Source: an uncultured Bacteroidia bacterium
Lineage (GTDB): Bacteria; Bacteroidota; Bacteroidia; Bacteroidales; F082
Assembly: GCA_902802535.1 (NCBI GenBank)
Contig: CADCML010000005.1
Coordinates: 34,610 to 98,609 of the forward strand
DNA: 64,000 bases
Direction of reading: 5' to 3'
Part shown: positions 1-64,000 of the stretch, piece by piece
Layout: each line of letters begins with the position of its first letter
Position numbering within the stretch: position 1 is the first letter of the stretch
Made by a program: the position numbers and the translations under genes
The notes under the pieces: generated by a model
Database searches by the model: none
What the model was told of the DNA's origin: nothing
Seen by the model: only the letters and a program-made list of their open reading frames with translations

Positions 1-1
1 G

Positions 2-163
2 TTCTTCATTGAGCGTCTGCCCAAGGGCACGCACCAGTTGGAGTACAGCATGTTCGTGACCAAGGAAGGCTACCTGAACAACGGCTATGCTTTAATCCAA
101 TGCCAGTATGCGCCAGAGTTCAGTGCTTATTCGGATGGAATGAAAGTGAAGGTTGGAGAGTGA
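2..163 (+). CDS. alpha-2-macroglobulin family protein, C-terminal fragment
   Basis: Only the last 53 codons lie in the window; the gene enters from the left edge and is open in frame 2 until TGA at 161-163. The translation reads FFIERLPKGTHQLEYSMFVT and continues to NNGYALIQCQYAPEFSAYSD before the end. This pattern (LPKGTH, an aromatic-rich strand, then xMYAPEFxxHSxG) is the usual end of the C-terminal receptor-like domain of large bacterial alpha-2-macroglobulins, which are periplasmic lipoproteins thought to trap proteases. The thioester and bait regions are outside the window, so the class cannot be judged. A hairpin follows the stop. The assignment rests on family memory of this short tail. 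Confidence 0.7.
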   Translation, partial: FFIERLPKGTHQLEYSMFVTKEGYLNNGYALIQCQYAPEFSAYSDGMKVKVGE

Positions 164-182
164 AGACAAGGCTTCCAAAGCC

Positions 183-213
183 ATCGTATTAGAATCATAC
201 GATTTCCCTTTTC
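183..213 (+). terminator. candidate intrinsic terminator after the alpha-2-macroglobulin gene
   Basis: ATCGTAT (183-189) pairs perfectly with ATACGAT (197-203) around a 7-nt loop and is followed by TTTCCCTTTT. It overlaps the 3' end of the convergent ATPase gene. The stem is short and AT-rich, so this is a modest call. Confidence 0.45.
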
Positions 214-1325
214 AGCCAAATCTCAAGAAACTTGTCATAAACTTGATAAGTGTCTCTTTCCTGCGTAATCAAGTCCTTATCCAGCAGTGCATTAACCGCA
301 GACTTCACAGCACTGGGTGAAACCAAGCCATAGCGTTTGGCAAATTTTCCGGAGGTAATATGTCGGGCTTTGCCTTCCTTGCAGATGGCTTTGAGTACCA
401 AACTTTGCTTTTCGGGCAGTTGATACATCAAATCTTCGTAGGTAAGGGTGGTAAAATCAACGATATAGTTGATGGCAGGCTGAAGATCGGAGAGGGAGCA
501 ATGGCCGCCATCAGCAGTGCGCATGAAGAGCACGTTCATCACCTTTTGCAGGTAGAATGTGACGCCCTCGAATTGCAAATACAGTTGCTCAACTACTTCC
601 CGATCAATGGTTTTCCTCACATGTTCAAAATGGGCTTTGCAAAACGCCCAATATTTCTCCATTTCAATTAGTTTCAAGTTCATCACCGTCACACTTTGAT
701 AGAAAGGTCGATTGGGAGAGACAAACATGGTGCCCATCAGATGACGCTGGGAGCCCATGAAAATGAAATTGGCATTGCTGCAATATTGGACATAGGTGCG
801 CAGGGCAGCTTCGACATTGGTGTCGCTGTACTTCAAAATCTGCTGAAACTCATCGATGGCCACCAAACAAGGTTTATCGGCATTTTGTAAATAATGGAAA
901 ATCTCGTCCAATGTGTTGTTGGGATTGGCAATGTCACCCACCGAAACATTCCATGAAGGTTGCCCCATGGCGTCATAAGTGATACCTGTTTTGAGTGAGT
1001 GAATCATATTAAGGAACAATTCCCAATGCCGTTTTCCTTTGGGTTTGAGGACTTCAAGGATAGTCTTACCCATTTTGTTGACCATCTCCGCCAGGGATTT
1101 GGTGGAATAGATGTCAATGATGAAAGTGTAATAGCGTTTCTTGATGTCGTTTTGCTCAAAACAATGGCGAATCAGGTCTGTTTTTCCATAGCGACGAGGT
1201 GAAATCAAGGCGATGTTGTTACCGTTTTGCAGCCAAGCGGTAATGTCTTTCGTTTCTTGAACACGGTCACAGAAATAATCTGCGCCAATATAACCATTTG
1301 TGACAAAGGGGTTTATCATATCCAT
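195..1325 (-). CDS. AAA/STAND-type ATPase with C-terminal winged helix (archaeal ATPase family)
   Basis: 376 residues. The P-loop is SPRRYGKTDL near residue 42, the PRRxGKT variant typical of the 'ATPase domain predominantly from Archaea' family (PF01637 type). Walker B is CLVAIDEF near residue 155, followed by a sensor-like FIFMGSQRH. The last ~80 residues (from YQLPEKQSLVLKAICKEG) look like a winged helix, with SAVKSAVNALLDKDLI as the recognition part. Such stand-alone ATPases are common and often multi-copy in Bacteroidales; their cellular job is largely unknown. ATG at 1325 is 17 nt from a good -7 box. A palindrome lies immediately upstream of that promoter, so its expression may be controlled. 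Confidence 0.8.
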   Translation of the reverse strand: MDMINPFVTNGYIGADYFCDRVQETKDITAWLQNGNNIALISPRRYGKTDLIRHCFEQNDIKKRYYTFIIDIYSTKSLAEMVNKMGKTILEVLKPKGKRHWELFLNMIHSLKTGITYDAMGQPSWNVSVGDIANPNNTLDEIFHYLQNADKPCLVAIDEFQQILKYSDTNVEAALRTYVQYCSNANFIFMGSQRHLMGTMFVSPNRPFYQSVTVMNLKLIEMEKYWAFCKAHFEHVRKTIDREVVEQLYLQFEGVTFYLQKVMNVLFMRTADGGHCSLSDLQPAINYIVDFTTLTYEDLMYQLPEKQSLVLKAICKEGKARHITSGKFAKRYGLVSPSAVKSAVNALLDKDLITQERDTYQVYDKFLEIWLKREIV

Positions 1326-1341
1326 ATTCTATATTACGCTG

Positions 1342-1349
1342 CAAATATA
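1342..1349 (-). promoter_or_regulatory. -7 box of the ATPase gene
   Basis: Reads TATATTTG on the minus strand, matching the Bacteroidota TAnnTTTG consensus, 17 nt before the ATG. No clear TTTG -33 box is visible; the expected place is occupied by the palindrome at 1355-1387. Confidence 0.6.
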
Positions 1350-1354
1350 CAAAT

Positions 1355-1387
1355 TTTGTCATAAAATGATAATCATAAAATGACAAA
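1355..1387. promoter_or_regulatory. AT-rich palindrome, possible operator
   Basis: TTTGTCAT (1355-1362) is mirrored by ATGACAAA (1380-1387), with an inner ATGAT/ATCAT pair around 1366-1377. The same stretch holds a direct repeat CATAAAATGA at 1360-1369 and 1374-1383. It covers the -33 region of the ATPase promoter, which suits an operator. It could also be a weak terminator for the upstream gene ending at 1392. Confidence 0.4.
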
Positions 1388-1391
1388 TTTT

Positions 1392-2690
1392 TTATTTCAC
1401 CACCACCTTTACTGCTTGCCTCAACCCCGATTCATGAGTCATGCGCAGCAAATAAAACCCTTTAGTCAGCCCTTGCAGTGATAACTCAAATTGTTGCGAG
1501 CCTTCGCCAAGTTCAGCCGATTCGCGTTGCATCAGTTGGCCTTGTAGGGAATACAAGTCAAACTGCACTTGGCCTTGCAACGGGTTGAAAAAGTGTACAG
1601 TAGCTTTATCCGAAGCTGGGTTAGGCGCCACAGTGGCATAGAGATTTTGCGCTTCGTTATCTTCCACGCCCAAATGCACATCCACAGCAATTTTCATCGT
1701 CACAGGGAGATGGTCGGAGGCATCGAATAGGGCCTCCGCAACCCCGACAGGTACGGCAGCGTTGTAGCCTTGATTTGCGCTCATGTTGAAATGATGCCCG
1801 TCGTTGCCCACAGCATGGAAAGAGTTGTTCACATAGCGCAAATGGTTGTAGCTGAACTTGATCCAGTCGTTCATCAGGATGAAGTCGAATCGGTCGTCCA
1901 AACCGCCGCCTGAAAAACACTCGTCCGAATAGGAGCGCGTGGATTGTGTGTGATACGCGGCAAACTGGCTGTTGTTGGTCCATTCGCCCACACCGCCAAG
2001 ACTCGCCAATGGGTCGATGAAAAGCACTTCGGGATGGCTATAGGTCTGGGTGAGTAGCCGATAACCGCTCTCTGAAGCACCATACATGTTGAAATCGCCC
2101 ATAATCAGCACGTTGTCATTGGCATAATGCTGGTGGATGTAGTCCATGGCGGTTTGCATCAAAGCGCGGCGTTGGCTTTCGTAGCCTTGTCCCGCCTTGG
2201 GATGGGCCACGATGCAAATGAGTTTGATAGTGTCGCCAGCGGCCAAACTTGCCGTTTTCAGATAGAGTTCATAGACATCCGTATCACGAGGATTGGTGCG
2301 CAAGGCGATGTGCTTGCTCAACCCCAATTTGCGCGAGTCGAAAAAAATGTGGTTGATGATATTGCTACCTGCATAGTTGATGATATTGTCTGATTGCCAA
2401 TAGTTTGCGCCGTTGATATTGAGGTTGTGGTTGATGAAGGCATTCTGGAGGGCTTGCGTGGCACCGAATTCGCAAACGGTCAGAATGTCGGGCTTCACGT
2501 AATCCAAGATAGTGCGGATACATTCGTCCTTGTGTTGGGTGTTGTTGTTGGTCTCGTAGCAGTCAGCAAAACCGCTGTTGTGGTTGCCATAGTTCAACAG
2601 ATTGTACTGCATCACCGTGAGCATGTCTTGAGCCTGAACGAATAATGCAGTCCACAGCAATATAATAATAAGGTATATTTTGCGTTTCAT
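1392..2690 (-). CDS. secreted endonuclease/exonuclease/phosphatase-family protein with T9SS sorting domain
   Basis: About 432 residues from the ATG at 2690. The open frame runs 74 codons further upstream, but 2690 is preferred: it begins a clean signal peptide (MKRKIYLIIILLWTALFVQA|Q) and lies 18 nt from a -7 box. The catalytic domain shows MQYNLLNYGN at its start, GDFNMYG in the middle and SDHLPV at the end, the hallmark motifs of the EEP (DNase I-like) superfamily. After ~residue 350 comes a typical T9SS type A tail: VAPNPASDKATV, then GLTKGFYLLRM and a terminal KVVVK. It is therefore probably exported by T9SS and cell-surface bound or released. The substrate (extracellular DNA, a phosphoester or a lipid) cannot be told. 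Confidence 0.82.
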   Translation of the reverse strand: MKRKIYLIIILLWTALFVQAQDMLTVMQYNLLNYGNHNSGFADCYETNNNTQHKDECIRTILDYVKPDILTVCEFGATQALQNAFINHNLNINGANYWQSDNIINYAGSNIINHIFFDSRKLGLSKHIALRTNPRDTDVYELYLKTASLAAGDTIKLICIVAHPKAGQGYESQRRALMQTAMDYIHQHYANDNVLIMGDFNMYGASESGYRLLTQTYSHPEVLFIDPLASLGGVGEWTNNSQFAAYHTQSTRSYSDECFSGGGLDDRFDFILMNDWIKFSYNHLRYVNNSFHAVGNDGHHFNMSANQGYNAAVPVGVAEALFDASDHLPVTMKIAVDVHLGVEDNEAQNLYATVAPNPASDKATVHFFNPLQGQVQFDLYSLQGQLMQRESAELGEGSQQFELSLQGLTKGFYLLRMTHESGLRQAVKVVVK

Positions 2691-2708
2691 TGGGTAGAAT
2701 TTGTGTGG

Positions 2709-2716
2709 CAAAATTA
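2709..2716 (-). promoter_or_regulatory. -7 box of the EEP-family gene
   Basis: Minus strand TAATTTTG, 18 nt before the ATG at 2690. It lies back to back with the rightward promoter at 2722-2754. Confidence 0.5.
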
Positions 2717-2721
2717 GAAAT

Positions 2722-2754
2722 TTTGGCGCGATATTTGAATTAATCTTATTTTTG
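2722..2754 (+). promoter_or_regulatory. promoter of the lipoprotein pair (-33 and -7)
   Basis: TTTG (2722-2725), a 21-nt spacer, then TATTTTTG (2747-2754). This matches the Bacteroidota consensus TTTG-N19-21-TAnnTTTG. The ATG at 2770 follows 15 nt later, so the leader must be very short. It also rules out the upstream in-frame start at 2701. Confidence 0.7.
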
Positions 2755-2769
2755 CAACGGATTTTTACA

Positions 2770-3252
2770 ATGAAGACAAAGATTAGAATCGGTTTTATAG
2801 CCTTGGTTTCCATGGTTTTACTGATGGCGACATCGAGTTGCAAGAAGGAGAAATATGCCAATTCGCCCTTGTTGGGGCATTGGGGTTGCGAGCAGTATGT
2901 GAGTTGTCGCACCGATAGTTTGGGCGTCGAAAAATGGGAAACTTTCCAATATGAGGTGGGCGAAGGGCATGGTTATGAGGTGTATTTCAATGCCGATGGA
3001 ACGGGTCGACTGCTATTGAATGATAGTCCTGCCTTGATTAAGAAGTTCAATTGTGAATACGATTATAATTCTGATAGTCAGATTCTTACGATTTACAATA
3101 CCTCGTGGATCATTTCCATATTCTCGGATGCGACCAGTGCCGACATGGTCATTGAGGAAATCACAGATAACAGCATTGTGGCTTCGTGGACCAACTATTT
3201 TTCGGAGCCAGTGCCTTTCTTTGAACGATTTTATTTGAAACGAATCAATTAA
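2770..3252 (+). CDS. small lipoprotein, lipocalin-like
   Basis: 160 residues with an SPII signal ending LLMATSSCKKEKY, so the mature protein starts at Cys. The mature part opens with LLGHWGCEQY and ends ERFYLKRIN, the start and finish of many small Bacteroidales lipocalin-like lipoproteins, where the GxW strand begins an eight-strand barrel. The function is unknown. The gene directly downstream (3277) is a divergent paralogue: GTWGVEKI matches the opening and AYLKRIS the end. A strong promoter sits 15 nt upstream and the two genes are probably co-transcribed (24-nt gap). Confidence 0.7.
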   Translation: MKTKIRIGFIALVSMVLLMATSSCKKEKYANSPLLGHWGCEQYVSCRTDSLGVEKWETFQYEVGEGHGYEVYFNADGTGRLLLNDSPALIKKFNCEYDYNSDSQILTIYNTSWIISIFSDATSADMVIEEITDNSIVASWTNYFSEPVPFFERFYLKRIN

Positions 3253-3276
3253 TTAATAAACTTAAAAAAAGAAAAA

Positions 3277-3858
3277 ATGAAAAAACTGAAATTGTTGGCA
3301 GTATTGGCCATTGGAGCTTTGATGTTTTCCTCGTGCTCCAAAATTGATTACAAGTCTTTCGTTGGCACTTGGGGTGTCGAAAAGATTGATTATTACAACA
3401 TCGACTATGCGGGCAATCCGATAGCCGGATCCATGGAGTCCTATGATTTCGACCCGAATTCAACCGATAACGGTATCCAGTTGATTTTCAGGGATAACAA
3501 GAAGGGCGAAATGCGCGACAGTGCCATCGACTCGTTGGCAGTCATTGACGAAGAAACCGGTGAAATTGACCACTACATCGTTTGTCCCGACACGGTCATG
3601 GTGTATCCTTTCGTTTATACCTACGACGAATCCAGCAAATCTCTTTACATGGAGATGGACTACGGCGATCGTATCAGAACCTTCAGGATGTATATCAGTA
3701 ATTTCACTGATAAATCGTTCATATACGAGAATGAATATATTAAGGACTATGTGGAGAAGGCTTATCTGAAACGTATCAGCAATACGACTTCGAAGTCGGC
3801 AAGCCGCGAGATGAAGAAGCATCCGCATAAGCCGGGTTCATTCCTGAGCGGCAGATAA
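3277..3858 (+). CDS. small lipoprotein, paralogue of the preceding gene
   Basis: 193 residues. The SPII signal is MKKLKLLAVLAIGALMFSSC. GTWGVEKIDY opens the mature domain. The homologous domain ends at AYLKRIS, where the upstream paralogue stops, but this protein continues about 23 residues with a basic Ser/Lys/His-rich tail ending GSFLSGR. That tail may result from loss of the ancestral stop codon. Second gene of a two-gene operon, followed by a very strong terminator. No function recognised. Confidence 0.65.
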   Translation: MKKLKLLAVLAIGALMFSSCSKIDYKSFVGTWGVEKIDYYNIDYAGNPIAGSMESYDFDPNSTDNGIQLIFRDNKKGEMRDSAIDSLAVIDEETGEIDHYIVCPDTVMVYPFVYTYDESSKSLYMEMDYGDRIRTFRMYISNFTDKSFIYENEYIKDYVEKAYLKRISNTTSKSASREMKKHPHKPGSFLSGR

Positions 3859-3880
3859 TTGTCGTATTTTGGGAAAAGCA

Positions 3881-3930
3881 TTGCCGTGCATGTCATTCCG
3901 TTTTGGAATACATGCACGGCAAATTTTTTA
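3881..3930. terminator. strong bidirectional terminator
   Basis: TTGCCGTGCATGT (3881-3893) pairs perfectly with 3910-3922. An inner ATTCC/GGAAT extends the stem to 18 bp with one bulged C. On the plus strand it runs into ATTTTTT and overlaps the stop codon of the convergent rlmI gene, so it can end transcripts from both sides. Confidence 0.85.
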
Positions 3931-5133
3931 TTCGACAAACAGCATCAAACCTTTCAGATACGCTCCTTCGGGGTGGAAAATGTTGATGGGATGGTCGGCG
4001 GGTTGCGTCAGCTGGTCGATGATTCTCACATTGCGTTTGGCCTCGATGGACGCTGCGGTCACAATGCCTTGGAAGGTGGCCTTGTCGACGGCTTGCGAGC
4101 AACTGAAGGTGAACAGCAGTCCGCCTTTGGCAATGCGCTTGATGGCCTCCATGTTGATGAACTTGTAGCCGCCCAAGCCCCGATGCCTGTCCTGGTGCCG
4201 CTTGGCAAACGCTGGCGGGTCGAGGATGATGAGGTCGAAAGCACCTTCGCGCATCTGCGTCACGTATTCTTTCATATCGGCCACGTGGCAGGCATTTTCT
4301 TCTTTTGAAAAGCCGTTCAGCTCAAGGTTGGCCTCTGCAGCGGCAATGGCTTTCTTGGAGGCATCGACGGTGATGGCCCGATGCGCTCCGCCTTTCAGTG
4401 CCGCCACGGAGAAGCCGCCCGTGTAGCCGAAGGCATTGAGTACGGTCTTGCCTTGGGCAAAACGGCGCACCAATTCACGGTTCTCGCGCTGGTCGAGGAA
4501 AAAGCCGGTCTTTTGGCCTTCCTCCCAGTTGGGATGATAGCGGCAGTCGTTTTCCAAAATCAATTCATTGAGTTGATTTCCAAGTAGATAACCATCCTCA
4601 ATGATGGCATCTTCCTTGCCCATGCGCTGCATGGCTTCGGCACTCTTGTTGTAGATGGCTTGCAGGCCGAGTTCGGGCATGAGTTTCAGGGCGCGGACGA
4701 TTTCTTTCAGGTGGAGGGCCATGCCTTCGGTTTGGGCTTGCACCACGGCGGTGTGGCCGTAAATGTCCACAATCAATCCAGCCAGACCATCGCCTTCGGA
4801 ATGGACGAGGCGAAAACAGTTGGTGTGGGGATTGTCGGTCAGTCCCATTGCTTTGCGCACCGCGTAGGCTTGGTTGAGGCGGTCCAAGAAGAACCATTCG
4901 TCGATTTTGCGGTTGTCGAAGCTGAGCATTTTCACGGCGATGCTGTCCGATTCGCAGAAGCCCGTGCCAAGGATTTCGCCATTGTAATCGGTGACGGTGA
5001 CAGTGTCGCCGGCTTGCAGGCCCTGAGCTGCATCGTGGATGGCGCCTGAGAACACCCACGGGTGGAAGCGGCGGATGGCTTCATCTTTGTTGGGATTCAG
5101 TCTGATGACGGGATAGAGCGGGGTTTGTTCCAT
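3928..5133 (-). CDS. rlmI: 23S rRNA (cytosine-C5)-methyltransferase, RlmI family
   Basis: 401 residues, the normal family length. An N-terminal PUA domain (about 8-75, with RRFHPWVFSGAI) is followed by a Rossmann methyltransferase domain. SAM-binding motif I is NAFGYTGG at 233-240, the motif IV-like segment is LDPPAF at 304-309, and the catalytic cysteine region is FSCSQ at 343-347. E. coli RlmI methylates C1962 of 23S rRNA; the exact target base in this organism is inferred. Transcribed divergently from ade; a -7 box lies 20 nt upstream. Confidence 0.88.
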   Translation of the reverse strand: MEQTPLYPVIRLNPNKDEAIRRFHPWVFSGAIHDAAQGLQAGDTVTVTDYNGEILGTGFCESDSIAVKMLSFDNRKIDEWFFLDRLNQAYAVRKAMGLTDNPHTNCFRLVHSEGDGLAGLIVDIYGHTAVVQAQTEGMALHLKEIVRALKLMPELGLQAIYNKSAEAMQRMGKEDAIIEDGYLLGNQLNELILENDCRYHPNWEEGQKTGFFLDQRENRELVRRFAQGKTVLNAFGYTGGFSVAALKGGAHRAITVDASKKAIAAAEANLELNGFSKEENACHVADMKEYVTQMREGAFDLIILDPPAFAKRHQDRHRGLGGYKFINMEAIKRIAKGGLLFTFSCSQAVDKATFQGIVTAASIEAKRNVRIIDQLTQPADHPINIFHPEGAYLKGLMLFVE

Positions 5134-5152
5134 TTTTGTTCAGATTTTGGCG

Positions 5153-5160
5153 CAAAGATA
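5153..5160 (-). promoter_or_regulatory. -7 box of rlmI
   Basis: Minus-strand TATCTTTG, 20 nt before the rlmI ATG. No clear -33 element. Confidence 0.6.
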
Positions 5161-5183
5161 AGAAAATAACGGATTCATTTCCG

Positions 5184-5191
5184 TAACTTTG
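5184..5191 (+). promoter_or_regulatory. -7 box of ade
   Basis: TAACTTTG, 16 nt before the ade ATG, back to back with the rlmI promoter. No purine-riboswitch-like structure fits in the very short leader. Confidence 0.6.
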
Positions 5192-5207
5192 CACCAAATT
5201 TGAAACA

Positions 5208-6851
5208 ATGAACAACTGCTTCACTATCGGAGGTCAAATCGTCGACCTCGTCAATTCTAAGATTTTCTCGGGTGTCATTGTCGTTGAAGACGGCAAGATT
5301 ACCAAGATTGAGGAACAGCCCGTCGGCAACACACAGTACATCATGCCGGGTTTCGTCGATGCGCATGTGCACATCGAAAGTTCCATGTTGGTGCCTTCGG
5401 AATTTGCTCGTTTGGCGACCTGTCACGGCACAGTGGCCACCGTCAGCGACCCGCACGAAATTGCGAATGTGCTCGGCAAGAACGGCATCAAATACATGAT
5501 AGAAAACGGAAAAAAGGTGCCGTTCAAGTTCTTCTTCGGTGCACCGAGTTGTGTGCCTGCCACCGCTTTCGAGACGACAGGAGCCACCCTCGATGCCAAC
5601 GACATTGAGGAGATGATGGCCGAAGACGATATCTACTATCTTTCGGAAGTGATGAATTACCCCGGTGTCGTCAACGAAGACCCCGAGCTGATGCGTAAAA
5701 TCGCTGCCGCCAAGCGTTACAAGAAGCCCATCGATGGCCATGCGCCGGCGGTGACGGGCGACGACTTGCAGAAATACGTTGGCGCGGGCATCACCACCGA
5801 CCACGAATGTTTCCGTCTTGCAGAAGCTTTGGAGAAAATCAGCCTTGGCATGAAGATTCTCATTCGTGAAGGTAGCGCAGCTCGTAATTTCGAGGCTTTG
5901 ATACCGCTGATGGCCACCCACCCCGACAAGTTGATGTTCTGTTCCGACGACAAACACCCCGACGAGTTGGACGATGTCCATATCGACGTGCTGGTGCGTA
6001 AGGCCATCGCCTTGGGCTACAATGTGATGGATGTGCTGAAAGCCGCTTCGCTCAATGCTGTCAAGCATTATAATCTCAATGTGGGTATGTTGCAACTGGG
6101 CGATGATGCCGATTTCATCGTCGTCGACGACTTGCGCCATCCTGTCGCCAAGCAGACCTATATCAGAGGTGTGCTGGTGGCGGAAAACGGCGTGTCGAAT
6201 ATCCATTACAAAGAAACCCTGTGCCCAAACATCTTCAAAGCCGAGTTCATCCATGCCGACGACATCTTCCTGCCTGATAAGGGCAAGAAAATCAAGGTAA
6301 TCCAATGCCAAGACGGACAACTGATTACCAAGAGTTTTGTTGCCGAACCCAAGGTGGAAAACGGGGGCATCGTGAGTGATTTGGATCGCGACATCCTGAA
6401 AATCGTGGTCGTCAACCGCTATCAACCCGCCAAGCCAGCTGTGGCTTTCGTTAGGGGCTTTGGGCTGAAGCGCGGTGCCTTGGCATCGAGTGTGGCGCAC
6501 GACAGCCACAACATTGTATCGGTGGGTGTCACCGACAAGGATATTCTACATGCCGTCAATCTGCTCATTGAGCACACTGGTGGCGTGACGGCTTATTGTA
6601 GCACAGAGATGGTGGCGGTGCCCCTGCCTGTGGCCGGATTGATGAGCAACGAAGACGGTTATGAAGTGGCGCAAGCCTACCAGAACGCCGATGCCTTGGC
6701 AAAACGCTTGGGTTCAACGCTTTACGCGCCATTCATGACCTTGGCATTTATGGCGCTTCTCGTTATCCCCGAACTGAAAATCGGTGACCAAGGGCTGTTT
6801 GACGTCAAGAAGTTCAAGATTACTTCTATTTACGACTTAGAGAATGTTTAA
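5208..6851 (+). CDS. ade: adenine deaminase
   Basis: 547 residues, the usual length of bacterial Ade. It converts adenine to hypoxanthine and ammonia in purine salvage, in the cytoplasm. The amidohydrolase metal site is seen in PGFVDAHVHIESSM (47-60, HxH), with SDPHEIANV, IDGHAP and TDHECF further on and the FCSDDKHPDEL metal-ligand segment around 244-254. The C-terminal domain, including STEMVAVPLPVAGLMS, is characteristic of this family rather than of dihydroorotase or urease relatives. The 3' end overlaps convergent rodA by 15 nt with no terminator hairpin between them. Confidence 0.95.
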   Translation: MNNCFTIGGQIVDLVNSKIFSGVIVVEDGKITKIEEQPVGNTQYIMPGFVDAHVHIESSMLVPSEFARLATCHGTVATVSDPHEIANVLGKNGIKYMIENGKKVPFKFFFGAPSCVPATAFETTGATLDANDIEEMMAEDDIYYLSEVMNYPGVVNEDPELMRKIAAAKRYKKPIDGHAPAVTGDDLQKYVGAGITTDHECFRLAEALEKISLGMKILIREGSAARNFEALIPLMATHPDKLMFCSDDKHPDELDDVHIDVLVRKAIALGYNVMDVLKAASLNAVKHYNLNVGMLQLGDDADFIVVDDLRHPVAKQTYIRGVLVAENGVSNIHYKETLCPNIFKAEFIHADDIFLPDKGKKIKVIQCQDGQLITKSFVAEPKVENGGIVSDLDRDILKIVVVNRYQPAKPAVAFVRGFGLKRGALASSVAHDSHNIVSVGVTDKDILHAVNLLIEHTGGVTAYCSTEMVAVPLPVAGLMSNEDGYEVAQAYQNADALAKRLGSTLYAPFMTLAFMALLVIPELKIGDQGLFDVKKFKITSIYDLENV

Positions 6852-8108
6852 CCGATAAGCATCCTGCTTCACGAAAATGGCCAGCATCATGGTGAAAGCC
6901 AACATGCTTGACCCGCCGTAACTCAAGAAAGGCAAAGGAATGCCGATGACGGGCACCAAGCCGATGGTCATGCCGATATTGATGGCCACATGGACAAAGA
7001 TAATGCCTGCGATGCTGTAGCCATACACGCGACTGAAAGTCGACCTTTGCCGCTCAGCCAATATGATAATGCGCACCAACAACGCCACATAGAGCAACAC
7101 CACGGCGGCAGTGCCCAAGAAACCACCTTCCTCGCCTACGGTGCAGAAAATGAAGTCGGTATGCTGCTCGGGAACGAAGTCGTATTTGGTTTGGGTGCCT
7201 TGCAGGAAACCCTTGCCCGTGAGACCGCCCGAACCGATGGCAATTTTCGATTGGTGCACATTGTAGCCGTCGCCTTTTGGGTCGTCTTTCATGCCCAACA
7301 GCACTTCAATGCGCGAGCGTTGGTGTTCCTGCAAGATTTTGTTGAAAGCATAATCGACCGAGAACACAAAAACGAACATGAAAAGGAAGACAGCGACCAT
7401 CGTGACGATTCCTTTCTTCTTGGTAATCAGGTAGTAAGTGAGTGTTAGGATGAATAAGCTGCCCAAAATGATGTACATGATTTTTTGGCTCCAAACCAAG
7501 GTGAAGACAAACAACAGTATAGCCACTACTCCGGCAATCATGACCAAACCCGTTCCAGGGAAACCTTCACGATACAGCACAAAAATGAATGAAACGAAAA
7601 CGATGGCCGAACCCGTGTCGTTTTGGAGCAGTACGAGTGCCATGGGAGCAAGAATAAGAAGAGCGGCAACAATTTGATGTTTACGTTTTTGCAGGTCGAC
7701 ATCGAGACGGCTGAGATAGCCCGCCAAGGCCAATGCAGTGGCCATCTTCGCAAATTCGGAAGGCTGAAACTTGACACCCGCGCCGAGGTCAATCCATGAG
7801 GTGGCACCTTTGGTGGCCTTGCCGTAGACCAACACGACGAACAAACTGGCCAAGAAAAAAAAGTAGATCCACAACGAGAAAGCGTTGAAGAATTTGGCGT
7901 CAATCAAAAGGATGATGAACCCTATCAAAAGGGATGCACCAATCCAAATCAGCTGTTTTCCATACACTTGCGACAGGTCGAAAATGCTGGGGTGCAACTC
8001 GTCGTATTTGGCCGAGAAGATGCTGAACCAGCCGATGGTCACCAACACCAAATAGATGAGCACCGTCAACCAGTCGATTTTTCCTATGATGCTGTTCCTT
8101 TCGTTCAT
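6837..8108 (-). CDS. rodA: rod-shape determining SEDS glycosyltransferase RodA
   Basis: 423 residues with about ten membrane segments. SEDS proteins polymerise lipid II glycan strands during cell elongation together with a class B PBP. Family signatures include FQPSEFAKMATALALAGYLS, LQNDTGSAIVF, IGSGGLTGKGFLQGTQ, FVPEQHTDFIF and the closing VPVIGIPLPFLSYGGSSM. The RodA/FtsW split is decided by context: the start codon overlaps the stop of mrdA (PBP2) by 4 nt (ATGA), so the pair is translationally coupled. In many Bacteroidota mreBCD precede this pair; here they are not adjacent. Confidence 0.92.
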   Translation of the reverse strand: MNERNSIIGKIDWLTVLIYLVLVTIGWFSIFSAKYDELHPSIFDLSQVYGKQLIWIGASLLIGFIILLIDAKFFNAFSLWIYFFFLASLFVVLVYGKATKGATSWIDLGAGVKFQPSEFAKMATALALAGYLSRLDVDLQKRKHQIVAALLILAPMALVLLQNDTGSAIVFVSFIFVLYREGFPGTGLVMIAGVVAILLFVFTLVWSQKIMYIILGSLFILTLTYYLITKKKGIVTMVAVFLFMFVFVFSVDYAFNKILQEHQRSRIEVLLGMKDDPKGDGYNVHQSKIAIGSGGLTGKGFLQGTQTKYDFVPEQHTDFIFCTVGEEGGFLGTAAVVLLYVALLVRIIILAERQRSTFSRVYGYSIAGIIFVHVAINIGMTIGLVPVIGIPLPFLSYGGSSMLAFTMMLAIFVKQDAYRLNIL

Positions 8109-9967
8109 CGTTCGTTCTTATATGAGATTCTGCCTTCCATCATGCGTTTTTCAAGGTCTTCACGGACAGAGTAGCCACGGATGTATTTTTCTATCATCAG
8201 ACTGGCGATGGGTGCGGCCCAAGTAGCACCGTAGCCACCATTCTCGATGATGACCGCGAGGGCAATTTTCGGGTTGTCGGCGGGTGCGAAGGCGATGAAG
8301 TTGGAGTGGTAGTTGCCGTGGGGGTTTTGCGCGGTGCCGGTCTTGCCGCATTGGGGGATGTCTTTCATCTCGTAACGGCGTGCCGTGCCCGCTGGACCGC
8401 TGAACACGGTCCGCAAGCCGTTTTTCATCACTCTGACATATTTCGGGTTGATGCCTGGGTCGATTTTGGTGGTCATCACCTCAGGAATGGCAGTGGTGTC
8501 GCCAAAGCATTTGATGAGGTGGGGCGGATAGTAGAAGCCTTCGTTGGCAATCATGGCGGCAATGTTGCAGAGTTGCAAAGGTGTCACCAAAACCTCGCCT
8601 TGTCCGATACCTAACGAGCGGATAGTCACCGAGTTCCATTGTCCGCCGTACATTTTGTCGTAATACTCGCGTGAGGGGATGTTGCCCGAACGTTCGTAGG
8701 GAATGTCGGTGTTGAATTTGTGGCCGAGTCCCATCTTATAGGTCATGTCCTTCCAGTATTGGTAACCGTCTTTGATGTTGCCGAATTTCGGGTTGTTGAT
8801 GGTGGTTTTGAACGACTCGTAGAAATAAGGGTTGCACGAGTTCATGATGGCATTGGCGAAGTCGGGGCTGGAACCGTGGCTGTGGGTGCATTTGATGGGC
8901 AGCGAACCCGTACCGTTGCAGTGGAAGCAGGTGGCCGGTGTGATGCTGCCGCTCTGCATGGCGATGAGGCCTACGACGGTCTTGAAAGTGGAACCGGGTG
9001 GGTAAGTGCCGCTGATAGCTCTGTTAATCAAGGGCTTCATCGGGTCTGCTTGCAGTTCTTGGTAATGCTTGCCACGTTCGCGGCCCACGAGGAGGTTAGG
9101 GTCGTAGGTGGGACTGGTGACGAAGGCCAAAATCTGTCCCGTGGAAGGCTCGACGGCCACGATGGAGCCGATTTTGCCGACCATGAGCTGCTCGCCGTAA
9201 GCTTGCAGTTCGGCGTCCAAACCAAGGTAAATGTCTTTTCCGGCCACGGGTTCCTTGTCGAGCTCGCCATCCATGAAGCTGCCCATCTCGCGGTTGTGTA
9301 CGTCCACCATCATCACTTTCAAGCCTTTCACACCGCGCAGCTCCTTTTCATACGACTTCTCGATGCCCGACTTACCGATGTAGTCGCCCTGTCGGTAATA
9401 TTTTTCTTCGTCTTTTTCCAACTCCTTTGGACTGATTTCTCCGATGTCGCCCAGTGTGTGTGCCGCGATGGCGTTGGGATAGTGGCGTACTGTACGAGTC
9501 TGGAAATAGAAGCCTGGAAAACGATACAGCACTTCTGCAATGTGGGCATAATTCTCTTTCGAGACCTGTGCCATAAACGGCGAAGGCTTAAAAAAAGACT
9601 CGTTTTTGGCCTTGTTCATCCGCTCAATAAATGACTCCTTGTCGATTTCCAGCAGATGGCAGAAAGTAGCCGTGTCGAACGGGTTCAAGGTGTCTTTTCT
9701 TACGGCATCGTAGACCTGTTTTGGGGTGACCATCAAGTCGTAGACGGCCTCGTTGAACACCAGCAAGTGGCCGTTGCGGTCGTATACCTTGCCTCGGGCG
9801 GGGTATTGGGTCACGTAGCGCAAGGCGTTGTTGTCGGCCAAGGCTACATATTCCTTGTCGACGACTTGAAGCAAAAACAATCTGATAATATACACCACTC
9901 CTATGGCAATGAAGATACCCATTACCAATAACTTCCTGTTTAACAGATTGTTGCTCCCCTTTCTCAT
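8105..9967 (-). CDS. mrdA: penicillin-binding protein 2 (elongasome transpeptidase)
   Basis: 620 residues: an N-terminal membrane anchor (about 12-34), a PBP dimerisation domain from ~50 (YPARGKVYDRNG) and a transpeptidase domain. The three active-site motifs are intact: STFK (Ser326, Lys329), SCN at 377-379 and KTG at 542-544. The protein crosslinks peptidoglycan in the periplasm with RodA as its partner. ATG at 9967 lies 18 nt from a -7 box. First gene of the mrdA-rodA operon. Confidence 0.93.
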   Translation of the reverse strand: MRKGSNNLLNRKLLVMGIFIAIGVVYIIRLFLLQVVDKEYVALADNNALRYVTQYPARGKVYDRNGHLLVFNEAVYDLMVTPKQVYDAVRKDTLNPFDTATFCHLLEIDKESFIERMNKAKNESFFKPSPFMAQVSKENYAHIAEVLYRFPGFYFQTRTVRHYPNAIAAHTLGDIGEISPKELEKDEEKYYRQGDYIGKSGIEKSYEKELRGVKGLKVMMVDVHNREMGSFMDGELDKEPVAGKDIYLGLDAELQAYGEQLMVGKIGSIVAVEPSTGQILAFVTSPTYDPNLLVGRERGKHYQELQADPMKPLINRAISGTYPPGSTFKTVVGLIAMQSGSITPATCFHCNGTGSLPIKCTHSHGSSPDFANAIMNSCNPYFYESFKTTINNPKFGNIKDGYQYWKDMTYKMGLGHKFNTDIPYERSGNIPSREYYDKMYGGQWNSVTIRSLGIGQGEVLVTPLQLCNIAAMIANEGFYYPPHLIKCFGDTTAIPEVMTTKIDPGINPKYVRVMKNGLRTVFSGPAGTARRYEMKDIPQCGKTGTAQNPHGNYHSNFIAFAPADNPKIALAVIIENGGYGATWAAPIASLMIEKYIRGYSVREDLEKRMMEGRISYKNER

Positions 9968-9985
9968 GATGGTTTTTGTGAATTA

Positions 9986-9993
9986 CAAAAGTA
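9986..9993 (-). promoter_or_regulatory. -7 box of the mrdA-rodA operon
   Basis: Minus-strand TACTTTTG, 18 nt before the mrdA start. Confidence 0.6.
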
Positions 9994-10095
9994 AATGTTT
10001 TTCCTGTTGGTGGAAAGGGGCAAAGCCGATTTTTTCAAAAAAAATTTTTTCCGTCAAAAACCGATAAGAAAACCAAACGGATGACAAATTTTTCA

Positions 10096-10103
10096 TATCT
10101 TTG
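10096..10103 (+). promoter_or_regulatory. -7 box of the wza-wzc-upxY operon
   Basis: TATCTTTG, 16 nt before the ATG at 10120. Its place excludes the upstream in-frame ATG at 10081 as the start of the first gene. Confidence 0.6.
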
Positions 10104-10119
10104 CACGGTTTTTTATGCA

Positions 10120-10587
10120 ATGAAAATGAAAGGATTTCGCATTTTGGTTTTGGCTTTTTTCCTTTGCCTGATGGGATGTGGGCAACAGGAGAAAGACAAG
10201 GTGGTGCTGCAACGCAGTTTTTATGGAAACCTTTGGGAACGCTTTGATTATGTGAAAAATGACGTTACCATCACCCAAGCCACGACCTACGACCTCAGCT
10301 TGCGCATCAGTTTCACCGACGAATATGAGTATCAAGACATTTCTTTGGTTTTCACCGTTTTCGATGAACATGGCAATCCTTATCGTGCGAAGGGATACAA
10401 GTTTAACCTAAAGGACAAAGAAGACCATTGGAACGTTGAGAAGGTGGACGGATGCTATACCTATACTTTGCCCATCAACAAGAGGCTGACGATTGTCGAT
10501 CCAGGCAAATATCAATTCAGACTTGAACAGAAAATGCCTATCACACCCGTTATTGGCGTGAAGGAACTAACGCTTATAAACAATTGA
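10120..10587 (+). CDS. lipoprotein, possibly GldH-like
   Basis: 155 residues from the ATG at 10120. The SPII signal is MKMKGFRILVLAFFLCLMGC. The mature part has an opening WERFDY, a run of alternating beta strands (YDLSLRISFTDEYEY) and the ending DPGKYQFRLEQKMP..GVKEL. This spacing resembles GldH-type lipoproteins of Bacteroidota, whose usual ending is PGxYTFxxxxxMR...GIxDVG, but the similarity is loose. It is first in a likely operon: the wza ORF begins 29 nt later. Its partner role in polysaccharide export or envelope assembly is inference. Confidence 0.5.
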   Translation: MKMKGFRILVLAFFLCLMGCGQQEKDKVVLQRSFYGNLWERFDYVKNDVTITQATTYDLSLRISFTDEYEYQDISLVFTVFDEHGNPYRAKGYKFNLKDKEDHWNVEKVDGCYTYTLPINKRLTIVDPGKYQFRLEQKMPITPVIGVKELTLINN

Positions 10588-10616
10588 ATATTAAGAAAAT
10601 AAAGAATAATAAAAAA

Positions 10617-11432
10617 ATGAAATCTATGAACAAATTACTGAGAATTGGAATGATTGCGGCACTCTTTGCTGTGACTTTTGCTTCGTGTGTGCCCCAGAAG
10701 AAAATGCTTTATCTGAAAAACGCACAGATGACTGCCGAAAACCTATCCCAAGAATACATCAATGAGCGGAGCGTCGACTACAAACTTCAGCCGGGCGACA
10801 ACCTTTACATCCGTTTTATCAACACCATTGATAATCAGAGCACTGCATCGTTGTCGGGTGACTTATCTTATCGCACCACTCAGCTTACCGGCGATGCCAG
10901 CATTTACCTCCAGTCTTATACTTTGGACGAAGATGGTTGCATTGAATTGCCTTTGACGGGGAAGATGGAATTAAAGAACTTGACTGTCGACCAAGCCAAG
11001 GAAAAGATGCAAACTGAGATTAATAAGTTTGTCAACCAAACGACGCTTATCGTGAAGTTGTCCAATTTCAACTTGACGGTGTTGGGCGAAGTGACCCGAC
11101 CAGGCATGTACAAAGTCTACCAGTCGCAAATCAACCTTTTTGAGGCAGTGGCTATGGCGGGCAACATGACTAGTTTCGCCAAAAACAGCGATGTGAAGAT
11201 TATTCGCCAAACCGACCACGGTTCAGAGATTGTCACGGTTGACATGGGTCAGGCAGACATCCTTTCCTCGCCCTATTATTATTTGAAACCCAACGACATC
11301 GTCTATGTTGAGCCACTCAAGATTAAGCAATGGGGCTTCTCCACCTTCCCATATTCGACGGTGCTCTCCATCGCCTCTCTTGCAGCAACTGCAGCTACTT
11401 TGTATTTGACATTTAGAAATACAACAAGATAA
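10617..11432 (+). CDS. wza: polysaccharide export lipoprotein, Wza/OtnA family
   Basis: 271 residues from ATG 10617 (ATG 10626 is also possible; an earlier TTG at 10584 overlaps the previous stop and is unlikely). The SPII signal ends FAVTFASC. The Poly_export domain starts with YKLQPGDNLYIRFIN. An SLBB-like domain has VLGEVTRPGMYKV. A short hydrophobic C-terminal segment (VLSIASLAATAATLYLTF) is typical of Bacteroidota homologues, where it replaces the E. coli alpha-helical barrel. The family forms the outer-membrane channel for capsule or exopolysaccharide. Its inner-membrane partner Wzc follows 42 nt downstream. Confidence 0.88.
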   Translation: MKSMNKLLRIGMIAALFAVTFASCVPQKKMLYLKNAQMTAENLSQEYINERSVDYKLQPGDNLYIRFINTIDNQSTASLSGDLSYRTTQLTGDASIYLQSYTLDEDGCIELPLTGKMELKNLTVDQAKEKMQTEINKFVNQTTLIVKLSNFNLTVLGEVTRPGMYKVYQSQINLFEAVAMAGNMTSFAKNSDVKIIRQTDHGSEIVTVDMGQADILSSPYYYLKPNDIVYVEPLKIKQWGFSTFPYSTVLSIASLAATAATLYLTFRNTTR

Positions 11433-11474
11433 TTGAGATTCTTCCACACTTAATTACTAAATTACTAACACATT

Positions 11475-13982
11475 ATGGCAAGCGAAAAACAAGTTAGAAG
11501 ACTTCAACATGACAAACAAGAACAGTCTATTGATATCAAGCAGTTGGTTTTCATTTTTTTGAGTCGTTGGTATATTTTTGCCTTCTTTGTAATGGTTGCT
11601 TTGGCCGTTTGTTTCGTCTTTAATCGCTATTCAACCAAGGTTTACCAGACTACCGGTACAGTGCTTATTAATGATGAAGGGGACGATTACGACCCGACGG
11701 CTATCATGACGACAATGAAATTCGGCAATATGAAGAATATTGACAATGAAATTGCCATCCTGATGTCGTATACACTCAAAGAGCGTGTGGTGAAGAAAAT
11801 GGGCATTGAGGTGACTTATTTGGACAAAGGTCGCATTACCAGCAAGGAGATGTACAAAAGTGCCCCTTTCCATGTCGAATTTGAGCGCAGCACACCTCAG
11901 GCTGTAGGATTGGCGTACGAGATAACGTTTTTGGACGAAAACAATTTTAGGCTTCATGGCATCGGCAAGGGTCTCAACAAATATGACTATATTCTTTGTC
12001 AACAGGCTGATAATGACCCGTTTGCTAACATTGACATCAGCGGAGAGTATACTGAAGGCGAATGGATTGACAACGGTTACAACCGCATTCGCATTACCAA
12101 GACAGAGTTGTTTGACCCCGAAACCATTGGCGAGCATACCATGTTCTTCTGGCTCAACAGCTATTCTTCGCTTGTGGCGCAATTGAGCAGTTATTCTGTT
12201 AGTGCCATTTCCAAACAAGCTTCTGTGGCAATGGTGCAAATGAATGGCACAAACATGCTGAAAATCGTGGAGTTCGTCAATTTGCTCATGAATGAATATG
12301 TTGTGCGTGGCTTGGAAAAGAAGAACCTTGTTTCGGAAAACACCATTGAGTTTATTGACAACGAGTTGAGTGGTATTGAAAACCAACTGAGTCAGGCTGA
12401 GACTGAACTGAAAGACTTCCGCCAACAGAATGACTTGATGAACCTTGATTTGCAGGCCAATCAAGTGTATACCAACCTTCAGACATTGGAGCGAGAAAGA
12501 GCGGAAACAGCAGTTAATCTAAAGATTTACAAGCGTTTGCAGGATTATATTAGGATACAAATCGATGATCCGGAAAACTTGGCCGCTCCCAGCACGATGG
12601 GTATCAACGACCCATTGCTTAACCAGTTAGCCCGCGATCTTGTCATGTTGGCGCAAACCAAGGCAACCCAGTTGCTTACGCAGACCGAGCAGCATCCGCA
12701 GATTGTGAAACTCAATGAACAAATTATCACCACTAAGAAGGCTTTGCTTGAAAATGTCAACAACCTGGTTAACAACGCCCAGATGAGCCTTAACGAAATA
12801 GAACGCCGCATCGGTTCTCTTGAAATGAAATCGCGTCAGCTACCTGGCAAGCAACAGCAGCTCATCAACTATCAGCGTAATTTCGACTTCACGGACGAAA
12901 CTTACAAGTATTTGATGCGCCGTCGTGCGGAAGCCCAAATTCTAAAGGCATCCAACACGCCTGACAATGAAATTCTTGATGAGGCTCGTTTGGAAACTAC
13001 ACGCATGATTAAGCCCCGCGGGAGAACCAATTACCTCATCGCGCTTCTCATAGGTCTGTTGATTCCGGCCTTATATCTCTACTTGAAAGACTTTTTCAGG
13101 GTGACCATTTCAGACCGCAAGGATGTCGAAAAGCTCACGAGCTTCCCCATCATCGGTATGGTGGCGCAGACCAGTTCGAAAGACCCGCTTTTGGTCATCA
13201 ACAACCCCAAGTCGCCAGTGTCGGAGTCGTTCCGCTCCATTCGTACCAACATTGAGTTTATCACGCAGAGCAAGGTTCCGAGCACCATTTTGGTGACGGG
13301 CGACACGCAGAGTATCGGTAAGACATTCAATAGTATCAATATCGCATCCATCTACGCCCTTTATGGCAAGAAGACGGTGTTGTTGGGTTTCGACTTACGT
13401 AAACCCAAGTTGTTCCAAGAGTTCAGTATAACCAATAATATTGGATTGAGCAGTTACCTTAGCAACAAGGAGGATTTGGATGCCATCATCCAGAATTCAG
13501 GCAAGATACCTACCCTTGATATCATCACGAGTGGTCCCATCCCTCCCAATCCGGCTGAATTGATTGCCTCGGAGAAGTGCAATGAGTTTTTTGCAGAGTT
13601 GAAAAAGCGTTACGACTACATCATTATCGATACGCCACCTATCGCCCTTGTCACCGATGCCATTCTCCTTATGCGCTATTCTGACGCTAACCTCTTCATT
13701 GTCCGTCAGGGTGTGACCAACAAGAATGCCTTTGGCACTATTATCAATGACGTTGAAAAACGCGGTATGCGTTTCTCCATCATCATCAATGGCATCCAGG
13801 TCGAGAAAGGCTACGGCTATGGTGGCAAGAAGTATGGTTACGGCTACGGATATGGCTATGGTTACGGCTACGGATATGGCTATGGTTACGGTTATGGAAA
13901 TACCAGCGACTATTACGGTGAGAGCGAAGATGGCGACAAGAAAAAGCGTCACCATCATCACAAGAAGAAAAAGGAAGAATAA
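11475..13982 (+). CDS. wzc: polysaccharide co-polymerase / tyrosine autokinase, Wzc family
   Basis: 835 residues. A Wzz domain has TM1 at about 31-52 and TM2 at about 518-538, with a periplasmic coiled-coil region between. The cytoplasmic BY-kinase has Walker A GDTQSIGKTF (near 609), Walker A' LLGFDLRKPKL (near 636; the usual Asp pair is partly replaced by Gly-Phe-Asp) and Walker B YIIIDTPP (near 717). The tail is exceptional: from about 779 it is an almost pure Gly-Tyr ladder, then DYYGES, then a Lys/His run with four consecutive His and KKKKEE. In BY-kinases the Tyr-rich tail is trans-autophosphorylated and its phosphorylation state controls chain length and export. Confidence 0.9.
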   Translation: MASEKQVRRLQHDKQEQSIDIKQLVFIFLSRWYIFAFFVMVALAVCFVFNRYSTKVYQTTGTVLINDEGDDYDPTAIMTTMKFGNMKNIDNEIAILMSYTLKERVVKKMGIEVTYLDKGRITSKEMYKSAPFHVEFERSTPQAVGLAYEITFLDENNFRLHGIGKGLNKYDYILCQQADNDPFANIDISGEYTEGEWIDNGYNRIRITKTELFDPETIGEHTMFFWLNSYSSLVAQLSSYSVSAISKQASVAMVQMNGTNMLKIVEFVNLLMNEYVVRGLEKKNLVSENTIEFIDNELSGIENQLSQAETELKDFRQQNDLMNLDLQANQVYTNLQTLERERAETAVNLKIYKRLQDYIRIQIDDPENLAAPSTMGINDPLLNQLARDLVMLAQTKATQLLTQTEQHPQIVKLNEQIITTKKALLENVNNLVNNAQMSLNEIERRIGSLEMKSRQLPGKQQQLINYQRNFDFTDETYKYLMRRRAEAQILKASNTPDNEILDEARLETTRMIKPRGRTNYLIALLIGLLIPALYLYLKDFFRVTISDRKDVEKLTSFPIIGMVAQTSSKDPLLVINNPKSPVSESFRSIRTNIEFITQSKVPSTILVTGDTQSIGKTFNSINIASIYALYGKKTVLLGFDLRKPKLFQEFSITNNIGLSSYLSNKEDLDAIIQNSGKIPTLDIITSGPIPPNPAELIASEKCNEFFAELKKRYDYIIIDTPPIALVTDAILLMRYSDANLFIVRQGVTNKNAFGTIINDVEKRGMRFSIIINGIQVEKGYGYGGKKYGYGYGYGYGYGYGYGYGYGYGNTSDYYGESEDGDKKKRHHHHKKKKEE
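13836..13897 (+). repeat. 24-bp tandem repeat encoding the Gly-Tyr tail of Wzc
   Basis: Two identical 24-bp units (13836-13859 and 13860-13883; GGTTAC GGCTAC GGATAT GGCTAT) and a partial third up to 13897. Each unit encodes four Gly-Tyr pairs. Unit gain or loss keeps the reading frame but changes the number of phosphorylatable tyrosines. Confidence 0.9.
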
Positions 13983-14011
13983 GAGCGTTGGTGACAAAAG
14001 ATTCTTAGACG

Positions 14012-14536
14012 ATGGAAAGTCATGACCAGAAGTATTGGCATGCCCTCTATGTCAGGTCGCGTGCGGAGAAAAAGGTGCTGTGGCAACTTGAGGAGAATGG
14101 CTTCACGGCTTATTTGCCGCTGATTACGCAGATGAAGCAGTGGAGCGACCGCAAGAAGAAAGTGGAGGAGCCGCTGTTCAAGTCGTATGTGTTTGTGTAT
14201 TCCAATGAACGTGAGTATATTCCGATTTTGAACGTGTATGGCGTAATCAAGTTCGTCACTTTTGAGAGAAAGGCTGTTATCGTTCCTGAGAATCAGATAC
14301 TTGCCATCAAGAAGTTTGTCAATGACTTCGAGAAGGGCGAAGAGTATAAGATGATGAATAATGAGGAATTGAAAGTGGGGCAGAAGGTTAGGATCATCAA
14401 TGGGCCGATGAAAGGGCTTACGGGCAGACTGGAAACGATACGCAACAAACGTCACCTGATTGTCTATATCGACGTGGTGGGGCAGTGCATTCCGGTCCAT
14501 ATTCCAAGGGCGAAAGTGGAGCCATGTGCGGATTAA
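14012..14536 (+). CDS. UpxY-family (NusG-like) transcription antiterminator
   Basis: 174 residues. The NGN domain begins WHALYVRSRAEKKVLWQLEE, includes LPLITQMKQWSDRKKKVEEPLF and the strand SYVFVYS, and the protein ends with a KOW motif (VGQKVRIINGPMKGLTG). This is the specialised NusG paralogue that, in Bacteroides, lets RNA polymerase read through long capsule operons (UpxY). It lies 29 nt after wzc and probably in the same operon. In capsule loci upxY is normally first; here it is last, after wza-wzc, and a new promoter starts the next gene. Confidence 0.8.
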   Translation: MESHDQKYWHALYVRSRAEKKVLWQLEENGFTAYLPLITQMKQWSDRKKKVEEPLFKSYVFVYSNEREYIPILNVYGVIKFVTFERKAVIVPENQILAIKKFVNDFEKGEEYKMMNNEELKVGQKVRIINGPMKGLTGRLETIRNKRHLIVYIDVVGQCIPVHIPRAKVEPCAD

Positions 14537-14549
14537 GGAAACTTATTGT

Positions 14550-14557
14550 TATTTTTG
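14550..14557 (+). promoter_or_regulatory. -7 box for the coiled-coil protein gene
   Basis: TATTTTTG, 31 nt before ATG 14589 and just after the upxY-like stop at 14536. It suggests that transcription restarts here. Confidence 0.55.
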
Positions 14558-14588
14558 CAGGATAGAACACGAACAAAACTCAATAGTC

Positions 14589-15503
14589 ATGGATTCAGAG
14601 AATAAGAAACAATCAAATCGACCCTATTGGCTTTACGCCTTGTTGGGTTTGTTGGCTATCGCCTTGGTTTTCATTTTGGTGAAAAACTCCTCGCTGAAGA
14701 CCGAGAAGGAAGCCCTCGAAGCTGAAAAGGAAATGCAGCGTCGTGACTTTCAGGCCGAAGTGGATAGTCTGATGAAAGTGCATAACGAGCTGAAAGAGAA
14801 CTACGGCGAGTTGAGCCTCGAACTGGCTGAAAAAGACAGCATCATCCAAGCCGATGCCGTTGAAATCAAGAAACTCCTTGATTCACAGTGGGATTATTAC
14901 CGCGTAAAAAAGAAACTTGCAGAACTGCAGGAAATATCGCAGCGTTATGTGCGTCAGATGGACTCGCTTTACACGGTCAACCGCGAGCTGGTGGCCGAGA
15001 ACGAGCGTATTCGTGAAGAATACCAGGCCGAACGTCGTCAGAACACCGCACTTACACGCCAGAAGGAAGAGCTGACCAACAAGGTGAACCAAGCTGCCAC
15101 GATGAAACTCTTCAACTACTCCGCCCAAGCCGTGCGTTTCAAAGGCAATGGTACCGAGGTCGCTACCGATAAGGCCAACCGTGCAGAACGCATCAGGATT
15201 GATTTCACCGTAGCTGCCAATGAGCTCATCCAGCCGGGAACAAAATTGTTCTATGTGCGCATCGCCGACCCGAGACGTGCCATCATCTGCAAAGGCACGG
15301 GCGACGAATATTCTTTCAAGTCGAACGATGAAACGCTACAGTTCACCGAAATGGTGAGGGTCAATTATGATGGCAAGGAAACTCCGGTGCGCGCCTATTA
15401 TTCGAAGCCTGCCGCTTACGAAATGATACCTGGCACCTATTTCATCGATGTGTACGAGCAAGGCGGCAAGCTGATAGGGCAGACCGCCATTGATTTGAAG
15501 TAA
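14589..15503 (+). CDS. membrane-anchored coiled-coil protein of unknown function
   Basis: 304 residues from ATG 14589; the longer open frame upstream is rejected because the promoter falls inside it. One TM segment (about 13-32, WLYALLGLLAIALVFILV), then a Glu/Lys-rich coiled coil to ~residue 175 (EKEALEAEKEMQRRDF onward), then a compact beta-rich C-terminal domain (LFNYSAQAVRFKGNGTE to LIGQTAIDLK). Type II topology would put the C-terminal domain in the periplasm. Similar proteins are widespread in Bacteroidota and are often mislabelled as SMC-like. No function is known to me. Its end is 1 nt from that of convergent recO. Confidence 0.7.
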   Translation: MDSENKKQSNRPYWLYALLGLLAIALVFILVKNSSLKTEKEALEAEKEMQRRDFQAEVDSLMKVHNELKENYGELSLELAEKDSIIQADAVEIKKLLDSQWDYYRVKKKLAELQEISQRYVRQMDSLYTVNRELVAENERIREEYQAERRQNTALTRQKEELTNKVNQAATMKLFNYSAQAVRFKGNGTEVATDKANRAERIRIDFTVAANELIQPGTKLFYVRIADPRRAIICKGTGDEYSFKSNDETLQFTEMVRVNYDGKETPVRAYYSKPAAYEMIPGTYFIDVYEQGGKLIGQTAIDLK

Positions 15504-15504
15504 A

Positions 15505-16230
15505 TCATTCCAAAACCGTCTTCAGTACTTCGTGGGAATGGAAATCATTCATCACGGGGGCATGAAGCCGCATGAATATGATGAGTCCGTCGAGCAACGT
15601 GCGGCGTTGACTCACGTTTAAAGGCAATCGGCAAGCCTCGTCTATGCCTACATTGAGCAATTGCGACAGTTGTTGCGCCGCTGCTGCATCGAAATAATAG
15701 GGATGCAACGGATAGTCGTGGGCAAACGAGCCTTCCATCATGTCGAAGCAAAAACCTGTTTCATGGTTGGCTTTGGGATAGAAGCCCAAGTGACGGGTCA
15801 GCTCCAAGGTAAAGAATAAGGGAAAGTTGGCGTAGTTTTGATGGACCAAATCGAGCCACAGCAGCGACTTGGCGATGAAGTCGTAAAGCGGTTCGTTTTG
15901 CTCTTGCTCTGTCAGGGTTTTCGAAAGCAATTCGCTGACATACATTAAGATGGCGCTTTTGTTCATCACGAAGGGAATGCTTTGATAAACCGTGCTGAGT
16001 TGCACGTCTTTCATGTAGCCCAAACTGCTTTTGTTGGGCTTGCCGACCTCTACATAATTAATAAGGTGTAGGTTTTGGAACAAGGCCGCCCGATGTTTCG
16101 AGTTGCGGTTGAATGCGCCTTTCACCATGTAGGAGCGCAAACCGAGGCTGCGGGTGAACACCTTCACGATGAGGCTGGTGTCGCCGTAGCGTATGGATTG
16201 CAAGACTATGCCTTGAAGGGTGTCGTCCAT
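15505..16230 (-). CDS. recO: DNA repair protein RecO
   Basis: 241 residues from ATG 16230; the in-frame extension to 16344 only overlaps porZ and is rejected. The OB-fold N-terminus reads GIVLQSIRYGDTSLIVKVFT, then LGLRSYMVKGAF, and a helical C-terminal part includes ELTRHLGFYPK. The zinc-binding Cys cluster of many RecO proteins is not complete here (FCFDMMEG holds the only nearby Cys), as is common in Bacteroidota. RecO loads RecA onto SSB-coated DNA with RecR. The start overlaps the porZ stop by 1 nt (TGATG), so the two are translationally coupled. Confidence 0.88.
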   Translation of the reverse strand: MDDTLQGIVLQSIRYGDTSLIVKVFTRSLGLRSYMVKGAFNRNSKHRAALFQNLHLINYVEVGKPNKSSLGYMKDVQLSTVYQSIPFVMNKSAILMYVSELLSKTLTEQEQNEPLYDFIAKSLLWLDLVHQNYANFPLFFTLELTRHLGFYPKANHETGFCFDMMEGSFAHDYPLHPYYFDAAAAQQLSQLLNVGIDEACRLPLNVSQRRTLLDGLIIFMRLHAPVMNDFHSHEVLKTVLE

Positions 16231-18557
16231 CAGTTCAAGATCAGGATCTTGGTGGCAAACTTGTCGGTGCCTTTCTTGGTGCTGACAAAGATGAAGTAGA
16301 CACCAGGTTCCACTTTCTGGCCGTTGATGTTGGTGCAGTCCCAAACGGCTTGCCCGCCTTCGGAAATCAGTTGGGTGACAAAGGTGCCGTCAACGGTGGT
16401 GATTCTTACCAAAGAATTGGAAACCAAGCCTTTGATGCCTACATATCCATTGTAACCAGGCCTCACGGGATTGGGATAGGCCACCACTTCACTGACATAA
16501 GGGTCGGGAGTGGCGTATTCACCGCGATAGGAGATGACACCGTTTCCAGTGCCGAAAAACACTTCGCCACTCTTGTCGACGGCCATTGTGGTGACTGCAT
16601 TGTCGAGCAAGGGGCTGTTGTCGGTGTTGAAATAATGGATTTGCTTGGGTTTGGCATCGAACGACATGAGATAGACACCCGACTCAAGGCCAAACCAAAT
16701 CAGGTTGGCGCCTTCCATGGCGGCCATCGAGAGCACATTGGATTCTGCAAATAGGTAGTCGTATTGGTCGGTGCCGTCGTTGCGGGGCACGCGCACTTGT
16801 GTGGCATCGAAGTTGGATCCGTTAAAGATTTTCCTCGTGTCGTCAAACAGGCAGGGGCCTTTGTCGGTGCCGACCCAAACGGCGCCGTTGTTGTCGACGG
16901 TGAGGCAACTTACTGCTCCCGCGAGTTTGCCGTTGCCTGTAGCCGTATTGAGGTTAACCGTTTGGTCGTCAGTGGAATTGTCGAGGGTGCCGTTGTCGTT
17001 GAAGACGATGACTTCGCCGTTGCGGCGCGTAATCCATTTGTAGTCATTATGGTCGATAAGCAGAATGCCGACATCGATGCCGCTCAAGCTGCCGCCCAAA
17101 TTGTAGGAATGCCAAACGCCGTTGGGTTCCATCACGGAGAGGATGTTTGCAGCACCCGTGTTGACCGCCCACAAGTTGCCTCTGCTGTCGAAAGCAAGGC
17201 CGCTGATGTTGATAAGGCTCTGGTCTTGAACCCAGTAGCTGAGCGAGCTGTTGTCGGCATTATACACTTCCACCAGTTCGTTGTCCTTGAATTTCAAGAT
17301 GCCGCTGCCCCAAGTGCCCACATACGTGACCGAAGGGTCATTGGGATTGGTGGCGGTGCAGACGAAGTCAGTGTAGTCATCGAAATCTTCCAAGGTGCTG
17401 TTGTTGAAGATGGTCCACATGCCGTCGAAGCGGGCCACGCCCTCGCGCATGTAGCGTTTGCCCCAGTTGGAGGCATGACCTCCCGTGGCAATCCATACTT
17501 GGTCGCCGCAGGCATTGAGTTCGAAGACGTTTTTCGAGGCTGTGCCGTTGGGTTTCACATCAATGTTGTTCCATCCGTCAGTGGTCATGACAAGGCCGCG
17601 TTGGGTGTCGCCAATCCAATATTTGCCGCTGTTGTCAATGGCCGCAGCCCATGGCTCGATGGAACCGCCTGGTGAGTGGATGGATTGCAATTGGTTGAAA
17701 TTGCGGTCGTGTACCGAGACGTGGTAACGGTTGGTCAGCAGCAGACGGTCGTCGTAGGCGCGCATTTCGCGTTTCTCGCTGATGTTCGTCTTGTCGAAAT
17801 ATCCCCATTGGTTGCCGTCGTACACGAAAATGGTGTCGGCATCGTATCCACCGCTGTAGTTGAGCAGTAGCTTGTCGGCAAAGACCTCCATCTCGGTATA
17901 GGCCAAATGCGGGTGGATGAGGCTGCTGTCGAAATGCCAAACGGCATAGTTGGCCAAGTTTGGAGCGTCTTGGGCAGCGTAGTAAACGCCGTCGTCGGTG
18001 CAGGCATAAATACGTCCGTTATAGAAGGCTATATCTGTTACGTTGACCATATCACCTTGGTTGCCAATGTAATAGGTATCCTTGACTTCCTCTTTTTTCA
18101 AGTCAAAGACCACGATGCCGAAGCCGCAGGCCACGTAGGCCAAGTCACCGTCGAAGAAGACGTGGTTGATGCTTTTGTTGCCCACGATGTTCTTATTATC
18201 CTTGATGTCGCTCATGTTGTGGATGTTTCCGTCGTTGTCGATGAGGTCGACATTGGCATTGGTATAGGCCACAAAGAGCTTGCGTTGGCTTTTGTTGTAG
18301 CCGATGGTGCTGATGCCGATGTCCGACAAACCGTTGATTTTGTTGAGGATATTGACGGAGTTGTCTTGGGTGTCGTAGTAAAACAGCTCATACTGCGTGG
18401 CAGCGTAAATCTTGCTTCCAACAGGCTCAACGCCAATCACTTTCTCGTAAGGCAGGTGGGTGCGCCAATTGCCGATGGAAACGCCGTCTTGGGCGAACGA
18501 AAACGAGGTGATAAACCAAGCGGTTATGAGAAGGGTAAAAAGTCTAAATCTGTTCAT
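16230..18557 (-). CDS. porZ: T9SS attachment-complex protein PorZ
   Basis: 775 residues. The signal peptide ends FSFAQ and the mature N-terminus IGNWRTHLPYEKVIGVEP is the signature of PorZ. Two seven-bladed beta-propellers follow (repeats such as AVWVGTDKGPCLFDD, FFGTGNGVISY), then a C-terminal sorting-like domain (VVAYPNPVRPGYNGYVGI ... GVYFIFVSTKKG). In Porphyromonas gingivalis, PorZ sits on the surface with PorU, PorV and PorQ and delivers anionic LPS to PorU, the sortase that swaps the CTD of cargo for A-LPS. Its presence agrees with the CTD-bearing cargo in this window. Coupled to recO downstream. A near -7 box (TATTTTTA) is upstream. Confidence 0.88.
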   Translation of the reverse strand: MNRFRLFTLLITAWFITSFSFAQDGVSIGNWRTHLPYEKVIGVEPVGSKIYAATQYELFYYDTQDNSVNILNKINGLSDIGISTIGYNKSQRKLFVAYTNANVDLIDNDGNIHNMSDIKDNKNIVGNKSINHVFFDGDLAYVACGFGIVVFDLKKEEVKDTYYIGNQGDMVNVTDIAFYNGRIYACTDDGVYYAAQDAPNLANYAVWHFDSSLIHPHLAYTEMEVFADKLLLNYSGGYDADTIFVYDGNQWGYFDKTNISEKREMRAYDDRLLLTNRYHVSVHDRNFNQLQSIHSPGGSIEPWAAAIDNSGKYWIGDTQRGLVMTTDGWNNIDVKPNGTASKNVFELNACGDQVWIATGGHASNWGKRYMREGVARFDGMWTIFNNSTLEDFDDYTDFVCTATNPNDPSVTYVGTWGSGILKFKDNELVEVYNADNSSLSYWVQDQSLINISGLAFDSRGNLWAVNTGAANILSVMEPNGVWHSYNLGGSLSGIDVGILLIDHNDYKWITRRNGEVIVFNDNGTLDNSTDDQTVNLNTATGNGKLAGAVSCLTVDNNGAVWVGTDKGPCLFDDTRKIFNGSNFDATQVRVPRNDGTDQYDYLFAESNVLSMAAMEGANLIWFGLESGVYLMSFDAKPKQIHYFNTDNSPLLDNAVTTMAVDKSGEVFFGTGNGVISYRGEYATPDPYVSEVVAYPNPVRPGYNGYVGIKGLVSNSLVRITTVDGTFVTQLISEGGQAVWDCTNINGQKVEPGVYFIFVSTKKGTDKFATKILILN

Positions 18558-18626
18558 AATGATGAATTTGGGCGGTAAAAATACGAATTTATAGGATGAT
18601 AACGCTGTTTTCGTCGAAATGTTTTA

Positions 18627-18634
18627 TAACTTTG
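18627..18634 (+). promoter_or_regulatory. -7 box of the GNAT gene
   Basis: TAACTTTG, 58 nt before ATG 18693. Confidence 0.5.
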
Positions 18635-18692
18635 CAGGGAAAAACTGAACAAAAGGTATAAAAGAGTAGTTTTCCGAACAAGATTTGCAGTT

Positions 18693-19175
18693 ATGAATAG
18701 CAAATTCAACATCCGTTTGGCACGGCCTGAGGAGGCTGGCCTGGTTCTCGAGTTCATCAAGAAACTCGCTGTCTATGAGAAATGTGCCGATGAAGTGGTC
18801 GCCGACGAAACCACCTTGCACCACTCCCTGTTTGTGGAACATTCCGCTGAGGTGGTCTTTGCTGAGGAAGACGGCGCCGTCATTGGTTTCGCCTTGTTTT
18901 TCCACAACTTTTCGACCTTTGTGGGGCGCAAGGGTCTTTATCTTGAAGACCTGTTCATCCTTCCCGAAAAACGTGGTTTGGGCTATGGTAAGGCTTTGTT
19001 GAAATACCTGGCTCGCCTTGCTGTGGAGCGCCATTGCGGCCGTATGGAGTGGATTTGCCTTGACTGGAACAAGCCTGCCCTGAAAGTCTATCGCAGCATC
19101 GGAGCCGTGCCCATGGACGAGTGGACCGTGCAACGCTTGGACGAATGTGCCTTGAAACGCTTTGCTGAGGAATGA
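18693..19175 (+). CDS. GNAT-family N-acetyltransferase
   Basis: 160 residues, one GNAT domain. The acetyl-CoA loop is PEKRGLGYGKALLKYLA (about 91-107, R/QxxGxG/A form), preceded by LYLEDLFI. WICLDWNKPALKVYRSIGA and PMDEWTVQRL match the diamine (spermidine/spermine) acetyltransferase-like branch. The substrate could be a polyamine or thialysine, but this is inference. The gene stands alone with its own promoter and a possible terminator. Confidence 0.82.
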   Translation: MNSKFNIRLARPEEAGLVLEFIKKLAVYEKCADEVVADETTLHHSLFVEHSAEVVFAEEDGAVIGFALFFHNFSTFVGRKGLYLEDLFILPEKRGLGYGKALLKYLARLAVERHCGRMEWICLDWNKPALKVYRSIGAVPMDEWTVQRLDECALKRFAEE

Positions 19176-19180
19176 AAAAT

Positions 19181-19207
19181 CCCTAACTGATTGAGAATCA
19201 ATTAGGG
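19181..19207 (+). terminator. hairpin after the GNAT gene
   Basis: CCCTAACTGATT (19181-19192) pairs with AATCAATTAGGG (19196-19207) with one mismatch and a 3-nt loop. Only a short T run follows, so its efficiency is uncertain. It also lies downstream of the tRNA gene on the other strand. Confidence 0.5.
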
Positions 19208-19222
19208 TTTGGTGTGTTGGTG

Positions 19223-19294
19223 TAGCCCCACTAGGACTCGAACCTAGATTTAAAGTTTAGGAAACTTCCGTTCTATCCCTTGAACTATAAGGCC
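19223..19294 (-). tRNA. tRNA-Arg (anticodon CCT)
   Basis: A 72-nt cloverleaf on the minus strand. The acceptor stem GGCCTTA/TGGGGCT includes three G-U pairs, the anticodon stem GAAGT/ACTTT holds loop TTCCTAA with anticodon CCT (reads AGG), and the T arm CTAGG-TTCGAGT-CCTAG is perfect. The discriminator is A and CCA is not encoded. The structure was drawn by hand. Confidence 0.9.
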
Positions 19295-19357
19295 GTCGCG
19301 GAGAAATCCGCTGCAAAGGTACGCTTTTTTTCCGAAACGCAAACTATTGCACAAAAA

Positions 19358-20119
19358 TCATTTCAATTCAAGCACAATGGGGCAATGGTCGGAGTGCATC
19401 ACTTCGGGCAGGATGCCGACCTTGTCGATGCGGTCTTTCAGGTTGTCGGTCACCATGTGGTAGTCGATGCGCCAGCCAAGGTTCTTGGCACGGGCACCGG
19501 CGCGGAAGCTCCACCAGCTATATTGGTTGGGCTCCTTCACCAAGTGGCGGAAGCTGTCGATGTAGCCGTCGCTGAGGAAGTCGGTCATCCATTGGCGTTC
19601 TTCGGGCAGGAATCCTGACGAGGTGTCGTGTTTTCTTGGGTTGTTGATGTCGATGTCCTCATGGCAGATGTTATAGTCGCCGGAGAGCACCAATTGCGGC
19701 CTTTCCTTCCGTAACTCGTTGACATACTTGCGGAAGAAGTCGAGCCACACCATTTTGAAGGCTTGGCGCTCGTCGCCCGTGGTGCCCGAGGGATGGTAGA
19801 CGCTCACCACAGAGAGGTCGCCGAAGTCGGCACGGAGGAAACGACCTTCATTGTCGTACAGCGGCTCGTTCATGCCGTAGACCACGTTGTCGGGTTCCTG
19901 TTTCGTGATGAGGCCCACGCCGCTGTAGCCTTTCTTTTGCGCAGGCAGCCAATAGTGATGATAGCCCATCATCTCAAAGTCCATCAGGGGGATTTGGTCG
20001 GGGGTGGCTTTCAGCTCCTGGAAGCAGAGCACATCGGGTTGGTATTCATTGATCCATTGCAGCAGGCCCTTGTTGATGGCAGCACGTATGCCGTTCACGT
20101 TATAACTGACGATTTTCAT
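19358..20119 (-). CDS. xth: exodeoxyribonuclease III / AP endonuclease
   Basis: 253 residues, the normal ExoIII length. MKIVSYNVNGIRAAINKGL at the start, LCFQELKA (metal-binding Glu), SGVGLITK, VSVYHPSGT, LSGDYNICHEDIDI, RIDYHMVT and the terminal SDHCPIVLEL are the standard motifs. It removes abasic sites in base excision repair and has 3'-5' exonuclease activity on duplex DNA. Only a degenerate -7 box is visible upstream. Confidence 0.94.
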   Translation of the reverse strand: MKIVSYNVNGIRAAINKGLLQWINEYQPDVLCFQELKATPDQIPLMDFEMMGYHHYWLPAQKKGYSGVGLITKQEPDNVVYGMNEPLYDNEGRFLRADFGDLSVVSVYHPSGTTGDERQAFKMVWLDFFRKYVNELRKERPQLVLSGDYNICHEDIDINNPRKHDTSSGFLPEERQWMTDFLSDGYIDSFRHLVKEPNQYSWWSFRAGARAKNLGWRIDYHMVTDNLKDRIDKVGILPEVMHSDHCPIVLELK

Positions 20120-20226
20120 GGTATACCTATTTTATTAATTAGGGTGCGAAGATAGGCAAAAAGTCGATTCTTTTTTCTTCGCTTCATACTTTTTCCTATT
20201 TTAGCGGCCGAAAAAATGAACAAAAC

Positions 20227-22005
20227 GTGCTTAAAGACAAGCTTAACGAATGGATTGACCGCTTCAACGCGTGGCGCCCGACTCACATGACCGACCGCCG
20301 TTTCATGCTGATACTCAGCATCCCGACGGGTTTTTGCGCTGGTGCCGCCGCAGTCATCATCAAGAAATTGGCGCATGGCATCCGCGACTTGGTTATCAAC
20401 GCGCAGTTCAACTACGCACATTTCCTCTATTTCATTTGTCCCGCCATCGGTATCCTGCTGACCATCCTGTTTTGCAAATACATCCTGAAAAAAGAGGTGG
20501 GCCACGGCATACCGGGCATTCTATATGCCATCTCGAAAAACAAGGGCAAGGTGAGCCGCAGCAGCACTTGGTCGAGCATCGTCACCAGTGCCTTGACTGT
20601 CGGTTTTGGAGGTTCGGTGGGATTGGAAGGCCCTTCCGTGTCGACGGGCGGCAGCATCGGCTCCAACATCGCGCAGCTGCTCAAACTGGACTACAAACAC
20701 ACCATCCAGCTCATCGGCATGGGTGGCGCGGCGGCTATTGCGGCTATTTTCCAAGCACCCATCACGGGCATCGTGTTTGCCCTTGAGGTGTTCATGATAG
20801 ACTTGTCGCTCAATGCTTTAGTGCCCATCATTTGCTCCTCGTTTGTCGCCATTCTGACCGCTTACTGGTTCCTCGGTCAGACGGTGGAGTATCCAGCCGC
20901 CATTTCAGAGGGTTTCATTCCGTCCAATGCCTTGTATTATGTGCTGCTGGGCCTCTTTGCGGGTCTGGTGTCGGCCTATTTCCTCAAGGTGACCTTCAGC
21001 GTGGAGAAAAGCTTCAAGAAGGTGCAGTCGCCTTGGACACGTTTTCTCATCGGCGGCACGTTGTTGGGTATTCTGATTTTCTTGTTCCCAGCGCTTTACG
21101 GCGAGGGTTACGAAGCCATCAACTCGGCTTTGCGTGGCGACTACAGCCCTGTGTTCAACAACCCTTGGTTTGCGAATTTCAAGGATTATGATTTGGTAGT
21201 CATCATCCTGTTTGCCGGCATGATTTTGCTGAAAGCCTTTGCCACGGCCTTCACTTTCGGGGCTGGCGGCGTGGGTGGCACTTTCGCCCCTGCCTTGTTC
21301 ATTGGGGCTTTCACGGGATTGTTCTTTGCCATGTTGGTCAACTATTTGGGTATCGGTAACTTGGATCCTGCCAAGTTTGCCCTTGTGGGCATGAGCGGCT
21401 TGGTGGCGGGTATGCTCCATGCTCCACTGACGGGCATTTTCCTCATCGCGGAAATCACCAACGGCTATGCACTGATTGTGCCGCTGATGATTGTGTCGGC
21501 TTTGGCCTACGCCATCAACAGGCTGTTTTTCAGCCATTCCATCTACACCAATGCCGTGGCGGAAAAGGGTGTCGAAGTGACGCATAATAAGGATAAGAGC
21601 ATTCTTAACATGATGGTTATCAACCAATTGATAGAAACCAATTTCAGTCCTATTGACCCTGATAGTCTGTTCCGTGACTTGTTGCCTTTGGTTTCGTCTT
21701 CGAAGCGCAATATTTTCCCCGTGGTCGACAAAGAGGGTTTCTTCTGTGGCCATGTGCTGTTTGATGATGTGCGCGCCATCCTTTTCGATTCGAGTTATTA
21801 CGACCAATCCATACAGAACTTTGCCGTCCTTCCCGACTATGTTATCCATCCTGAGGAGCCGATGGAGGAGATTGTGCACAAGTTCCAGAAATCGGGCAAA
21901 TACAACATCCCTGTCATCCAAGGCGGAAAATATTTGGGCTACATCTCGCGGGCCAATGTGTTTTCGGCCTATCGGAATATGTTGAGTGAGATTTCGGAGG
22001 ATTGA
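20227..22005 (+). CDS. ClC-family chloride channel/antiporter with tandem CBS domains
   Basis: 592 residues with GTG as the likely start (no in-frame ATG before residue 21). About ten helices form the ClC core, with the selectivity signatures GFGGSVGLEGPSV (the gating/proton Glu is present in GLEGP) and GAGGVGGTFAPALFIGAFTG. From ~435 to the end lies a CBS pair (MVINQLIETNFSPIDPD ... YLGYISRANVFSAY) that usually senses adenine nucleotides. The conserved gating Glu allows H+/Cl- exchange or channel function. Monocistronic. Confidence 0.9.
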   Translation: MLKDKLNEWIDRFNAWRPTHMTDRRFMLILSIPTGFCAGAAAVIIKKLAHGIRDLVINAQFNYAHFLYFICPAIGILLTILFCKYILKKEVGHGIPGILYAISKNKGKVSRSSTWSSIVTSALTVGFGGSVGLEGPSVSTGGSIGSNIAQLLKLDYKHTIQLIGMGGAAAIAAIFQAPITGIVFALEVFMIDLSLNALVPIICSSFVAILTAYWFLGQTVEYPAAISEGFIPSNALYYVLLGLFAGLVSAYFLKVTFSVEKSFKKVQSPWTRFLIGGTLLGILIFLFPALYGEGYEAINSALRGDYSPVFNNPWFANFKDYDLVVIILFAGMILLKAFATAFTFGAGGVGGTFAPALFIGAFTGLFFAMLVNYLGIGNLDPAKFALVGMSGLVAGMLHAPLTGIFLIAEITNGYALIVPLMIVSALAYAINRLFFSHSIYTNAVAEKGVEVTHNKDKSILNMMVINQLIETNFSPIDPDSLFRDLLPLVSSSKRNIFPVVDKEGFFCGHVLFDDVRAILFDSSYYDQSIQNFAVLPDYVIHPEEPMEEIVHKFQKSGKYNIPVIQGGKYLGYISRANVFSAYRNMLSEISED

Positions 22006-22014
22006 TTTTTTTGG

Positions 22015-22101
22015 CACGCAGAATGCGCAGAATTATGGGAATCGCAATGCGACGCTAAGTTTTTGTCCATCAGGTTCTACGATTTCTGCGGATTCTGCGT
22101 G
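22015..22101. repeat. intergenic inverted repeat (CACGCAGAA type)
   Basis: CACGCAGAATGCGCAGAA (22015-22032) and its reverse complement at 22084-22101 match at 17 of 18 positions around a ~50-nt centre. It lies between the convergent ClC and tadA genes and has no long T run. The form suggests a palindromic extragenic element rather than a simple terminator. Confidence 0.65.
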
Positions 22102-22106
22102 AGAAA

Positions 22107-22550
22107 TTATCGTTTCCGTTTGAAAAAATCCGTCAGCAGCGCGAGACATTCGTCGTGCATTACGCCCGTTTCGGTCTTCGTCTTAGGATGCAGCATGTTT
22201 CCGAAACGCGAGAAACCGTTTTTCGGGTCGTCGGCGGCCCAAACGATTTTCCCGATATGGGCGTGGCACAAAGCTCCGGCGCACATGGGGCAGGGTTCCA
22301 ATGTGACGTATAGTGTACATTCATCCAAATATTTCGCCCCCAATGCGTTGGCTGCGGCTGTGATGGCCAGCATTTCAGCGTGGGCGGTCACATCATTGAG
22401 GGTTTCCGTCTGGTTATGCGCACGGGCGATGATTTTGTTGTTGCACACCACCACTGCCCCGATGGGGATTTCGTCGGCTTCAAGAGCGCACTCGGCCTCT
22501 TGATAGGCCTGTTTCATGTAGTATTCGTCGGAGAAAACGGTCAATGCCAT
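22107..22550 (-). CDS. tadA: tRNA-specific adenosine deaminase TadA
   Basis: 147 residues. Zinc and catalytic motifs of the CDA fold are complete: HAE at 57-59 and PCPMC at 86-90 (Cys87, Cys90). IPIGAVVV and NGFSRFGNMLHP are typical of TadA. It converts A34 to inosine in tRNA-Arg(ACG) and is usually essential. The stop lies 5 nt from a plus-strand inverted repeat. A 28-bp palindrome (22566-22593) sits just upstream of its start. Confidence 0.92.
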   Translation of the reverse strand: MALTVFSDEYYMKQAYQEAECALEADEIPIGAVVVCNNKIIARAHNQTETLNDVTAHAEMLAITAAANALGAKYLDECTLYVTLEPCPMCAGALCHAHIGKIVWAADDPKNGFSRFGNMLHPKTKTETGVMHDECLALLTDFFKRKR

Positions 22551-22565
22551 AATATCGTTTTTTTT

Positions 22566-22593
22566 GTAGAGACGGTGTGCACACCGTCTCTAC
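22566..22593. repeat. 28-bp palindromic element, intergenic copy (variant core)
   Basis: A perfect 14+14 palindrome: GTAGAGACGGTGTG followed by its exact reverse complement. The outer nine bases at each end (GTAGAGACG/CGTCTCTAC) are those of the copies at 57110 and 57380, but the 10-bp core differs. It lies between tadA and the RhuM-like gene and could act as a terminator for the latter. Confidence 0.85.
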
Positions 22594-22595
22594 CC

Positions 22596-23444
22596 TTACA
22601 TTTTAGATAACAATAAGGTCGAGGAAATATCCATTTTGCTGAAAGCAAACCATTTCTTGCCCAAATCCTTCAACGAGGCTCCAATGTGATAAACGGTTTC
22701 GTCAATCATCAGAAAACGGTCATGTGAATCCTCAAAGACTTGAACATTAATGGGTTCATATTGTGTGTTGTGAAGGTTGATGTCCGTTTGCAAAGCAGGT
22801 GAAATCTGTTTGGTATAAATGGTTGCCTTGACCGAAGGAGAACGCTTGTCAAGCAATTTCAACACCGTATCATCTACATAATTGTCGATGAGAACAATGC
22901 GTGTTTTTGCATTGCGAATCAAGTCGCTGACAAAGGCATGGGCATCGAAGACTTGACCTTCAAAAAAGATACCTTCGACTGGAGGAAGTGAGGTGCGAAC
23001 GAAAAAGTCTATTTTTTCGGAATGTTCAGCAAGTAAGGTTTGTTGGCTTTCTAATTGGTTTTCAATTTTCAGCAAACGTTGATTCAATGCATAACCTTTT
23101 AATAAATAGTCTTTTAAGACTTTGTTAGCCCAAATTCTAAATTGTGTACCTCTACGGCTTTTTACACGATAACCAATAGAAATGATGACATCGAGATTGT
23201 AAATTTTTGTTTTATAGAACTTCCCATCGGAGGCAGTTAGTAAGGATTCCTTACATACTGAATCTTCGATTAATTCGCCTTCCTTGAATATATTGCCAAT
23301 ATGAAGAGTGATGTTATTCCTTGAAGTCTCAAATAGTAAAGACATTTGAGCCTGAGTAAGCCAGACAGTTTCATCTTCCATACGAACTTCAAGTTGCACA
23401 TTTTCATCGGGTTGATATAAAATGATTTCTCCAGTTGGTTGCAT
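22596..23444 (-). CDS. RhuM-like DNA-binding protein with C-terminal PLD-like domain
   Basis: 282 residues. The N-terminal half (EIILYQPDENVQLEVRMEDE, WLTQAQMSLLFETSRNNITLHI, YNLDVIISIGYRVKSRRGTQ, FRIWANKVLKDYLLKGYALN) is the RhuM family pattern with a phage-repressor-like HTH. The C-terminal half (FDAHAFVSDLIRNAKTRIVLI, then HDRFLMID and GASLKDLGKKWFAF) resembles a PLD-like fold with a single HxR/K-type motif. The molecular role is unknown; RhuM was first noted in Salmonella SPI-3. It has its own promoter, overlapped by strong palindromes, so autoregulation is plausible. A 29-nt part of its coding sequence is repeated upstream at 23573. Confidence 0.75.
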   Translation of the reverse strand: MQPTGEIILYQPDENVQLEVRMEDETVWLTQAQMSLLFETSRNNITLHIGNIFKEGELIEDSVCKESLLTASDGKFYKTKIYNLDVIISIGYRVKSRRGTQFRIWANKVLKDYLLKGYALNQRLLKIENQLESQQTLLAEHSEKIDFFVRTSLPPVEGIFFEGQVFDAHAFVSDLIRNAKTRIVLIDNYVDDTVLKLLDKRSPSVKATIYTKQISPALQTDINLHNTQYEPINVQVFEDSHDRFLMIDETVYHIGASLKDLGKKWFAFSKMDISSTLLLSKM

Positions 23445-23465
23445 ATTTTGTCATCAAATTTTCGA

Positions 23466-23473
23466 CAAAGATA
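23466..23473 (-). promoter_or_regulatory. -7 box of the RhuM-like gene
   Basis: Minus-strand TATCTTTG, 21 nt before the ATG at 23444. Confidence 0.6.
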
Positions 23474-23493
23474 ATTTTTTTTCTTATATTGGA

Positions 23494-23545
23494 CAGTTGT
23501 CGCAAATTTTGCGACAACTGAAACTTGTGCATTTTTCGCACAACT
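23494..23545. promoter_or_regulatory. two tandem palindromes at the RhuM promoter, candidate operators
   Basis: The first is perfect: CAGTTGTCGCAAA (23494-23506), one base, then its exact complement (23508-23520). The second, ACTTGTGC (23523-23530) with GCACAACT (23538-23545), has one mismatch. Both share an outer AGTTGT/ACAAsT frame. The first begins where the -33 box should be, as expected of a repressor site. On the minus strand they could also form hairpins ending the nitrilase transcript. Confidence 0.5.
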
Positions 23546-23572
23546 TGAACCGTCAAGAAATCCTTGATAGTT

Positions 23573-23601
23573 GCAGTTGGTAAGGATTCCTTACATACTG
23601 A
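23573..23601. repeat. 29-nt direct repeat of part of the RhuM-like gene
   Basis: GCAGTT(G)GTAAGGATTCC and the bases to 23601 repeat 23233-23261 in the same orientation with one mismatch. In the gene the copy encodes SVCKESLLTA; here the same frame would read SVCKESLPTA. It overlaps the last codons of the nitrilase-family gene, so it may be a remnant of a second rhuM copy. Confidence 0.75.
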
Positions 23602-24385
23602 TTTCAAACTTGTCCCAGTCTGGTCCCAAAGGGAATTTGGCGCGAAAGCGCAATAGTTTTTCAGAATCTAAAGTGCAATGCAAAACGGCTTCCTGATAAG
23701 GCTCTGCCTTCGAGATGACTTCGCCTCGCGAGTTAATGACCTGTGATTCACCGCTGTAATGCAGCCCATTGGCATCTTCGCCGATGCGGTTCACACCAAT
23801 CCAATAGGCTTGGTTCTCGATGGCGCGGGCCACCAAGAGTGTGTTCCAAACCACCATCCTCGAGTCGGGGAAGTTGGCGAGATAGAAGGCCAAGTCGTAC
23901 TCGTATTGTCCGTTCTCGTAGCGGTTTCTTGCCCACACAGGGAAACGAATGTCGTAGCACACCATCGGCCTGATGCGCCAACCGTTCAGTTCCACAATCA
24001 GTTGACGGTCACCGCGTTCCACCAATTGGTCTTCGCCGCCCATCGTGAAGGTGTGCCGCTTGAAATAGAGTTCATGGCTACCGTCGGGGCGCATCCAGAC
24101 GAGGCTGTTGTAATAATGCCCATTTACATCCAATGGGAAGGTGGTGCAAATCACGGCATTTTTCGCTTTGGCTTGATTTTGAAGCCATTGCATCGTCGGG
24201 CCGTTTTCGGTTTCGGCAAAGCGTTTCGGGTCGACAGGGAAGGCCGTGGTGAAAGTTTCAGGCATGAGAATCAAGTCTGTATCAGGTTGCACTTGTTCCA
24301 GCAACTCGATGAAATGCTTGATGTTAGCCGCTTTATCTTCCCATTTGAGGTCGGCTTGGATGTAGGCTATGTTGAGGTTTTGCAT
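23591..24385 (-). CDS. carbon-nitrogen hydrolase (nitrilase superfamily), omega-amidase-like
   Basis: 264 residues. The catalytic triad is visible: Glu43 (LMPETF), Lys109 (YFKRHTF) and Cys143 (VCYDIRFP). The sequence TMGGEDQLVERGDRQ and AFYLANFPDSR fit the YafV / omega-amidase branch, which hydrolyses 2-oxoglutaramate-type metabolites in glutamine/methionine salvage or repair. The substrate is inferred from the family. The last residues (ISM) and the stop are encoded within the 29-nt repeat, so the C-terminus may have been altered. The promoter is 21 nt upstream and divergent from the lipoprotein gene. Confidence 0.86.
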   Translation of the reverse strand: MQNLNIAYIQADLKWEDKAANIKHFIELLEQVQPDTDLILMPETFTTAFPVDPKRFAETENGPTMQWLQNQAKAKNAVICTTFPLDVNGHYYNSLVWMRPDGSHELYFKRHTFTMGGEDQLVERGDRQLIVELNGWRIRPMVCYDIRFPVWARNRYENGQYEYDLAFYLANFPDSRMVVWNTLLVARAIENQAYWIGVNRIGEDANGLHYSGESQVINSRGEVISKAEPYQEAVLHCTLDSEKLLRFRAKFPLGPDWDKFEISM

Positions 24386-24405
24386 GATAAATCCATATAT
24401 TGATG

Positions 24406-24413
24406 CAAAAATA
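24406..24413 (-). promoter_or_regulatory. -7 box of the nitrilase-family gene
   Basis: Minus-strand TATTTTTG, 20 nt before ATG 24385. Confidence 0.55.
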
Positions 24414-24425
24414 GAAAAATAATCT

Positions 24426-24433
24426 TACTTTTG
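24426..24433 (+). promoter_or_regulatory. -7 box of the lipoprotein-AsmA operon
   Basis: TACTTTTG, back to back with the nitrilase-family promoter. ATGs at 24455 and 24479 are both downstream. Confidence 0.55.
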
Positions 24434-24478
24434 CGGAAAAATTAGACAATCGCAATGCAACAATTCAATCGAATACCG

Positions 24479-24847
24479 ATGAAAAATCTGCTTTATCTTT
24501 TGTTCGGAATGTTTCTGATGCTGGGCCTCAACTCATGCGGCGAAATTCCCTCGATGAATCCAGATGATTTTGATGTCAATTTGATGTACGGTCGCTGGCA
24601 GGAAGGCACTGTCTTTGAGCGATATGACGATACGGGTTTGGGCGCCACTTGGGATGTAGGTGAAGACGTTGAGGAAGAAGAAGCCCAACTTTTTAAATGG
24701 TCGTTGGATGGCTCAACGCTTATCCATGAGCATATAGGGACTTTCGTTACCGTCCCCAAGGTTTACACCGTTACCACGTTGAATTCCAGTCAATTGACCT
24801 ATCACGATGATTATGGGAATACACATTATTTCTCGAAAGTGGACTAA
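24479..24847 (+). CDS. small lipoprotein, lipocalin-like
   Basis: 122 residues from ATG 24479, chosen because it starts the SPII signal directly (MKNLLYLLFGMFLMLGLNSC); ATG 24455 would add eight residues. The mature part has MYGRWQEGTVFERY near the start and a beta-rich body ending THYFSKVD, like other short lipocalin-like lipoproteins of the order. Acidic (EDVEEEEA). Followed after 42 nt by the AsmA-like gene, probably in the same transcript. Function unknown. Confidence 0.65.
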   Translation: MKNLLYLLFGMFLMLGLNSCGEIPSMNPDDFDVNLMYGRWQEGTVFERYDDTGLGATWDVGEDVEEEEAQLFKWSLDGSTLIHEHIGTFVTVPKVYTVTTLNSSQLTYHDDYGNTHYFSKVD

Positions 24848-24889
24848 TTGTGTCAAGGGAAAGCCTCTAAAAACCAAACTTAGCTTCAA

Positions 24890-27800
24890 ATGAAAAAGGC
24901 ACTGAAAATCATAGGAATAACATTGGCTTCCCTTGTGGGATTGGTGATTGTGGTGGCTGTCGTGGCCGCGACAATGGTCACTTCGTCGGGGCGGCTGACC
25001 AAGATGGTGAATAAATACGCGCCTGAATTTATTACCTGCGACATGCAGTTGGGTAAGGCGGATTTGACCTTGTTCAAGACCTTCCCTGAAGTGGGCCTTG
25101 AGATTGAAAACGTGGCTCTCATCAACCCGATGGCGGGCTCGCCGTCCGACACCTTGGCCAACATCGACAACCTGATTGTGGTGTTGGATGCCAAGAAACT
25201 GCTGAAAGAGAAGGAGATCATCGTCAGGAAGTGCATCCTTGAAGACGCATTCGTCAACCTTTATACCGATTCGCTCGGTCGGAGCAATCTCGATGTCTTC
25301 AACAAAAAAGAGGATAACGACACCACAAGTAAATTTGAATATCTCGTTGATATTGGAGAGGTAAAACTGAAAAACTCGACTTTGTTTTATACCGACGACC
25401 GCCATCAGATGAACATGCAGTCCCATGGTCTTAATCTTGATTTGGAAGGGAGTATGGCGAATGACACTATTGATGCCGAGCTCAACCTTAAGGCTTCGTC
25501 CCTGTCGTTCTGCATGAACGACATCGCTTTGGCTATCAATAATTTGGACTTCAATTTTGATGGTAGTTTGGAGCAAAATGAAGTCTTGGACTGTCTTTTT
25601 GATGTGTACACGCCTGACATTTGCCTGGCATTCAAGGAAAACTATTTAGAGCATGACACCTTGGATTTGGGTGCCTATCTGAATTTGGACTTGATCCGTA
25701 AGGAGGCCCGCTTTGACGATTGGGAGATTGGTTTGAACCAAAATGAAATCACGGTAAGAGGCAAGGCGAAGATGGATGAGAACAAGGATATTAACATGGA
25801 CATTAATCTGTTTACCAACACTTTAATCGTTGAAGATGTGCTGACCTATCTGCCTGAAAAACTGCAAAAAAAAATCAACAGCATCGAATATTCAGGCAAA
25901 GTGCGCATCAAAGACGCGATAGTGAAAGGCACTTACAACGACAGCCTCATGCCCAGAATTTTGGCGAAAGTCCAGACCGAAAACGCCACAGTGAATGTGC
26001 GGAAATTGCCTTATCCTTTCAAGGAGGTCAATTTGGATGCCGACCTGGATTTGGACCTTAATTCCGATGCCAACAGCGTGACCGTCAACAGTCTGAATGC
26101 CAAATTTAACCGCAGCAAATTGACGGTTCATGGAGTGGTTGACGACATCTTGGGCAACATCGGTTTGAAGTTCAAGGTGAAAGGCGATGTGCCGATGGCG
26201 GACATGAAAGGCTTTTTGCCTAAGACGATGAAACTGAACGGGCGCACCAACCTCAATATGACGACCAACTTCACTGTCAAGCAGCTGATGAAGTCGCTTG
26301 ACGATTACAACTTGAGCCGTCTTTCGGCGAAGGCAGACTTGAAAATCAATGACTTCGTTTTCGATATGGATACCATCCACGTGGTTTCGCCATTGTTGAA
26401 CGTCAGTTTGAACTTGCCCAACTTATCGAAGGAAAAAGGAGGAAAAAGGGACTTTGTTTCGATAGCTTCTCAAATGCTTCAGGCACAAGTGGGTAAGGGT
26501 ATTAATGTGGATGTGAAAAATCCTGACATCCAACTTTTTGCAGACAATTTCAAAGGTGGCATGGAAAAGATGCTGATGGATGCCTTGCTGAATTTCAGTC
26601 GCTTGGATTTGTGTTACGACGACATTACGGCGAAAATCGAAACGTCAACCGTTTCTTTTGCAACCATGCCCGAAAAAAACGCGAAAGGCTTGAAAGCCCG
26701 CATCGCTTTGGAAGGCAAGGAGATTGACACAAAAGTGGGCAAAGCTTATGCTTTGAATTCCAATATGTTGAAAGTCAACGCTTCGTTGGATCAAAACAAA
26801 GACAAGGCCGATTTCTTGAACCGATGGAATCCGATGGCCGATTTCTTGCTGGGTGACGCCGTGGTGAAGGTTGACGGACTGGGCGAGGATATCCGTATTA
26901 GTAGCATCGACTTTTTGTTCGATTCTGGCACATTGGATTTCAAGAAGAGCACTATCGGCATTGGCCAGTCTGATTTGAGCTTGGAAGGTAGCGTGGTCGG
27001 CATCAAAGAATGGATGGAAGACCATAAAAACCTGATGAAAGGCGAGCTACAGTTGTCTTCTGATGTGTTGAATATCAATGAGATAATGAGTTTGACAAAT
27101 GGTTTGGGCCGTACTGATGAAGAGACTAAAAATAACGAAAAAGACAAAGAAGACAAACCTTTCATGGTGCCGGAAGGTGTTGATTTTACGTTTGGCATCA
27201 AGACGAAGAAGTCGTTGTATGACAATTTCGACCTGAACAATCTCAGTGGTGGCCTTACCATTAAGGACGGCACCTTGATATTGCAGGAGGTCGGTTTTAC
27301 CAACAAGGCCGCCGAGATGCAACTAACGGCAATGTACCAATCGCCACGCAAGAACAACTTGTTGTTGGCCATGGATTTCCACCTGCTTAATGTGCAGATT
27401 TATGACTTGCTGCACATGATTCCTTACATCGACACCTTAGTGCCTATGTTGAAGACCTTCGACGGACAGGCGGAGTTCCATATTGGAGCGGAAACCAATC
27501 TGAGGTCGAATTATGAGCCTAAGATTTCCACTTTGCGTGCTGCCGCCGACATCGAGGGAAAGAATTTGATTGTCAAGGACAGATTTGCCTTCACCAACAT
27601 CACCGACATGCTGAAAGTCAGTACCGATGGCGAATATAAGGTAGACAGTCTCGATGTACAATTGACCGCCTTTAAGGACGAGATTGACCTTTGGCCTTCA
27701 CAGATAGCTATTGGGAAGTATAAAGTGACGGTGGACGGCCGCATGACCTTGGACAAGAATGGTGAATACCATCTTTCGGTGACCGAAACACCTATCTTCC

Positions 27801-27973
27801 TCCCGAACCGCATGGGTTTGAAGCTTTCGGGACCCATTAATGACTTGGATTACGAGTTGGAATCCCCCAAGTTCCCGACGTTATACAAGCCCAACAAGCG
27901 CAACGACACAGAGCAGATGTATTACGAGCTGAAAAGGAAAATTGCAGACCGGTTGAAGGAGAATGTAAAATAA
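24890..27973 (+). CDS. AsmA-family envelope protein
   Basis: 1027 residues. The N-terminal membrane anchor is IIGITLASLVGLVIVVAVVA, followed at once by the AsmA N-terminal motif (LTKMVNKYAPEFITCDMQLG, LFKTFPEVGLEIENVALINP). The long middle is beta-rich with repeated KV/LDADLDLDL strands, and the AsmA_2-like C-terminal region runs from about 820 (LNNLSGGLTIKDGTLIL) to YELESPKFPTLYKP. AsmA-like proteins (TamB, YhdP, YdbH relatives) form hydrophobic grooves that carry phospholipid from inner to outer membrane; the role here is inferred from that. It ends near a large imperfect inverted repeat. Confidence 0.85.
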   Translation: MKKALKIIGITLASLVGLVIVVAVVAATMVTSSGRLTKMVNKYAPEFITCDMQLGKADLTLFKTFPEVGLEIENVALINPMAGSPSDTLANIDNLIVVLDAKKLLKEKEIIVRKCILEDAFVNLYTDSLGRSNLDVFNKKEDNDTTSKFEYLVDIGEVKLKNSTLFYTDDRHQMNMQSHGLNLDLEGSMANDTIDAELNLKASSLSFCMNDIALAINNLDFNFDGSLEQNEVLDCLFDVYTPDICLAFKENYLEHDTLDLGAYLNLDLIRKEARFDDWEIGLNQNEITVRGKAKMDENKDINMDINLFTNTLIVEDVLTYLPEKLQKKINSIEYSGKVRIKDAIVKGTYNDSLMPRILAKVQTENATVNVRKLPYPFKEVNLDADLDLDLNSDANSVTVNSLNAKFNRSKLTVHGVVDDILGNIGLKFKVKGDVPMADMKGFLPKTMKLNGRTNLNMTTNFTVKQLMKSLDDYNLSRLSAKADLKINDFVFDMDTIHVVSPLLNVSLNLPNLSKEKGGKRDFVSIASQMLQAQVGKGINVDVKNPDIQLFADNFKGGMEKMLMDALLNFSRLDLCYDDITAKIETSTVSFATMPEKNAKGLKARIALEGKEIDTKVGKAYALNSNMLKVNASLDQNKDKADFLNRWNPMADFLLGDAVVKVDGLGEDIRISSIDFLFDSGTLDFKKSTIGIGQSDLSLEGSVVGIKEWMEDHKNLMKGELQLSSDVLNINEIMSLTNGLGRTDEETKNNEKDKEDKPFMVPEGVDFTFGIKTKKSLYDNFDLNNLSGGLTIKDGTLILQEVGFTNKAAEMQLTAMYQSPRKNNLLLAMDFHLLNVQIYDLLHMIPYIDTLVPMLKTFDGQAEFHIGAETNLRSNYEPKISTLRAAADIEGKNLIVKDRFAFTNITDMLKVSTDGEYKVDSLDVQLTAFKDEIDLWPSQIAIGKYKVTVDGRMTLDKNGEYHLSVTETPIFLPNRMGLKLSGPINDLDYELESPKFPTLYKPNKRNDTEQMYYELKRKIADRLKENVK

Positions 27974-27981
27974 GGGCCTAA

Positions 27982-28075
27982 GGCCTATGACTATGGCTAA
28001 TGGCTTGCTTATACAGAAATGGAGGTTCAACTTTTAGTTAAGCAAGCCATAGGCCATAAGCCATAGTCAAAGGCC
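27982..28075. repeat. large imperfect inverted repeat (GGCCTATGACTATGGC type)
   Basis: The left arm 27982-28011 and the right arm 28039-28075 pair through GGCC.., GACTATGGCT, ATGGC and TTGCTTA, with a short extra segment in the right arm. The right arm supplies the last two codons (Gly-Leu) and the stop of the convergent TPR gene. It could end both transcripts, or be a small non-autonomous repeat element. Confidence 0.6.
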
Positions 28076-29416
28076 ATTAATAATCTCCTCGAAACTCCGC
28101 TCGTCCTCCAAGCCGTTCATCTTCTCCTGCTTGATGCGCGACTTGCGGCGGGCGTAGCTGTTGGTTTGCAGGTTCATCAGTATCGAAATCACTTGGTTGC
28201 TGAAGCCCTGCTTGGTGAGGCAGCAGATTTGCAGGTCGCTCTTGGTCAAGGTGGGGTACTTCTCCAGAAGCCGTCGGGTGAAGTCGCTGTACACCTTGTC
28301 GATGAGCGTCACGAAGTCGTCCCACTCGCCGTCCTTGAGGTCGAAATCCAAGGTGGAGGCGGTGATTTGCTCGGTGAGGGCGAGGGCGGTCACATACACC
28401 TTGTTTTTCTTCAGCTCTATCTCTAACTCATTCTTCCTTTCCTCGGCTTTCAGCTTGGCGCTCAGGGTTTTTTGCCGCAGCAACAACATGGTGATGGCCA
28501 ATGCGATGATCAACAAGCCAAGGAGGAGGTAAAGCCTCATACTTTTCAGCTTTTGCTCGGCTTGCAGGGTGCCTTTCTGCATCTGGAGGTCGTATTCTGC
28601 CTTGATGCGCTGCACCTGCTCGCTGCGATGCTCCTGGTCGGCCAGCATCATGTTCTCGTTGAAAAGCTCATGACATTCAAGGGCTTGCTGGTAGTCGCCT
28701 TCGAACTGATGGAGGTAGTACAGGGTTTGGTAGGCCGACATTCGGGTGCCCGCCTTGGGGCTTTGGGTGGCCTCGACGAGGTGAGGCAGGGCGAGGCTGT
28801 CTTCCTCCAAGTAATAGTAGGCCACGCCCAAGGTCAGGTGGCAGATGTCGGGTGAGGCACCGCCCGCCAAGGCTTGGCCGACGCGCTCAATGATGCCGTC
28901 GTAGTCCTCGATGACCATAAGCACGTCGCGGCTCGACTCCACGAGGATGTCGTTTTCCATCGTCTTGTCGTTCAGTGTTTTGGCGAGGGCTAAGGCTTCG
29001 TCGTAGAAAGCGTTGGCATCGTCGATGTTGCCCAACGAGGCCGCCGTGCGACCGCAATTGCGCAGGACCGTCATTAATAAGGTGTCGTTGTTGAGCACGC
29101 GGAACAGGTTGGCGGCGTCTTCGTGGAGCGGCAGGGCTTCCTCGAAGAGGCCGTGTTTCCAATACACCGCGCCAAGTTCGTCCTCGATGCGGCCTTTCAG
29201 TCGCTGCACCTCAGGTTTGTCCAAGTCGCAGCGGTTGATGGCGAGCAGGGCTTGGCTGAAGCTCTCGGCTGCCGTTTCCGAATGCTTCTCGGCGCGTTGT
29301 TCGAGGCCTTGCTGCAAGCCCGTCTCGGCCTCTTTGAGCCAGCGTGCCTTGTGTTGGCAGGCCGTGAAGCCCGCCAACAGCAGGCATGTTGTCAGTATGA
29401 TGTGTTGTTTGTTCAT
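28067..29416 (-). CDS. membrane TPR protein with C-terminal HTH, putative one-component regulator
   Basis: 449 residues. A lipoprotein-like signal (LLLAGFTACQHKA), TPR-type helical repeats (about 40-270; KHGLFEEALPLHEDAANLF, ASLGNIDDANAFYDEALALA), one TM segment (about 292-312), a charged coiled coil (KAEERKNELEIELKK) and a C-terminal helix-turn-helix like that of LuxR/GerE proteins (LTKSDLQICCLTKQGFSNQV, then NSYARRKSRIKQ). Periplasmic TPRs with a cytoplasmic HTH suggest a transmembrane one-component regulator, a known architecture in Bacteroidota. The start overlaps the stop of the upstream T9SS cargo gene by 4 nt. The last two codons lie in a repeat. Confidence 0.75.
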   Translation of the reverse strand: MNKQHIILTTCLLLAGFTACQHKARWLKEAETGLQQGLEQRAEKHSETAAESFSQALLAINRCDLDKPEVQRLKGRIEDELGAVYWKHGLFEEALPLHEDAANLFRVLNNDTLLMTVLRNCGRTAASLGNIDDANAFYDEALALAKTLNDKTMENDILVESSRDVLMVIEDYDGIIERVGQALAGGASPDICHLTLGVAYYYLEEDSLALPHLVEATQSPKAGTRMSAYQTLYYLHQFEGDYQQALECHELFNENMMLADQEHRSEQVQRIKAEYDLQMQKGTLQAEQKLKSMRLYLLLGLLIIALAITMLLLRQKTLSAKLKAEERKNELEIELKKNKVYVTALALTEQITASTLDFDLKDGEWDDFVTLIDKVYSDFTRRLLEKYPTLTKSDLQICCLTKQGFSNQVISILMNLQTNSYARRKSRIKQEKMNGLEDERSFEEIINGL

Positions 29417-31620
29417 TTTACCACAAATTTCCGTGTCCCGTCGCCCACGTTGATGAAATACATTCCCGCAGGCAAACGTGAAATGTCAATCTGCTGTTTT
29501 TCAGCGTTGATGAGGCCTGAAAGGACGGTCTGTCCCATCAGGTTGGTGATGCGGTATTCTGTTTCCACTGGTAGAGATGCACGGCCGTGCGTCTCAACGA
29601 ATAAGACGCCGTTGGCGGGATTAGGATAAACCATAAAGGCCCCTGGGCCTGTCGAAGGGCCGTTTTCTTCAAGACCATGCAATCCGTCATAAATGGCATC
29701 GCAGTCCTCGTCACCGTTATGATAGACCAAGACACCCTCCACCCAATAGCAGCGCAAGCCATCAACAGTGAAATCGCCGTTTCGGTTCATCAGTTTTTCG
29801 GGGAAGAAACTGGTGAGATGGCCGAAGTTTACCACAATATCGCCGTTGAACACATTTCCTACATCACTGATGTGCAGCTGTTTGAAGGATTCGCCGTCGT
29901 ATTCGAAGACATCCACGGCATCCACATGCACGGTGATACTCTCCGTCCCGACCTTGATTTCCCATTCGTCGCCCACGTTGGCGGCAAAGTCGTAGAGCAC
30001 GGTGAATTCCTCCAAGTCCTTGTTCCACCAATACACCTTGCCGTTTTCCTCATAGATGTATTCGCGCGTTGTTTCGGTAATCAAGTCCTTGTCGTACTGG
30101 GTGTTGCTGCGGATGATGATTTTCGGGCGTTTGCCTTCCCGGTCGAACAGCGTGTCGCCCACGCATTCGAGGTGCTGGTAGGTGATGCTGCTGTCATCAT
30201 TGAGGATTTCATAGTACCATTCGGCACATTCCATTTCAAAACCATCATAATCATAAATGTCTGTGACATGTAAAGCCCATATATTACTGCCTGAATTGGG
30301 CAGAAGCAGGTTGTTGCTGCAGTTGACCAAGCCCGAAGAAACCCCGTTGAACCAGGTATTAATGCCCACAATGGCATACTCCCCGTCGCCTACAGCAACC
30401 ACGTCCCGTATCTCTTCCCAAAGCCCCAATTGGCTGCCGATGCAGTATTCCCACAGAAGATGGCCTTCAGCATCCACATGAAACATCCAAATGTTGCCTT
30501 CATCGCTACCGATCACGCCCAAATTGGCAAAGCTCTCCACATCGCCATCCATTGATTTGGAGTTAGTGAACGCCGTGAAGCCGTTGTCTATGCTGTTGTG
30601 CAACACCTTCACCATCTTATCATTGCATGACCCACCGAATTCCTTGTCCCAAATCACATTGCCTTCGATGTCGCACTTCATCAGATAGCAGTCGTAAGTG
30701 TAGATGCCATCGCCGCAGTTTCCGTTAGGCTCTACCGTGTAGCGTTGACTGCCAGCCAACAGATACCCGTCCTCCATTTCGACGATACTGACCACTGAAG
30801 TCCTTTCGAAACAAAGATTCCATTGGATTTGCCCAAGTTCGTCAATCTTGACAAGAACCCCTTTGTTTTCGGGTTGGCCGCAGCCAATGTTGCCGTTGCC
30901 GGTTTGGTCAGAGTTTATCCACAATAGTGAACCGCCGTCTGCCGCCTCTTGAAGGCAGGTGACAATATCGTTGCCTCCTGTTCCCAGTGTGGTTTGCCAC
31001 ACGATGTTTCCTTCGGAGTCAAGTTTCACCACCCAACAGTCGTAACTGCCGAAGTGTTGGCTCACGTCACCGCTTGCCTCGTCAATGGTTGTTGCGACGA
31101 TGATGCCTCCGTCTGGGGTAGACGAGCCAAAGACATTGTTTGCACAATTATATAAGCCATGTGCTGTACCCAAGTATTTGGTCCATAGAATATTGCCGAG
31201 TTCGTCGGTTTGTATGACTCTTAAGTTGTAGTTATAGTAATAGTCAAGTCCTAACCCAGCGATGTAATATGTATCGTCGCCAGCTTTGCATAGTTTTTGG
31301 TACAGGCCGGCGCTAAAGCAATTCTGCCAATCTAGAGATTGTCCATCGTCAATTCCAACCAACCAACTGGCGACATATTGTGAGAAACCAGAATTACATT
31401 CGTACATACCGGAAGATGAATACCAATCAACCTGTCCCAAGATGGTAAAACCCGAATTGGATGGGAGTATGCTGAAGCCATAATCTGGTTCCAGACTTCC
31501 GTAGCATTGTTGCCAGTCGATGCGGACTTGTGCGTTGATTAGCATTGGCATGGCTATAGCAATCCATATTGCTGCCATTTTGTGAAGTTGTTGCGTGATT
31601 CTTTTGTGATGGTTTTTCAT
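29413..31620 (-). CDS. secreted repeat protein with T9SS sorting domain
   Basis: 735 residues. The signal peptide ends PMLINAQ. The first ~450 residues contain propeller-like strands (GSLEPDYGFSILPSNSGFTI, LDSEGNIVWQTTLGTGGND, CDIEGNVIWDKEFGGSCND) of the type seen in Bacteroidales surface proteins; a second domain follows (GKVYWWNKDLEEFTVLYDF). The T9SS type A tail is VYPNPANGVLF ... RLPAGMYFINV..KFVVK. The tail carries VETHGRASL, encoded by a copy of the 28-bp palindrome at 29571-29598. Its stop overlaps the start of the TPR regulator gene, so both come from one transcript with a promoter at 31700. Ligand unknown. Confidence 0.75.
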   Translation of the reverse strand: MKNHHKRITQQLHKMAAIWIAIAMPMLINAQVRIDWQQCYGSLEPDYGFSILPSNSGFTILGQVDWYSSSGMYECNSGFSQYVASWLVGIDDGQSLDWQNCFSAGLYQKLCKAGDDTYYIAGLGLDYYYNYNLRVIQTDELGNILWTKYLGTAHGLYNCANNVFGSSTPDGGIIVATTIDEASGDVSQHFGSYDCWVVKLDSEGNIVWQTTLGTGGNDIVTCLQEAADGGSLLWINSDQTGNGNIGCGQPENKGVLVKIDELGQIQWNLCFERTSVVSIVEMEDGYLLAGSQRYTVEPNGNCGDGIYTYDCYLMKCDIEGNVIWDKEFGGSCNDKMVKVLHNSIDNGFTAFTNSKSMDGDVESFANLGVIGSDEGNIWMFHVDAEGHLLWEYCIGSQLGLWEEIRDVVAVGDGEYAIVGINTWFNGVSSGLVNCSNNLLLPNSGSNIWALHVTDIYDYDGFEMECAEWYYEILNDDSSITYQHLECVGDTLFDREGKRPKIIIRSNTQYDKDLITETTREYIYEENGKVYWWNKDLEEFTVLYDFAANVGDEWEIKVGTESITVHVDAVDVFEYDGESFKQLHISDVGNVFNGDIVVNFGHLTSFFPEKLMNRNGDFTVDGLRCYWVEGVLVYHNGDEDCDAIYDGLHGLEENGPSTGPGAFMVYPNPANGVLFVETHGRASLPVETEYRITNLMGQTVLSGLINAEKQQIDISRLPAGMYFINVGDGTRKFVVK
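29571..29598. repeat. 28-bp palindromic element inside a coding sequence (T9SS tail)
   Basis: 26 of 28 positions match the copies at 57110 and 57380. It is read on the minus strand as VETHGRASL, in the same phase as those copies. Confidence 0.85.
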
Positions 31621-31699
31621 GACGTTGATTTTTATTGTTTATACTTTTGTTATTATCGTCCGTTGTTTTTGCAAAGCGCGTTCCTTTAGCTTAGCAAGG

Positions 31700-31707
31700 C
31701 AAAAATA
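31700..31707 (-). promoter_or_regulatory. -7 box of the T9SS cargo / TPR regulator operon
   Basis: Minus-strand TATTTTTG, 79 nt upstream of ATG 31620. Confidence 0.5.
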
Positions 31708-31861
31708 GAGCATTTCCCCAAACGAAAAAACGTTTGTCAAGGCCCTTGGAGGGCTTGTCTATCATTAATTGAAAGCGGAAAAATGTAAATAATTGGATTT
31801 GAATTGGTTGCAAAACGCTAATCCAGCCGTTGTCTATGGGGTTGTCTATGCCTTTGCATTT

Positions 31862-31889
31862 GTAGAGACGTGCCATGGCGTGTCTTTAC
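31862..31889. repeat. 28-bp palindromic element, decayed intergenic copy
   Basis: Starts GTAGAGACGTGCCA; the right half differs from the perfect complement at three positions, all transitions, as expected of an old copy. The core TGCCATGGC differs from those of the other copies. Confidence 0.7.
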
Positions 31890-31977
31890 ACAAAGAAAAC
31901 CCACGTTCGATGGTTTTCAAAGGAGCCTTTGTCAGCCTTTTTTTGCGACAAAACGTGAAAAATAGCTTTCTTTGATG

Positions 31978-31985
31978 TATCTTTG
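31978..31985 (+). promoter_or_regulatory. -7 box of the M28 lipoprotein gene
   Basis: TATCTTTG, 21 nt before ATG 32007. It shows that the earlier in-frame start at 31983 is not used. Confidence 0.6.
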
Positions 31986-32006
31986 CCCCCTCAAAGCACA
32001 TCGAAA

Positions 32007-33017
32007 ATGAAAAAAACCGTTTTTGTTACGTTACTATCTGTCTTGCTTTTGGCTTCATGTGGCGAGAAACAACCTCAAACCCCAACCGCTGGTGGCCAAA
32101 AATCGAAGAAAACCGTGGTCGTGCCACCGTTCAATGCCGATTCGGCCTATCATTTTGTGGCCATGCAGACCCAGTTTGGGCCACGTGTGCCCGAAACGGA
32201 AGCTCATGCCGCTTGCGCCGAATGGCTCACCGCAAAACTTAGTGAGTCGGCCGATACTGTCATCGTGCAGAATTTCCGCACGCGGCTTTATGATGGAAGG
32301 GGCATCGACGGAAAGAACCTCATCGGCTCATTCAACCCCGAGGCCAAGAAGCGCATCGTGCTTTGTGCCCACTGGGACTCGCGCCCTTTCGCCGACCATG
32401 ACCCCGACGAGGCCAATACCCACAAGCCCATCGACGGTGCCAACGATGGTGCCAGCGGTGTAGGCGTACTTCTGGAATGTGCCCGACAGTTCAAAGCCCA
32501 GCCTTTGCCAGAGCACTTAGGCGTCGACATCATCTTCTTCGACCTCGAGGACTACGGCCCGCATCAAGATGAAGCGGAGGGTAGTTACGAGGAGCGCGTC
32601 AACTATTGGGCTTTGGGCTCGCAATATTGGTCGAAACACACGCATGTGTATGGCTACAAGGCTTATTTCGGCATCCTTTTGGACATGGTGGGTGGCCCCA
32701 ACCCCAATTTCCCCAAAGAATACTACTCGCAAGGCTATGCGGCTTGGGTGAGCAACAAGGTGTGGCGTTGCGCCTTCGACCTTGGCTATCGGCCCTATTT
32801 CAGCAGCGAACTCGGCACGATGATTAGCGACGACCACATCCCGATGAACCAAATCGCCGGCATCCCGACCATTGACATCATCGACCTGCAACCCCACAGC
32901 AGCAATGGTTGCTTCCCCGATGTGTGGCACACCTTGAATGACAATCTCGAGCACATCGACAAAACGACTTTGGGCATGGTGGGTCACGTGCTGCTCAAAG
33001 TCGTTTATGAAGAATAA
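32007..33017 (+). CDS. M28-family lipoprotein, glutaminyl-peptide cyclotransferase-like
   Basis: 336 residues. The SPII signal is TLLSVLLLASCGEK. The alpha/beta zinc-hydrolase fold shows CAHWDSRPFADHD, the first zinc ligand in GANDGASGVGVLLE, the Glu ligand in IIFFDLEDYG and the His ligand in CFPDVWHTLNDN. The single-zinc DxxE..H arrangement with FDLEDYG, and the lack of a second metal bridge, fit animal-type glutaminyl cyclases found in Bacteroidales such as Porphyromonas, which form N-terminal pyroglutamate on exported proteins. Many mature exported proteins of this order start with Gln after signal cleavage (seen here as ..QA|Q), which suits such a role. Aminopeptidase activity is the alternative. 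Confidence 0.8.
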   Translation: MKKTVFVTLLSVLLLASCGEKQPQTPTAGGQKSKKTVVVPPFNADSAYHFVAMQTQFGPRVPETEAHAACAEWLTAKLSESADTVIVQNFRTRLYDGRGIDGKNLIGSFNPEAKKRIVLCAHWDSRPFADHDPDEANTHKPIDGANDGASGVGVLLECARQFKAQPLPEHLGVDIIFFDLEDYGPHQDEAEGSYEERVNYWALGSQYWSKHTHVYGYKAYFGILLDMVGGPNPNFPKEYYSQGYAAWVSNKVWRCAFDLGYRPYFSSELGTMISDDHIPMNQIAGIPTIDIIDLQPHSSNGCFPDVWHTLNDNLEHIDKTTLGMVGHVLLKVVYEE

Positions 33018-33038
33018 TCAAAGAATCCCTGACGGATT

Positions 33039-35579
33039 TTACTCTATGACGAGTTTCTTCGTCACCACACTGCCGCCGAGCATCTGGACAGTATAAACCC
33101 CGGCGGGCCAACGGCTTACGTCGATGGTGCGCTGACCTTCCACGGTGAAGGTGGCCACCAATTGTCCCTGCATGTTGAGCACCATCACGCTGACGGCACC
33201 TTTTTCATAATCGGTGCTGATGGTAAACTGTCCCTTGGCGGGATTGGGATAAATTTCCGCGGTGAAGGCAGGTTCGGCGTGGGCTTCGTGGATGCTCACC
33301 AACAGGTCATTGTCGTTGCTGAAGGTCACGACCTTGCCCGAAACGCGCAGCACTGGATTGTCGGGGGCGGCACATTCGGTGCAGGTCACGCCGTCGATGC
33401 AGTCGGGGTGGTTGGGATGGCAGAGGTCGAGATAGGTCGGGTCGAACTGGTAGAACAACTCGGCTTGTCCGGCAGGGAGGTATTCCGAAAGGTCGAAGTC
33501 CCAAACCAAGCCGATGCTGCCCGGGCACCATCCACTGCGGTTGTAGGTCCAAGTGCCGTTTTGCGGCTGGCAGCCTGCGGGATTGGGGGTGCAGGTGCGC
33601 CACAGGTGTTGGTCGTACTTGTTTTGGCCGTTCACGAGAACGTGATGTGTGGCTTCATAGAACTCGGCGGCGTTGCCCGTGTTGTAGCAGTTGTTGGTGC
33701 CGCTGCTCCAGTTGTGTCCAGTCGTCGTAAGTTTCAGCTTGGCGGATTCCGCCTTGTCACTGAAGGAATAGTTAACGATGGGCACGGGCTGTTGGTTGGC
33801 GTAGTCGCCGAAAGCATAGGTGTCGAACCAAATCTCGTCCACATCGGCGTAGAGGTAGTCGGGCGTTCCCGGGTTGAAGGTAAAAATCAAGTAGGGATTG
33901 GAGCCGCTGCCGTTCCAAGTTTCCAAATAATATTCCATCTCCACCAAGCCTTGAAGAACGGAAGTGTAATCGCTCACATCCACATCGTCTTCACATTCCA
34001 CGCCAAAGGGGGTGATGTAGCGGAACAACTCCATCCACTCGCCACGGTAGTTGCGCACTCTCACGCCGCCCACACGGTCGTAAGTGTCGCAATTGCCGTC
34101 AACGCAATTGTATTCGAAATGCGCCATGATTTTGTTGCAGGTTCCCACATGGGAAGGGAAAGCATATTCGCCTCGGGCGCTGTGTTGGGTTGGCGTACAC
34201 ACCAAGTCGCCGTGCATGGTTACCACGTCGAAACCAGCCATCTGATTGATCAAATGCACATTATTGGTATAGGTGGTCGTTTTTCCGCCCGACTGGGTCA
34301 CGCTGACGGTCATGTAGAACAATCCAAAGTCGTTGGGCGTCCAAAAACCATAATAATAGCCGTTGTCGGGGTCGTTGGGATAGTCGGTTCTCAAAATGAT
34401 TTCATCGCCGTCGATTGTGGCCTTGATTTCGGTGAATTTCACCACTTCAGGGTGCTCGATGTAGGCCGAAACCACAACCATCACTGGGTGAAGGGCATCC
34501 AAATAGACCACTTGGCCGTTATAGGGGCAACGTATCGTCACTTCAGGGTCATAAATGTTGGGGTCGACGACCTCGAAACTCTTCACCACATCGGGCGCGG
34601 GGAGCCAGTTGGCGTTGCCGGCTTGGGTGGCCTTCAGTTTCACGACGCCTGTTTCGCCTGTCAAGGTCAAGATGTTGCCATCAATCGTGGCGGGACCTTC
34701 CATCAGCTCGAAACTCACGGGCAGTCCTGACGAGGCAGTGGCCTCCAAAGTTATCGGGTCGTTGAAAACCAATTGGTTGGGAATGTCGGCCATCTCGATG
34801 AGCTGGGCATTGCCGTCGGGTTGTTGGCGCACAAGGAGGTTGTCGAAACCGCCTGTACCGCCTTGAGAGTGGAAGAAGAGGCCGTCCCACACTTGGTAGT
34901 CGTTCTTGTCGCCGCTGCCGGGCGTGAGGTTCATGCACACGTTGGTGCAGCCCGCCATCTGAATCCAGTCACCCTCGCAGCCGGGTTTCACGAACACCGT
35001 GACGGCACCCGCGCCGTCGTAGGCCGTGAAGTCGAACGACATTTTGTAGCGTGTCCAGCCGCCCTGCTCGTAATCGAACTCGACGCTTGTGCCGTCGGGC
35101 AGGCATACTTTGGCATGGCCGCTGTCGCCTTGGCTTTTGACGAAGAGATACACGCCGCCGTCGGGGTCGGTCATTCCGGGCAAGATGTGGCCGTCGCCGT
35201 CGGCATCGAAGCCTACGCCGAAGAAGCTGCCCCACCATGTGCGGTTCATGTCGATTTCAAGATCCATGATGCCGCCGCCTTGGAAGCTGAAGTTGAAGTT
35301 GTCAGAAGCTTTGCGCGTGGCTGTGCGGCCTACGCCTGAGCCACCGTAGGGATACCAAATGGCCATGCTCTCGTCGGGGGCCATGTCGGAGCCGCATACG
35401 TAGCTGACATCGAAGTCTTGTGACGAGGGGGCGGTTTGGTAATGCGTCAGCCAGCCGTCCTGTCCGTTGAGGTTTTGCGAGCCTTCGGTGAGGCTGTTGA
35501 AGTCGTAAAGGTATTCCACCTGGGCCGTCGCAACGGAGGCCAAGAGGAGGAACAAGGAGATTACAAAAGTTCTTTTCAT
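33039..35579 (-). CDS. T9SS-secreted peptide:N-glycosidase F-like protein
   Basis: 846 residues from ATG 35579 (signal MKRTFVISLFLLLASVATAQ; the frame extends to 35630 but the promoter lies between). An N-terminal ~350-residue region contains a laminin-G-like fold (NFNFSFQGGGIMDLEIDMNR) and Ig-like parts. Residues ~440-740 align by eye with PNGase F: CDTYDRVGGVRV (compare CDEWDRYANVYV, catalytic Asp60), YYLETWNGSG (compare the Glu118 region), GTPDY, AEFYEATHHVLVN (compare AEWCFRTHTIAIN, Glu206) and YNRSGWCPGS (compare DRAGWCPG). All three acidic active-site positions appear kept. It ends with a T9SS tail (EIYPNPAKGQF ... WPAGVYTVQM). Likely releases N-glycans from glycoproteins outside the cell. 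Confidence 0.82.
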   Translation of the reverse strand: MKRTFVISLFLLLASVATAQVEYLYDFNSLTEGSQNLNGQDGWLTHYQTAPSSQDFDVSYVCGSDMAPDESMAIWYPYGGSGVGRTATRKASDNFNFSFQGGGIMDLEIDMNRTWWGSFFGVGFDADGDGHILPGMTDPDGGVYLFVKSQGDSGHAKVCLPDGTSVEFDYEQGGWTRYKMSFDFTAYDGAGAVTVFVKPGCEGDWIQMAGCTNVCMNLTPGSGDKNDYQVWDGLFFHSQGGTGGFDNLLVRQQPDGNAQLIEMADIPNQLVFNDPITLEATASSGLPVSFELMEGPATIDGNILTLTGETGVVKLKATQAGNANWLPAPDVVKSFEVVDPNIYDPEVTIRCPYNGQVVYLDALHPVMVVVSAYIEHPEVVKFTEIKATIDGDEIILRTDYPNDPDNGYYYGFWTPNDFGLFYMTVSVTQSGGKTTTYTNNVHLINQMAGFDVVTMHGDLVCTPTQHSARGEYAFPSHVGTCNKIMAHFEYNCVDGNCDTYDRVGGVRVRNYRGEWMELFRYITPFGVECEDDVDVSDYTSVLQGLVEMEYYLETWNGSGSNPYLIFTFNPGTPDYLYADVDEIWFDTYAFGDYANQQPVPIVNYSFSDKAESAKLKLTTTGHNWSSGTNNCYNTGNAAEFYEATHHVLVNGQNKYDQHLWRTCTPNPAGCQPQNGTWTYNRSGWCPGSIGLVWDFDLSEYLPAGQAELFYQFDPTYLDLCHPNHPDCIDGVTCTECAAPDNPVLRVSGKVVTFSNDNDLLVSIHEAHAEPAFTAEIYPNPAKGQFTISTDYEKGAVSVMVLNMQGQLVATFTVEGQRTIDVSRWPAGVYTVQMLGGSVVTKKLVIE

Positions 35580-35603
35580 TTGTATAGGAATTGATTTCGT
35601 GGA

Positions 35604-35611
35604 CAAAGATA
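35604..35611 (-). promoter_or_regulatory. -7 box of the PNGase-like gene
   Basis: Minus-strand TATCTTTG, 24 nt before ATG 35579. Confidence 0.6.
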
Positions 35612-35652
35612 GAAATAATTGCGAAATCATACACAGGAAAAGAAAAATACGC

Positions 35653-35660
35653 TACTTTTG
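35653..35660 (+). promoter_or_regulatory. -7 box of the DUF3089 gene
   Basis: TACTTTTG, 35 nt before ATG 35696, divergent from the PNGase-like gene. Confidence 0.55.
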
Positions 35661-35695
35661 ACTGTCGAAAAACGCTCAACACAAAATTTGCATTT

Positions 35696-36715
35696 ATGAA
35701 AAACCTGCGTTCAACCTTGTTGATTTTGACTGCTTTAGCTGTCGTTTTTGTTTCTTGCAATAATTGTAACAATGATAATAATGATAAAAAGGGACAGACT
35801 GTTGAAAGGCCGTCCATCGATTATGCCGACACCACTTATTGGTACTGCATAGGCGACAACACCCATGCCGCCGATGTGTTCTATATCTATCCGACCGTGT
35901 CGACCATTTCCTTCGTGGACAACGATTCATCGTGGTTTGCCGACATCAGCTTGCCCGAGGTAAGGAAAGACGCCAACAGCAACCAGCGGTTCAACAAGAT
36001 GCTCTACGGCGAATATGATTTCTACGCTCCTTATTACCGCCAAATGGTTTTCGAGGCATACCAACAGCCCGCCCCCGTGTTGGATTCGTTGGCCCAAATG
36101 GCGGCAAAGGATGTCAAGGATGCGTTTCAATATTATTTGACGCACTACAACAATGGCCGTCCTTTCTTCCTGATGGGGCACAGCCAAGGTTCTCAGATGC
36201 TTATCAATTTGTTGAAAAACGGCATGACAGAAGAGCAACGTCAACTGATGGTGGCTGCTTATTGCATTGGTTATCAAGTCACTGCGGAGGAATTGGCTGC
36301 CTATCCAGAAGCTTTGAAACCCGCCATGGACAGCACAGAGTTGGGCAAGCTCGTCATCTTCAATTCCGTGACCGACACGACGGCTATTAGCATGGTGTCA
36401 CGTAACGATGTGGTGGGCATCAATCCGACGACTTGGACGATGTCAACGGACACTATCTCCGCTGAATATCACTTAGGCATGGCCAAATACAACTCCGCTC
36501 GCGACAGCGTTCTGATTTTCCCTTGTCCGACAAGGACTTATCTCTACAATCATACCACTGTCTGTCCCGACCTCGACCCCGAGATGGTTTTCGTCCCCGA
36601 CTTCGAACAGATGTTCCCGAAGGGCAACCTTCACTTCGCCGATTCGTGGTTGTATGGCGGGAATGTGGTGGAGAATATGCGTTGTCGGTTGACAAGGTAT
36701 TTGGATAGGCCTTGA
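35696..36715 (+). CDS. DUF3089 alpha/beta-hydrolase lipoprotein
   Basis: 339 residues from ATG 35696. The SPII signal ends AVVFVSCNNCNN, followed by an Asn/Asp/Lys-rich linker. The DUF3089 domain shows ADVFYIYPTVS, FYAPYYRQM, FLMGHSQGSQM (nucleophile Ser in GHSQG) and the late NLHFADSWLYGGNV. It is a lipase/esterase-like hydrolase of unknown substrate, probably anchored in the outer membrane or periplasm. ATG 35591 lies upstream of the promoter and is rejected. Confidence 0.82.
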   Translation: MKNLRSTLLILTALAVVFVSCNNCNNDNNDKKGQTVERPSIDYADTTYWYCIGDNTHAADVFYIYPTVSTISFVDNDSSWFADISLPEVRKDANSNQRFNKMLYGEYDFYAPYYRQMVFEAYQQPAPVLDSLAQMAAKDVKDAFQYYLTHYNNGRPFFLMGHSQGSQMLINLLKNGMTEEQRQLMVAAYCIGYQVTAEELAAYPEALKPAMDSTELGKLVIFNSVTDTTAISMVSRNDVVGINPTTWTMSTDTISAEYHLGMAKYNSARDSVLIFPCPTRTYLYNHTTVCPDLDPEMVFVPDFEQMFPKGNLHFADSWLYGGNVVENMRCRLTRYLDRP

Positions 36716-36797
36716 TTTCTGTTTAAACGTCTGTCTACTTTTTTTGCGTAAATACGCATTTTTCGTTTGTAGCATGCAATTATTCCCCGAATTGCCG

Positions 36798-36805
36798 TAT
36801 TTTTG
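36798..36805 (+). promoter_or_regulatory. -7 box of tyrS
   Basis: TATTTTTG, 21 nt before ATG 36827. No T-box or other attenuator fits in this short leader. Confidence 0.6.
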
Positions 36806-36826
36806 CACCTCAAAACCAAAGCAACG

Positions 36827-38125
36827 ATGAAGAATTTTGTTGAAGAACTCCGCTGGCGCGGAATGTTGGCACAAATGATGCCAGGAACGGAAGAACTCCT
36901 CCAGAAAGAAATGGTGACGGCCTACCTCGGCACCGACCCGACCGCCGACTCACTGCATATCGGTCACCTCTGCGGCATCATGATGCTGCGTCACCTGCAA
37001 CACTGTGGCCACAAGCCCATCATCCTTGTGGGTGGTGCCACGGGTATGATTGGCGACCCCTCGGGCAAGAGCCAAGAGCGTAACCTGCTCAACGAAGAGA
37101 CCTTGCGTCACAACCAAGAGTGTATCAAGGCACAAGTGGCGAAGTTCCTCGACTTCGACTCGAAGGAACCCAACGCCGCCGAGATGGTGAACAACTACGA
37201 CTGGATGAAGGATTTCACCTTCCTCGACTTCGCGCGCGAGGTGGGCAAACACATCACCGTGAACTACATGATGGCCAAGGATAGTGTGCAGCAACGCCTC
37301 AATGGCACCGCCCGCGACGGCCTGAGCTTCACCGAGTTCACCTATCAGCTCCTGCAAGGCTACGACTTCCTCTGGCTCTACCAGCACAAGAACTGCAAGC
37401 TACAGCTCGGCGGCAACGACCAGTGGGGCAACATCACCACGGGCACGGAGCTGATTCGCCGTACCTTGGGCTTTGAGAACGAGGCTTTCGCGCTCACTTG
37501 CCCGCTCATCACCAAGGCCGACGGCAAGAAGTTCGGCAAGACCGAAAGTGGCAACATCTGGCTCGACCCGAAGCGCACTACGCCTTACAAGTTCTACCAG
37601 TTCTGGCTCAATGTGAGCGACGAGGATGCAGAGCGTTACATCAAGATTTTCACTTCATTGGAAAAGGATGTTATCGATGCCCTCGTTGAGGAGCATAAGA
37701 AAGACCCAGGAATGCGTGTGCTGCAAAAGCGTTTGGCGCAAGAAGTCACCGTGTTGGTGCACTCGCAGGAAGCCTTGGATGCTGCCATCGAAGCTTCCAA
37801 CATCCTCTTCGGCAAGGCTACGAAGGACGCTTTGGAGAAATTGGACGAGCAAACCTTCCTCGACGTTTTTGACGGCGTACCGCAGGAGCATGTTTCCCGC
37901 ACCGACCTCGAAGCCGGCATCCCGATCGTGGACTTCATGGCCGTGAACACGCAAATCTTCCCCTCCAAGAACGAGGCCCGCAAAATGACGCAAGCCAACG
38001 GCGTGAGCGTCAACAAGGAAAAGGTCACGTTGGACAAGGTGATGACCTCCGACGATCTCATCGATGGCAAGTATATCCTCGTACAGAAAGGCAAGAAGAA
38101 CTATTATCTGGTGGTGGTGGAGTAA
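36827..38125 (+). CDS. tyrS: tyrosyl-tRNA synthetase
   Basis: 432 residues from ATG 36827. The class I signatures are HIGH-like HIGH at 44-47 (SLHIGHLCG) and KFGKT near 235. [32 protein letters not shown] and [10 protein letters not shown] bind Tyr/ATP. A C-terminal S4-like RNA-binding domain ([16 protein letters not shown] ... [14 protein letters not shown]) closes the protein. Cytoplasmic and essential. Followed by a strong hairpin shared with the opposing small-protein gene. Confidence 0.95.
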
Positions 38126-38150
38126 TCACCGCTCCGTTATTGGAATAAAA

Positions 38151-38187
38151 GTAGCCCCGCTTCATCACGTGGATGAAGTGGGGCTAC
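38151..38187. terminator. strong bidirectional terminator
   Basis: GTAGCCCCGCTTCATC (38151-38166) pairs with GATGAAGTGGGGCTAC (38172-38187) over 16 bp with one G-U (plus strand), with a 5-nt loop. TTTTATT follows on the minus strand, so it ends the adhesin/small-protein transcript best. It also ends tyrS. Confidence 0.85.
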
Positions 38188-38212
38188 GCTTTCAGTGTGA
38201 GCTCAGTGCTGC

Positions 38213-38488
38213 TTACTCGTCTTCTTTCTTCTTGCGTTTGCCCAACAAGTATGCACCACCGAGGCAGCCCAACAACCAAATGCCGTTGCCAACGGGTGTC
38301 CAGTCCAAAGTGGAGTCATGTTCAGGCATGATGCCAGGGAAAGAGAATCCAGGGGTGGCTGTTCCAATGCGGTCGTCGAAGTGGTCTTCTTCGCCTTCCA
38401 TGATGAAAATGCCACCTTGTGCGTATGTGTTGCGGATGGAACCGAGCAACAAAACCGTCAAAACAAATATGATGTGTATTTTTTTCAT
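38213..38488 (-). CDS. small exported protein with tripartite sorting-like tail
   Basis: 91 residues. The signal peptide is MKKIHIIFVLTVLLLGSIRN with cleavage after TYA|Q. The mature part is short and acidic (MEGEEDHFDDR). The C-terminus is a PVGNG motif, a hydrophobic stretch (IWLLGCLGGAYLL) and a basic cluster (GKRKKKEDE), like exosortase/rhombosortase-type tails such as PID-CTERM of Bacteroidota; a plain membrane anchor is the alternative. It lies 14 nt after the giant adhesin; an upstream in-frame ATG at 38506 would even overlap the adhesin stop (ATGA). So it is co-transcribed and probably coupled. No close function known. Confidence 0.65.
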   Translation of the reverse strand: MKKIHIIFVLTVLLLGSIRNTYAQGGIFIMEGEEDHFDDRIGTATPGFSFPGIMPEHDSTLDWTPVGNGIWLLGCLGGAYLLGKRKKKEDE

Positions 38489-38502
38489 TGCTTTACCCTT
38501 TC

Positions 38503-41500
38503 TCATTTGATAACCATTTTTTGAACTTTCACTTGACTGTCGGTCGTAAGCCTCAACAGATAAAGGCCTGCTGCGGTCTTTGGGAGACTGACACTGCTTT
38601 GCTGGCCCATGGTTTGCGTCGACATGAGGCAACGCCCACTGATGTCAAACATTTGAAGCATACCTTCGCCGTTGATGACCAACTCGTCACCCATCTGGAA
38701 AGCAAAGGCCGCTGAGTTCAAATCGTCCTCTTCGTATTCCTCCACGCCAACACAGTCGAAGACGAGTTTGAACCTCGACTCGTAGTCAGAAGTCTTGGCT
38801 TCAAATATGTATTCGTCTGTGGTGAGGCAGTCGATGTCGGTGCCCATGATATGGTCGATGAGGTGGAGATAGTTGAAGTCGCCGTGAAGTGTGTTCCATC
38901 GCAAGGTGAACACGCCGTCTTCTTCGGTCTCGAACCACACCGGAACAGTGCTGACACCCATAGGAGTAAACAAGGTTTGGTAATCATTGTCTTCAAAATG
39001 GGCATAAATCGAAGCATTTCCTGTGCGCAGGTTCTGCATCTTGGAGCCGCCTCCCAATTCGGGACGGTTCACTTCTACGGTGGTAAAGTCGCGATGTCCT
39101 GAAGGCTCGTAACAAATCAGGTTCACCAAGGGGTAATTAATATCTCTGAAATCGGAACCCAAGGAAGTGTTGGTTCCAGCCACACGCATGGCATCGGTGA
39201 ATTTCAAATTGCCTGGAGCTTTCACCTTGATGAAGAATCCTTGGTGAGGATGGATGAATCGGGAAGCCATCAACTCTCTATTGTTTCTCGACTGTCGCTC
39301 CGTATAGAAGATGAATTCTTTCGAAATATCTTCACGGGTAGCATAGCTATTGCAATAAAGCACCTCCTCATTGTTTTTATCTGCAATCAATTTCACGAAA
39401 TCCAAATAACTCTGGTAGGGATTGCCGACAAGGTTGAGCGTGCGCCAAGGTTCATCGTAGCGCCTCCAAGGTCGTGGATTGTGTTTGCCCACTTCTGTTA
39501 CAGTTACGGTAGTATAAATGTCTCCCGTATTCAACTGGCCGTCGGCCATCATCATGGACTCCGACGACAATGCCATCATGTAGCCTTTGCCATTCGGCAT
39601 TTCCGTCTCGTTGGTGTAGGGAAGCACTTCATGGGTGCCATCTTCCGAACGATCCATGTGCCAGTGGTCATAAAAGCCTTCTCTACCTTCGCGCTTGAAA
39701 TTGACCCAGTGGTAGAATTCCTCGCTGTAGGTATACAGATCGAAGAAGCCATTGTCTGAAGTGCTTCTCCATGTACCGTAAGGCGTGTTGGTCGGGAAGT
39801 AGCCTACACTGTCTGGTTTATTATCTGATTGGAACCAGGTAGTCTTCGGAGGATCCATATAATTTCGATTCCAATAATTAATATCCGGGATTCCGCCTTC
39901 ATTATTAAGAGATGGACTATGCATATCATCTGCAAAAGTGTTCAACACTTGATAATTAGCCACACCTTCGTAGCCTGTTTCATCCGTATGGTAATCCAGT
40001 CCAATCGGTACCTCATTGATGGCGGAGCTGAACAAGTGCCAGTTGGGGTTGGTGGTGAAGTCGTTGTCGTCTTTTCTGGCGTTCTTGATAGTCACGCCCG
40101 CGCGGGCGGTCAATACAGCATTAGCAGGTTGAGTGATTCCTATATCCTCGTGGATATGGAGCGGCACATTGATGTTGCCTGTAATTCTGACAGTATCAGG
40201 ATCAGTCCCTGGCTGCACATCATACAGGTACATTGCAGCACGTGGAGTTTTCTTTGTAATAGTGTCAAATTTCTTCGCTGTCCACATATCGTTGATGTTG
40301 TCCTCATACAACAGATAGATTTCGTCTTTCGAACCTACGCTGTTGAAGGTCTTGTTTCCGATTTTGTTCATTGTGTCAAGCATGGGCACGGGATAGTCGT
40401 CATTGATATGGCTGGCCATGGTGCGTGTCCATTTTGCATAGGTGGGCGTGGTCTTGTTTGCTGTGTCCACCCAATGGTTCAGTGCATTCATCAGGCCGCC
40501 AATCAATGTGTCGTTGGTTTTGGCATCAACATATTTTGTATAGTCTGACTCTACAAGAGTCCCGTCTGATTTATGCATCTTATGGTCGCGGTGCTTGAAG
40601 CCGTACTTGCCGCTGTAGCGCAAGGTCTGGCTATACTTGCCGTGGCCAACGGGGTCAGAACCTGTACGAATGTATGCACCATGATTGGTGATACCTGCTT
40701 CTTCCATCTTTTCCTTGGCTCCGTAGCAATACTTGATGTTAGCGTCAGTGTTGTTCGTTCCAGCCAACCAGCCGAAGATGCTCTTGTTTTCATTGACCAA
40801 ATTTCCAACAGGTTCAGAGCCTTGCAAACGGCTGTAGCAATTCTCCACCAAGCCGTTGTTCTCGCCCACGAGACCGCCGAAATAAATATTGTATGCAGTA
40901 GTTCCTAGTTTGCAGGTGTCTTGATATGAAACATCCGGGAACTTCGGGTTTGAGAAACTGTTCAGGAGATTGCAGTTGGCCCCAAGTTGGCCCACAAGGC
41001 CGCCAATGTATCTGACCGAGCCCTTTATTTCTGGCATGGCCATGGAAGAATGGATGGTTATGGGTTTGTCAATAGTGTCTATGACTTGTCCTGCAATACC
41101 GCCCACATACGAGGTGGCTTTGTTGGCTCTCGCAAGGTCGACAACAAAACGTGCCTCGCTGGCCCTGACCGTGGAACCGCCCTCCATAAGGCCGGCAATT
41201 CCGCCTATGTGATAAGACTTTTCTGTGTCGTTAGTCCTGAAACGGGATGCGTCCACAAAAGTGTTCTCCACAACGGCCCCTTCTTCAAGGTTGCCGAACA
41301 ATCCGTATTTCTCCATGCCGGAGATATAGCGGCAGTCGATGCCCGTGATGAGATGGCCTTGCCCGTTGAACTTGCCCCTGAAGCCCAGTCTTTCTATACC
41401 AGGATTTGCATCATCAATATCGCGGAAAATGGTATTTATGCCCTCTTGCCTTTCGCGCACCGATGCAATGGGCACCCAAAGGTATTCGGTCATGTCGAGG

Positions 41501-44500
41501 TCGGCTTCCAAAACAGCTTCAAGGTAAGCATGACTTTGCTCATCTTGATAATTTGCTCTTGTGCCATTCAGTCTGTTCACATGGGCCGAGAACCAAGCCA
41601 AACCCTTCTCGTCCTTGATGTGCCAAAGGAATCTCGATCCAGGCACATCCGTAATGGTATCTATAGTGTAATGGCTGTCGTCTCGTGCAGCGAGTGGGTG
41701 TCCGTACATATCATAAAGGGCAGGGTCGTATTTCACGACTGGCGTGGTCCAACAGTCCCAAAGATAGATGAAATCATTTCTGAAGGGATTGTCGTCTGCG
41801 CTGGCATGGATGGCAATGTAGGCTCGAGCATCATCAAAAACAGAAGCGTTGACCGAATGGACTGAGTTCATTCGCTCGGTGATGGTGCCCATCCATTCCT
41901 CGGTGGTTTTCTCTTGACCTCCAACAGTATAGGAATAAATGTCATAATCCTTGAAGTCGAAGAGGCTGTCAGAGTTTTTCTCAGCAGTGGCTACAACCGG
42001 AATCTTTCCTTTGGTCACACTGAAACCAATGTGTGAATAGGCCGTGTTGTCAGCATTGGAAATGTCGGACAGCAGAGCTATGACACGGGTCTTGCTGTTG
42101 TTGGGTAATATAAAATCGGCGTAAGCATCAAAATAATTATCGTTGGTCTTGTTGGTGGGATAGGGCAGAAACACATTGTTGCGAAGGTAATAGTCATTAT
42201 TGTAGGCACCGTTATGATAATCGGCTTCAGTGAAACTGGTTTTTGCATAGTTCTTATCCACAACGAGTCGGTGTGTACCTTTCGCATCGTTGATGTTTTC
42301 ACCGAGATACAACTTGCCGTCAAGGTAGATGCCGGCACCACCGCCAATGATTGAATCTTTGCCGGTGCCACTGCTTGCCGGAATCAGGTTGAAGTCGGGC
42401 GTGTGGTTGCCGTTCACCTCGCAAATGTTTTTCATCTGCATCATTGAACCCTTTTCAAGATAGATGCCGCCACCGTTGGCAGAGGCTTCATTCAGGTTGA
42501 TGTCGCCACTGGAAAATATGATTCTGCCACCATCGGCAATGTAGATGCCGCCACCGTTCTTGGCTGTATTGTGGTTGACGGTGGGCAGGCAGTTGTAGGA
42601 GAAAGTGCGAAGGTTGCCGAAACTTGTGCCATGACTATTTGAAGCGAATGCACGCACATAATAGGTGGCATCCTCATCCAAATTGTTCAGCACTGTGCTG
42701 AATTGCGTATTAAGTACAGGATTTGGAGTTGTCACCGTGTCAAAAGTACCTGGGTTGGTCGTCTCATTGTACTCAGGGCTTTTCTTGCTATACCAAATGC
42801 CCACATACGTTACATTACCGTCACCCTCATTGGTAACAATACCTCTTACCGTGGCCGAAGTCGCGGTAAGGTCGGTCACGGTGCCAGTGGTCACAGTGGG
42901 AGGTTCATTCGCGCGGCTGATTTGCGGATCCTCCTCGTCCCAGTCCCAAGGCTCGCGGGCGGGGGCGGGATAGATGTCGCGCGGGCCAGAGGTGGTTCCT
43001 CCTCTGGTGGTGAAAGTGACCACCACATTATGGTTGCCCGAAACAGTCAAGGCGTAGGAATAGGCACCTGTATTGGCATCATAAGTGGGAGTGACTGATG
43101 CGCCATCCACTGTCATGCTTGAGAAGTTGTAGCCCGTATTGGCCGTGGCCGTCACAGTGTCATTAGCACCATAGGTATATGTGCCGCTGCCCGTAACCGT
43201 GCCACCCTGCTCTGGGTTGGCAATTGCGGAAATCGTATAATTGTTGATTTCGAAATTAGCCACATAATTGGCGTTGTCTGTTACAGTGATGGTGTAATTG
43301 TCTTCGCCTGATACAACATTGCCGTTCAGTGTCCAGTTGACGAAACTATAGCCGGTGTTAGCCGTGGCGGTCAAGGTGACCTCCGTGCCATAGTTGTAAG
43401 TGCCACCTCCTGTCACCGTGCCGTAGTCTGTCGGATTGGCAGCGACCGCAATCGTATAGGTGTTAATCGTGAAGTTGGCTTGCAAAGTATGGTCGGAAGT
43501 AACATCGAAGGAGTAAGAGGCATCTGTGGATAATACGCTATTACCCTCAGTCCAATTTGTGAAGGTGTATCCCACGTTGGGAGTGGCAACGGCGGTGTAG
43601 TGGTCGCTCTCAAGGTTTGCATAACTTCCGCTAACTGCGCCGCCAGCGGTGGGATTGGCCACCAAAGTCACACTGTGTTCCCTCGTTCTGAACGTAGTGT
43701 CGGCACCGTAAGCGATATTGCCTTCGTTGTTGATGGAATAGGCACGATAATGGTAAGCGGTGTTTTGCGAAAGCCCTGTTGCCGTCAGGTTGAAATCGAA
43801 TGTGTTGGCGTTGGAGGTGTTGATGTTTTGCTCCACATAGTTGGTGGCGCCGCCTTGTCCCCTCGTGGGGTTTGCCGATGCGCCCCAGCACACGCCGTAC
43901 AAGCCGTTGGGGTTTGTGTTGCTGGGGTCATGCACGAGGTGGCCTTCCGAGTCGCGGCTGCCGATTCTGCCAGAGAGCGTGGCAGCATTGTGTAAAGTGG
44001 CAGTCGCTCCGTTGGTGAACATAATGGGCAGGGTGATGAAACTCGCCTCGTCACTGTAGACGATGTCGTTGAGGGAGTAAACCCCGTTGACGGTGTCGTC
44101 GACGGCCGTGGCGGTGCTGGCGTAGGCTCTCACATAGTATTTCGTGTTGCTGTGTATTTGCGTGATGTATGTGTTGCAAGCAACAGCCGTATTCCCCGAA
44201 ATTGGAGGTGCAGGCGTATCGCAATCCTTGAAATCGGTGTTTGACACATCGGACTTGCGCCGGGAAGGTTCGTTCAAAACGCTCCAGCACACGCCGTAGG
44301 TGTTCACTCGATCCGTAGTGTCGGCTGAATGTGGAGTGACCTCGAAGTTGACGCGCGCCCTGAAGATGTAGTCATTATGGCTTTGGTCGACAATGATGAA
44401 TTTCACACTGTCAATGGAAGTGATTGTATCGGCAGGCTTGTCGTACTCGGTCATGAATGTCACTGCTTGGCAAATGTGTGTGCCTTCTGAATTGGTGGCG

Positions 44501-47500
44501 TATGCATTCACCCAATATCTCTGGTGTGGAATCAAATTTGTAATGGTAATGGTGTCAATGCCATTAATCAACGTGTCGCCGTCGATTTGGATGCTATCTG
44601 TCAGTGCGCCATTTGCAGCAATTCTGCCGTACCTGATGCCATAGTCGCTAATGACGCCGCCGCCATCGTTTACTATTCTGTAAACCACGTCCACCTTATT
44701 ATATGTGACACTATCAGGCACAACGTATGGCTCAATATAATACCTGATTTCCGATACCTCCACGTTGGGCTGCGTGATAGGCAGCGCGGTGAAGTTGTAG
44801 TCGTTGCCGTATGAATACTTGGTGACATTGTTTTCGACATAGGAAGCATAGGCTTTCAGGTAGTAGGTGGTGCCAGGGGTTAAGCCACTCAAATCCACCG
44901 TGTAAATGCCATTCGAGTAATTATTGGATGGAATGTATGTATCCGTGTTTTCCAAATGGACGCCATAGCCTGTCGTGTTTTCATATCCGCTGTAAATTTC
45001 GCAGTGGATGGTGGCCGAGTTTTGGGTGATGCCCGTAATCCTGAAGGCACGCACTACGGGGGCACCATTAAGATAAGGTGTGTAGTGCGGTGTAGGCGTG
45101 GTTATGCTGTAGTTGGTAATATCCGAAGCATTCGTCACATTGTTTTCGACATAGGTGGCATAGGCACGAACATAAGCGCAGATGTTTTGGCGTGCACCAC
45201 GATACGAGGCGGTGAAGGTGAGATTGTCACTTCCAAGTGTTCCAGGGGTGGTGTGGTCAGAAATGAGCTCTGGGTCGTCGTCGGTGCTCCAAACAAAACC
45301 ATAGCCTCTAACTTGGTTTTCTCCTGTGCCAAAAATAGTGCCTTCTGGCATGGTGAAAGTGGCCTTTACAATAATGCTGTCATTTTCGATGGTATCTGTG
45401 ACGATTACAGGATTGGTTCCCATGTAAGGTGTGTTCTGTAGCGTGGTGAACTCAACCCTGTTGCCTTCCGATGTGCCGCTGCCGTTGGTGGCGTAGGCGC
45501 AAGCATAGTATTTTTGGTTAGGAAGAAGCTGGGTTGCGCCGTTGGCGGGGTCTCTGAGGCTGTCGACGGTGAAGAAGTTGGTGGTGATTGTGGAAGGGAT
45601 ATACAAAGGTGCAGGGGGAGTGGACTCTCCATGGATTGTGTCTCTCCAAATCTTCACGCCTCTCGCGGTGATGGGCGATGTGCCCGGGTCCATGATTTTT
45701 CCGCTGCCTTGTGCGCTGGTGCTGGTGATATTACTCACCGCACCCGATAACACCAAAGGCTTGGCGGAATAGGTGACGAACTCCATTTCTTCGCTGTAGC
45801 CCCTCTTGGTTATGGTAACGTTCTCGTCGTTCTTGTATTGGTACTCGAAGAAGGCCTTCACTTGGTAGATTGTGTCGGGTTCTATGCCTTGGGGAATGGT
45901 GTCGTTTTTGGAGGGTATCGTGATTCTATCGCAGGCTGGTTCGCCTTGGCTGGAAACGTAGTTTGATGGGGTTTCGCCGAAGTAAACCGTATCGGCTTCG
46001 GCTTCATGCTGTTTTTTCCACCAGATGATGCCGTGCTTGACGCTGTTTTCCACAATGTCTGAATACTTGCCTTGGTCCACGAGGTGGTAGTGGACGGTGG
46101 CGATTTGGGTTGTGTCGGTGTTCCTGTTCACTTCCGCGTCAACGATGAGGACGATGGGGTCGGGGTTTTCTTCGCGTTCGTGGATGTCGAACACGCCGCC
46201 GCCGCTGTACACGCCGCCGCCGTTGCCCAACGTGGCGCTGTTCAGCTCGATTTTGCCGCCGTTCAAGGTGATGTTGCCATTGGCGATGTAAACGCCGCCG
46301 CCGTCGCCGTTGAGCGCTTGGTTGCTGGCGATGCGGTCGCCGTTGAGGTCGATGTTGCCCTTTTGGTTGTTGATGCCGCCGCCGTTGCGGAAGGCTCTGT
46401 TGTTTTCGATGACGGTGATTTTCGCGCCCAAGGGAGATTCCCTTTTGGTGCTGGGGCCGGTGGTGATGTTGCCTTCAAAGGTATAGATGCCGCCGCCGTC
46501 GAGTTCCACGGCGCGGTTGCCTTTCACTTCGCAGCCGTAGAGGAGGATGTTGCCTTGGTGGTTGTCGATGCCTCCGCCGTTGATATTGGCTTCGTTGTCG
46601 CGGATGTTGGAATAATGGGCGTAGATGTTGCCGTATTTCAGGTAGATGCCGCCGCCGCGTCCTGTGGGGTCGGCAGCGGTGCCGTCTTGTCCACGGGTCT
46701 TGTTTTGCACCACGTCAGAGCAAAGCAGGCGGATGGTGTAGCCCAAGCCTTTGTTGTCGTTGGCGTGGGGGCCTTCGCAGAAGATGCCGCCGCCGTTGCC
46801 TAAGGTGGCGGTGTTGTTGTAGATGGTGGCGTGGCGCACGTCCACACGTCCCGTATGGTTGTTGAAGGCGCCGCCGTTTTTCTTGGCGATGTTGTTGAAC
46901 ACCTTGGTGCCCTCGTTGAGGGTGACGTTGTCGAGTTTGGTGGAGGGGAACTGGAACAGGTCGATGTCGCCCACGAAAGTGTAGGCGCCGCCGCCGTGTC
47001 CTTCGAGGGCGCTGTTGTTGGTGAGGATGCCGCCGTGCAGGATGATGTCGCCGGCGTGGTTGTTGAGGCCGCCGCCGTTCTCGTTGGCCGTGTTGTCGTG
47101 GATGAGGGCGTTGTAGGTGATGATGGTGCCTGAGTTGGCATAGAGGCCGCCGCCTTTCTTGGCCGTGTTGAAGGCGATTTCGATTTGGTCGTCCATCTCT
47201 TTCTTGTTCACCCAAATGGTGCCCATGCGGGTGTCGGCGCCGCCACCGTTGACGGCAGCCGTGTTGTGCGTGATTTTCGACTCGATGCGCTGTATGTTGC
47301 CTGCGGTTTCCACATAGTCCTCAATGTCGATGTCACCTTGGTTGGTGTAGATGCCGCCGCCGCTGTTGCCGGCTTGGTTGCCCTTGCCCTCGGCGCCGCC
47401 GATGAGGCAGCCGTTCACGTCAATGTTACCACTGTGGTTGTTGATGCCGCCGCCGTTGTATTGGGCCTTGTTGCCTTGTATGGCCACGTCGGTGACGGTG

Positions 47501-50500
47501 ATGACGCCTTGCTGCAAATATATTCCGCCGCCGCTGCCCATGGTCACGTTGTTGACGGGAGAGCCGTTGCCTTTCGCCTCATTATTGAAAAGGTCGACAT
47601 GGGTCATGGTGATGTATTCCGCTTCGGCAGAGCTGCCCATGCAGAAGGTGCCGCCGCCGCTGCCCATTCCACCGTCGCCGGCCACGTTGCCGATAATCTG
47701 GATGCGGTCGTTTTTGCTCTTGCCGCGCACGGTGATGAAGCCGCTGTGGGTGTTGAGGCCGCCGCCGTTCAGTTTGGCCTTGTTGCCGTTGATTCTTGAG
47801 GGTTGGCGCTCTTCGCCCGTGATGTTGATGTCGATGTCGCCTTTGTTGGTGTAGATGCCGCCGCCGCCGCCGTTGGCTGTGTTGCTGAGCAGCCATCCGT
47901 TGATGATGGAAACTTTACCTCCTTCCAGATAGATGCCGCCGCCGTGGTTTCCAGAAGTGTTTCCTTCGAGTCTGACGCGGCGCATGCGGATGTCGTAGGC
48001 TGATGAGGTGGTGTCGCCCTTGCAGTAGATGCCGCCACCCATACCGGTAGTTGCAGTGTTATGTGAGATTTGCACCCGATAGGTGCTGTCGCCGTCGAAA
48101 GAGCCAAACGCCACCACTTTTCCGGCCCAGTCGTAGATGCCGCCGCCATTGCCTTTTGCCGTGTTGTAGTTGATTTGCGAAGGGGTGCCCGTCGATTGTT
48201 CCTTGTGGTTGATGAGCACGTCGCCCGAATTCACATAGATGCCTCCGCCACCGCTGATGGTGTCGTTGGTGCCGTTGGCTTGGTTGTAAGAAACCTTGGA
48301 GCTCAGCATGGTGACCGTACCCATGTTCACATAGATACCGCCGCCTGAATCACCGGCAGTGTTTCCCTTAGCCGTTTCATCGCCGCCGATGGTGGCGCCT
48401 TTCATGTCGATGTTGCCCGTATTGAGGTACACACCGCCGCCGTCGCCGGTGTAAGTGAAATTCTTTTGGAAGGTAGGCGAGTGCGAACCCTCTTTAAGAA
48501 TGCTTACCGTTCCGGTTTCAACATAGAGGCCGCCGCCATCAATGTTTGCTTTGTTGTTGTCGATGTTGGAATGGTCGTACACGGTGGTGGTAACCTGTGA
48601 GGTCACTCCATTGTAATTGAGGGGGTAGGCTTCCACATAGATGCCTCCGCCGTAGGCGGCTGAGTCATTCTGGATGAGCATTTCTTCGTTGCCTCCCGCA
48701 ACGCCGATAATGACGTCGACGTTTTGTGGCTTTACATGATAAGGATAAGAAGACATTTCAAGTGGTAAGGATACCCCATTAGGGGTGTAGATGGCCACGC
48801 CGCCGCCCTTGCCATTGGCGGAAGTGACTTTGTTGCCGGAGATTTCGCCCTTGTCGAGCAGGCACTCTACCCTGAAATAGGACGTTTCTTCGTTTCTCGA
48901 AATATACACACCACCGCCGTATTCTCCCATGGCCGTGTTGTTGGTGATTGTGCCGCCACCCTGTTGGAACTTGAGAGTGAAAGCAGTGCTGTCAGGGGCG
49001 AACCAAATGTAACCATAAGGGCCGTTAAGGCCGTTAGGGTACTGGAGACTGTCGGCAAGACTACTGTTTTTCATCCTAATGCCTTCGATGGCCACGCCGC
49101 CTCCGTTGAGCAGGGCCGTATTGTTATGGATGAGGGTGAGGGAGTCTAAATCAAGGATACTATGTTCGGGAACCAGATTTTTGATATCTGCGGGAAAGTC
49201 AGTATAGGTGGAAAGATAGATGCCGCCTCCATCGCCTTTGGTCCAGTTGTTTCGTATGGTGCTTCTTCTTACTTCGGCCGGGCCTTTCAGCAGCAGGCCG
49301 CCACCGCCTTTCACATTGGTTTCGAGGCAGGTGAAATTGTTTTCAATGAGACAACTGTCAACCATTAGTTTACTGGCGGTCGAGGCACCATGCCAGCGCA
49401 CGGGACACCCATAGTTGTGTGTTATGTGTGTTTTCTTGATGGCAAGGGTTGTCTTGTTGTTGCCAATGGTCCTGATAGTGCCGTTGGCGTTGTCGATGGG
49501 AGTGGTTTGCCCCTTTGCGAGACTATAGGAGCCGAAAGTATTCTCAATCAGGCAGTTTTGGATGACGGCAGAGCGGTTCGTGTTGTGGGATTTGGCACTG
49601 TTGCCCTGCATTCTGAGGACAGGCGATCCAGTGGAGCTTCTGGCACCGATATGGTTGAAATGGCAATGGTCGAACAGGAGGTTGACAGCTGCGTCTGGGG
49701 TGTCGGGAAACACTTGTGCCATGCCTGCGTTGCCATACGAGGTGCTGAAATATTGCACGGTGACGTTCTGCAAAGTCAGAGAGCCTTCCTGTATCCTGAA
49801 CATGCCGTTTTGTACCACATCGTCGTTGGTTGTTCTCGCTGTTGCTTTCACTTTGGGATACATGATGCTATCCCCACTAATGATGCTATCCCCTTGACGA
49901 ATGACAAGTTCTAATTTGGGGCCGCTGCCGTCGATGACGAAGTTGTTGCTGAAGTCATATTTGAAGTTCGGTATATCTTCCGTGGTTTTTGAGGATGGCG
50001 CATTTCCACGGATGGTGATGGTGTGCTGGGTATTATCGGTATTTTCCTTTTTGGTAATAAAGAAAGCCATGCGATGGCCATTGGCGGACGGAATGTCACC
50101 GATTCTCAAGGTCGGGTTGAGGGAATCGTGGGCAACAGTTCCCGAAGGGGGTGTCCCAAGTTCCATGATCAAATGAGCCTGTGTCCCAACAGCAGCAGTG
50201 ATAGAAATTTGTCCTGTCATGTTGATGGTTCTCGTATTCTCGAAAATAATCTTGTAAGTGCCGCTGGTAATCGAGAATTGACCAATCGATGTCCGGTTCG
50301 TTGCAACTGCATCCGTAGTTCCATCTTTGTAAACGTCGAAGTTGTTGCCTGTTGTTCCCCTTGAACGTAGGCGGTAGGTGCCTGACCCGTTGGGTGTCCA
50401 AGGTCCTGACGCTTGTCCCCAGGCCATGTTAGCGGCGAGGAGCATCAAGGCGAGCACCAAGAATTGCTTCATTCTGTTTCTGTAATTTTTCGTCATAGCG

Positions 50501-50508
50501 TATTTCAT
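38503..50508 (-). CDS. giant surface protein: Pmp-like beta-helix, Fn3-like, InlB-B and GLUG repeats, T9SS tail
   Basis: 4001 residues, uninterrupted. The signal peptide (MKQFLVLALMLLAANMAWGQ; Met1 or Met13 may be the start). About 390-1440: dozens of parallel beta-helix rungs with GGGIY/GGGVY and NxA motifs (NNTANENGGGLNNHAGDI), like chlamydial polymorphic membrane proteins. About 1540-2270: a series of Fn3-like modules, each ending YYVRAYA- or YACAYATN-like. About 2280-2500: three InlB-type B repeats (GYTFTNWTEG, GYSFVNWTLNG, GYNFSSMTVDG). About 2525-2725: one more Fn3-like module and a short second helix. About 3085-3245: GLUG-like repeats (YHIGGIAGLMEGG, RYIGGLVGQLG, IYFGGLVGENNG). A large C-terminal region and a T9SS tail (QMFDISGRCLMSTQTM ... 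GLYLLRLTTD) follow. A surface adhesin or matrix protein; ligand unknown. Confidence 0.88.
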   Translation of the reverse strand: MKYAMTKNYRNRMKQFLVLALMLLAANMAWGQASGPWTPNGSGTYRLRSRGTTGNNFDVYKDGTTDAVATNRTSIGQFSITSGTYKIIFENTRTINMTGQISITAAVGTQAHLIMELGTPPSGTVAHDSLNPTLRIGDIPSANGHRMAFFITKKENTDNTQHTITIRGNAPSSKTTEDIPNFKYDFSNNFVIDGSGPKLELVIRQGDSIISGDSIMYPKVKATARTTNDDVVQNGMFRIQEGSLTLQNVTVQYFSTSYGNAGMAQVFPDTPDAAVNLLFDHCHFNHIGARSSTGSPVLRMQGNSAKSHNTNRSAVIQNCLIENTFGSYSLAKGQTTPIDNANGTIRTIGNNKTTLAIKKTHITHNYGCPVRWHGASTASKLMVDSCLIENNFTCLETNVKGGGGLLLKGPAEVRRSTIRNNWTKGDGGGIYLSTYTDFPADIKNLVPEHSILDLDSLTLIHNNTALLNGGGVAIEGIRMKNSSLADSLQYPNGLNGPYGYIWFAPDSTAFTLKFQQGGGTITNNTAMGEYGGGVYISRNEETSYFRVECLLDKGEISGNKVTSANGKGGGVAIYTPNGVSLPLEMSSYPYHVKPQNVDVIIGVAGGNEEMLIQNDSAAYGGGIYVEAYPLNYNGVTSQVTTTVYDHSNIDNNKANIDGGGLYVETGTVSILKEGSHSPTFQKNFTYTGDGGGVYLNTGNIDMKGATIGGDETAKGNTAGDSGGGIYVNMGTVTMLSSKVSYNQANGTNDTISGGGGIYVNSGDVLINHKEQSTGTPSQINYNTAKGNGGGIYDWAGKVVAFGSFDGDSTYRVQISHNTATTGMGGGIYCKGDTTSSAYDIRMRRVRLEGNTSGNHGGGIYLEGGKVSIINGWLLSNTANGGGGGIYTNKGDIDINITGEERQPSRINGNKAKLNGGGLNTHSGFITVRGKSKNDRIQIIGNVAGDGGMGSGGGTFCMGSSAEAEYITMTHVDLFNNEAKGNGSPVNNVTMGSGGGIYLQQGVITVTDVAIQGNKAQYNGGGINNHSGNIDVNGCLIGGAEGKGNQAGNSGGGIYTNQGDIDIEDYVETAGNIQRIESKITHNTAAVNGGGADTRMGTIWVNKKEMDDQIEIAFNTAKKGGGLYANSGTIITYNALIHDNTANENGGGLNNHAGDIILHGGILTNNSALEGHGGGAYTFVGDIDLFQFPSTKLDNVTLNEGTKVFNNIAKKNGGAFNNHTGRVDVRHATIYNNTATLGNGGGIFCEGPHANDNKGLGYTIRLLCSDVVQNKTRGQDGTAADPTGRGGGIYLKYGNIYAHYSNIRDNEANINGGGIDNHQGNILLYGCEVKGNRAVELDGGGIYTFEGNITTGPSTKRESPLGAKITVIENNRAFRNGGGINNQKGNIDLNGDRIASNQALNGDGGGVYIANGNITLNGGKIELNSATLGNGGGVYSGGGVFDIHEREENPDPIVLIVDAEVNRNTDTTQIATVHYHLVDQGKYSDIVENSVKHGIIWWKKQHEAEADTVYFGETPSNYVSSQGEPACDRITIPSKNDTIPQGIEPDTIYQVKAFFEYQYKNDENVTITKRGYSEEMEFVTYSAKPLVLSGAVSNITSTSAQGSGKIMDPGTSPITARGVKIWRDTIHGESTPPAPLYIPSTITTNFFTVDSLRDPANGATQLLPNQKYYACAYATNGSGTSEGNRVEFTTLQNTPYMGTNPVIVTDTIENDSIIVKATFTMPEGTIFGTGENQVRGYGFVWSTDDDPELISDHTTPGTLGSDNLTFTASYRGARQNICAYVRAYATYVENNVTNASDITNYSITTPTPHYTPYLNGAPVVRAFRITGITQNSATIHCEIYSGYENTTGYGVHLENTDTYIPSNNYSNGIYTVDLSGLTPGTTYYLKAYASYVENNVTKYSYGNDYNFTALPITQPNVEVSEIRYYIEPYVVPDSVTYNKVDVVYRIVNDGGGVISDYGIRYGRIAANGALTDSIQIDGDTLINGIDTITITNLIPHQRYWVNAYATNSEGTHICQAVTFMTEYDKPADTITSIDSVKFIIVDQSHNDYIFRARVNFEVTPHSADTTDRVNTYGVCWSVLNEPSRRKSDVSNTDFKDCDTPAPPISGNTAVACNTYITQIHSNTKYYVRAYASTATAVDDTVNGVYSLNDIVYSDEASFITLPIMFTNGATATLHNAATLSGRIGSRDSEGHLVHDPSNTNPNGLYGVCWGASANPTRGQGGATNYVEQNINTSNANTFDFNLTATGLSQNTAYHYRAYSINNEGNIAYGADTTFRTREHSVTLVANPTAGGAVSGSYANLESDHYTAVATPNVGYTFTNWTEGNSVLSTDASYSFDVTSDHTLQANFTINTYTIAVAANPTDYGTVTGGGTYNYGTEVTLTATANTGYSFVNWTLNGNVVSGEDNYTITVTDNANYVANFEINNYTISAIANPEQGGTVTGSGTYTYGANDTVTATANTGYNFSSMTVDGASVTPTYDANTGAYSYALTVSGNHNVVVTFTTRGGTTSGPRDIYPAPAREPWDWDEEDPQISRANEPPTVTTGTVTDLTATSATVRGIVTNEGDGNVTYVGIWYSKKSPEYNETTNPGTFDTVTTPNPVLNTQFSTVLNNLDEDATYYVRAFASNSHGTSFGNLRTFSYNCLPTVNHNTAKNGGGIYIADGGRIIFSSGDINLNEASANGGGIYLEKGSMMQMKNICEVNGNHTPDFNLIPASSGTGKDSIIGGGAGIYLDGKLYLGENINDAKGTHRLVVDKNYAKTSFTEADYHNGAYNNDYYLRNNVFLPYPTNKTNDNYFDAYADFILPNNSKTRVIALLSDISNADNTAYSHIGFSVTKGKIPVVATAEKNSDSLFDFKDYDIYSYTVGGQEKTTEEWMGTITERMNSVHSVNASVFDDARAYIAIHASADDNPFRNDFIYLWDCWTTPVVKYDPALYDMYGHPLAARDDSHYTIDTITDVPGSRFLWHIKDEKGLAWFSAHVNRLNGTRANYQDEQSHAYLEAVLEADLDMTEYLWVPIASVRERQEGINTIFRDIDDANPGIERLGFRGKFNGQGHLITGIDCRYISGMEKYGLFGNLEEGAVVENTFVDASRFRTNDTEKSYHIGGIAGLMEGGSTVRASEARFVVDLARANKATSYVGGIAGQVIDTIDKPITIHSSMAMPEIKGSVRYIGGLVGQLGANCNLLNSFSNPKFPDVSYQDTCKLGTTAYNIYFGGLVGENNGLVENCYSRLQGSEPVGNLVNENKSIFGWLAGTNNTDANIKYCYGAKEKMEEAGITNHGAYIRTGSDPVGHGKYSQTLRYSGKYGFKHRDHKMHKSDGTLVESDYTKYVDAKTNDTLIGGLMNALNHWVDTANKTTPTYAKWTRTMASHINDDYPVPMLDTMNKIGNKTFNSVGSKDEIYLLYEDNINDMWTAKKFDTITKKTPRAAMYLYDVQPGTDPDTVRITGNINVPLHIHEDIGITQPANAVLTARAGVTIKNARKDDNDFTTNPNWHLFSSAINEVPIGLDYHTDETGYEGVANYQVLNTFADDMHSPSLNNEGGIPDINYWNRNYMDPPKTTWFQSDNKPDSVGYFPTNTPYGTWRSTSDNGFFDLYTYSEEFYHWVNFKREGREGFYDHWHMDRSEDGTHEVLPYTNETEMPNGKGYMMALSSESMMMADGQLNTGDIYTTVTVTEVGKHNPRPWRRYDEPWRTLNLVGNPYQSYLDFVKLIADKNNEEVLYCNSYATREDISKEFIFYTERQSRNNRELMASRFIHPHQGFFIKVKAPGNLKFTDAMRVAGTNTSLGSDFRDINYPLVNLICYEPSGHRDFTTVEVNRPELGGGSKMQNLRTGNASIYAHFEDNDYQTLFTPMGVSTVPVWFETEEDGVFTLRWNTLHGDFNYLHLIDHIMGTDIDCLTTDEYIFEAKTSDYESRFKLVFDCVGVEEYEEDDLNSAAFAFQMGDELVINGEGMLQMFDISGRCLMSTQTMGQQSSVSLPKTAAGLYLLRLTTDSQVKVQKMVIK

Positions 50509-50827
50509 CTTTCTTTTCTTATTTGTTTCTGTTGGATGTTGTTGGATTATTGTTTATCGTGTGGAGTATCGGCTGAGCTCATTGCCTGACACACGGATTC
50601 GGCTGTCCACCGACGTGGGCGGACAGCTTGTGTAGGTCAGGCTGGTGATGCCTTATGCCTTGCATTGCGTGCAGCCCGGCTGGGGCAGGTTCTAAATTGG
50701 GACTTGTCGAAGTCGGGTTGTAGTAATGTAACGCATTCATATCGCGTATGATAAATTGAAAGAAACTGCTTCTTCACCCCTGCGCCTCACGGCGAGGTGA
50801 TAGTTTCGGAAACAGCGGGCAAAAATA
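50509..50827 (-). promoter_or_regulatory. ~300-nt structured leader and promoter of the giant surface protein gene
   Basis: The -7 box is minus-strand TATTTTTG at 50820-50827, far from the ATG at 50508, leaving an untranslated leader of about 305 nt, unusually long for this window (most are 15-35 nt to the start). It contains a nested stem-loop at 50584-50642: GCCTGAC/GTCAGGC outside, ACAC/GTGT, then a 10-bp stem (50602-50611 with 50618-50627) with a 6-nt loop. One position in that stem is A-C on the plus strand but G-U in the minus-strand RNA. A second stem-loop is at 50775-50799 (CACC..CGCC-tcac-GGCG..GGTG). No known riboswitch class is recognised. Confidence 0.5.
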
Positions 50828-50879
50828 CGAATTTTTTCGAACCCCAATCTAAAAATTGGAAAAAAAGTCGATATTCAGT

Positions 50880-51977
50880 TCATTTCTTTTTGAGTGCTTC
50901 CTCGGCCTGCTTCACCGAAACCCGCTCGCCGTTGACGAAAGCGATGATGAAGGCATCCTTGTAGCCCAATTTCCGCACCTGGGCTTGGCGCGCCTCTGCT
51001 TCGGCCTTCGATGCGAAACGACCCGAAGTGTAGCGGTAGGCACCTTTGTAGTTGTATACTTCCACGTCCTTCACGCCCTTGAAGGCAGGGTCGGTGACGG
51101 GCACTTTCTTGTTCAAGGTCGAAAACTGCACGGAATAATAGCTGTTGCCACTGACGACGGCTGGTTTTTCGCTGGTCTTGGGCTTGTCTGAAACGTGGTT
51201 CTCCGACTCAAACTCGTGCTTGTATTCCTCGAAGGCCCGATACAAGGCCAAAGCCATCTGGGTTTGTCCCCGCTCCGAGTTGAGGAACTCTTCTTCCTTC
51301 GCATTGTTGATGAAGCCCAACTCGACGAGGATGCTCGGCATAGAGGTCTTCCAAAGCACCAGAAAACCAGCCTGTTGCACCCCTCGGTCGTGCCGACCTT
51401 TTTTGGCGAACTGCTTCTGCACCTTGTCGGCTATGTTGAGGCTTTGGGCCTGGTAAAGGCTTTGCGAAAGCGAGAACAAGATGTAGGCTTCGGTGCTGTT
51501 GGGGTCGAAGTTGTCGTAGGCGTCGGTGTTGTCTTCCAACAGGATGGCGGCGTTTTCCTTCTTGGCCACTGCGAGGTTCTTCTCGTTTTTCGACTCACCC
51601 ATGACGAAGGTTTCAGCACCGTTGGCCGTGGTGGTGCCTTCGGTGGAGTTGCAGTGGATGGAGATGAACACGTCGGCGTTGTTGCGGTTGGCGATGGCGG
51701 CACGCTCGCTCAATTCGACGAACTTGTCCTTGTCTCTCGTGTAAATCACTTTCACGTCGGGCAAGTTCTCCTTGATGTAGTTGCCAAATTTCAGTGCCAC
51801 AGCCAGATTGAGCGCCTTTTCGGTGGTCAATTTGCCCAAGGCACCCGTGTCTTTGCCGCCATGGCCGGCGTCGATGACGATGGTTTGTATCTTCTCGCCC
51901 TTCTGCGCAAAACTGCCCAACGGCATCAGAAAAATCAAGGCCAAAACACCAAAACGGAAAATCTTTCGTTGTATCAT
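50880..51977 (-). CDS. N-acetylmuramoyl-L-alanine amidase with SPOR domain
   Basis: 365 residues. The signal peptide is FLMPLGSFAQ. The Amidase_3 domain (about 32-235) has zinc ligands in IDAGHGGKDTG, FISIHCNS and the closing ILVELGFINN (Glu). The SPOR domain (about 282-350) has YYSVQFSTLNKKV and SGRFASKAEAEARQAQVRKL. It cleaves peptide side chains from glycan; SPOR binds the denuded glycan at division sites, so the protein acts in daughter-cell separation. Transcribed divergently from lptD. Confidence 0.92.
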   Translation of the reverse strand: MIQRKIFRFGVLALIFLMPLGSFAQKGEKIQTIVIDAGHGGKDTGALGKLTTEKALNLAVALKFGNYIKENLPDVKVIYTRDKDKFVELSERAAIANRNNADVFISIHCNSTEGTTTANGAETFVMGESKNEKNLAVAKKENAAILLEDNTDAYDNFDPNSTEAYILFSLSQSLYQAQSLNIADKVQKQFAKKGRHDRGVQQAGFLVLWKTSMPSILVELGFINNAKEEEFLNSERGQTQMALALYRAFEEYKHEFESENHVSDKPKTSEKPAVVSGNSYYSVQFSTLNKKVPVTDPAFKGVKDVEVYNYKGAYRYTSGRFASKAEAEARQAQVRKLGYKDAFIIAFVNGERVSVKQAEEALKKK

Positions 51978-52011
51978 ATCGAGCTATTTATATTTATGCG
52001 CGAAGAAAAAC

Positions 52012-52019
52012 TATCTTTG
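52012..52019 (+). promoter_or_regulatory. -7 box of lptD
   Basis: TATCTTTG, 38 nt before the TTG start at 52058. It faces the amidase promoter at 52038-52045. Confidence 0.55.
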
Positions 52020-52037
52020 CAGCGCGATTTGTTTGCA

Positions 52038-52045
52038 CAAAAGTA
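52038..52045 (-). promoter_or_regulatory. -7 box of the amidase gene
   Basis: Minus-strand TACTTTTG, 60 nt before ATG 51977. It lies 18 bp beyond the lptD -7 box and points towards it. Confidence 0.5.
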
Positions 52046-52057
52046 ATTGTTTTCAAC

Positions 52058-54940
52058 TTGATAGAACGCACAATACATAAAAAAATTATTCCCGCAGCGG
52101 CATTTTCTTTGGTGACCGTGCTGCTCATGGTGTTGTTCGGGTGCAAGCAAATGGCTCATGTTGAGCAAAATACGCACGATTTTGAGCCAGTGGAAACCGA
52201 CACTGTTGCTACGGTGGAGGAACGCATCGTCGACACGATTGCTTTGGTGTTGGACTCGATTCCGGCCACGGATTCCGTTCTGCTTGCCGATTCCGCGCAG
52301 TTTATCCCGCCTTTCGAGGCCGACACCCTCGGCTTTTCCGAGGCGGATACCCTCAATCCGGCCAACGATTCGATTGCGGGGATGCAAGGCGACACATTGG
52401 AAGTTGCCCTGAAGAAGAAAATCAGGCCCCGTTCGCAGTCGGCCATCGAGACGCAGGTGATTTGCTCGGCCTCCGATTCGTCGTACCGCGACATGACCCA
52501 GAAGAAAATCTACTATTTCGGCAATGCCGAGGCCAAATACGAAGACATCGTCTTGACGGCGGCCTGCCTTGAATTCGACCTCGAGACCAGCACCTGCCGC
52601 GCTTACGGAGCCCTCGATTCGTTGGGCAAAATGCAAGGGCGGCCCGTCTTCAAGCAAGGCGAATCGACCTTCGATGCGGCCGAAATGCTCTACAATTTCA
52701 AGACGAAAAAAGGCATCATCACCAAGGTCTGGACCGAAGAACAGGGCGGTTACCTGCATGGCGAACGCGTGAAACGCATGGACGACAACACCATCAACAT
52801 CCGCAACGGCGGCTACACCACCTGCGACCTGAAGGAAAACCCGCACTACCAGTTCAAGTTCACCAAGGCCAAAGTCATTCCTGACGACAAAATCGTCACC
52901 GGCCCGATTTATTTGAGCATTGCCGACGTGCCAGTGCCGTTGGCTTTGCCTTTTTCATTGATTCCCAATACGAAAGGCAAGAAATCGGGTCTCATTCTCC
53001 CCACATACGGCGAATCGGCCAACCGAGGCTTCTACTTGGAAAACGGCGGCTACTACTGGGCCATCAACGACTACTATGACTTGCAGGTGTTGGGCGACAT
53101 CTACACCCGTGGCTCGTGGGCCATCAAGCCGACTTTCCGCTACAACCGTCGCTACAAGCACAACGGTTCGATGGCTCTGAGCTTTGCCCTCAACAAGATA
53201 GGCTCCAAAGGTGCCGCCGACTATCAGGAAAGCACTGACTTCAAAATCCATTGGAACCACAAGCAAGACACGAAGGCGCACCCGAAACGCAGCTTCTCCG
53301 CCGACGTCAACATCGTCAGCTCCAACTACAACAAATACAACGCCCAAACCACCACCGACCAGCTGAGCAACACCTTCCAGTCGAGTATCAGCTACCAGAC
53401 CAACTTTGGCGGCAAGGTCTACCTCACCCTCAACGCCAACCACAGCCAAAACACCCTGACGCGGCAGGTGACAGCCTCGTTGCCCGAAATTACGCTCACT
53501 GTCAACACTTTCTATCCGCTGCAAAAAGTAGGCAAGGCGGGCAAGAAACGCTGGTACCAAAGCCTCAGCATGGGCTACACGTTGAACAGCAAGGCCTACA
53601 TCAATGGTGTGGACACCGTGCTTTTCTACGGCATCAAGGACGACTTTGGCGGTTGGGCCAAAAACATGCTGCGCAATTATGTGCAAACCGGCATCAAGCA
53701 CACCATGCCCATCAGCGCGACCATCAAGCTGTTTAAGCATTTCTCGTGGACGAACACCTTGGGATTGAACGACTACATGTATTTCCAACGCACTGAGCAG
53801 CAATGGATTCACGACACCGACTCGACGGGGCACCTGCAAATCGACACCCTCTTCGGTTTTCACAATCTGGTGGACTTCAGTGCGACCACCAGAATCACCA
53901 CCAAAATCTATGGCATGAAGTATTTCAGCGGGGGTCCCATCCGTGCCGTTCGTCATGTCTTCACTCCTGAAATCGGTTTCACCTACCGTCCCAACTTCGG
54001 CGACCCGAAATGGGGCGTCTATGGCTCCTACATCGACGGCGACGGCAACGAAAAAACCTACAACAAATTCGAGAGGTCGCTTTACGGAACGCCTTCGCAA
54101 AACCAACAAGGGTTGCTGACCTACAGCTTCAACAACAACTTGGAAATCAAGGTGCCATCGAAGAGCGACACCATCACGGGCATGAAGAAAATCCCGATTT
54201 TGGAGTCGTTCAGCATTTCGGGCAATTACGACGTCACCAAGGACTCGCTTAATTTCTCTCCTGTTTCGGTCAACGGGCGAACTACGCTGTTCAAGAAATT
54301 GGGCATTAATTACAGCAGTACGTGGGACCTCTATGCCGCCGACTCGTTAGGTCGCCGCATCAACCGTTTCGAGGTCGTCGACAACGGTCGGTTGTTCCGC
54401 AAGACGGGTTCCTCGTGGCGTTTCAGCCTCAGTTACAGCTTCAACCAAAACGACTTGAAGAAGTTGAAAGGCGAGCGAGGCAGTCAGGACTTGCGCAACG
54501 AAATCAACGAAAATGCCCGACAGTCGGGCATGTTCGACCCCGACGAGCTCAACGAAATCTTGGGCAACCCCAACGGCTACATCGACTGGACGACACCTTG
54601 GTCGCTCTCGCTTAGTTACAACTTAACCTATACTAATTCAATCGCTTATGCTGCCTTCATGGGTATTGCCACCAACACGGTTGTACATACCATCGGACTC
54701 AACGGCGACATCAGTATCACGCCCAAGTGGAAGGTGACCTTCTCCACAGGCTGGGACTTCGTCAACAACAACATCACCTACACCAACATCAGCGTGTACC
54801 GCGACCTGCACTGCTGGGAGATGCGTTTCAACTGGATTCCCATCGGCAGCTACAAGAGTTGGAACTTCACCATCAACGTGAAAGCGCAAGCGTTGAAGGA
54901 CTTGAAGTATGAGAAGAAAAAAGACTTCCGTGATAATTAA
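52058..54940 (+). CDS. lptD: LPS-assembly protein LptD-like (OstA)
   Basis: 960 residues from a TTG start; no ATG occurs until residue 24, and the promoter at 52012 leaves little other choice (ATT 52046 is possible). A lipoprotein-like signal (VLLMVLFGCKQ) is followed by an Asp/Thr-rich linker (about 35-125), an OstA-type jellyroll (KKIYYFGNAEAKYEDIVL, EFDLETSTCRAYG, YLHGERVKRMDDNTINIRNG, TTCDLKENPHY) and a C-terminal beta-barrel of ~650 residues with many alternating aromatic strands ending WNFTINVKAQALKDLKYEKK. LptD-family proteins insert LPS into the outer leaflet. A lipid anchor is unlike E. coli LptD. Confidence 0.82.
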   Translation: MIERTIHKKIIPAAAFSLVTVLLMVLFGCKQMAHVEQNTHDFEPVETDTVATVEERIVDTIALVLDSIPATDSVLLADSAQFIPPFEADTLGFSEADTLNPANDSIAGMQGDTLEVALKKKIRPRSQSAIETQVICSASDSSYRDMTQKKIYYFGNAEAKYEDIVLTAACLEFDLETSTCRAYGALDSLGKMQGRPVFKQGESTFDAAEMLYNFKTKKGIITKVWTEEQGGYLHGERVKRMDDNTINIRNGGYTTCDLKENPHYQFKFTKAKVIPDDKIVTGPIYLSIADVPVPLALPFSLIPNTKGKKSGLILPTYGESANRGFYLENGGYYWAINDYYDLQVLGDIYTRGSWAIKPTFRYNRRYKHNGSMALSFALNKIGSKGAADYQESTDFKIHWNHKQDTKAHPKRSFSADVNIVSSNYNKYNAQTTTDQLSNTFQSSISYQTNFGGKVYLTLNANHSQNTLTRQVTASLPEITLTVNTFYPLQKVGKAGKKRWYQSLSMGYTLNSKAYINGVDTVLFYGIKDDFGGWAKNMLRNYVQTGIKHTMPISATIKLFKHFSWTNTLGLNDYMYFQRTEQQWIHDTDSTGHLQIDTLFGFHNLVDFSATTRITTKIYGMKYFSGGPIRAVRHVFTPEIGFTYRPNFGDPKWGVYGSYIDGDGNEKTYNKFERSLYGTPSQNQQGLLTYSFNNNLEIKVPSKSDTITGMKKIPILESFSISGNYDVTKDSLNFSPVSVNGRTTLFKKLGINYSSTWDLYAADSLGRRINRFEVVDNGRLFRKTGSSWRFSLSYSFNQNDLKKLKGERGSQDLRNEINENARQSGMFDPDELNEILGNPNGYIDWTTPWSLSLSYNLTYTNSIAYAAFMGIATNTVVHTIGLNGDISITPKWKVTFSTGWDFVNNNITYTNISVYRDLHCWEMRFNWIPIGSYKSWNFTINVKAQALKDLKYEKKKDFRDN

Positions 54941-54941
54941 T

Positions 54942-55020
54942 GCGGAATGCGGAATTAGGAATGTGGAATAAGCCTATCGGATGATAATATTACGCATTCT
55001 ACATTCTGCATTCCGAATTT
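54942..55020. repeat. intergenic imperfect inverted repeat (GGAATGCGGAAT type)
   Basis: GCGGAATGCGGAATTAGGAA and the bases after it (54942-54969) are mirrored by the CATTCTACATTCTGCATTCC region (54994-55020) with several mismatches. It follows lptD directly and ends just before the next -7 box. It may terminate lptD or be a non-autonomous repeat. Confidence 0.5.
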
Positions 55021-55025
55021 CTTAT

Positions 55026-55033
55026 TATCTTTG
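55026..55033 (+). promoter_or_regulatory. -7 box of the thioredoxin-like T9SS gene
   Basis: TATCTTTG, 30 nt before ATG 55064. Confidence 0.55.
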
Positions 55034-55063
55034 CCCCATCAAACCTTATAAAATTAATCTACA

Positions 55064-55573
55064 ATGAAAAAAGTTTTTACTCTCATTCTCGCGCTGACCA
55101 TGGGTTTTGGCCTGAAAGCGCAATGTCCGCTCACAACAGCCGTCGACTTCACGGCTACGGACTGCCACGGCACTGAAGTCCACCTGTTCGACATCCTCGA
55201 CGGCGGCCAGTATGTGCTCATCGATTTCTTCTTTGTCAATTGCGGCCCCTGCCAGCAAGCCACCCCGAAAGTGGTGGAATCCTATTACGCTATGGGCTGC
55301 AACATGCACGATGTGTTCTACATGGAAATCTCCGACCGCGACAGCGATGCAGCCTGCCAAAACTGGTGCCAAAACTACGGTGTGGAATACCCGACCATCG
55401 GCGGCCCCGCAGGTGGCAGTGGCATCTGCAACACCTATCAAATCGGTGCTTTCCCCACCGTCATCCTGATTGCTCCCGACAGGCAAATCCTCATCAACGA
55501 CCTGTGGCCCATCAACAACGCCCAACGACTGCAACACGCCGAGCTACAACCCGCAAGTGAGCATCACGGTTGA
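55064..55573 (+). CDS. thioredoxin-like secreted protein, 5' part of a frameshifted gene
   Basis: 169 residues as read. The signal peptide ends GFGLKA|Q, followed by a TlpA/AhpC-like thioredoxin domain with an intact redox motif CGPC (60-63, in FFFVNCGPCQQ) and a cis-Pro region (GAFPTVILIAPD). After INNAQRLQ the frame loses sense and stops at 55573. The true continuation is in the next frame (from about 55536, TPSYNPQVSITVDQV). One extra base around 55530-55540 explains it: from 55064 to the stop at 56864 is 1801 nt, that is 3x600+1. This could be a real inactivating mutation, a sequencing error or programmed +1 shift. Confidence 0.75.
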   Translation: MKKVFTLILALTMGFGLKAQCPLTTAVDFTATDCHGTEVHLFDILDGGQYVLIDFFFVNCGPCQQATPKVVESYYAMGCNMHDVFYMEISDRDSDAACQNWCQNYGVEYPTIGGPAGGSGICNTYQIGAFPTVILIAPDRQILINDLWPINNAQRLQHAELQPASEHHG

Positions 55574-56864
55574 CCAAGTGCTGGAAACCGAGGTGACGGC
55601 CACCTTTACGCCCAATGCCGACTGCGCCTCCTACGGCTATATGATGGCCACCGAGGCCGAAATCGAGGAATGGATGGCCCTGGCCGGCCTCGATTTGCCC
55701 GAATACCTTTGGACATACGGCATGCCTGGCTCGGGTGTCATCTCTAACACCTTCGGCGACCTGACACCCAACACGGAATACAACATCTACGCCGTGCCCG
55801 CCGACATTGACGGCAACCTTGGCGAGGTCGTCATCGAGCCTGTCACCACCACACCCGGCGGCGGCAGCGACATCATGCCCGACTTCACCGCCACCGACAT
55901 CGAGGGCAACACCATCCACCTCTACGACATCCTCGACGCAGGCCAAGCCGTGCTCATCAATTTCTTCCTCACCGGCGACCCGTACAGCGAGCAACCCATG
56001 CAAGATGTCATCGAAGCCTACCGCCTCTATGGCTGCAACGCGCACGATGTGTTCTTCATGGAGATTTCGCCCAATGGCCACGATGATGCTTGCCAAGCCT
56101 GGGTCGACCAATTCGGCGTGAAATATCCCACCATCAGCCGCGACGGTGGCGGCAACGACATCGCCCAAGCCATCCCTGTGGGCTACTATCCCACCATCAT
56201 GCTCATTCGTCCCGACCACACCTTCGCCAACCGCGACATCTATCCGCCCACGCTGGATTACATCATCGATGCCATGAATGGTGAGGGCTATGAGCAACAC
56301 GAGTGCCCATACGACGAAACGCTGACTTTCAGCACCAATACTGTAAATTTGAATTGGGGCGAAATGGCTTGGGTTACCGTTTATAACAACACTGGTGAAG
56401 ATGTTACCATTACTAGCATCTGCGACGATTTATCTTGGTTGGAATTTCTTTTAGGCCAAGAATTGTTTTCATGCTCTTTCCCCTTGGAATTTACGATTCA
56501 GCAGGGCGAATCAGTTGAGTTAGGCATTCTTTGCACAGTAGTCGGCAATAGAGCCATCGTCCCCGACCTTGTCACCATTACAAGCAACCTGCCCGATGCT
56601 CATTTCACGGTTATGGTTGACGACACTTGGTCTGTGGATGAAAACGAGGCTTCGGCCACACTCTTCCCCAACCCCGCCAACGACTTTGTGACCCTCAGCG
56701 GCGAAACCCTCGGCACGGTGCGCGTCTACAACGCCCTCGGCCAGAAGATGGACGAATTCGTGGCCAACGGCAGCGAACTCCGCATCAACACGACGAGATA
56801 CAAGAATGGTGTGTATTTCGTTAAGACTGATGAAAAGACGATGAAATTTGTTGTGAAGCATTAA
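55470..56864 (+). CDS. 3' part of the frameshifted thioredoxin-like T9SS protein
   Basis: Open from 55470 (TTG, not a credible start); meaningful from about 55536. It contains an Fn3-like module (VSITVDQVLETEVTATFTP ... TPNTEYNIYAVPAD), a second thioredoxin-like domain (DFTATDIEGNTIHLYDILDA, NAHDVFFMEISPNG, VGYYPTIMLIRPD) in which the CxxC site is replaced by GDPY (NFFLTGDPYSEQP), a further beta domain and a T9SS tail (TLFPNPANDFVTLSG ... YKNGVYFVKT..MKFVVKH). With the 5' part it would make a ~600-residue secreted protein with one active and one inactive thioredoxin domain. Extracellular role unknown. Confidence 0.72.
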   Translation: MLPTGKSSSTTCGPSTTPNDCNTPSYNPQVSITVDQVLETEVTATFTPNADCASYGYMMATEAEIEEWMALAGLDLPEYLWTYGMPGSGVISNTFGDLTPNTEYNIYAVPADIDGNLGEVVIEPVTTTPGGGSDIMPDFTATDIEGNTIHLYDILDAGQAVLINFFLTGDPYSEQPMQDVIEAYRLYGCNAHDVFFMEISPNGHDDACQAWVDQFGVKYPTISRDGGGNDIAQAIPVGYYPTIMLIRPDHTFANRDIYPPTLDYIIDAMNGEGYEQHECPYDETLTFSTNTVNLNWGEMAWVTVYNNTGEDVTITSICDDLSWLEFLLGQELFSCSFPLEFTIQQGESVELGILCTVVGNRAIVPDLVTITSNLPDAHFTVMVDDTWSVDENEASATLFPNPANDFVTLSGETLGTVRVYNALGQKMDEFVANGSELRINTTRYKNGVYFVKTDEKTMKFVVKH

Positions 56865-56873
56865 CACGCTTTG

Positions 56874-56961
56874 CGTCACTGCGAGGAACGAAGCAGTCCA
56901 GAGAACCAATCATACAACGCTTGTCCGCTGGATTGCTTCGTCGTTTCTCCTCGCAATGACG
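56874..56961. repeat. intergenic inverted repeat (CGTCAYTGCGAGGA type)
   Basis: The left arm CGTCACTGCGAGGAACGAAG with CAGTCCAG (56874-56901) is mirrored by CTGGATTGCTTCGTCG...CCTCGCAATGACG (56928-56961), with a small insertion in the right arm. Repeats of this consensus are familiar from many unrelated bacterial genomes. It ends 22 nt before the start of the isomerase-like gene and so lies in its leader. Confidence 0.7.
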
Positions 56962-56983
56962 GCACACATTCAAAAACTATCCC

Positions 56984-58234
56984 ATGAAAATAATTATCCT
57001 TCGTTCCTCTTTCCAGACGGATGATTTCGTCAGGACGGAATATGCTGAATTGCTGCAAAGGCTTGAAAAGGAATGCTGTGCAGAAATCCATATCATTGGT
57101 GACGAATCTGTAGAGACGCACGGCCGTGCGTCTCTACAAACGTTGCCCGACGCGGTGATGATTGCCACCGGCGGCGTGGAAAACCTGTTCAAACGCATCT
57201 GGGAGGCCATCGACGTGGAAATGATGTGTTCGCCGTTTGGCCATAAATCCGTCACAATGATTGCCGACGGGCGCAACAATTCCTTGGCTGCCGCCTTGGA
57301 AATATTGACCTATTTGGGCAACAACGGCATGGAGGGGCGCATCGTGCATGGGACGAATGATGAAATTGTTTCGGCCATCGTAGAGACGCACGGCCGTGCG
57401 TCTCTACGAGGACGAATCGGGTTGTTCGGCCAGCCATCGGACTGGCTGATTGCCAGCGGCGTGAACCGCGATTTCCTCCGCCAACGCTATTGCGTTGAAA
57501 CCATCGACATCGACCTGAAACGCCTCATCGACGGCATCAAAACCATTCCTCAAACCGAGGCTGTGAAGGTAGCACAAAACATGGTGAAACGCGCCAAGGC
57601 CGTCAAGGAGCCGACTTGCGCCGACATGCTGGAAGCCGTCAAGGCCTATCTTGCCATCAAAAAGATTTGTCAGGAAGAACGTTTGGATGCCTTCACCATC
57701 CGCTGCTTCGACATTGTGAAGGCCTGTGGCACAACGAGTTGTTTGGCATTGGCTCTGCTCAACGACGAAGGCATCGTGGCTGGCTGCGAGGGCGATATGC
57801 AAACGCTGATGAGCATGTTTTTGGCCAAGCGGATTTGTGGCGAAACGGCCTTCATGGCCAATCCGTCGCAACTCACCGACAAGAGTTCCATGCTGGCGCA
57901 TTGCACCATCCCGCTCTCGATGTGCGACGAAACCATCGTCCGCTCGCATTTCGAGTCGGGCATTGGGGTGGCCGTTCAGGGTTTGTTGCCTTTGGCCGAC
58001 TACACCTTATTTAAATGGGGCGGCCCGCAGTTGGACCGTTATTTCGTCGCCGAGGCGCAAGCCGTCGAAACGCCCTACAGCGACCATTTCTGCCGCACGC
58101 AAATCACGCTCAACGTGAACCTGAAGCCTTACCTGCTGCAACACAGCATCGGCAACCACCACGTCATCATCTGTGGGCGGCACGCCAGTGAAATCCGCCG
58201 ATTCATGCAGGCCAACGGCATTCAGAACGTGTAA
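56984..58234 (+). CDS. L-fucose/L-arabinose isomerase-like protein carrying two translated palindromic elements
   Basis: 416 residues. The C-terminal half has the FucI/AraA-type features IVAGCEGDMQTLMSMFLAKR (metal-binding Glu), then AFMANPSQLTD and LAHCTIPLSM (His ligand). The N-terminal half is Rossmann-like (ADGRNNSLAAALEILTYLG). This group in Bacteroidota has no assigned substrate to my knowledge; sugar isomerase activity is inference. Two stretches reading VETHGRASL (residues ~43-51 and ~133-141) are encoded exactly by 28-bp palindromes at 57110 and 57380 and interrupt otherwise normal sequence. The open frame is intact. It overlaps the convergent patatin gene by 13 nt. Confidence 0.72.
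   Translation: MKIIILRSSFQTDDFVRTEYAELLQRLEKECCAEIHIIGDESVETHGRASLQTLPDAVMIATGGVENLFKRIWEAIDVEMMCSPFGHKSVTMIADGRNNSLAAALEILTYLGNNGMEGRIVHGTNDEIVSAIVETHGRASLRGRIGLFGQPSDWLIASGVNRDFLRQRYCVETIDIDLKRLIDGIKTIPQTEAVKVAQNMVKRAKAVKEPTCADMLEAVKAYLAIKKICQEERLDAFTIRCFDIVKACGTTSCLALALLNDEGIVAGCEGDMQTLMSMFLAKRICGETAFMANPSQLTDKSSMLAHCTIPLSMCDETIVRSHFESGIGVAVQGLLPLADYTLFKWGGPQLDRYFVAEAQAVETPYSDHFCRTQITLNVNLKPYLLQHSIGNHHVIICGRHASEIRRFMQANGIQNV
57110..57137. repeat. 28-bp palindromic element inside the isomerase-like gene, copy 1
   Basis: A perfect 14+14 palindrome starting GTAGAGACGCACGG. Translated as VETHGRASL within ESVETHGRASLQT. Confidence 0.92.
57380..57407. repeat. 28-bp palindromic element inside the isomerase-like gene, copy 2
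   Basis: Identical in all 28 bases to the copy at 57110 and read in the same phase, within AIVETHGRASLRG. Confidence 0.92.
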
Positions 58235-60510
58235 CCGAATGAGAAATAACCGCCAAACTTGTTTTTGCCATCGATATTTGCCCATTGCGCTGTCAACGAT
58301 ATGGGACCCAAGGGGCTGTTGAAGGAATACTTCAATCCTGCACCTTGCTTTTCAAACGCGTTTATCCTTATTCTGGAAAATTGTTTATAAATCCCTATCA
58401 CGGTATTGTACATGGCGGTCAAATAATGCTTTCCGTAGAAATTGTAGCGCAAGTCACAGCGCACCACGTTTACCATGTCATCCTCGGGAAGCGTCGAAGC
58501 AATGCCGATAAAAGGCAGTTGCTCTTCAAGATGGCGTCCGGCTATCTCACCACCTAAGGTGTTCCATAAGTTGAAATACAACGTGGAAGTGGACAAAATG
58601 CGACCATACATTTGGGGAATGATGGTAAACCTGCCATTTCCGGGTGTGATGTAGCCTTGAAGCGCATAGCCGATATCAACGGTTCTGTCTTTTGTCTTCG
58701 GTTCAATGTGGTAACGACCCGTCACACGTGCCTTGATGCCATGCTTGGCAAAGTAGTTGTCGTCGAGGTTGTCGTATTCCACGTGGACAAACGGTGTAAG
58801 CTGATTGTTACGCACAAAAAAGAGGGTATCGTATGGGTTGTCATCCAACGACAATTTGTCGAACGAATTGATGGAGTACGACAAGCCGATAGTGGTGTTG
58901 AAGTTGAGCAGATGGAACTGCGAGATATAGCCACTGAACATTTGTTGTTGGTAATGCAGATTGATGCTCTTGAGCGATAGCAACATCAATTCGAAATGCT
59001 CGTTTCTGGAATTGTAAGCCAGATTGAAATTGGCCACCGACGGAACTGAATAAGTATAGGTGATATTCACTTTGGGGTTGTAGCTGAGTTTGGCATTGAA
59101 ATTCAACTTCGAGCCTCCAAACTTCTTTTCGCCCAAGCCGATATTGAGCAACAGCGCGGCACCTTCTTCCGTGTCGTAACGCACGCCTAAGCCTAAAACA
59201 TTGGGTTTGGCAGGCTTTACTTTGATCACCAAATCATAGGCATCCGAAAGCTGGTTGTCCCAGTGGGCGGTGTCGCTTTCCTTGACTTGATAGGTGATTT
59301 CGTCGAAGCAGCCTGTGCCGCGAAACACTTTCGTGGCTTGTTCGATGTCTTTTTCGGAATAATGGTTGCCCGCTTCAAGACGGCCTTTGCGGCGGAGCCA
59401 GCGGCTGTTGCGATTGTCCACGTTTTCGAAAATGATGGAACGGAAAAACACCGTTTCTTGGTTCAGGTTCTTGGCACGGGGCGCACGGAGCGTCTTGCTG
59501 ACGGGATGTCCCGCCGAGGCATCCACAGCCTTTTTGATGGCCAAAAATTGGTCATGAAACTCGCTGGCACGATTGTACCCTCTGCGCACCAAGGTGTCAA
59601 TGGCCTCAGGCGTGAAGCTGAGCATCCCGAAGCCGCTGATGTCGGGGACGATGTGAATATTGCACATCTCGCGGTTTTCAACGCGCTTGGCACTGGTGCT
59701 GTTGGTGACCAATCGGCCGAATACCTGAGGCAGCGACTTGAGGTCGTTGGAAGTGACGTCTTTCGTCGAAGTGACCTCAACGCCGATGATGATGTCGGCA
59801 CCCATATTGCGGAGCACGTCGGCAGGGAAGTTGTTCACCAAACCGCCGTCGACCAGCACTTTGTCGCCAATCTCGACGGGGGAGAACAAGCCAGGAATGG
59901 CCATGCTGGCACGCATCGCGTTAGGCACGCTTCCGTTGCGGAGCACTACTTCATCGCCGGTGACCATGTCGGTGGCCACGCAGGCAAAGGGAATGGGCAA
60001 GTCGTTGAAGTCCATCTCCTCCTGATAGCCTACGCATAAATTGTTGAACAGGTTGATGAGCGAGCTGTTGTTGACGTATGCACTGGGCAACTGGCTAATG
60101 AAGGTCGCGTTGGAACTCTTTTCGGTGAACATGTCGAGACTGAACGGCACGTTGAGCACCATGGTGCTGTTGCGTCGGCGCAGTTCGCTCGTCATCATGG
60201 GGCGATCGATTTTGTTGCCGATATATTCCGACCAGTTGATGCCTGAAATGATTTCGGTGAGCTCATCCGGGGTGTAACCCATGGCATAGAAGCCTCCAAT
60301 GATGGAGCCCATGCTGGTGCCCGCCACGTAATCGACGGGGATACCCATTTCTTCAATGTATTTCAGGACTCCGATATGGGAGGCACCCTTGGCGCCGCCA
60401 CCGCCTAAGACAACGCCCACTTTGAGGCGCGGCGGACGGATAGTATCGTGTTGGGCTTTCATGGTGAAGGATGCCAACAGGATTGCGATAAGTAAACAAA
60501 TTTTTTTCAT
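58222..60510 (-). CDS. patatin-like phospholipase with POTRA and outer-membrane beta-barrel (type Vd-like)
   Basis: 762 residues. Signal peptide to ~20. The patatin domain (30-320) has the oxyanion loop GGGGAKGASH, the nucleophile in GTSMGS (Ser66) and the catalytic Asp in LVDGGLVNNFP (~220). A POTRA-like segment follows (about 345-430, QETVFFRSIIFENV ... TYQVKESD), then a 16-strand-type barrel (NLGLGEKKFGGSKLNFNAKL to the terminal FGGYFSFGYTF). This is the FplA/PlpD layout of type V secretion class d. In Bacteroidota many such proteins keep the lipase on the barrel. Last gene of a three-gene envelope operon. Confidence 0.88.
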   Translation of the reverse strand: MKKICLLIAILLASFTMKAQHDTIRPPRLKVGVVLGGGGAKGASHIGVLKYIEEMGIPVDYVAGTSMGSIIGGFYAMGYTPDELTEIISGINWSEYIGNKIDRPMMTSELRRRNSTMVLNVPFSLDMFTEKSSNATFISQLPSAYVNNSSLINLFNNLCVGYQEEMDFNDLPIPFACVATDMVTGDEVVLRNGSVPNAMRASMAIPGLFSPVEIGDKVLVDGGLVNNFPADVLRNMGADIIIGVEVTSTKDVTSNDLKSLPQVFGRLVTNSTSAKRVENREMCNIHIVPDISGFGMLSFTPEAIDTLVRRGYNRASEFHDQFLAIKKAVDASAGHPVSKTLRAPRAKNLNQETVFFRSIIFENVDNRNSRWLRRKGRLEAGNHYSEKDIEQATKVFRGTGCFDEITYQVKESDTAHWDNQLSDAYDLVIKVKPAKPNVLGLGVRYDTEEGAALLLNIGLGEKKFGGSKLNFNAKLSYNPKVNITYTYSVPSVANFNLAYNSRNEHFELMLLSLKSINLHYQQQMFSGYISQFHLLNFNTTIGLSYSINSFDKLSLDDNPYDTLFFVRNNQLTPFVHVEYDNLDDNYFAKHGIKARVTGRYHIEPKTKDRTVDIGYALQGYITPGNGRFTIIPQMYGRILSTSTLYFNLWNTLGGEIAGRHLEEQLPFIGIASTLPEDDMVNVVRCDLRYNFYGKHYLTAMYNTVIGIYKQFSRIRINAFEKQGAGLKYSFNSPLGPISLTAQWANIDGKNKFGGYFSFGYTF

Positions 60511-60540
60511 ATCATTGTGGCATTGATAAATTGACGATGG

Positions 60541-61575
60541 TTATTCCATAATCCAGTCTGCAGCGGCCTCGATGATGTTGTCGATGCCTTGTGCGGTCAT
60601 GGCTGGGTCGAGCAAGACGTGCACATCGGGGGGCACGCCGTTTTCCCATTCGGGATGTTGGCCGTCGGCGGTAAGCGTGCGCGAGATGCTGAAACGATAG
60701 GTCCAGCCATTAGGCAAAGCACCACCATTGGGCAGGCCCAATCCGCCTCCCGTGTAGTCGCCGAAGAGCTTGATGTTGTCGAAACTCTTGGTGTCGAGGG
60801 CGAAGAATGACGTGGCACTGAACGAGCCGCGGTCGACGAGCACGGCTACGGGCTTGTTGTAGTAGTTTTGGCCGAACATGCTGCTGTCGGCGGCTCGGAC
60901 GAGGTAAGGCTCGGTGAACGCATCGTGACTCGGGCCAGCCTTCATCTGAACCTGGTGAAGCACTTGGCCGTGGCAGTCGAAGATGCTGAGCAGCTTCTCG
61001 GCATTGGCACTGCTGCCGCCACCGTTTTGGCGCAGGTCGAGAATCATGCCCTTGCAGTCCTTGTAGCGGTTGACGATGTAGCGCAGGGCGTAATCGCTGA
61101 TGGTGTTGCTGAACGAGGAATAGCGGATGTAGGCCACTTCGCCGTTGCGGATGGCGTTGTGGTTGAAAGAGCCCGTCAAATGGCCATTCTCCGTCAGGTA
61201 GTTGAGGTAGACGAGGTCGGCGTCATACTGGTTTTCTGCCGACATGGATATCATCAACGAGTCGGGTCTCGATATATCGAAGGGTGAAATCAAATTGGTG
61301 TGCCCATCCTGCAAGGTGTTGAGGATGGCTGCACAAACGCGAAACAGGCTGTCGTTGTCCATTTCGTCGTAAACCTTGGGACGATAGGTCTCAAACACGG
61401 CCTCCCAATCCACGTCTTTCACGTCGAAGAAGGTGTATTGCTGGTCGACTTTATTCCAAAGGTAGTCAAACACGTTGACGGGCGTGTTGGGTGCGTCGCT
61501 CTCGGTGAAAATGCGTTGGCACGAGGTGAAGGTCAGCGTGATGAGGCAAAATAGTAGGGTAGAGGTATGTTTCAT
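60541..61575 (-). CDS. S41-family peptidase (tail-specific protease-like)
   Basis: 344 residues from ATG 61575 (the frame to 61788 only overlaps the upstream gene). The signal may be SPII (LLFCLITLTFTSCQR). The S41 core shows CKGMILDLRQNGGGSSANAEKLL, VAVLVDRGSFSATSFF (nucleophile Ser in DRGSFSA) and LFGDYTGGGLGLPNG. No PDZ domain is evident, so it is a short S41 form. Probably periplasmic or outer-membrane bound. The gene begins 8 nt after the OMP stop and ends 30 nt before patatin, so the three are co-transcribed. Substrate unknown. Confidence 0.85.
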   Translation of the reverse strand: MKHTSTLLFCLITLTFTSCQRIFTESDAPNTPVNVFDYLWNKVDQQYTFFDVKDVDWEAVFETYRPKVYDEMDNDSLFRVCAAILNTLQDGHTNLISPFDISRPDSLMISMSAENQYDADLVYLNYLTENGHLTGSFNHNAIRNGEVAYIRYSSFSNTISDYALRYIVNRYKDCKGMILDLRQNGGGSSANAEKLLSIFDCHGQVLHQVQMKAGPSHDAFTEPYLVRAADSSMFGQNYYNKPVAVLVDRGSFSATSFFALDTKSFDNIKLFGDYTGGGLGLPNGGALPNGWTYRFSISRTLTADGQHPEWENGVPPDVHVLLDPAMTAQGIDNIIEAAADWIME

Positions 61576-61583
61576 GGCATCAA

Positions 61584-62381
61584 TCAATTGATTTTGAACA
61601 AAAAATCGAGGCTGATGGTGTGGTAGGCGTTGTCGTAGCGCCAGATACCCCTGCGGCCGGTGCTGAGGTAGTCCCAACGGTAGTTGAGGCCGATGCGGTT
61701 GCCGTTGCGCAGGTTGAGGCAGAGGCCGAGGTCGGTGGTGCAACCCGGGAAGAATTTGGCGAAGGTTTCTTGGTTGGCAAAAAACCATTCAAAGTAGCCC
61801 ATGCCTTGTCCATCGATGGTGTAGGCGAAATCCGGACGGTTGACTGCCCCGACGATAGGCAGAGTCAATTTGCCGTATGCCGTCAGCCAATGGTGTGTCT
61901 TGGCCTCGTTGAAGGCGAAATCGTAACTCACTATGTTCATGCCGCAGAGGTTGACGAACAGGGAGATGCAATTGGAGGCATTCATCAAGGCGGGAACGTC
62001 TTTCACTTCCCCGTAGCCTTGCAAGCTGCCGCCGGCATAGTAGTGGAAGCGGTCGTCCTTTGAATCGATGCAGCGGTAAAGCACGGAGGCTTTCACGTCG
62101 AGGGCTTGGTTGGTGCCGCTCATGGTGGTGAGGGTGCTGCGGTTATACCGTGCATCTATTTGGAACAGGTAGCGGTCGCAAGCGAAACTGGCACCTAAGT
62201 CATACGCCATGGCAAGGCCTTTGATGTGATAGGGGGTGGTGCCGATGTCGTAGTTGTCGATGGCGCCGATGCCCAAGCCTGCATAGAGGTAGAGCTGGTC
62301 TTGGGCGAAAACGCTGCTATTCATAACGACCAAAGCAATGAGGAGCCATTTTTTTCTATGCAGAGGCTTGTTTTTCATCAT
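61584..62381 (-). CDS. outer-membrane beta-barrel-like protein
   Basis: 265 residues. Signal peptide to VVMNSSVFA|Q, then alternating strands such as QLYLYAGLGIGAIDNY, YLFQIDARYNRSTLTTM and DRFHYYAGGSLQGYG, ending YHTISLDFLFKIN, the usual hydrophobic terminal strand of a small outer-membrane protein. Four Cys occur in the mature part. No family is recognised with confidence. First gene of the operon with the S41 peptidase and the patatin barrel; a promoter was not identified. Confidence 0.65.
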   Translation of the reverse strand: MMKNKPLHRKKWLLIALVVMNSSVFAQDQLYLYAGLGIGAIDNYDIGTTPYHIKGLAMAYDLGASFACDRYLFQIDARYNRSTLTTMSGTNQALDVKASVLYRCIDSKDDRFHYYAGGSLQGYGEVKDVPALMNASNCISLFVNLCGMNIVSYDFAFNEAKTHHWLTAYGKLTLPIVGAVNRPDFAYTIDGQGMGYFEWFFANQETFAKFFPGCTTDLGLCLNLRNGNRIGLNYRWDYLSTGRRGIWRYDNAYHTISLDFLFKIN

Positions 62382-62401
62382 GTTATCTTTTTGTTGAACG
62401 A

Positions 62402-62438
62402 AAAAGGGAGAAATGAGAAAACCTCAACTCTCCCTTTT
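62402..62438 (-). terminator. terminator after the small lipoprotein gene
   Basis: AAAAGGGAGA (62402-62411) pairs with TCTCCCTTTT (62429-62438). Read on the minus strand the stem ends in CTCCCTTTTTCG, a fair T run. It separates the lipoprotein gene from the OMP operon. Confidence 0.7.
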
Positions 62439-62460
62439 CGATGTATAAACCACTTTAGAA

Positions 62461-62892
62461 TTACTTCTTCAGCTTGCCTAAACGAGCGGTCACCTTGTAG
62501 GTGGTCTTCGAATAGATGTCGGTGCCGAGAACAGGGGCGTGACGATGGGTTTCCACTTGAGGATAGATCACCACATCATAGCCGGGGTTCTTCTGCATCA
62601 GCTTGTACAGAGCGTAGTTGGCGCCCGAAGGAATCGTCAATCCAATGTAAGGAACCATGGTGCCAACGCTACCGGTTTCACCAATTTCCTTGGTGCCGAA
62701 GAGATGTGCCCAGTCAATGCCGATTACGCGGACGACGGTGGCTTCACCAGTCACTTGATCGGAAAGGGTGAAGTCATCTGCATGATACTCAACATAGGAG
62801 TTGGGGGTCTTCATGCTGTGGGTGTAGGTATGGCAGCTCGTCATGAACAATGCTGCGATACCGCAAACAAGTAACAGTCTGAATTTCTTCAT
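62461..62892 (-). CDS. small lipoprotein of unknown function
   Basis: 143 residues. The SPII signal is MKKFRLLLVCGIAALFMTSC. The mature protein (SYVEYHADDFTLSDQVTGEA, WAHLFGTKE, then ALYKLMQKNPGYDVVIYPQV and the terminal TTYKVTARLGKLKK) has a conserved look within Bacteroidota, with a YPQVETH-type strand before the last two strands, but no named family is sure. It has its own promoter ~97 nt upstream and its own terminator. Confidence 0.7.
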   Translation of the reverse strand: MKKFRLLLVCGIAALFMTSCHTYTHSMKTPNSYVEYHADDFTLSDQVTGEATVVRVIGIDWAHLFGTKEIGETGSVGTMVPYIGLTIPSGANYALYKLMQKNPGYDVVIYPQVETHRHAPVLGTDIYSKTTYKVTARLGKLKK

Positions 62893-62988
62893 GATACTTT
62901 AATTTAATTGGTTAATAATTAATTGATTAGTAATAAGGTTCGTTCTTTTATTTCATTAAAATGTAGATGTTCTTCACAAATAACTTTG

Positions 62989-62996
62989 CAAAAATA
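62989..62996 (-). promoter_or_regulatory. -7 box of the small lipoprotein gene
   Basis: Minus-strand TATTTTTG, leaving a leader of about 90 nt that is AT-rich and shows no clear structure. Confidence 0.5.
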
Positions 62997-63081
62997 CAGC
63001 TTTTTTCTCATATAGCAGTAATTCCTTTGATTTTTTTCCTGTTGAAATTCTACAAACATCTGTAAAGTCTCTCCCAAACAA

Positions 63082-63113
63082 AGAAACCGCCCCAAATTAT
63101 CGAGGCGGTTTCT
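63082..63113 (-). terminator. terminator after oadB
   Basis: AGAAACCGCC (63082-63091) pairs perfectly with GGCGGTTTCT (63104-63113) around a 12-nt loop; on the minus strand TTTGTTTGGG follows. Confidence 0.8.
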
Positions 63114-63136
63114 ATATTAATATAATAAGGTGTAGA

Positions 63137-64000
63137 CTACATCATCAGGAACGACATCATCACACCAGCTGCCACTGCCGAGCCGATAACGCCGGAAACG
63201 TTGGGGGCCATGGCGTGCATGAGCAGGTGGTTCGATGGGTCGTACTTCTGACCTTCCACTTCGACGACGCGGGCACTATCCGGCACAGCCGAAACGCCAG
63301 CGGCACCAATCATCGGGTTGATCTTCTCCTTCAAGAAGAGGTTCATCAACTTGGCACCGAGCAGACCGCCAGCGGTGGCCACGCAGAATGAAGCAGCACC
63401 GAGGATGAAGATCTTGATGGAGCTCGAGGTCAAGAACACGGAGGCCTGCGTTGAGGCACCCACGGTGAGACCCAAGACGATGGTGACGATGTCAATCAAC
63501 GGGTTGGAGGCCGTGTTCTGCAAACGCTTCACCACGCCCGACTCCTTGATGATGTTACCGAAGAACAGCATACCCAACAGCGGCAGAGCCGTGGGGCTGA
63601 TGAAGGTGGTCAGGATGAGACCGACGATGGGGAACATGATCTTTTCAGTCTTGTTGACCATACGCGGGGCACCCATCTTGATGAGGCGTTCTTCTTTGGT
63701 GGTCAGCAAACGGATGATAGGCGGCTGAATCACGGGCACCAAAGCCATGTAGGAATAAGCTGCGATGGCGATAGGTCCGATGAGGTTGCGCGTGCCGTTC
63801 ATACCGTTGGCCAAACGCGAAGACAGGAAGATGGCGGTAGGACCGTCGGCGCCACCGATGATACCGATAGCACCAGCCTCACGCAGGTTGAAGCCGAGAT
63901 ACAAGGCACCGATGAAGGTGATGAACACACCCAACTGGGCGGCAGCACCGAGGATCATCAGTTTCGGGTTGGCGATGAGCGACGAGAAGTCGGTCATGGC
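63137..64000 (-). CDS. oadB: sodium-translocating decarboxylase beta subunit, C-terminal part
   Basis: About 287 residues are inside; the gene runs in from the right edge (the Met at 63997 is internal, in [12 protein letters not shown]). About eight membrane helices are visible. Family signatures are [14 protein letters not shown] (with the Na+-binding Asp in GGADGPT), [36 protein letters not shown] and the terminal [13 protein letters not shown] ... [16 protein letters not shown]. OadB, MmdB and GcdB pump Na+ on decarboxylation of a biotin-bound carboxyl; methylmalonyl-CoA or oxaloacetate is the likely substrate in Bacteroidota. Other subunits would lie beyond the edge. Confidence 0.9.

Follow-up and report, generated by a model that had tools for sequence, protein, structure and literature searches.

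Double-foot GTAG REP elements read in frame in Bacteroidales genes and the probable exchange of their centres at orthologous sites

The stretch of DNA analysed here (the window) comprises 64,000 nucleotides from an uncultured Bacteroidia bacterium of the Bacteroidales lineage F082 (assembly GCA_902802535.1, contig CADCML010000005.1, positions 34,610 to 98,609), and it contains five 28-bp palindromes which had been listed in a first-pass annotation and which all proved to be real, three having exact arms and two having two arm mismatches each. Two of the exact copies (57110..57137 and 57380..57407) lie in loops 1 and 2, respectively, of one isomerase-like gene coding for 416 amino acids (56984-58234, + strand), share the centre CACGGCCGTG, are identical in all 28 bases as had been stated before, and are both translated as VETHGRASL. 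The same centre is found in the copy at 29571..29598, which has two arm mismatches and is read, again as VETHGRASL, on the minus strand in the T9SS sorting tail of a 735-residue protein (29413-31620, - strand). The other two palindromes reside outside long open reading frames (ORFs): the exact copy at 22566..22593 has the centre GTGTGCACAC, the commonest centre type among the copies in the window's genome, and the copy at 31862..31889 has the centre TGCCATGGCG and two arm mismatches. The exact pattern GTAGAGACG-N(4,16)-CGTCTCTAC has three matches in the window (22566, 57110 and 57380) versus none in 100 dinucleotide shuffles, and folding of the single-stranded DNA yields z-scores of -6.3, -6.0 and -7.1 for the exact copies and of only -2.2 and -1.5 for the imperfect ones. 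A pattern search of the whole genome (3.7 Mb, 85% complete), which had been named beforehand as a test, excluded the absence of further copies, as it returned 19 exact copies and 51 at up to three mismatches, compared to 0 and 3, respectively, for the reversed control pattern.

With respect to the carrier genes, the 416-residue protein has an arabinose/fucose-isomerase fold, the best matches of Foldseek against the PDB being L-arabinose isomerases (E = 6e-20), with L-fucose isomerase at E = 7.7e-15; the NCBIfam model for sulfoquinovose isomerase matches with E = 2e-13 and 49.9 bits, far under its cut-off of 700, and a Pfam scan gave no match. In the AlphaFold model of the isomerase the first insert (residues 43-51) covers residues 45-50, one of two stretches with a pLDDT below 50, while the other such stretch (78-87) is the loop that holds a third element in the orthologues of genomes G002 and G003; the second insert (133-141) falls within a block of mean pLDDT 63. 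Directly upstream of the gene, at 56870-56965, there is also a longer imperfect inverted repeat (CACTGCGAGGAACGAAGCAGTCCAG ... CTGGATTGCTTCGTCGTTTCTCCTCGCAATGACG) resembling another dispersed repeat. The 735-residue protein is a T9SS cargo protein with a Por_Secre_tail domain (PF18962, residues 664-733) that holds the 29571 copy. A REP lies at the same point, after PNPTNG, PNPTDG or PNPANG, in the T9SS-tail-like sequences of at least seven proteins (L001, L002, L011, L015, L288, L292 and the window protein at 29571), the identity of these tails having been established by Pfam for the window protein alone, and copying of the tail by recombination may have multiplied these REP copies. Other carriers in the window's genome, named by reading their sequences, are XerD, a U32 peptidase, an MBOAT acyltransferase, a DMT transporter and a Vsr-like protein.

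Among 35 copies with at most two arm mismatches that were retrieved from the window's genome, 23 lie in long ORFs and 12 outside. Amongst the genic copies, 15 are read in the VET phase and 8 in the third phase (RD..VST), and none in the phase that begins with TAG; several of the VET copies are not independent, as they share a position in T9SS tails that are related to each other. The earlier observation that the genic copies are all read in the VETHGRASL phase thus holds for the three in the window (29571, 57110 and 57380), but it does not extend to the genome, in which two phases are used, and the single phase in the window is explained by small numbers.

In general, the 9-bp arms of the element, GTAGAGACG and CGTCTCTAC, are fixed, whereas the centre of 10 bp between them varies, is mostly self-complementary and occurs in discrete types, the commonest centres in the genus being GTGTGCACAC, TGCCATGGCG, TAGCGCGCTA, CACGGCCGTG and CAAAATTTTG. 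The arms hold a GTAG foot at both ends, such that a 5' GT[AG]G and a 3' C[TC]AC bound a long hairpin, as in double-foot REPs. Fully self-complementary centres were found in 45 of 106 viral-contig copies, in 100 of 146 copies from named genomes (among the matches listed) and in 66 of 111 genus copies, the latter as compared to 9.5 after reshuffling of the halves, so that the two halves of a centre belong together. Of the 36 genomes of the genus, 35 contain the exact-arm pattern, with up to 67 copies, as do 8 of 24 further genomes in the order. Scans gave 109 stretches in IMG/VR and at least 118 in named species genomes, the latter coming, among the matches listed, from Bacteroidota, Cyanobacteria, Chloroflexi, Spirochaetales, Desulfuromonas and Desulfamplus as well as Zixibacteria, Cloacimonadota, Acidobacteria, Planctomycetaceae, Parcubacteria and others. 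The small dispersed repeats of the cyanobacterium Nostoc, reportedly described by Elhai and colleagues in 2008, are likewise said to be mobile hairpins of very small size that show compensatory changes, the likeness being one of description only. Doublets of elements 44-49 bp apart with different centres, similar to REPIN pairs, were observed in G016 (C6:94545/94589 and C69:16749/16794) and at L304 and L305.

The search for a RAYT-type transposase suggested by the first-pass annotation revealed that such a gene exists in relatives and is tightly linked to the element. At least six genes in named genomes carry the palindrome internally, five of the six also adjoining it, and the NCBIfam model for REP-associated tyrosine transposases is the only match for all six proteins, one of them scoring over the cut-off. 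The best PDB match of an AlphaFold model of the RAYT from 19 relatives is 4er8, a RAYT bound to its REP hairpin (E = 1.2e-6). In alignments of 6 and of 19 proteins, H90, H92, Q170, Y190 and N194 are invariant, N89 is sometimes D and the last P is often V, and the motifs NH[IFV]H, WQ and YIxNNP together with the RAYT fold are those of subclass 2.4. The internal element is located in frame just past the HUH motif, i.e., between HuH and Y, in a loop (102-139) that is a low-confidence stretch of the model, and some ORFs hold another one near the N-terminus.

When the RAYT family was searched in the genus and the order, 53 loci were read and 47 ORFs taken, leaving out six loci without a qualifying ORF (L325, L328, L329, L348, L349 and L351, of which L328 does hold an internal element). 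An internal element is present in 33 of the 47 ORFs at up to four arm mismatches and in 31 at up to three, that of L326 probably being a chance match; without the six loci that had been found via the element itself, the fractions are 27/41 and 25/41, respectively. Both internal and flanking elements occur in 25 of the 47 ORFs, and in all 25 of these a centre type is common to the inside and the flank, types being assigned as the nearest in a list that was compiled after these loci had been viewed; L303, L136 and L160 have an additional second centre type in the flank. This agreement at 25 of 25 loci suggests that the centre could be taken as a natural readout of RAYT specificity. In line with this, 12 centre types on 31 labelled rows of a RAYT core tree from which the loop had been removed require 12 changes, the minimum possible being 11, whereas shuffled labels require 22.0 on average and at least 19 in 300 trials; 19 of the 43 inner branches of this tree are weak.

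Also, the genomes of the genus with a RAYT-family match have a median of 9.1 exact copies per Mb (25 genomes) versus 2.0 in those without (11 genomes; one-sided p = 0.0026), a p value that is optimistic because the genomes are related, and a comparison in which some of the RAYT-family matches are weak or to other proteins. Ten of the 11 genomes without a match (of 36 in total) still have 1-25 copies. Around the three RAYT-family matches of the window's genome (C47, C17 and C60), the 4.5-5 kb read, extending about 2 kb to either side, contain no element at up to four arm mismatches, and a RAYT with linkage to the commonest centre of this genome was not found in the 85% of it that is covered. 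When, for each genome, RAYT types were set by eye against the centre that predominates among the dispersed copies, no linked RAYT was found for GTGTGCACAC in G000 and for TAGCGCGCTA in G016.

The general Y1 family PF01797 was considered as a mobiliser and rejected, as none of 15 loci (5 own, 10 of the family) holds the palindrome at up to four arm mismatches; on four of the right RAYTs, PF01797 gives no match in two cases, a match over the cut-off in one and a match under it in one. In the window's genome PF01797 identifies five IS200-like Y1 proteins (L283-L287, on G000 contigs 2, 20, 10, 4 and 25). At least L283, L286 and L287 have their own inverted repeats on both sides of the gene, and some of the five proteins contain the YxxNQxEHH motif of subclass 1.2, which in the available part of PMC6006769 is described as generally having no typical terminal structures.

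Comparing occupied with element-free orthologues of four carrier genes, it is evident that the element plus two edge bases replaces native loop codons at a net gain of 9 to 15 nt, as counted by hand on codon rows of diverged orthologues. The net gain is 12 nt in XerD (three filled, eight empty), 15 nt in loop 1 of U32, 15 nt in DMT and 9, 12 and 15 nt in MBOAT. The idea that extra bases from the target bring the 28 bp of the element up to 30 is at odds with this loss of native loop codons. Different, larger inserts occupy the U32 loop in two other species and the DMT loop in three. The native sequence at the right edge in XerD and U32 is by itself similar to the CTCTACA end of the element, which might be a lead for microhomology. 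As to insertion into the loops of pre-existing hairpins, flanking inverted repeats with a stem of at least 6 bp accompany 9 of 110 genus copies versus 2.8 expected, the maximum of 500 permutations also being 9, and since the excess is modest in two of the three sets of copies and little in the viral set, this was rejected as a general rule.

The centres, in turn, differ between orthologous sites. Of 25 isomerase orthologues from the genus, an element with at most three arm mismatches is present in loop 1 of 13 (8 centre clusters) and in loop 2 of 14 (7 centre clusters), loop 2 and the middle loop of distant species being the same loop and not always the same base. A further set of 19 sites anchored in genome G016 was traced in four sister genomes; these sites, genic and intergenic ones unsorted, were mostly picked for carrying the commonest centre of G016, a selection that favours differences. 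Of the 54 rows obtained, three were duplicates, leaving 51 site-genome comparisons, in 15 of which a GTAGAGACG element lies in the same place, 11 of them with a different centre and 4 with the same centre or a one-base variant. In the remaining 36 comparisons the place is taken by other sequence, which in several cases is a different hairpin repeat. No clean empty site bearing a target duplication of the MITE kind was found, either in the carrier genes or in these 51 comparisons, none of which shows a clean empty site of any kind; L428 in G031 has a net difference of -2 nt, but its bases differ. At L423, L430-L434, L436 and L438, those sisters amongst G021, G031, G018 and G000 that lack the GTAGAGACG element often hold another hairpin-like repeat (GTAGGGCTGTCA.., GTAGGGACAC.., CTATGGCC.., GACTGCGGGAC.. 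or CACGCAGAATCC..), as if such spots were common parking places of several repeat families.

Eight coding sites and those G016 sites that have at least two occupied genomes, with elements at no more than three arm mismatches, together give 17 orthologous sites and 228 genome pairs. Of these pairs, 39 differ at 0-2 centre bases, 4 at three and 185 at 4-10, a bimodal distribution in which the two isomerase loops contribute most pairs and in which the pairs from any one site, having a common history, are not independent; at 13 of the 17 sites there are at least two centre clusters. Dropped from these counts were isomerase loop 1 in G004 and G011 and loop 2 in G018 and G026, single five-mismatch matches in G005 and G010, L435 in G018 and L429 in G021 (altered arms), and an element at U32 residue 22 seen in a single genome. 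Ten of the 19 G016 sites are outside the 17: L421 and L427, which had no sister sequence, and L420, L422, L423, L430-L433 and L436, which had no co-occupied GTAGAGACG element. In the isomerase orthologues of G026 (L038) and G018 (L022), the arms are altered in step on both sides (GTAGGGACG/CGTCCCTAC and GTAGAGAGT/ACTCTCTAC, respectively), and arm types may therefore be exchanged as well.

The closest pair of genomes, G016 and G021, whose DNA is 82-97% identical at the five loci compared, shares 11 co-occupied sites, of which 6 differ at five or more of the ten centre bases and 5 at none or one. In isomerase loop 2 of this pair, 7 of 10 centre bases differ while both flanks are identical (12/12 and 12/12), and at L434/L464 and L435/L455 the centre differs at 6 of 10 bases between flanks of 12/12 and 11/12. 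Some swapped sites are out of register, with flank identities of 12/12 and 5/12 at L419 and of 6/12 and 5/12 at L438. Taken from one genome per species, many of them incomplete metagenome bins, and at sites that come from few genomes and are non-random, the bimodal differences together with the unchanged flanks in the best cases suggest that centres are replaced as whole blocks, coding loops included. The palindromes are therefore quite probably double-foot GTAG REPs spread by RAYTs (TnpA-REP subclass 2.4, corresponding to RAYT group 4) whose centres are exchanged in place, and judging from the sequence comparisons the RAYT would be the candidate agent of this exchange.

The main rival explanation, which we regard as rather unlikely, assumes hot-spot re-insertion, with some loops and intergenic positions as favoured targets, from which the element is lost precisely and where a member of another type then inserts independently at the same base. 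Consistent with this are a weak edge preference (of 110 genus copies, 56 have T at -1 and 75 have A at +1), the reuse of spots as indicated by other GTAG-footed hairpins in the same place in some sisters (L430 and L436), and the one edge that is out of register at some swapped sites. However, no common target sequence is seen beyond the edge bases, flanking inverted repeats are only modestly in excess (9/110, see above), a clean empty site was found in none of the 51 comparisons, and in the best cases both flanks are identical or nearly so. Drift with repair, by which point mutations in one half of the centre would be copied to the other half by template switching within the hairpin, is improbable as the general explanation. 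Such steps do exist, as TACGGCCGTA is found beside CACGGCCGTG in one gene, and 47 of 54 mismatched centre pairs in the genus set are of the G.T/A.C kind; against it stand the bimodal differences, with just 4 of the 228 pairs differing at three bases as against 185 that differ at four or more, and the recurrence of the same discrete types across many genomes and phyla.

It is far less probable still that the elements belong to a family like the Rickettsia palindromic elements (RPE) of the CGTC superfamily and have spread in the absence of a transposase. In the available text of Di Nocera et al. (2013; PMC3733652), REPs within genes are reported, and RPE-4 and RPE-6 are assigned to the CGTC repeats, a superfamily without a linked transposase. 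RPE-4 and RPE-6 are similar to the present elements in being short palindromes inserted in frame in many unrelated genes, but they have a CGTC foot, unpaired in that superfamily, and no transposase linkage, whereas here GTAG and CTAC are paired at both ends and RAYT genes have matching internal and flanking copies; the kinship with Rickettsia palindromic elements proposed previously was thus rejected on the feet and on the linked transposase. That the peptide reflects protein homology or a functional motif, with the DNA palindrome being incidental, is hardly tenable even though the peptide recurs in unrelated proteins, since two phases are used, copies exist outside long ORFs and the changes track the DNA type, all of which bears out the original view of a dispersed, spreading palindrome.

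The reading as double-foot REPs of RAYTs also has precedents, as subclass 2.4 is reported from Cyanobacteria and Bacteroidetes by Quentin et al. (2018; PMC6006769), who in the part of the paper available describe double-foot REPs and their in-frame occurrence within the tnpA-REP gene between HuH and Y. The features given there for subclass 2.4 agree with those found here, namely a 5' GTAG with its 3' complement, HUH-Y proteins with NHxH, WQ and YIxNNP, and REPs around and inside the gene. The remark of the first-pass annotation that it knew of no description of this family in Bacteroidales is thus superseded, and the same text already covers the element family, its occurrence in Bacteroidetes and the copies inserted in frame in the transposase gene that belongs to it. 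Beyond what that text contains are the association of centre types with RAYT clades, the dispersed in-frame copies in ordinary genes and the exchange of centres at orthologous sites. The GTAG REPs of Di Nocera et al. (PMC3733652) are alike in being GTAG-tagged hairpins that are associated with RAYTs and translated in unrelated genes, but they carry GTAG as an unpaired tag on a single side, while here it is paired at both ends; the available text of that paper places Bacteroidetes under CGTC repeats and not under GTAG, and reports no exchange at fixed sites. In the REP orthoswitch of Nunvar et al. (2013; PMC3686654), orthologous RAYT loci are flanked by different REP classes and, according to the portion available, old dispersed REPs are assumed to stay and decay; the switch there is one at the RAYT locus, whereas here dispersed copies change type in place. 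A search of mainly openly accessible literature found no description of in-place REP replacement, including in the available parts of PMC6006769, PMC8266576, PMC3686654 and PMC3116915; amongst the matches listed for the literal string GTAGAGACG in literature text, none concerns bacterial REP elements. Accordingly, the turnover of centres at fixed sites is the part for which no description was found.

With respect to the mechanism, other RAYT groups bind the REP as a folded single strand, require the GTAG foot and pick the cleavage dinucleotide through it, as described in the available sections of PMC8266576. By analogy, the RAYT of the present family would act on a folded single strand, for which the common feet would serve as guide and cleavage sites, while the centre would decide which RAYT copies the element. 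Because the feet are common to all types, a copy from the currently active RAYT could be joined into, or annealed onto, an existing element, either through cleavage and joining by the RAYT or through annealing of a released single strand, so that the old centre would be overwritten and no new site would be needed. The founding of a new site would be a less frequent event, taking place in loops that can accommodate some ten residues, and would cost the native codons at that position. We tentatively propose, as a possibility with somewhat less than even chances, a RAYT-driven cassette exchange by which this 28-bp element may spread for the most part by replacing related elements where these are already established, with the feet as docking handles and the centre as a specificity tag, such that a conserved loop would receive a new core of 3-4 residues with each sweep of a RAYT type.

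How REPs spread is poorly understood, as stated in the available text of PMC8266576. If established copies are indeed overwritten in place, the map of sites in a genome can persist while the REP type changes, and this would explain how large REP populations exist without constant damage to genes. Ordinary proteins would then also have short loops rewritten in frame, time and again, by a mobile element.
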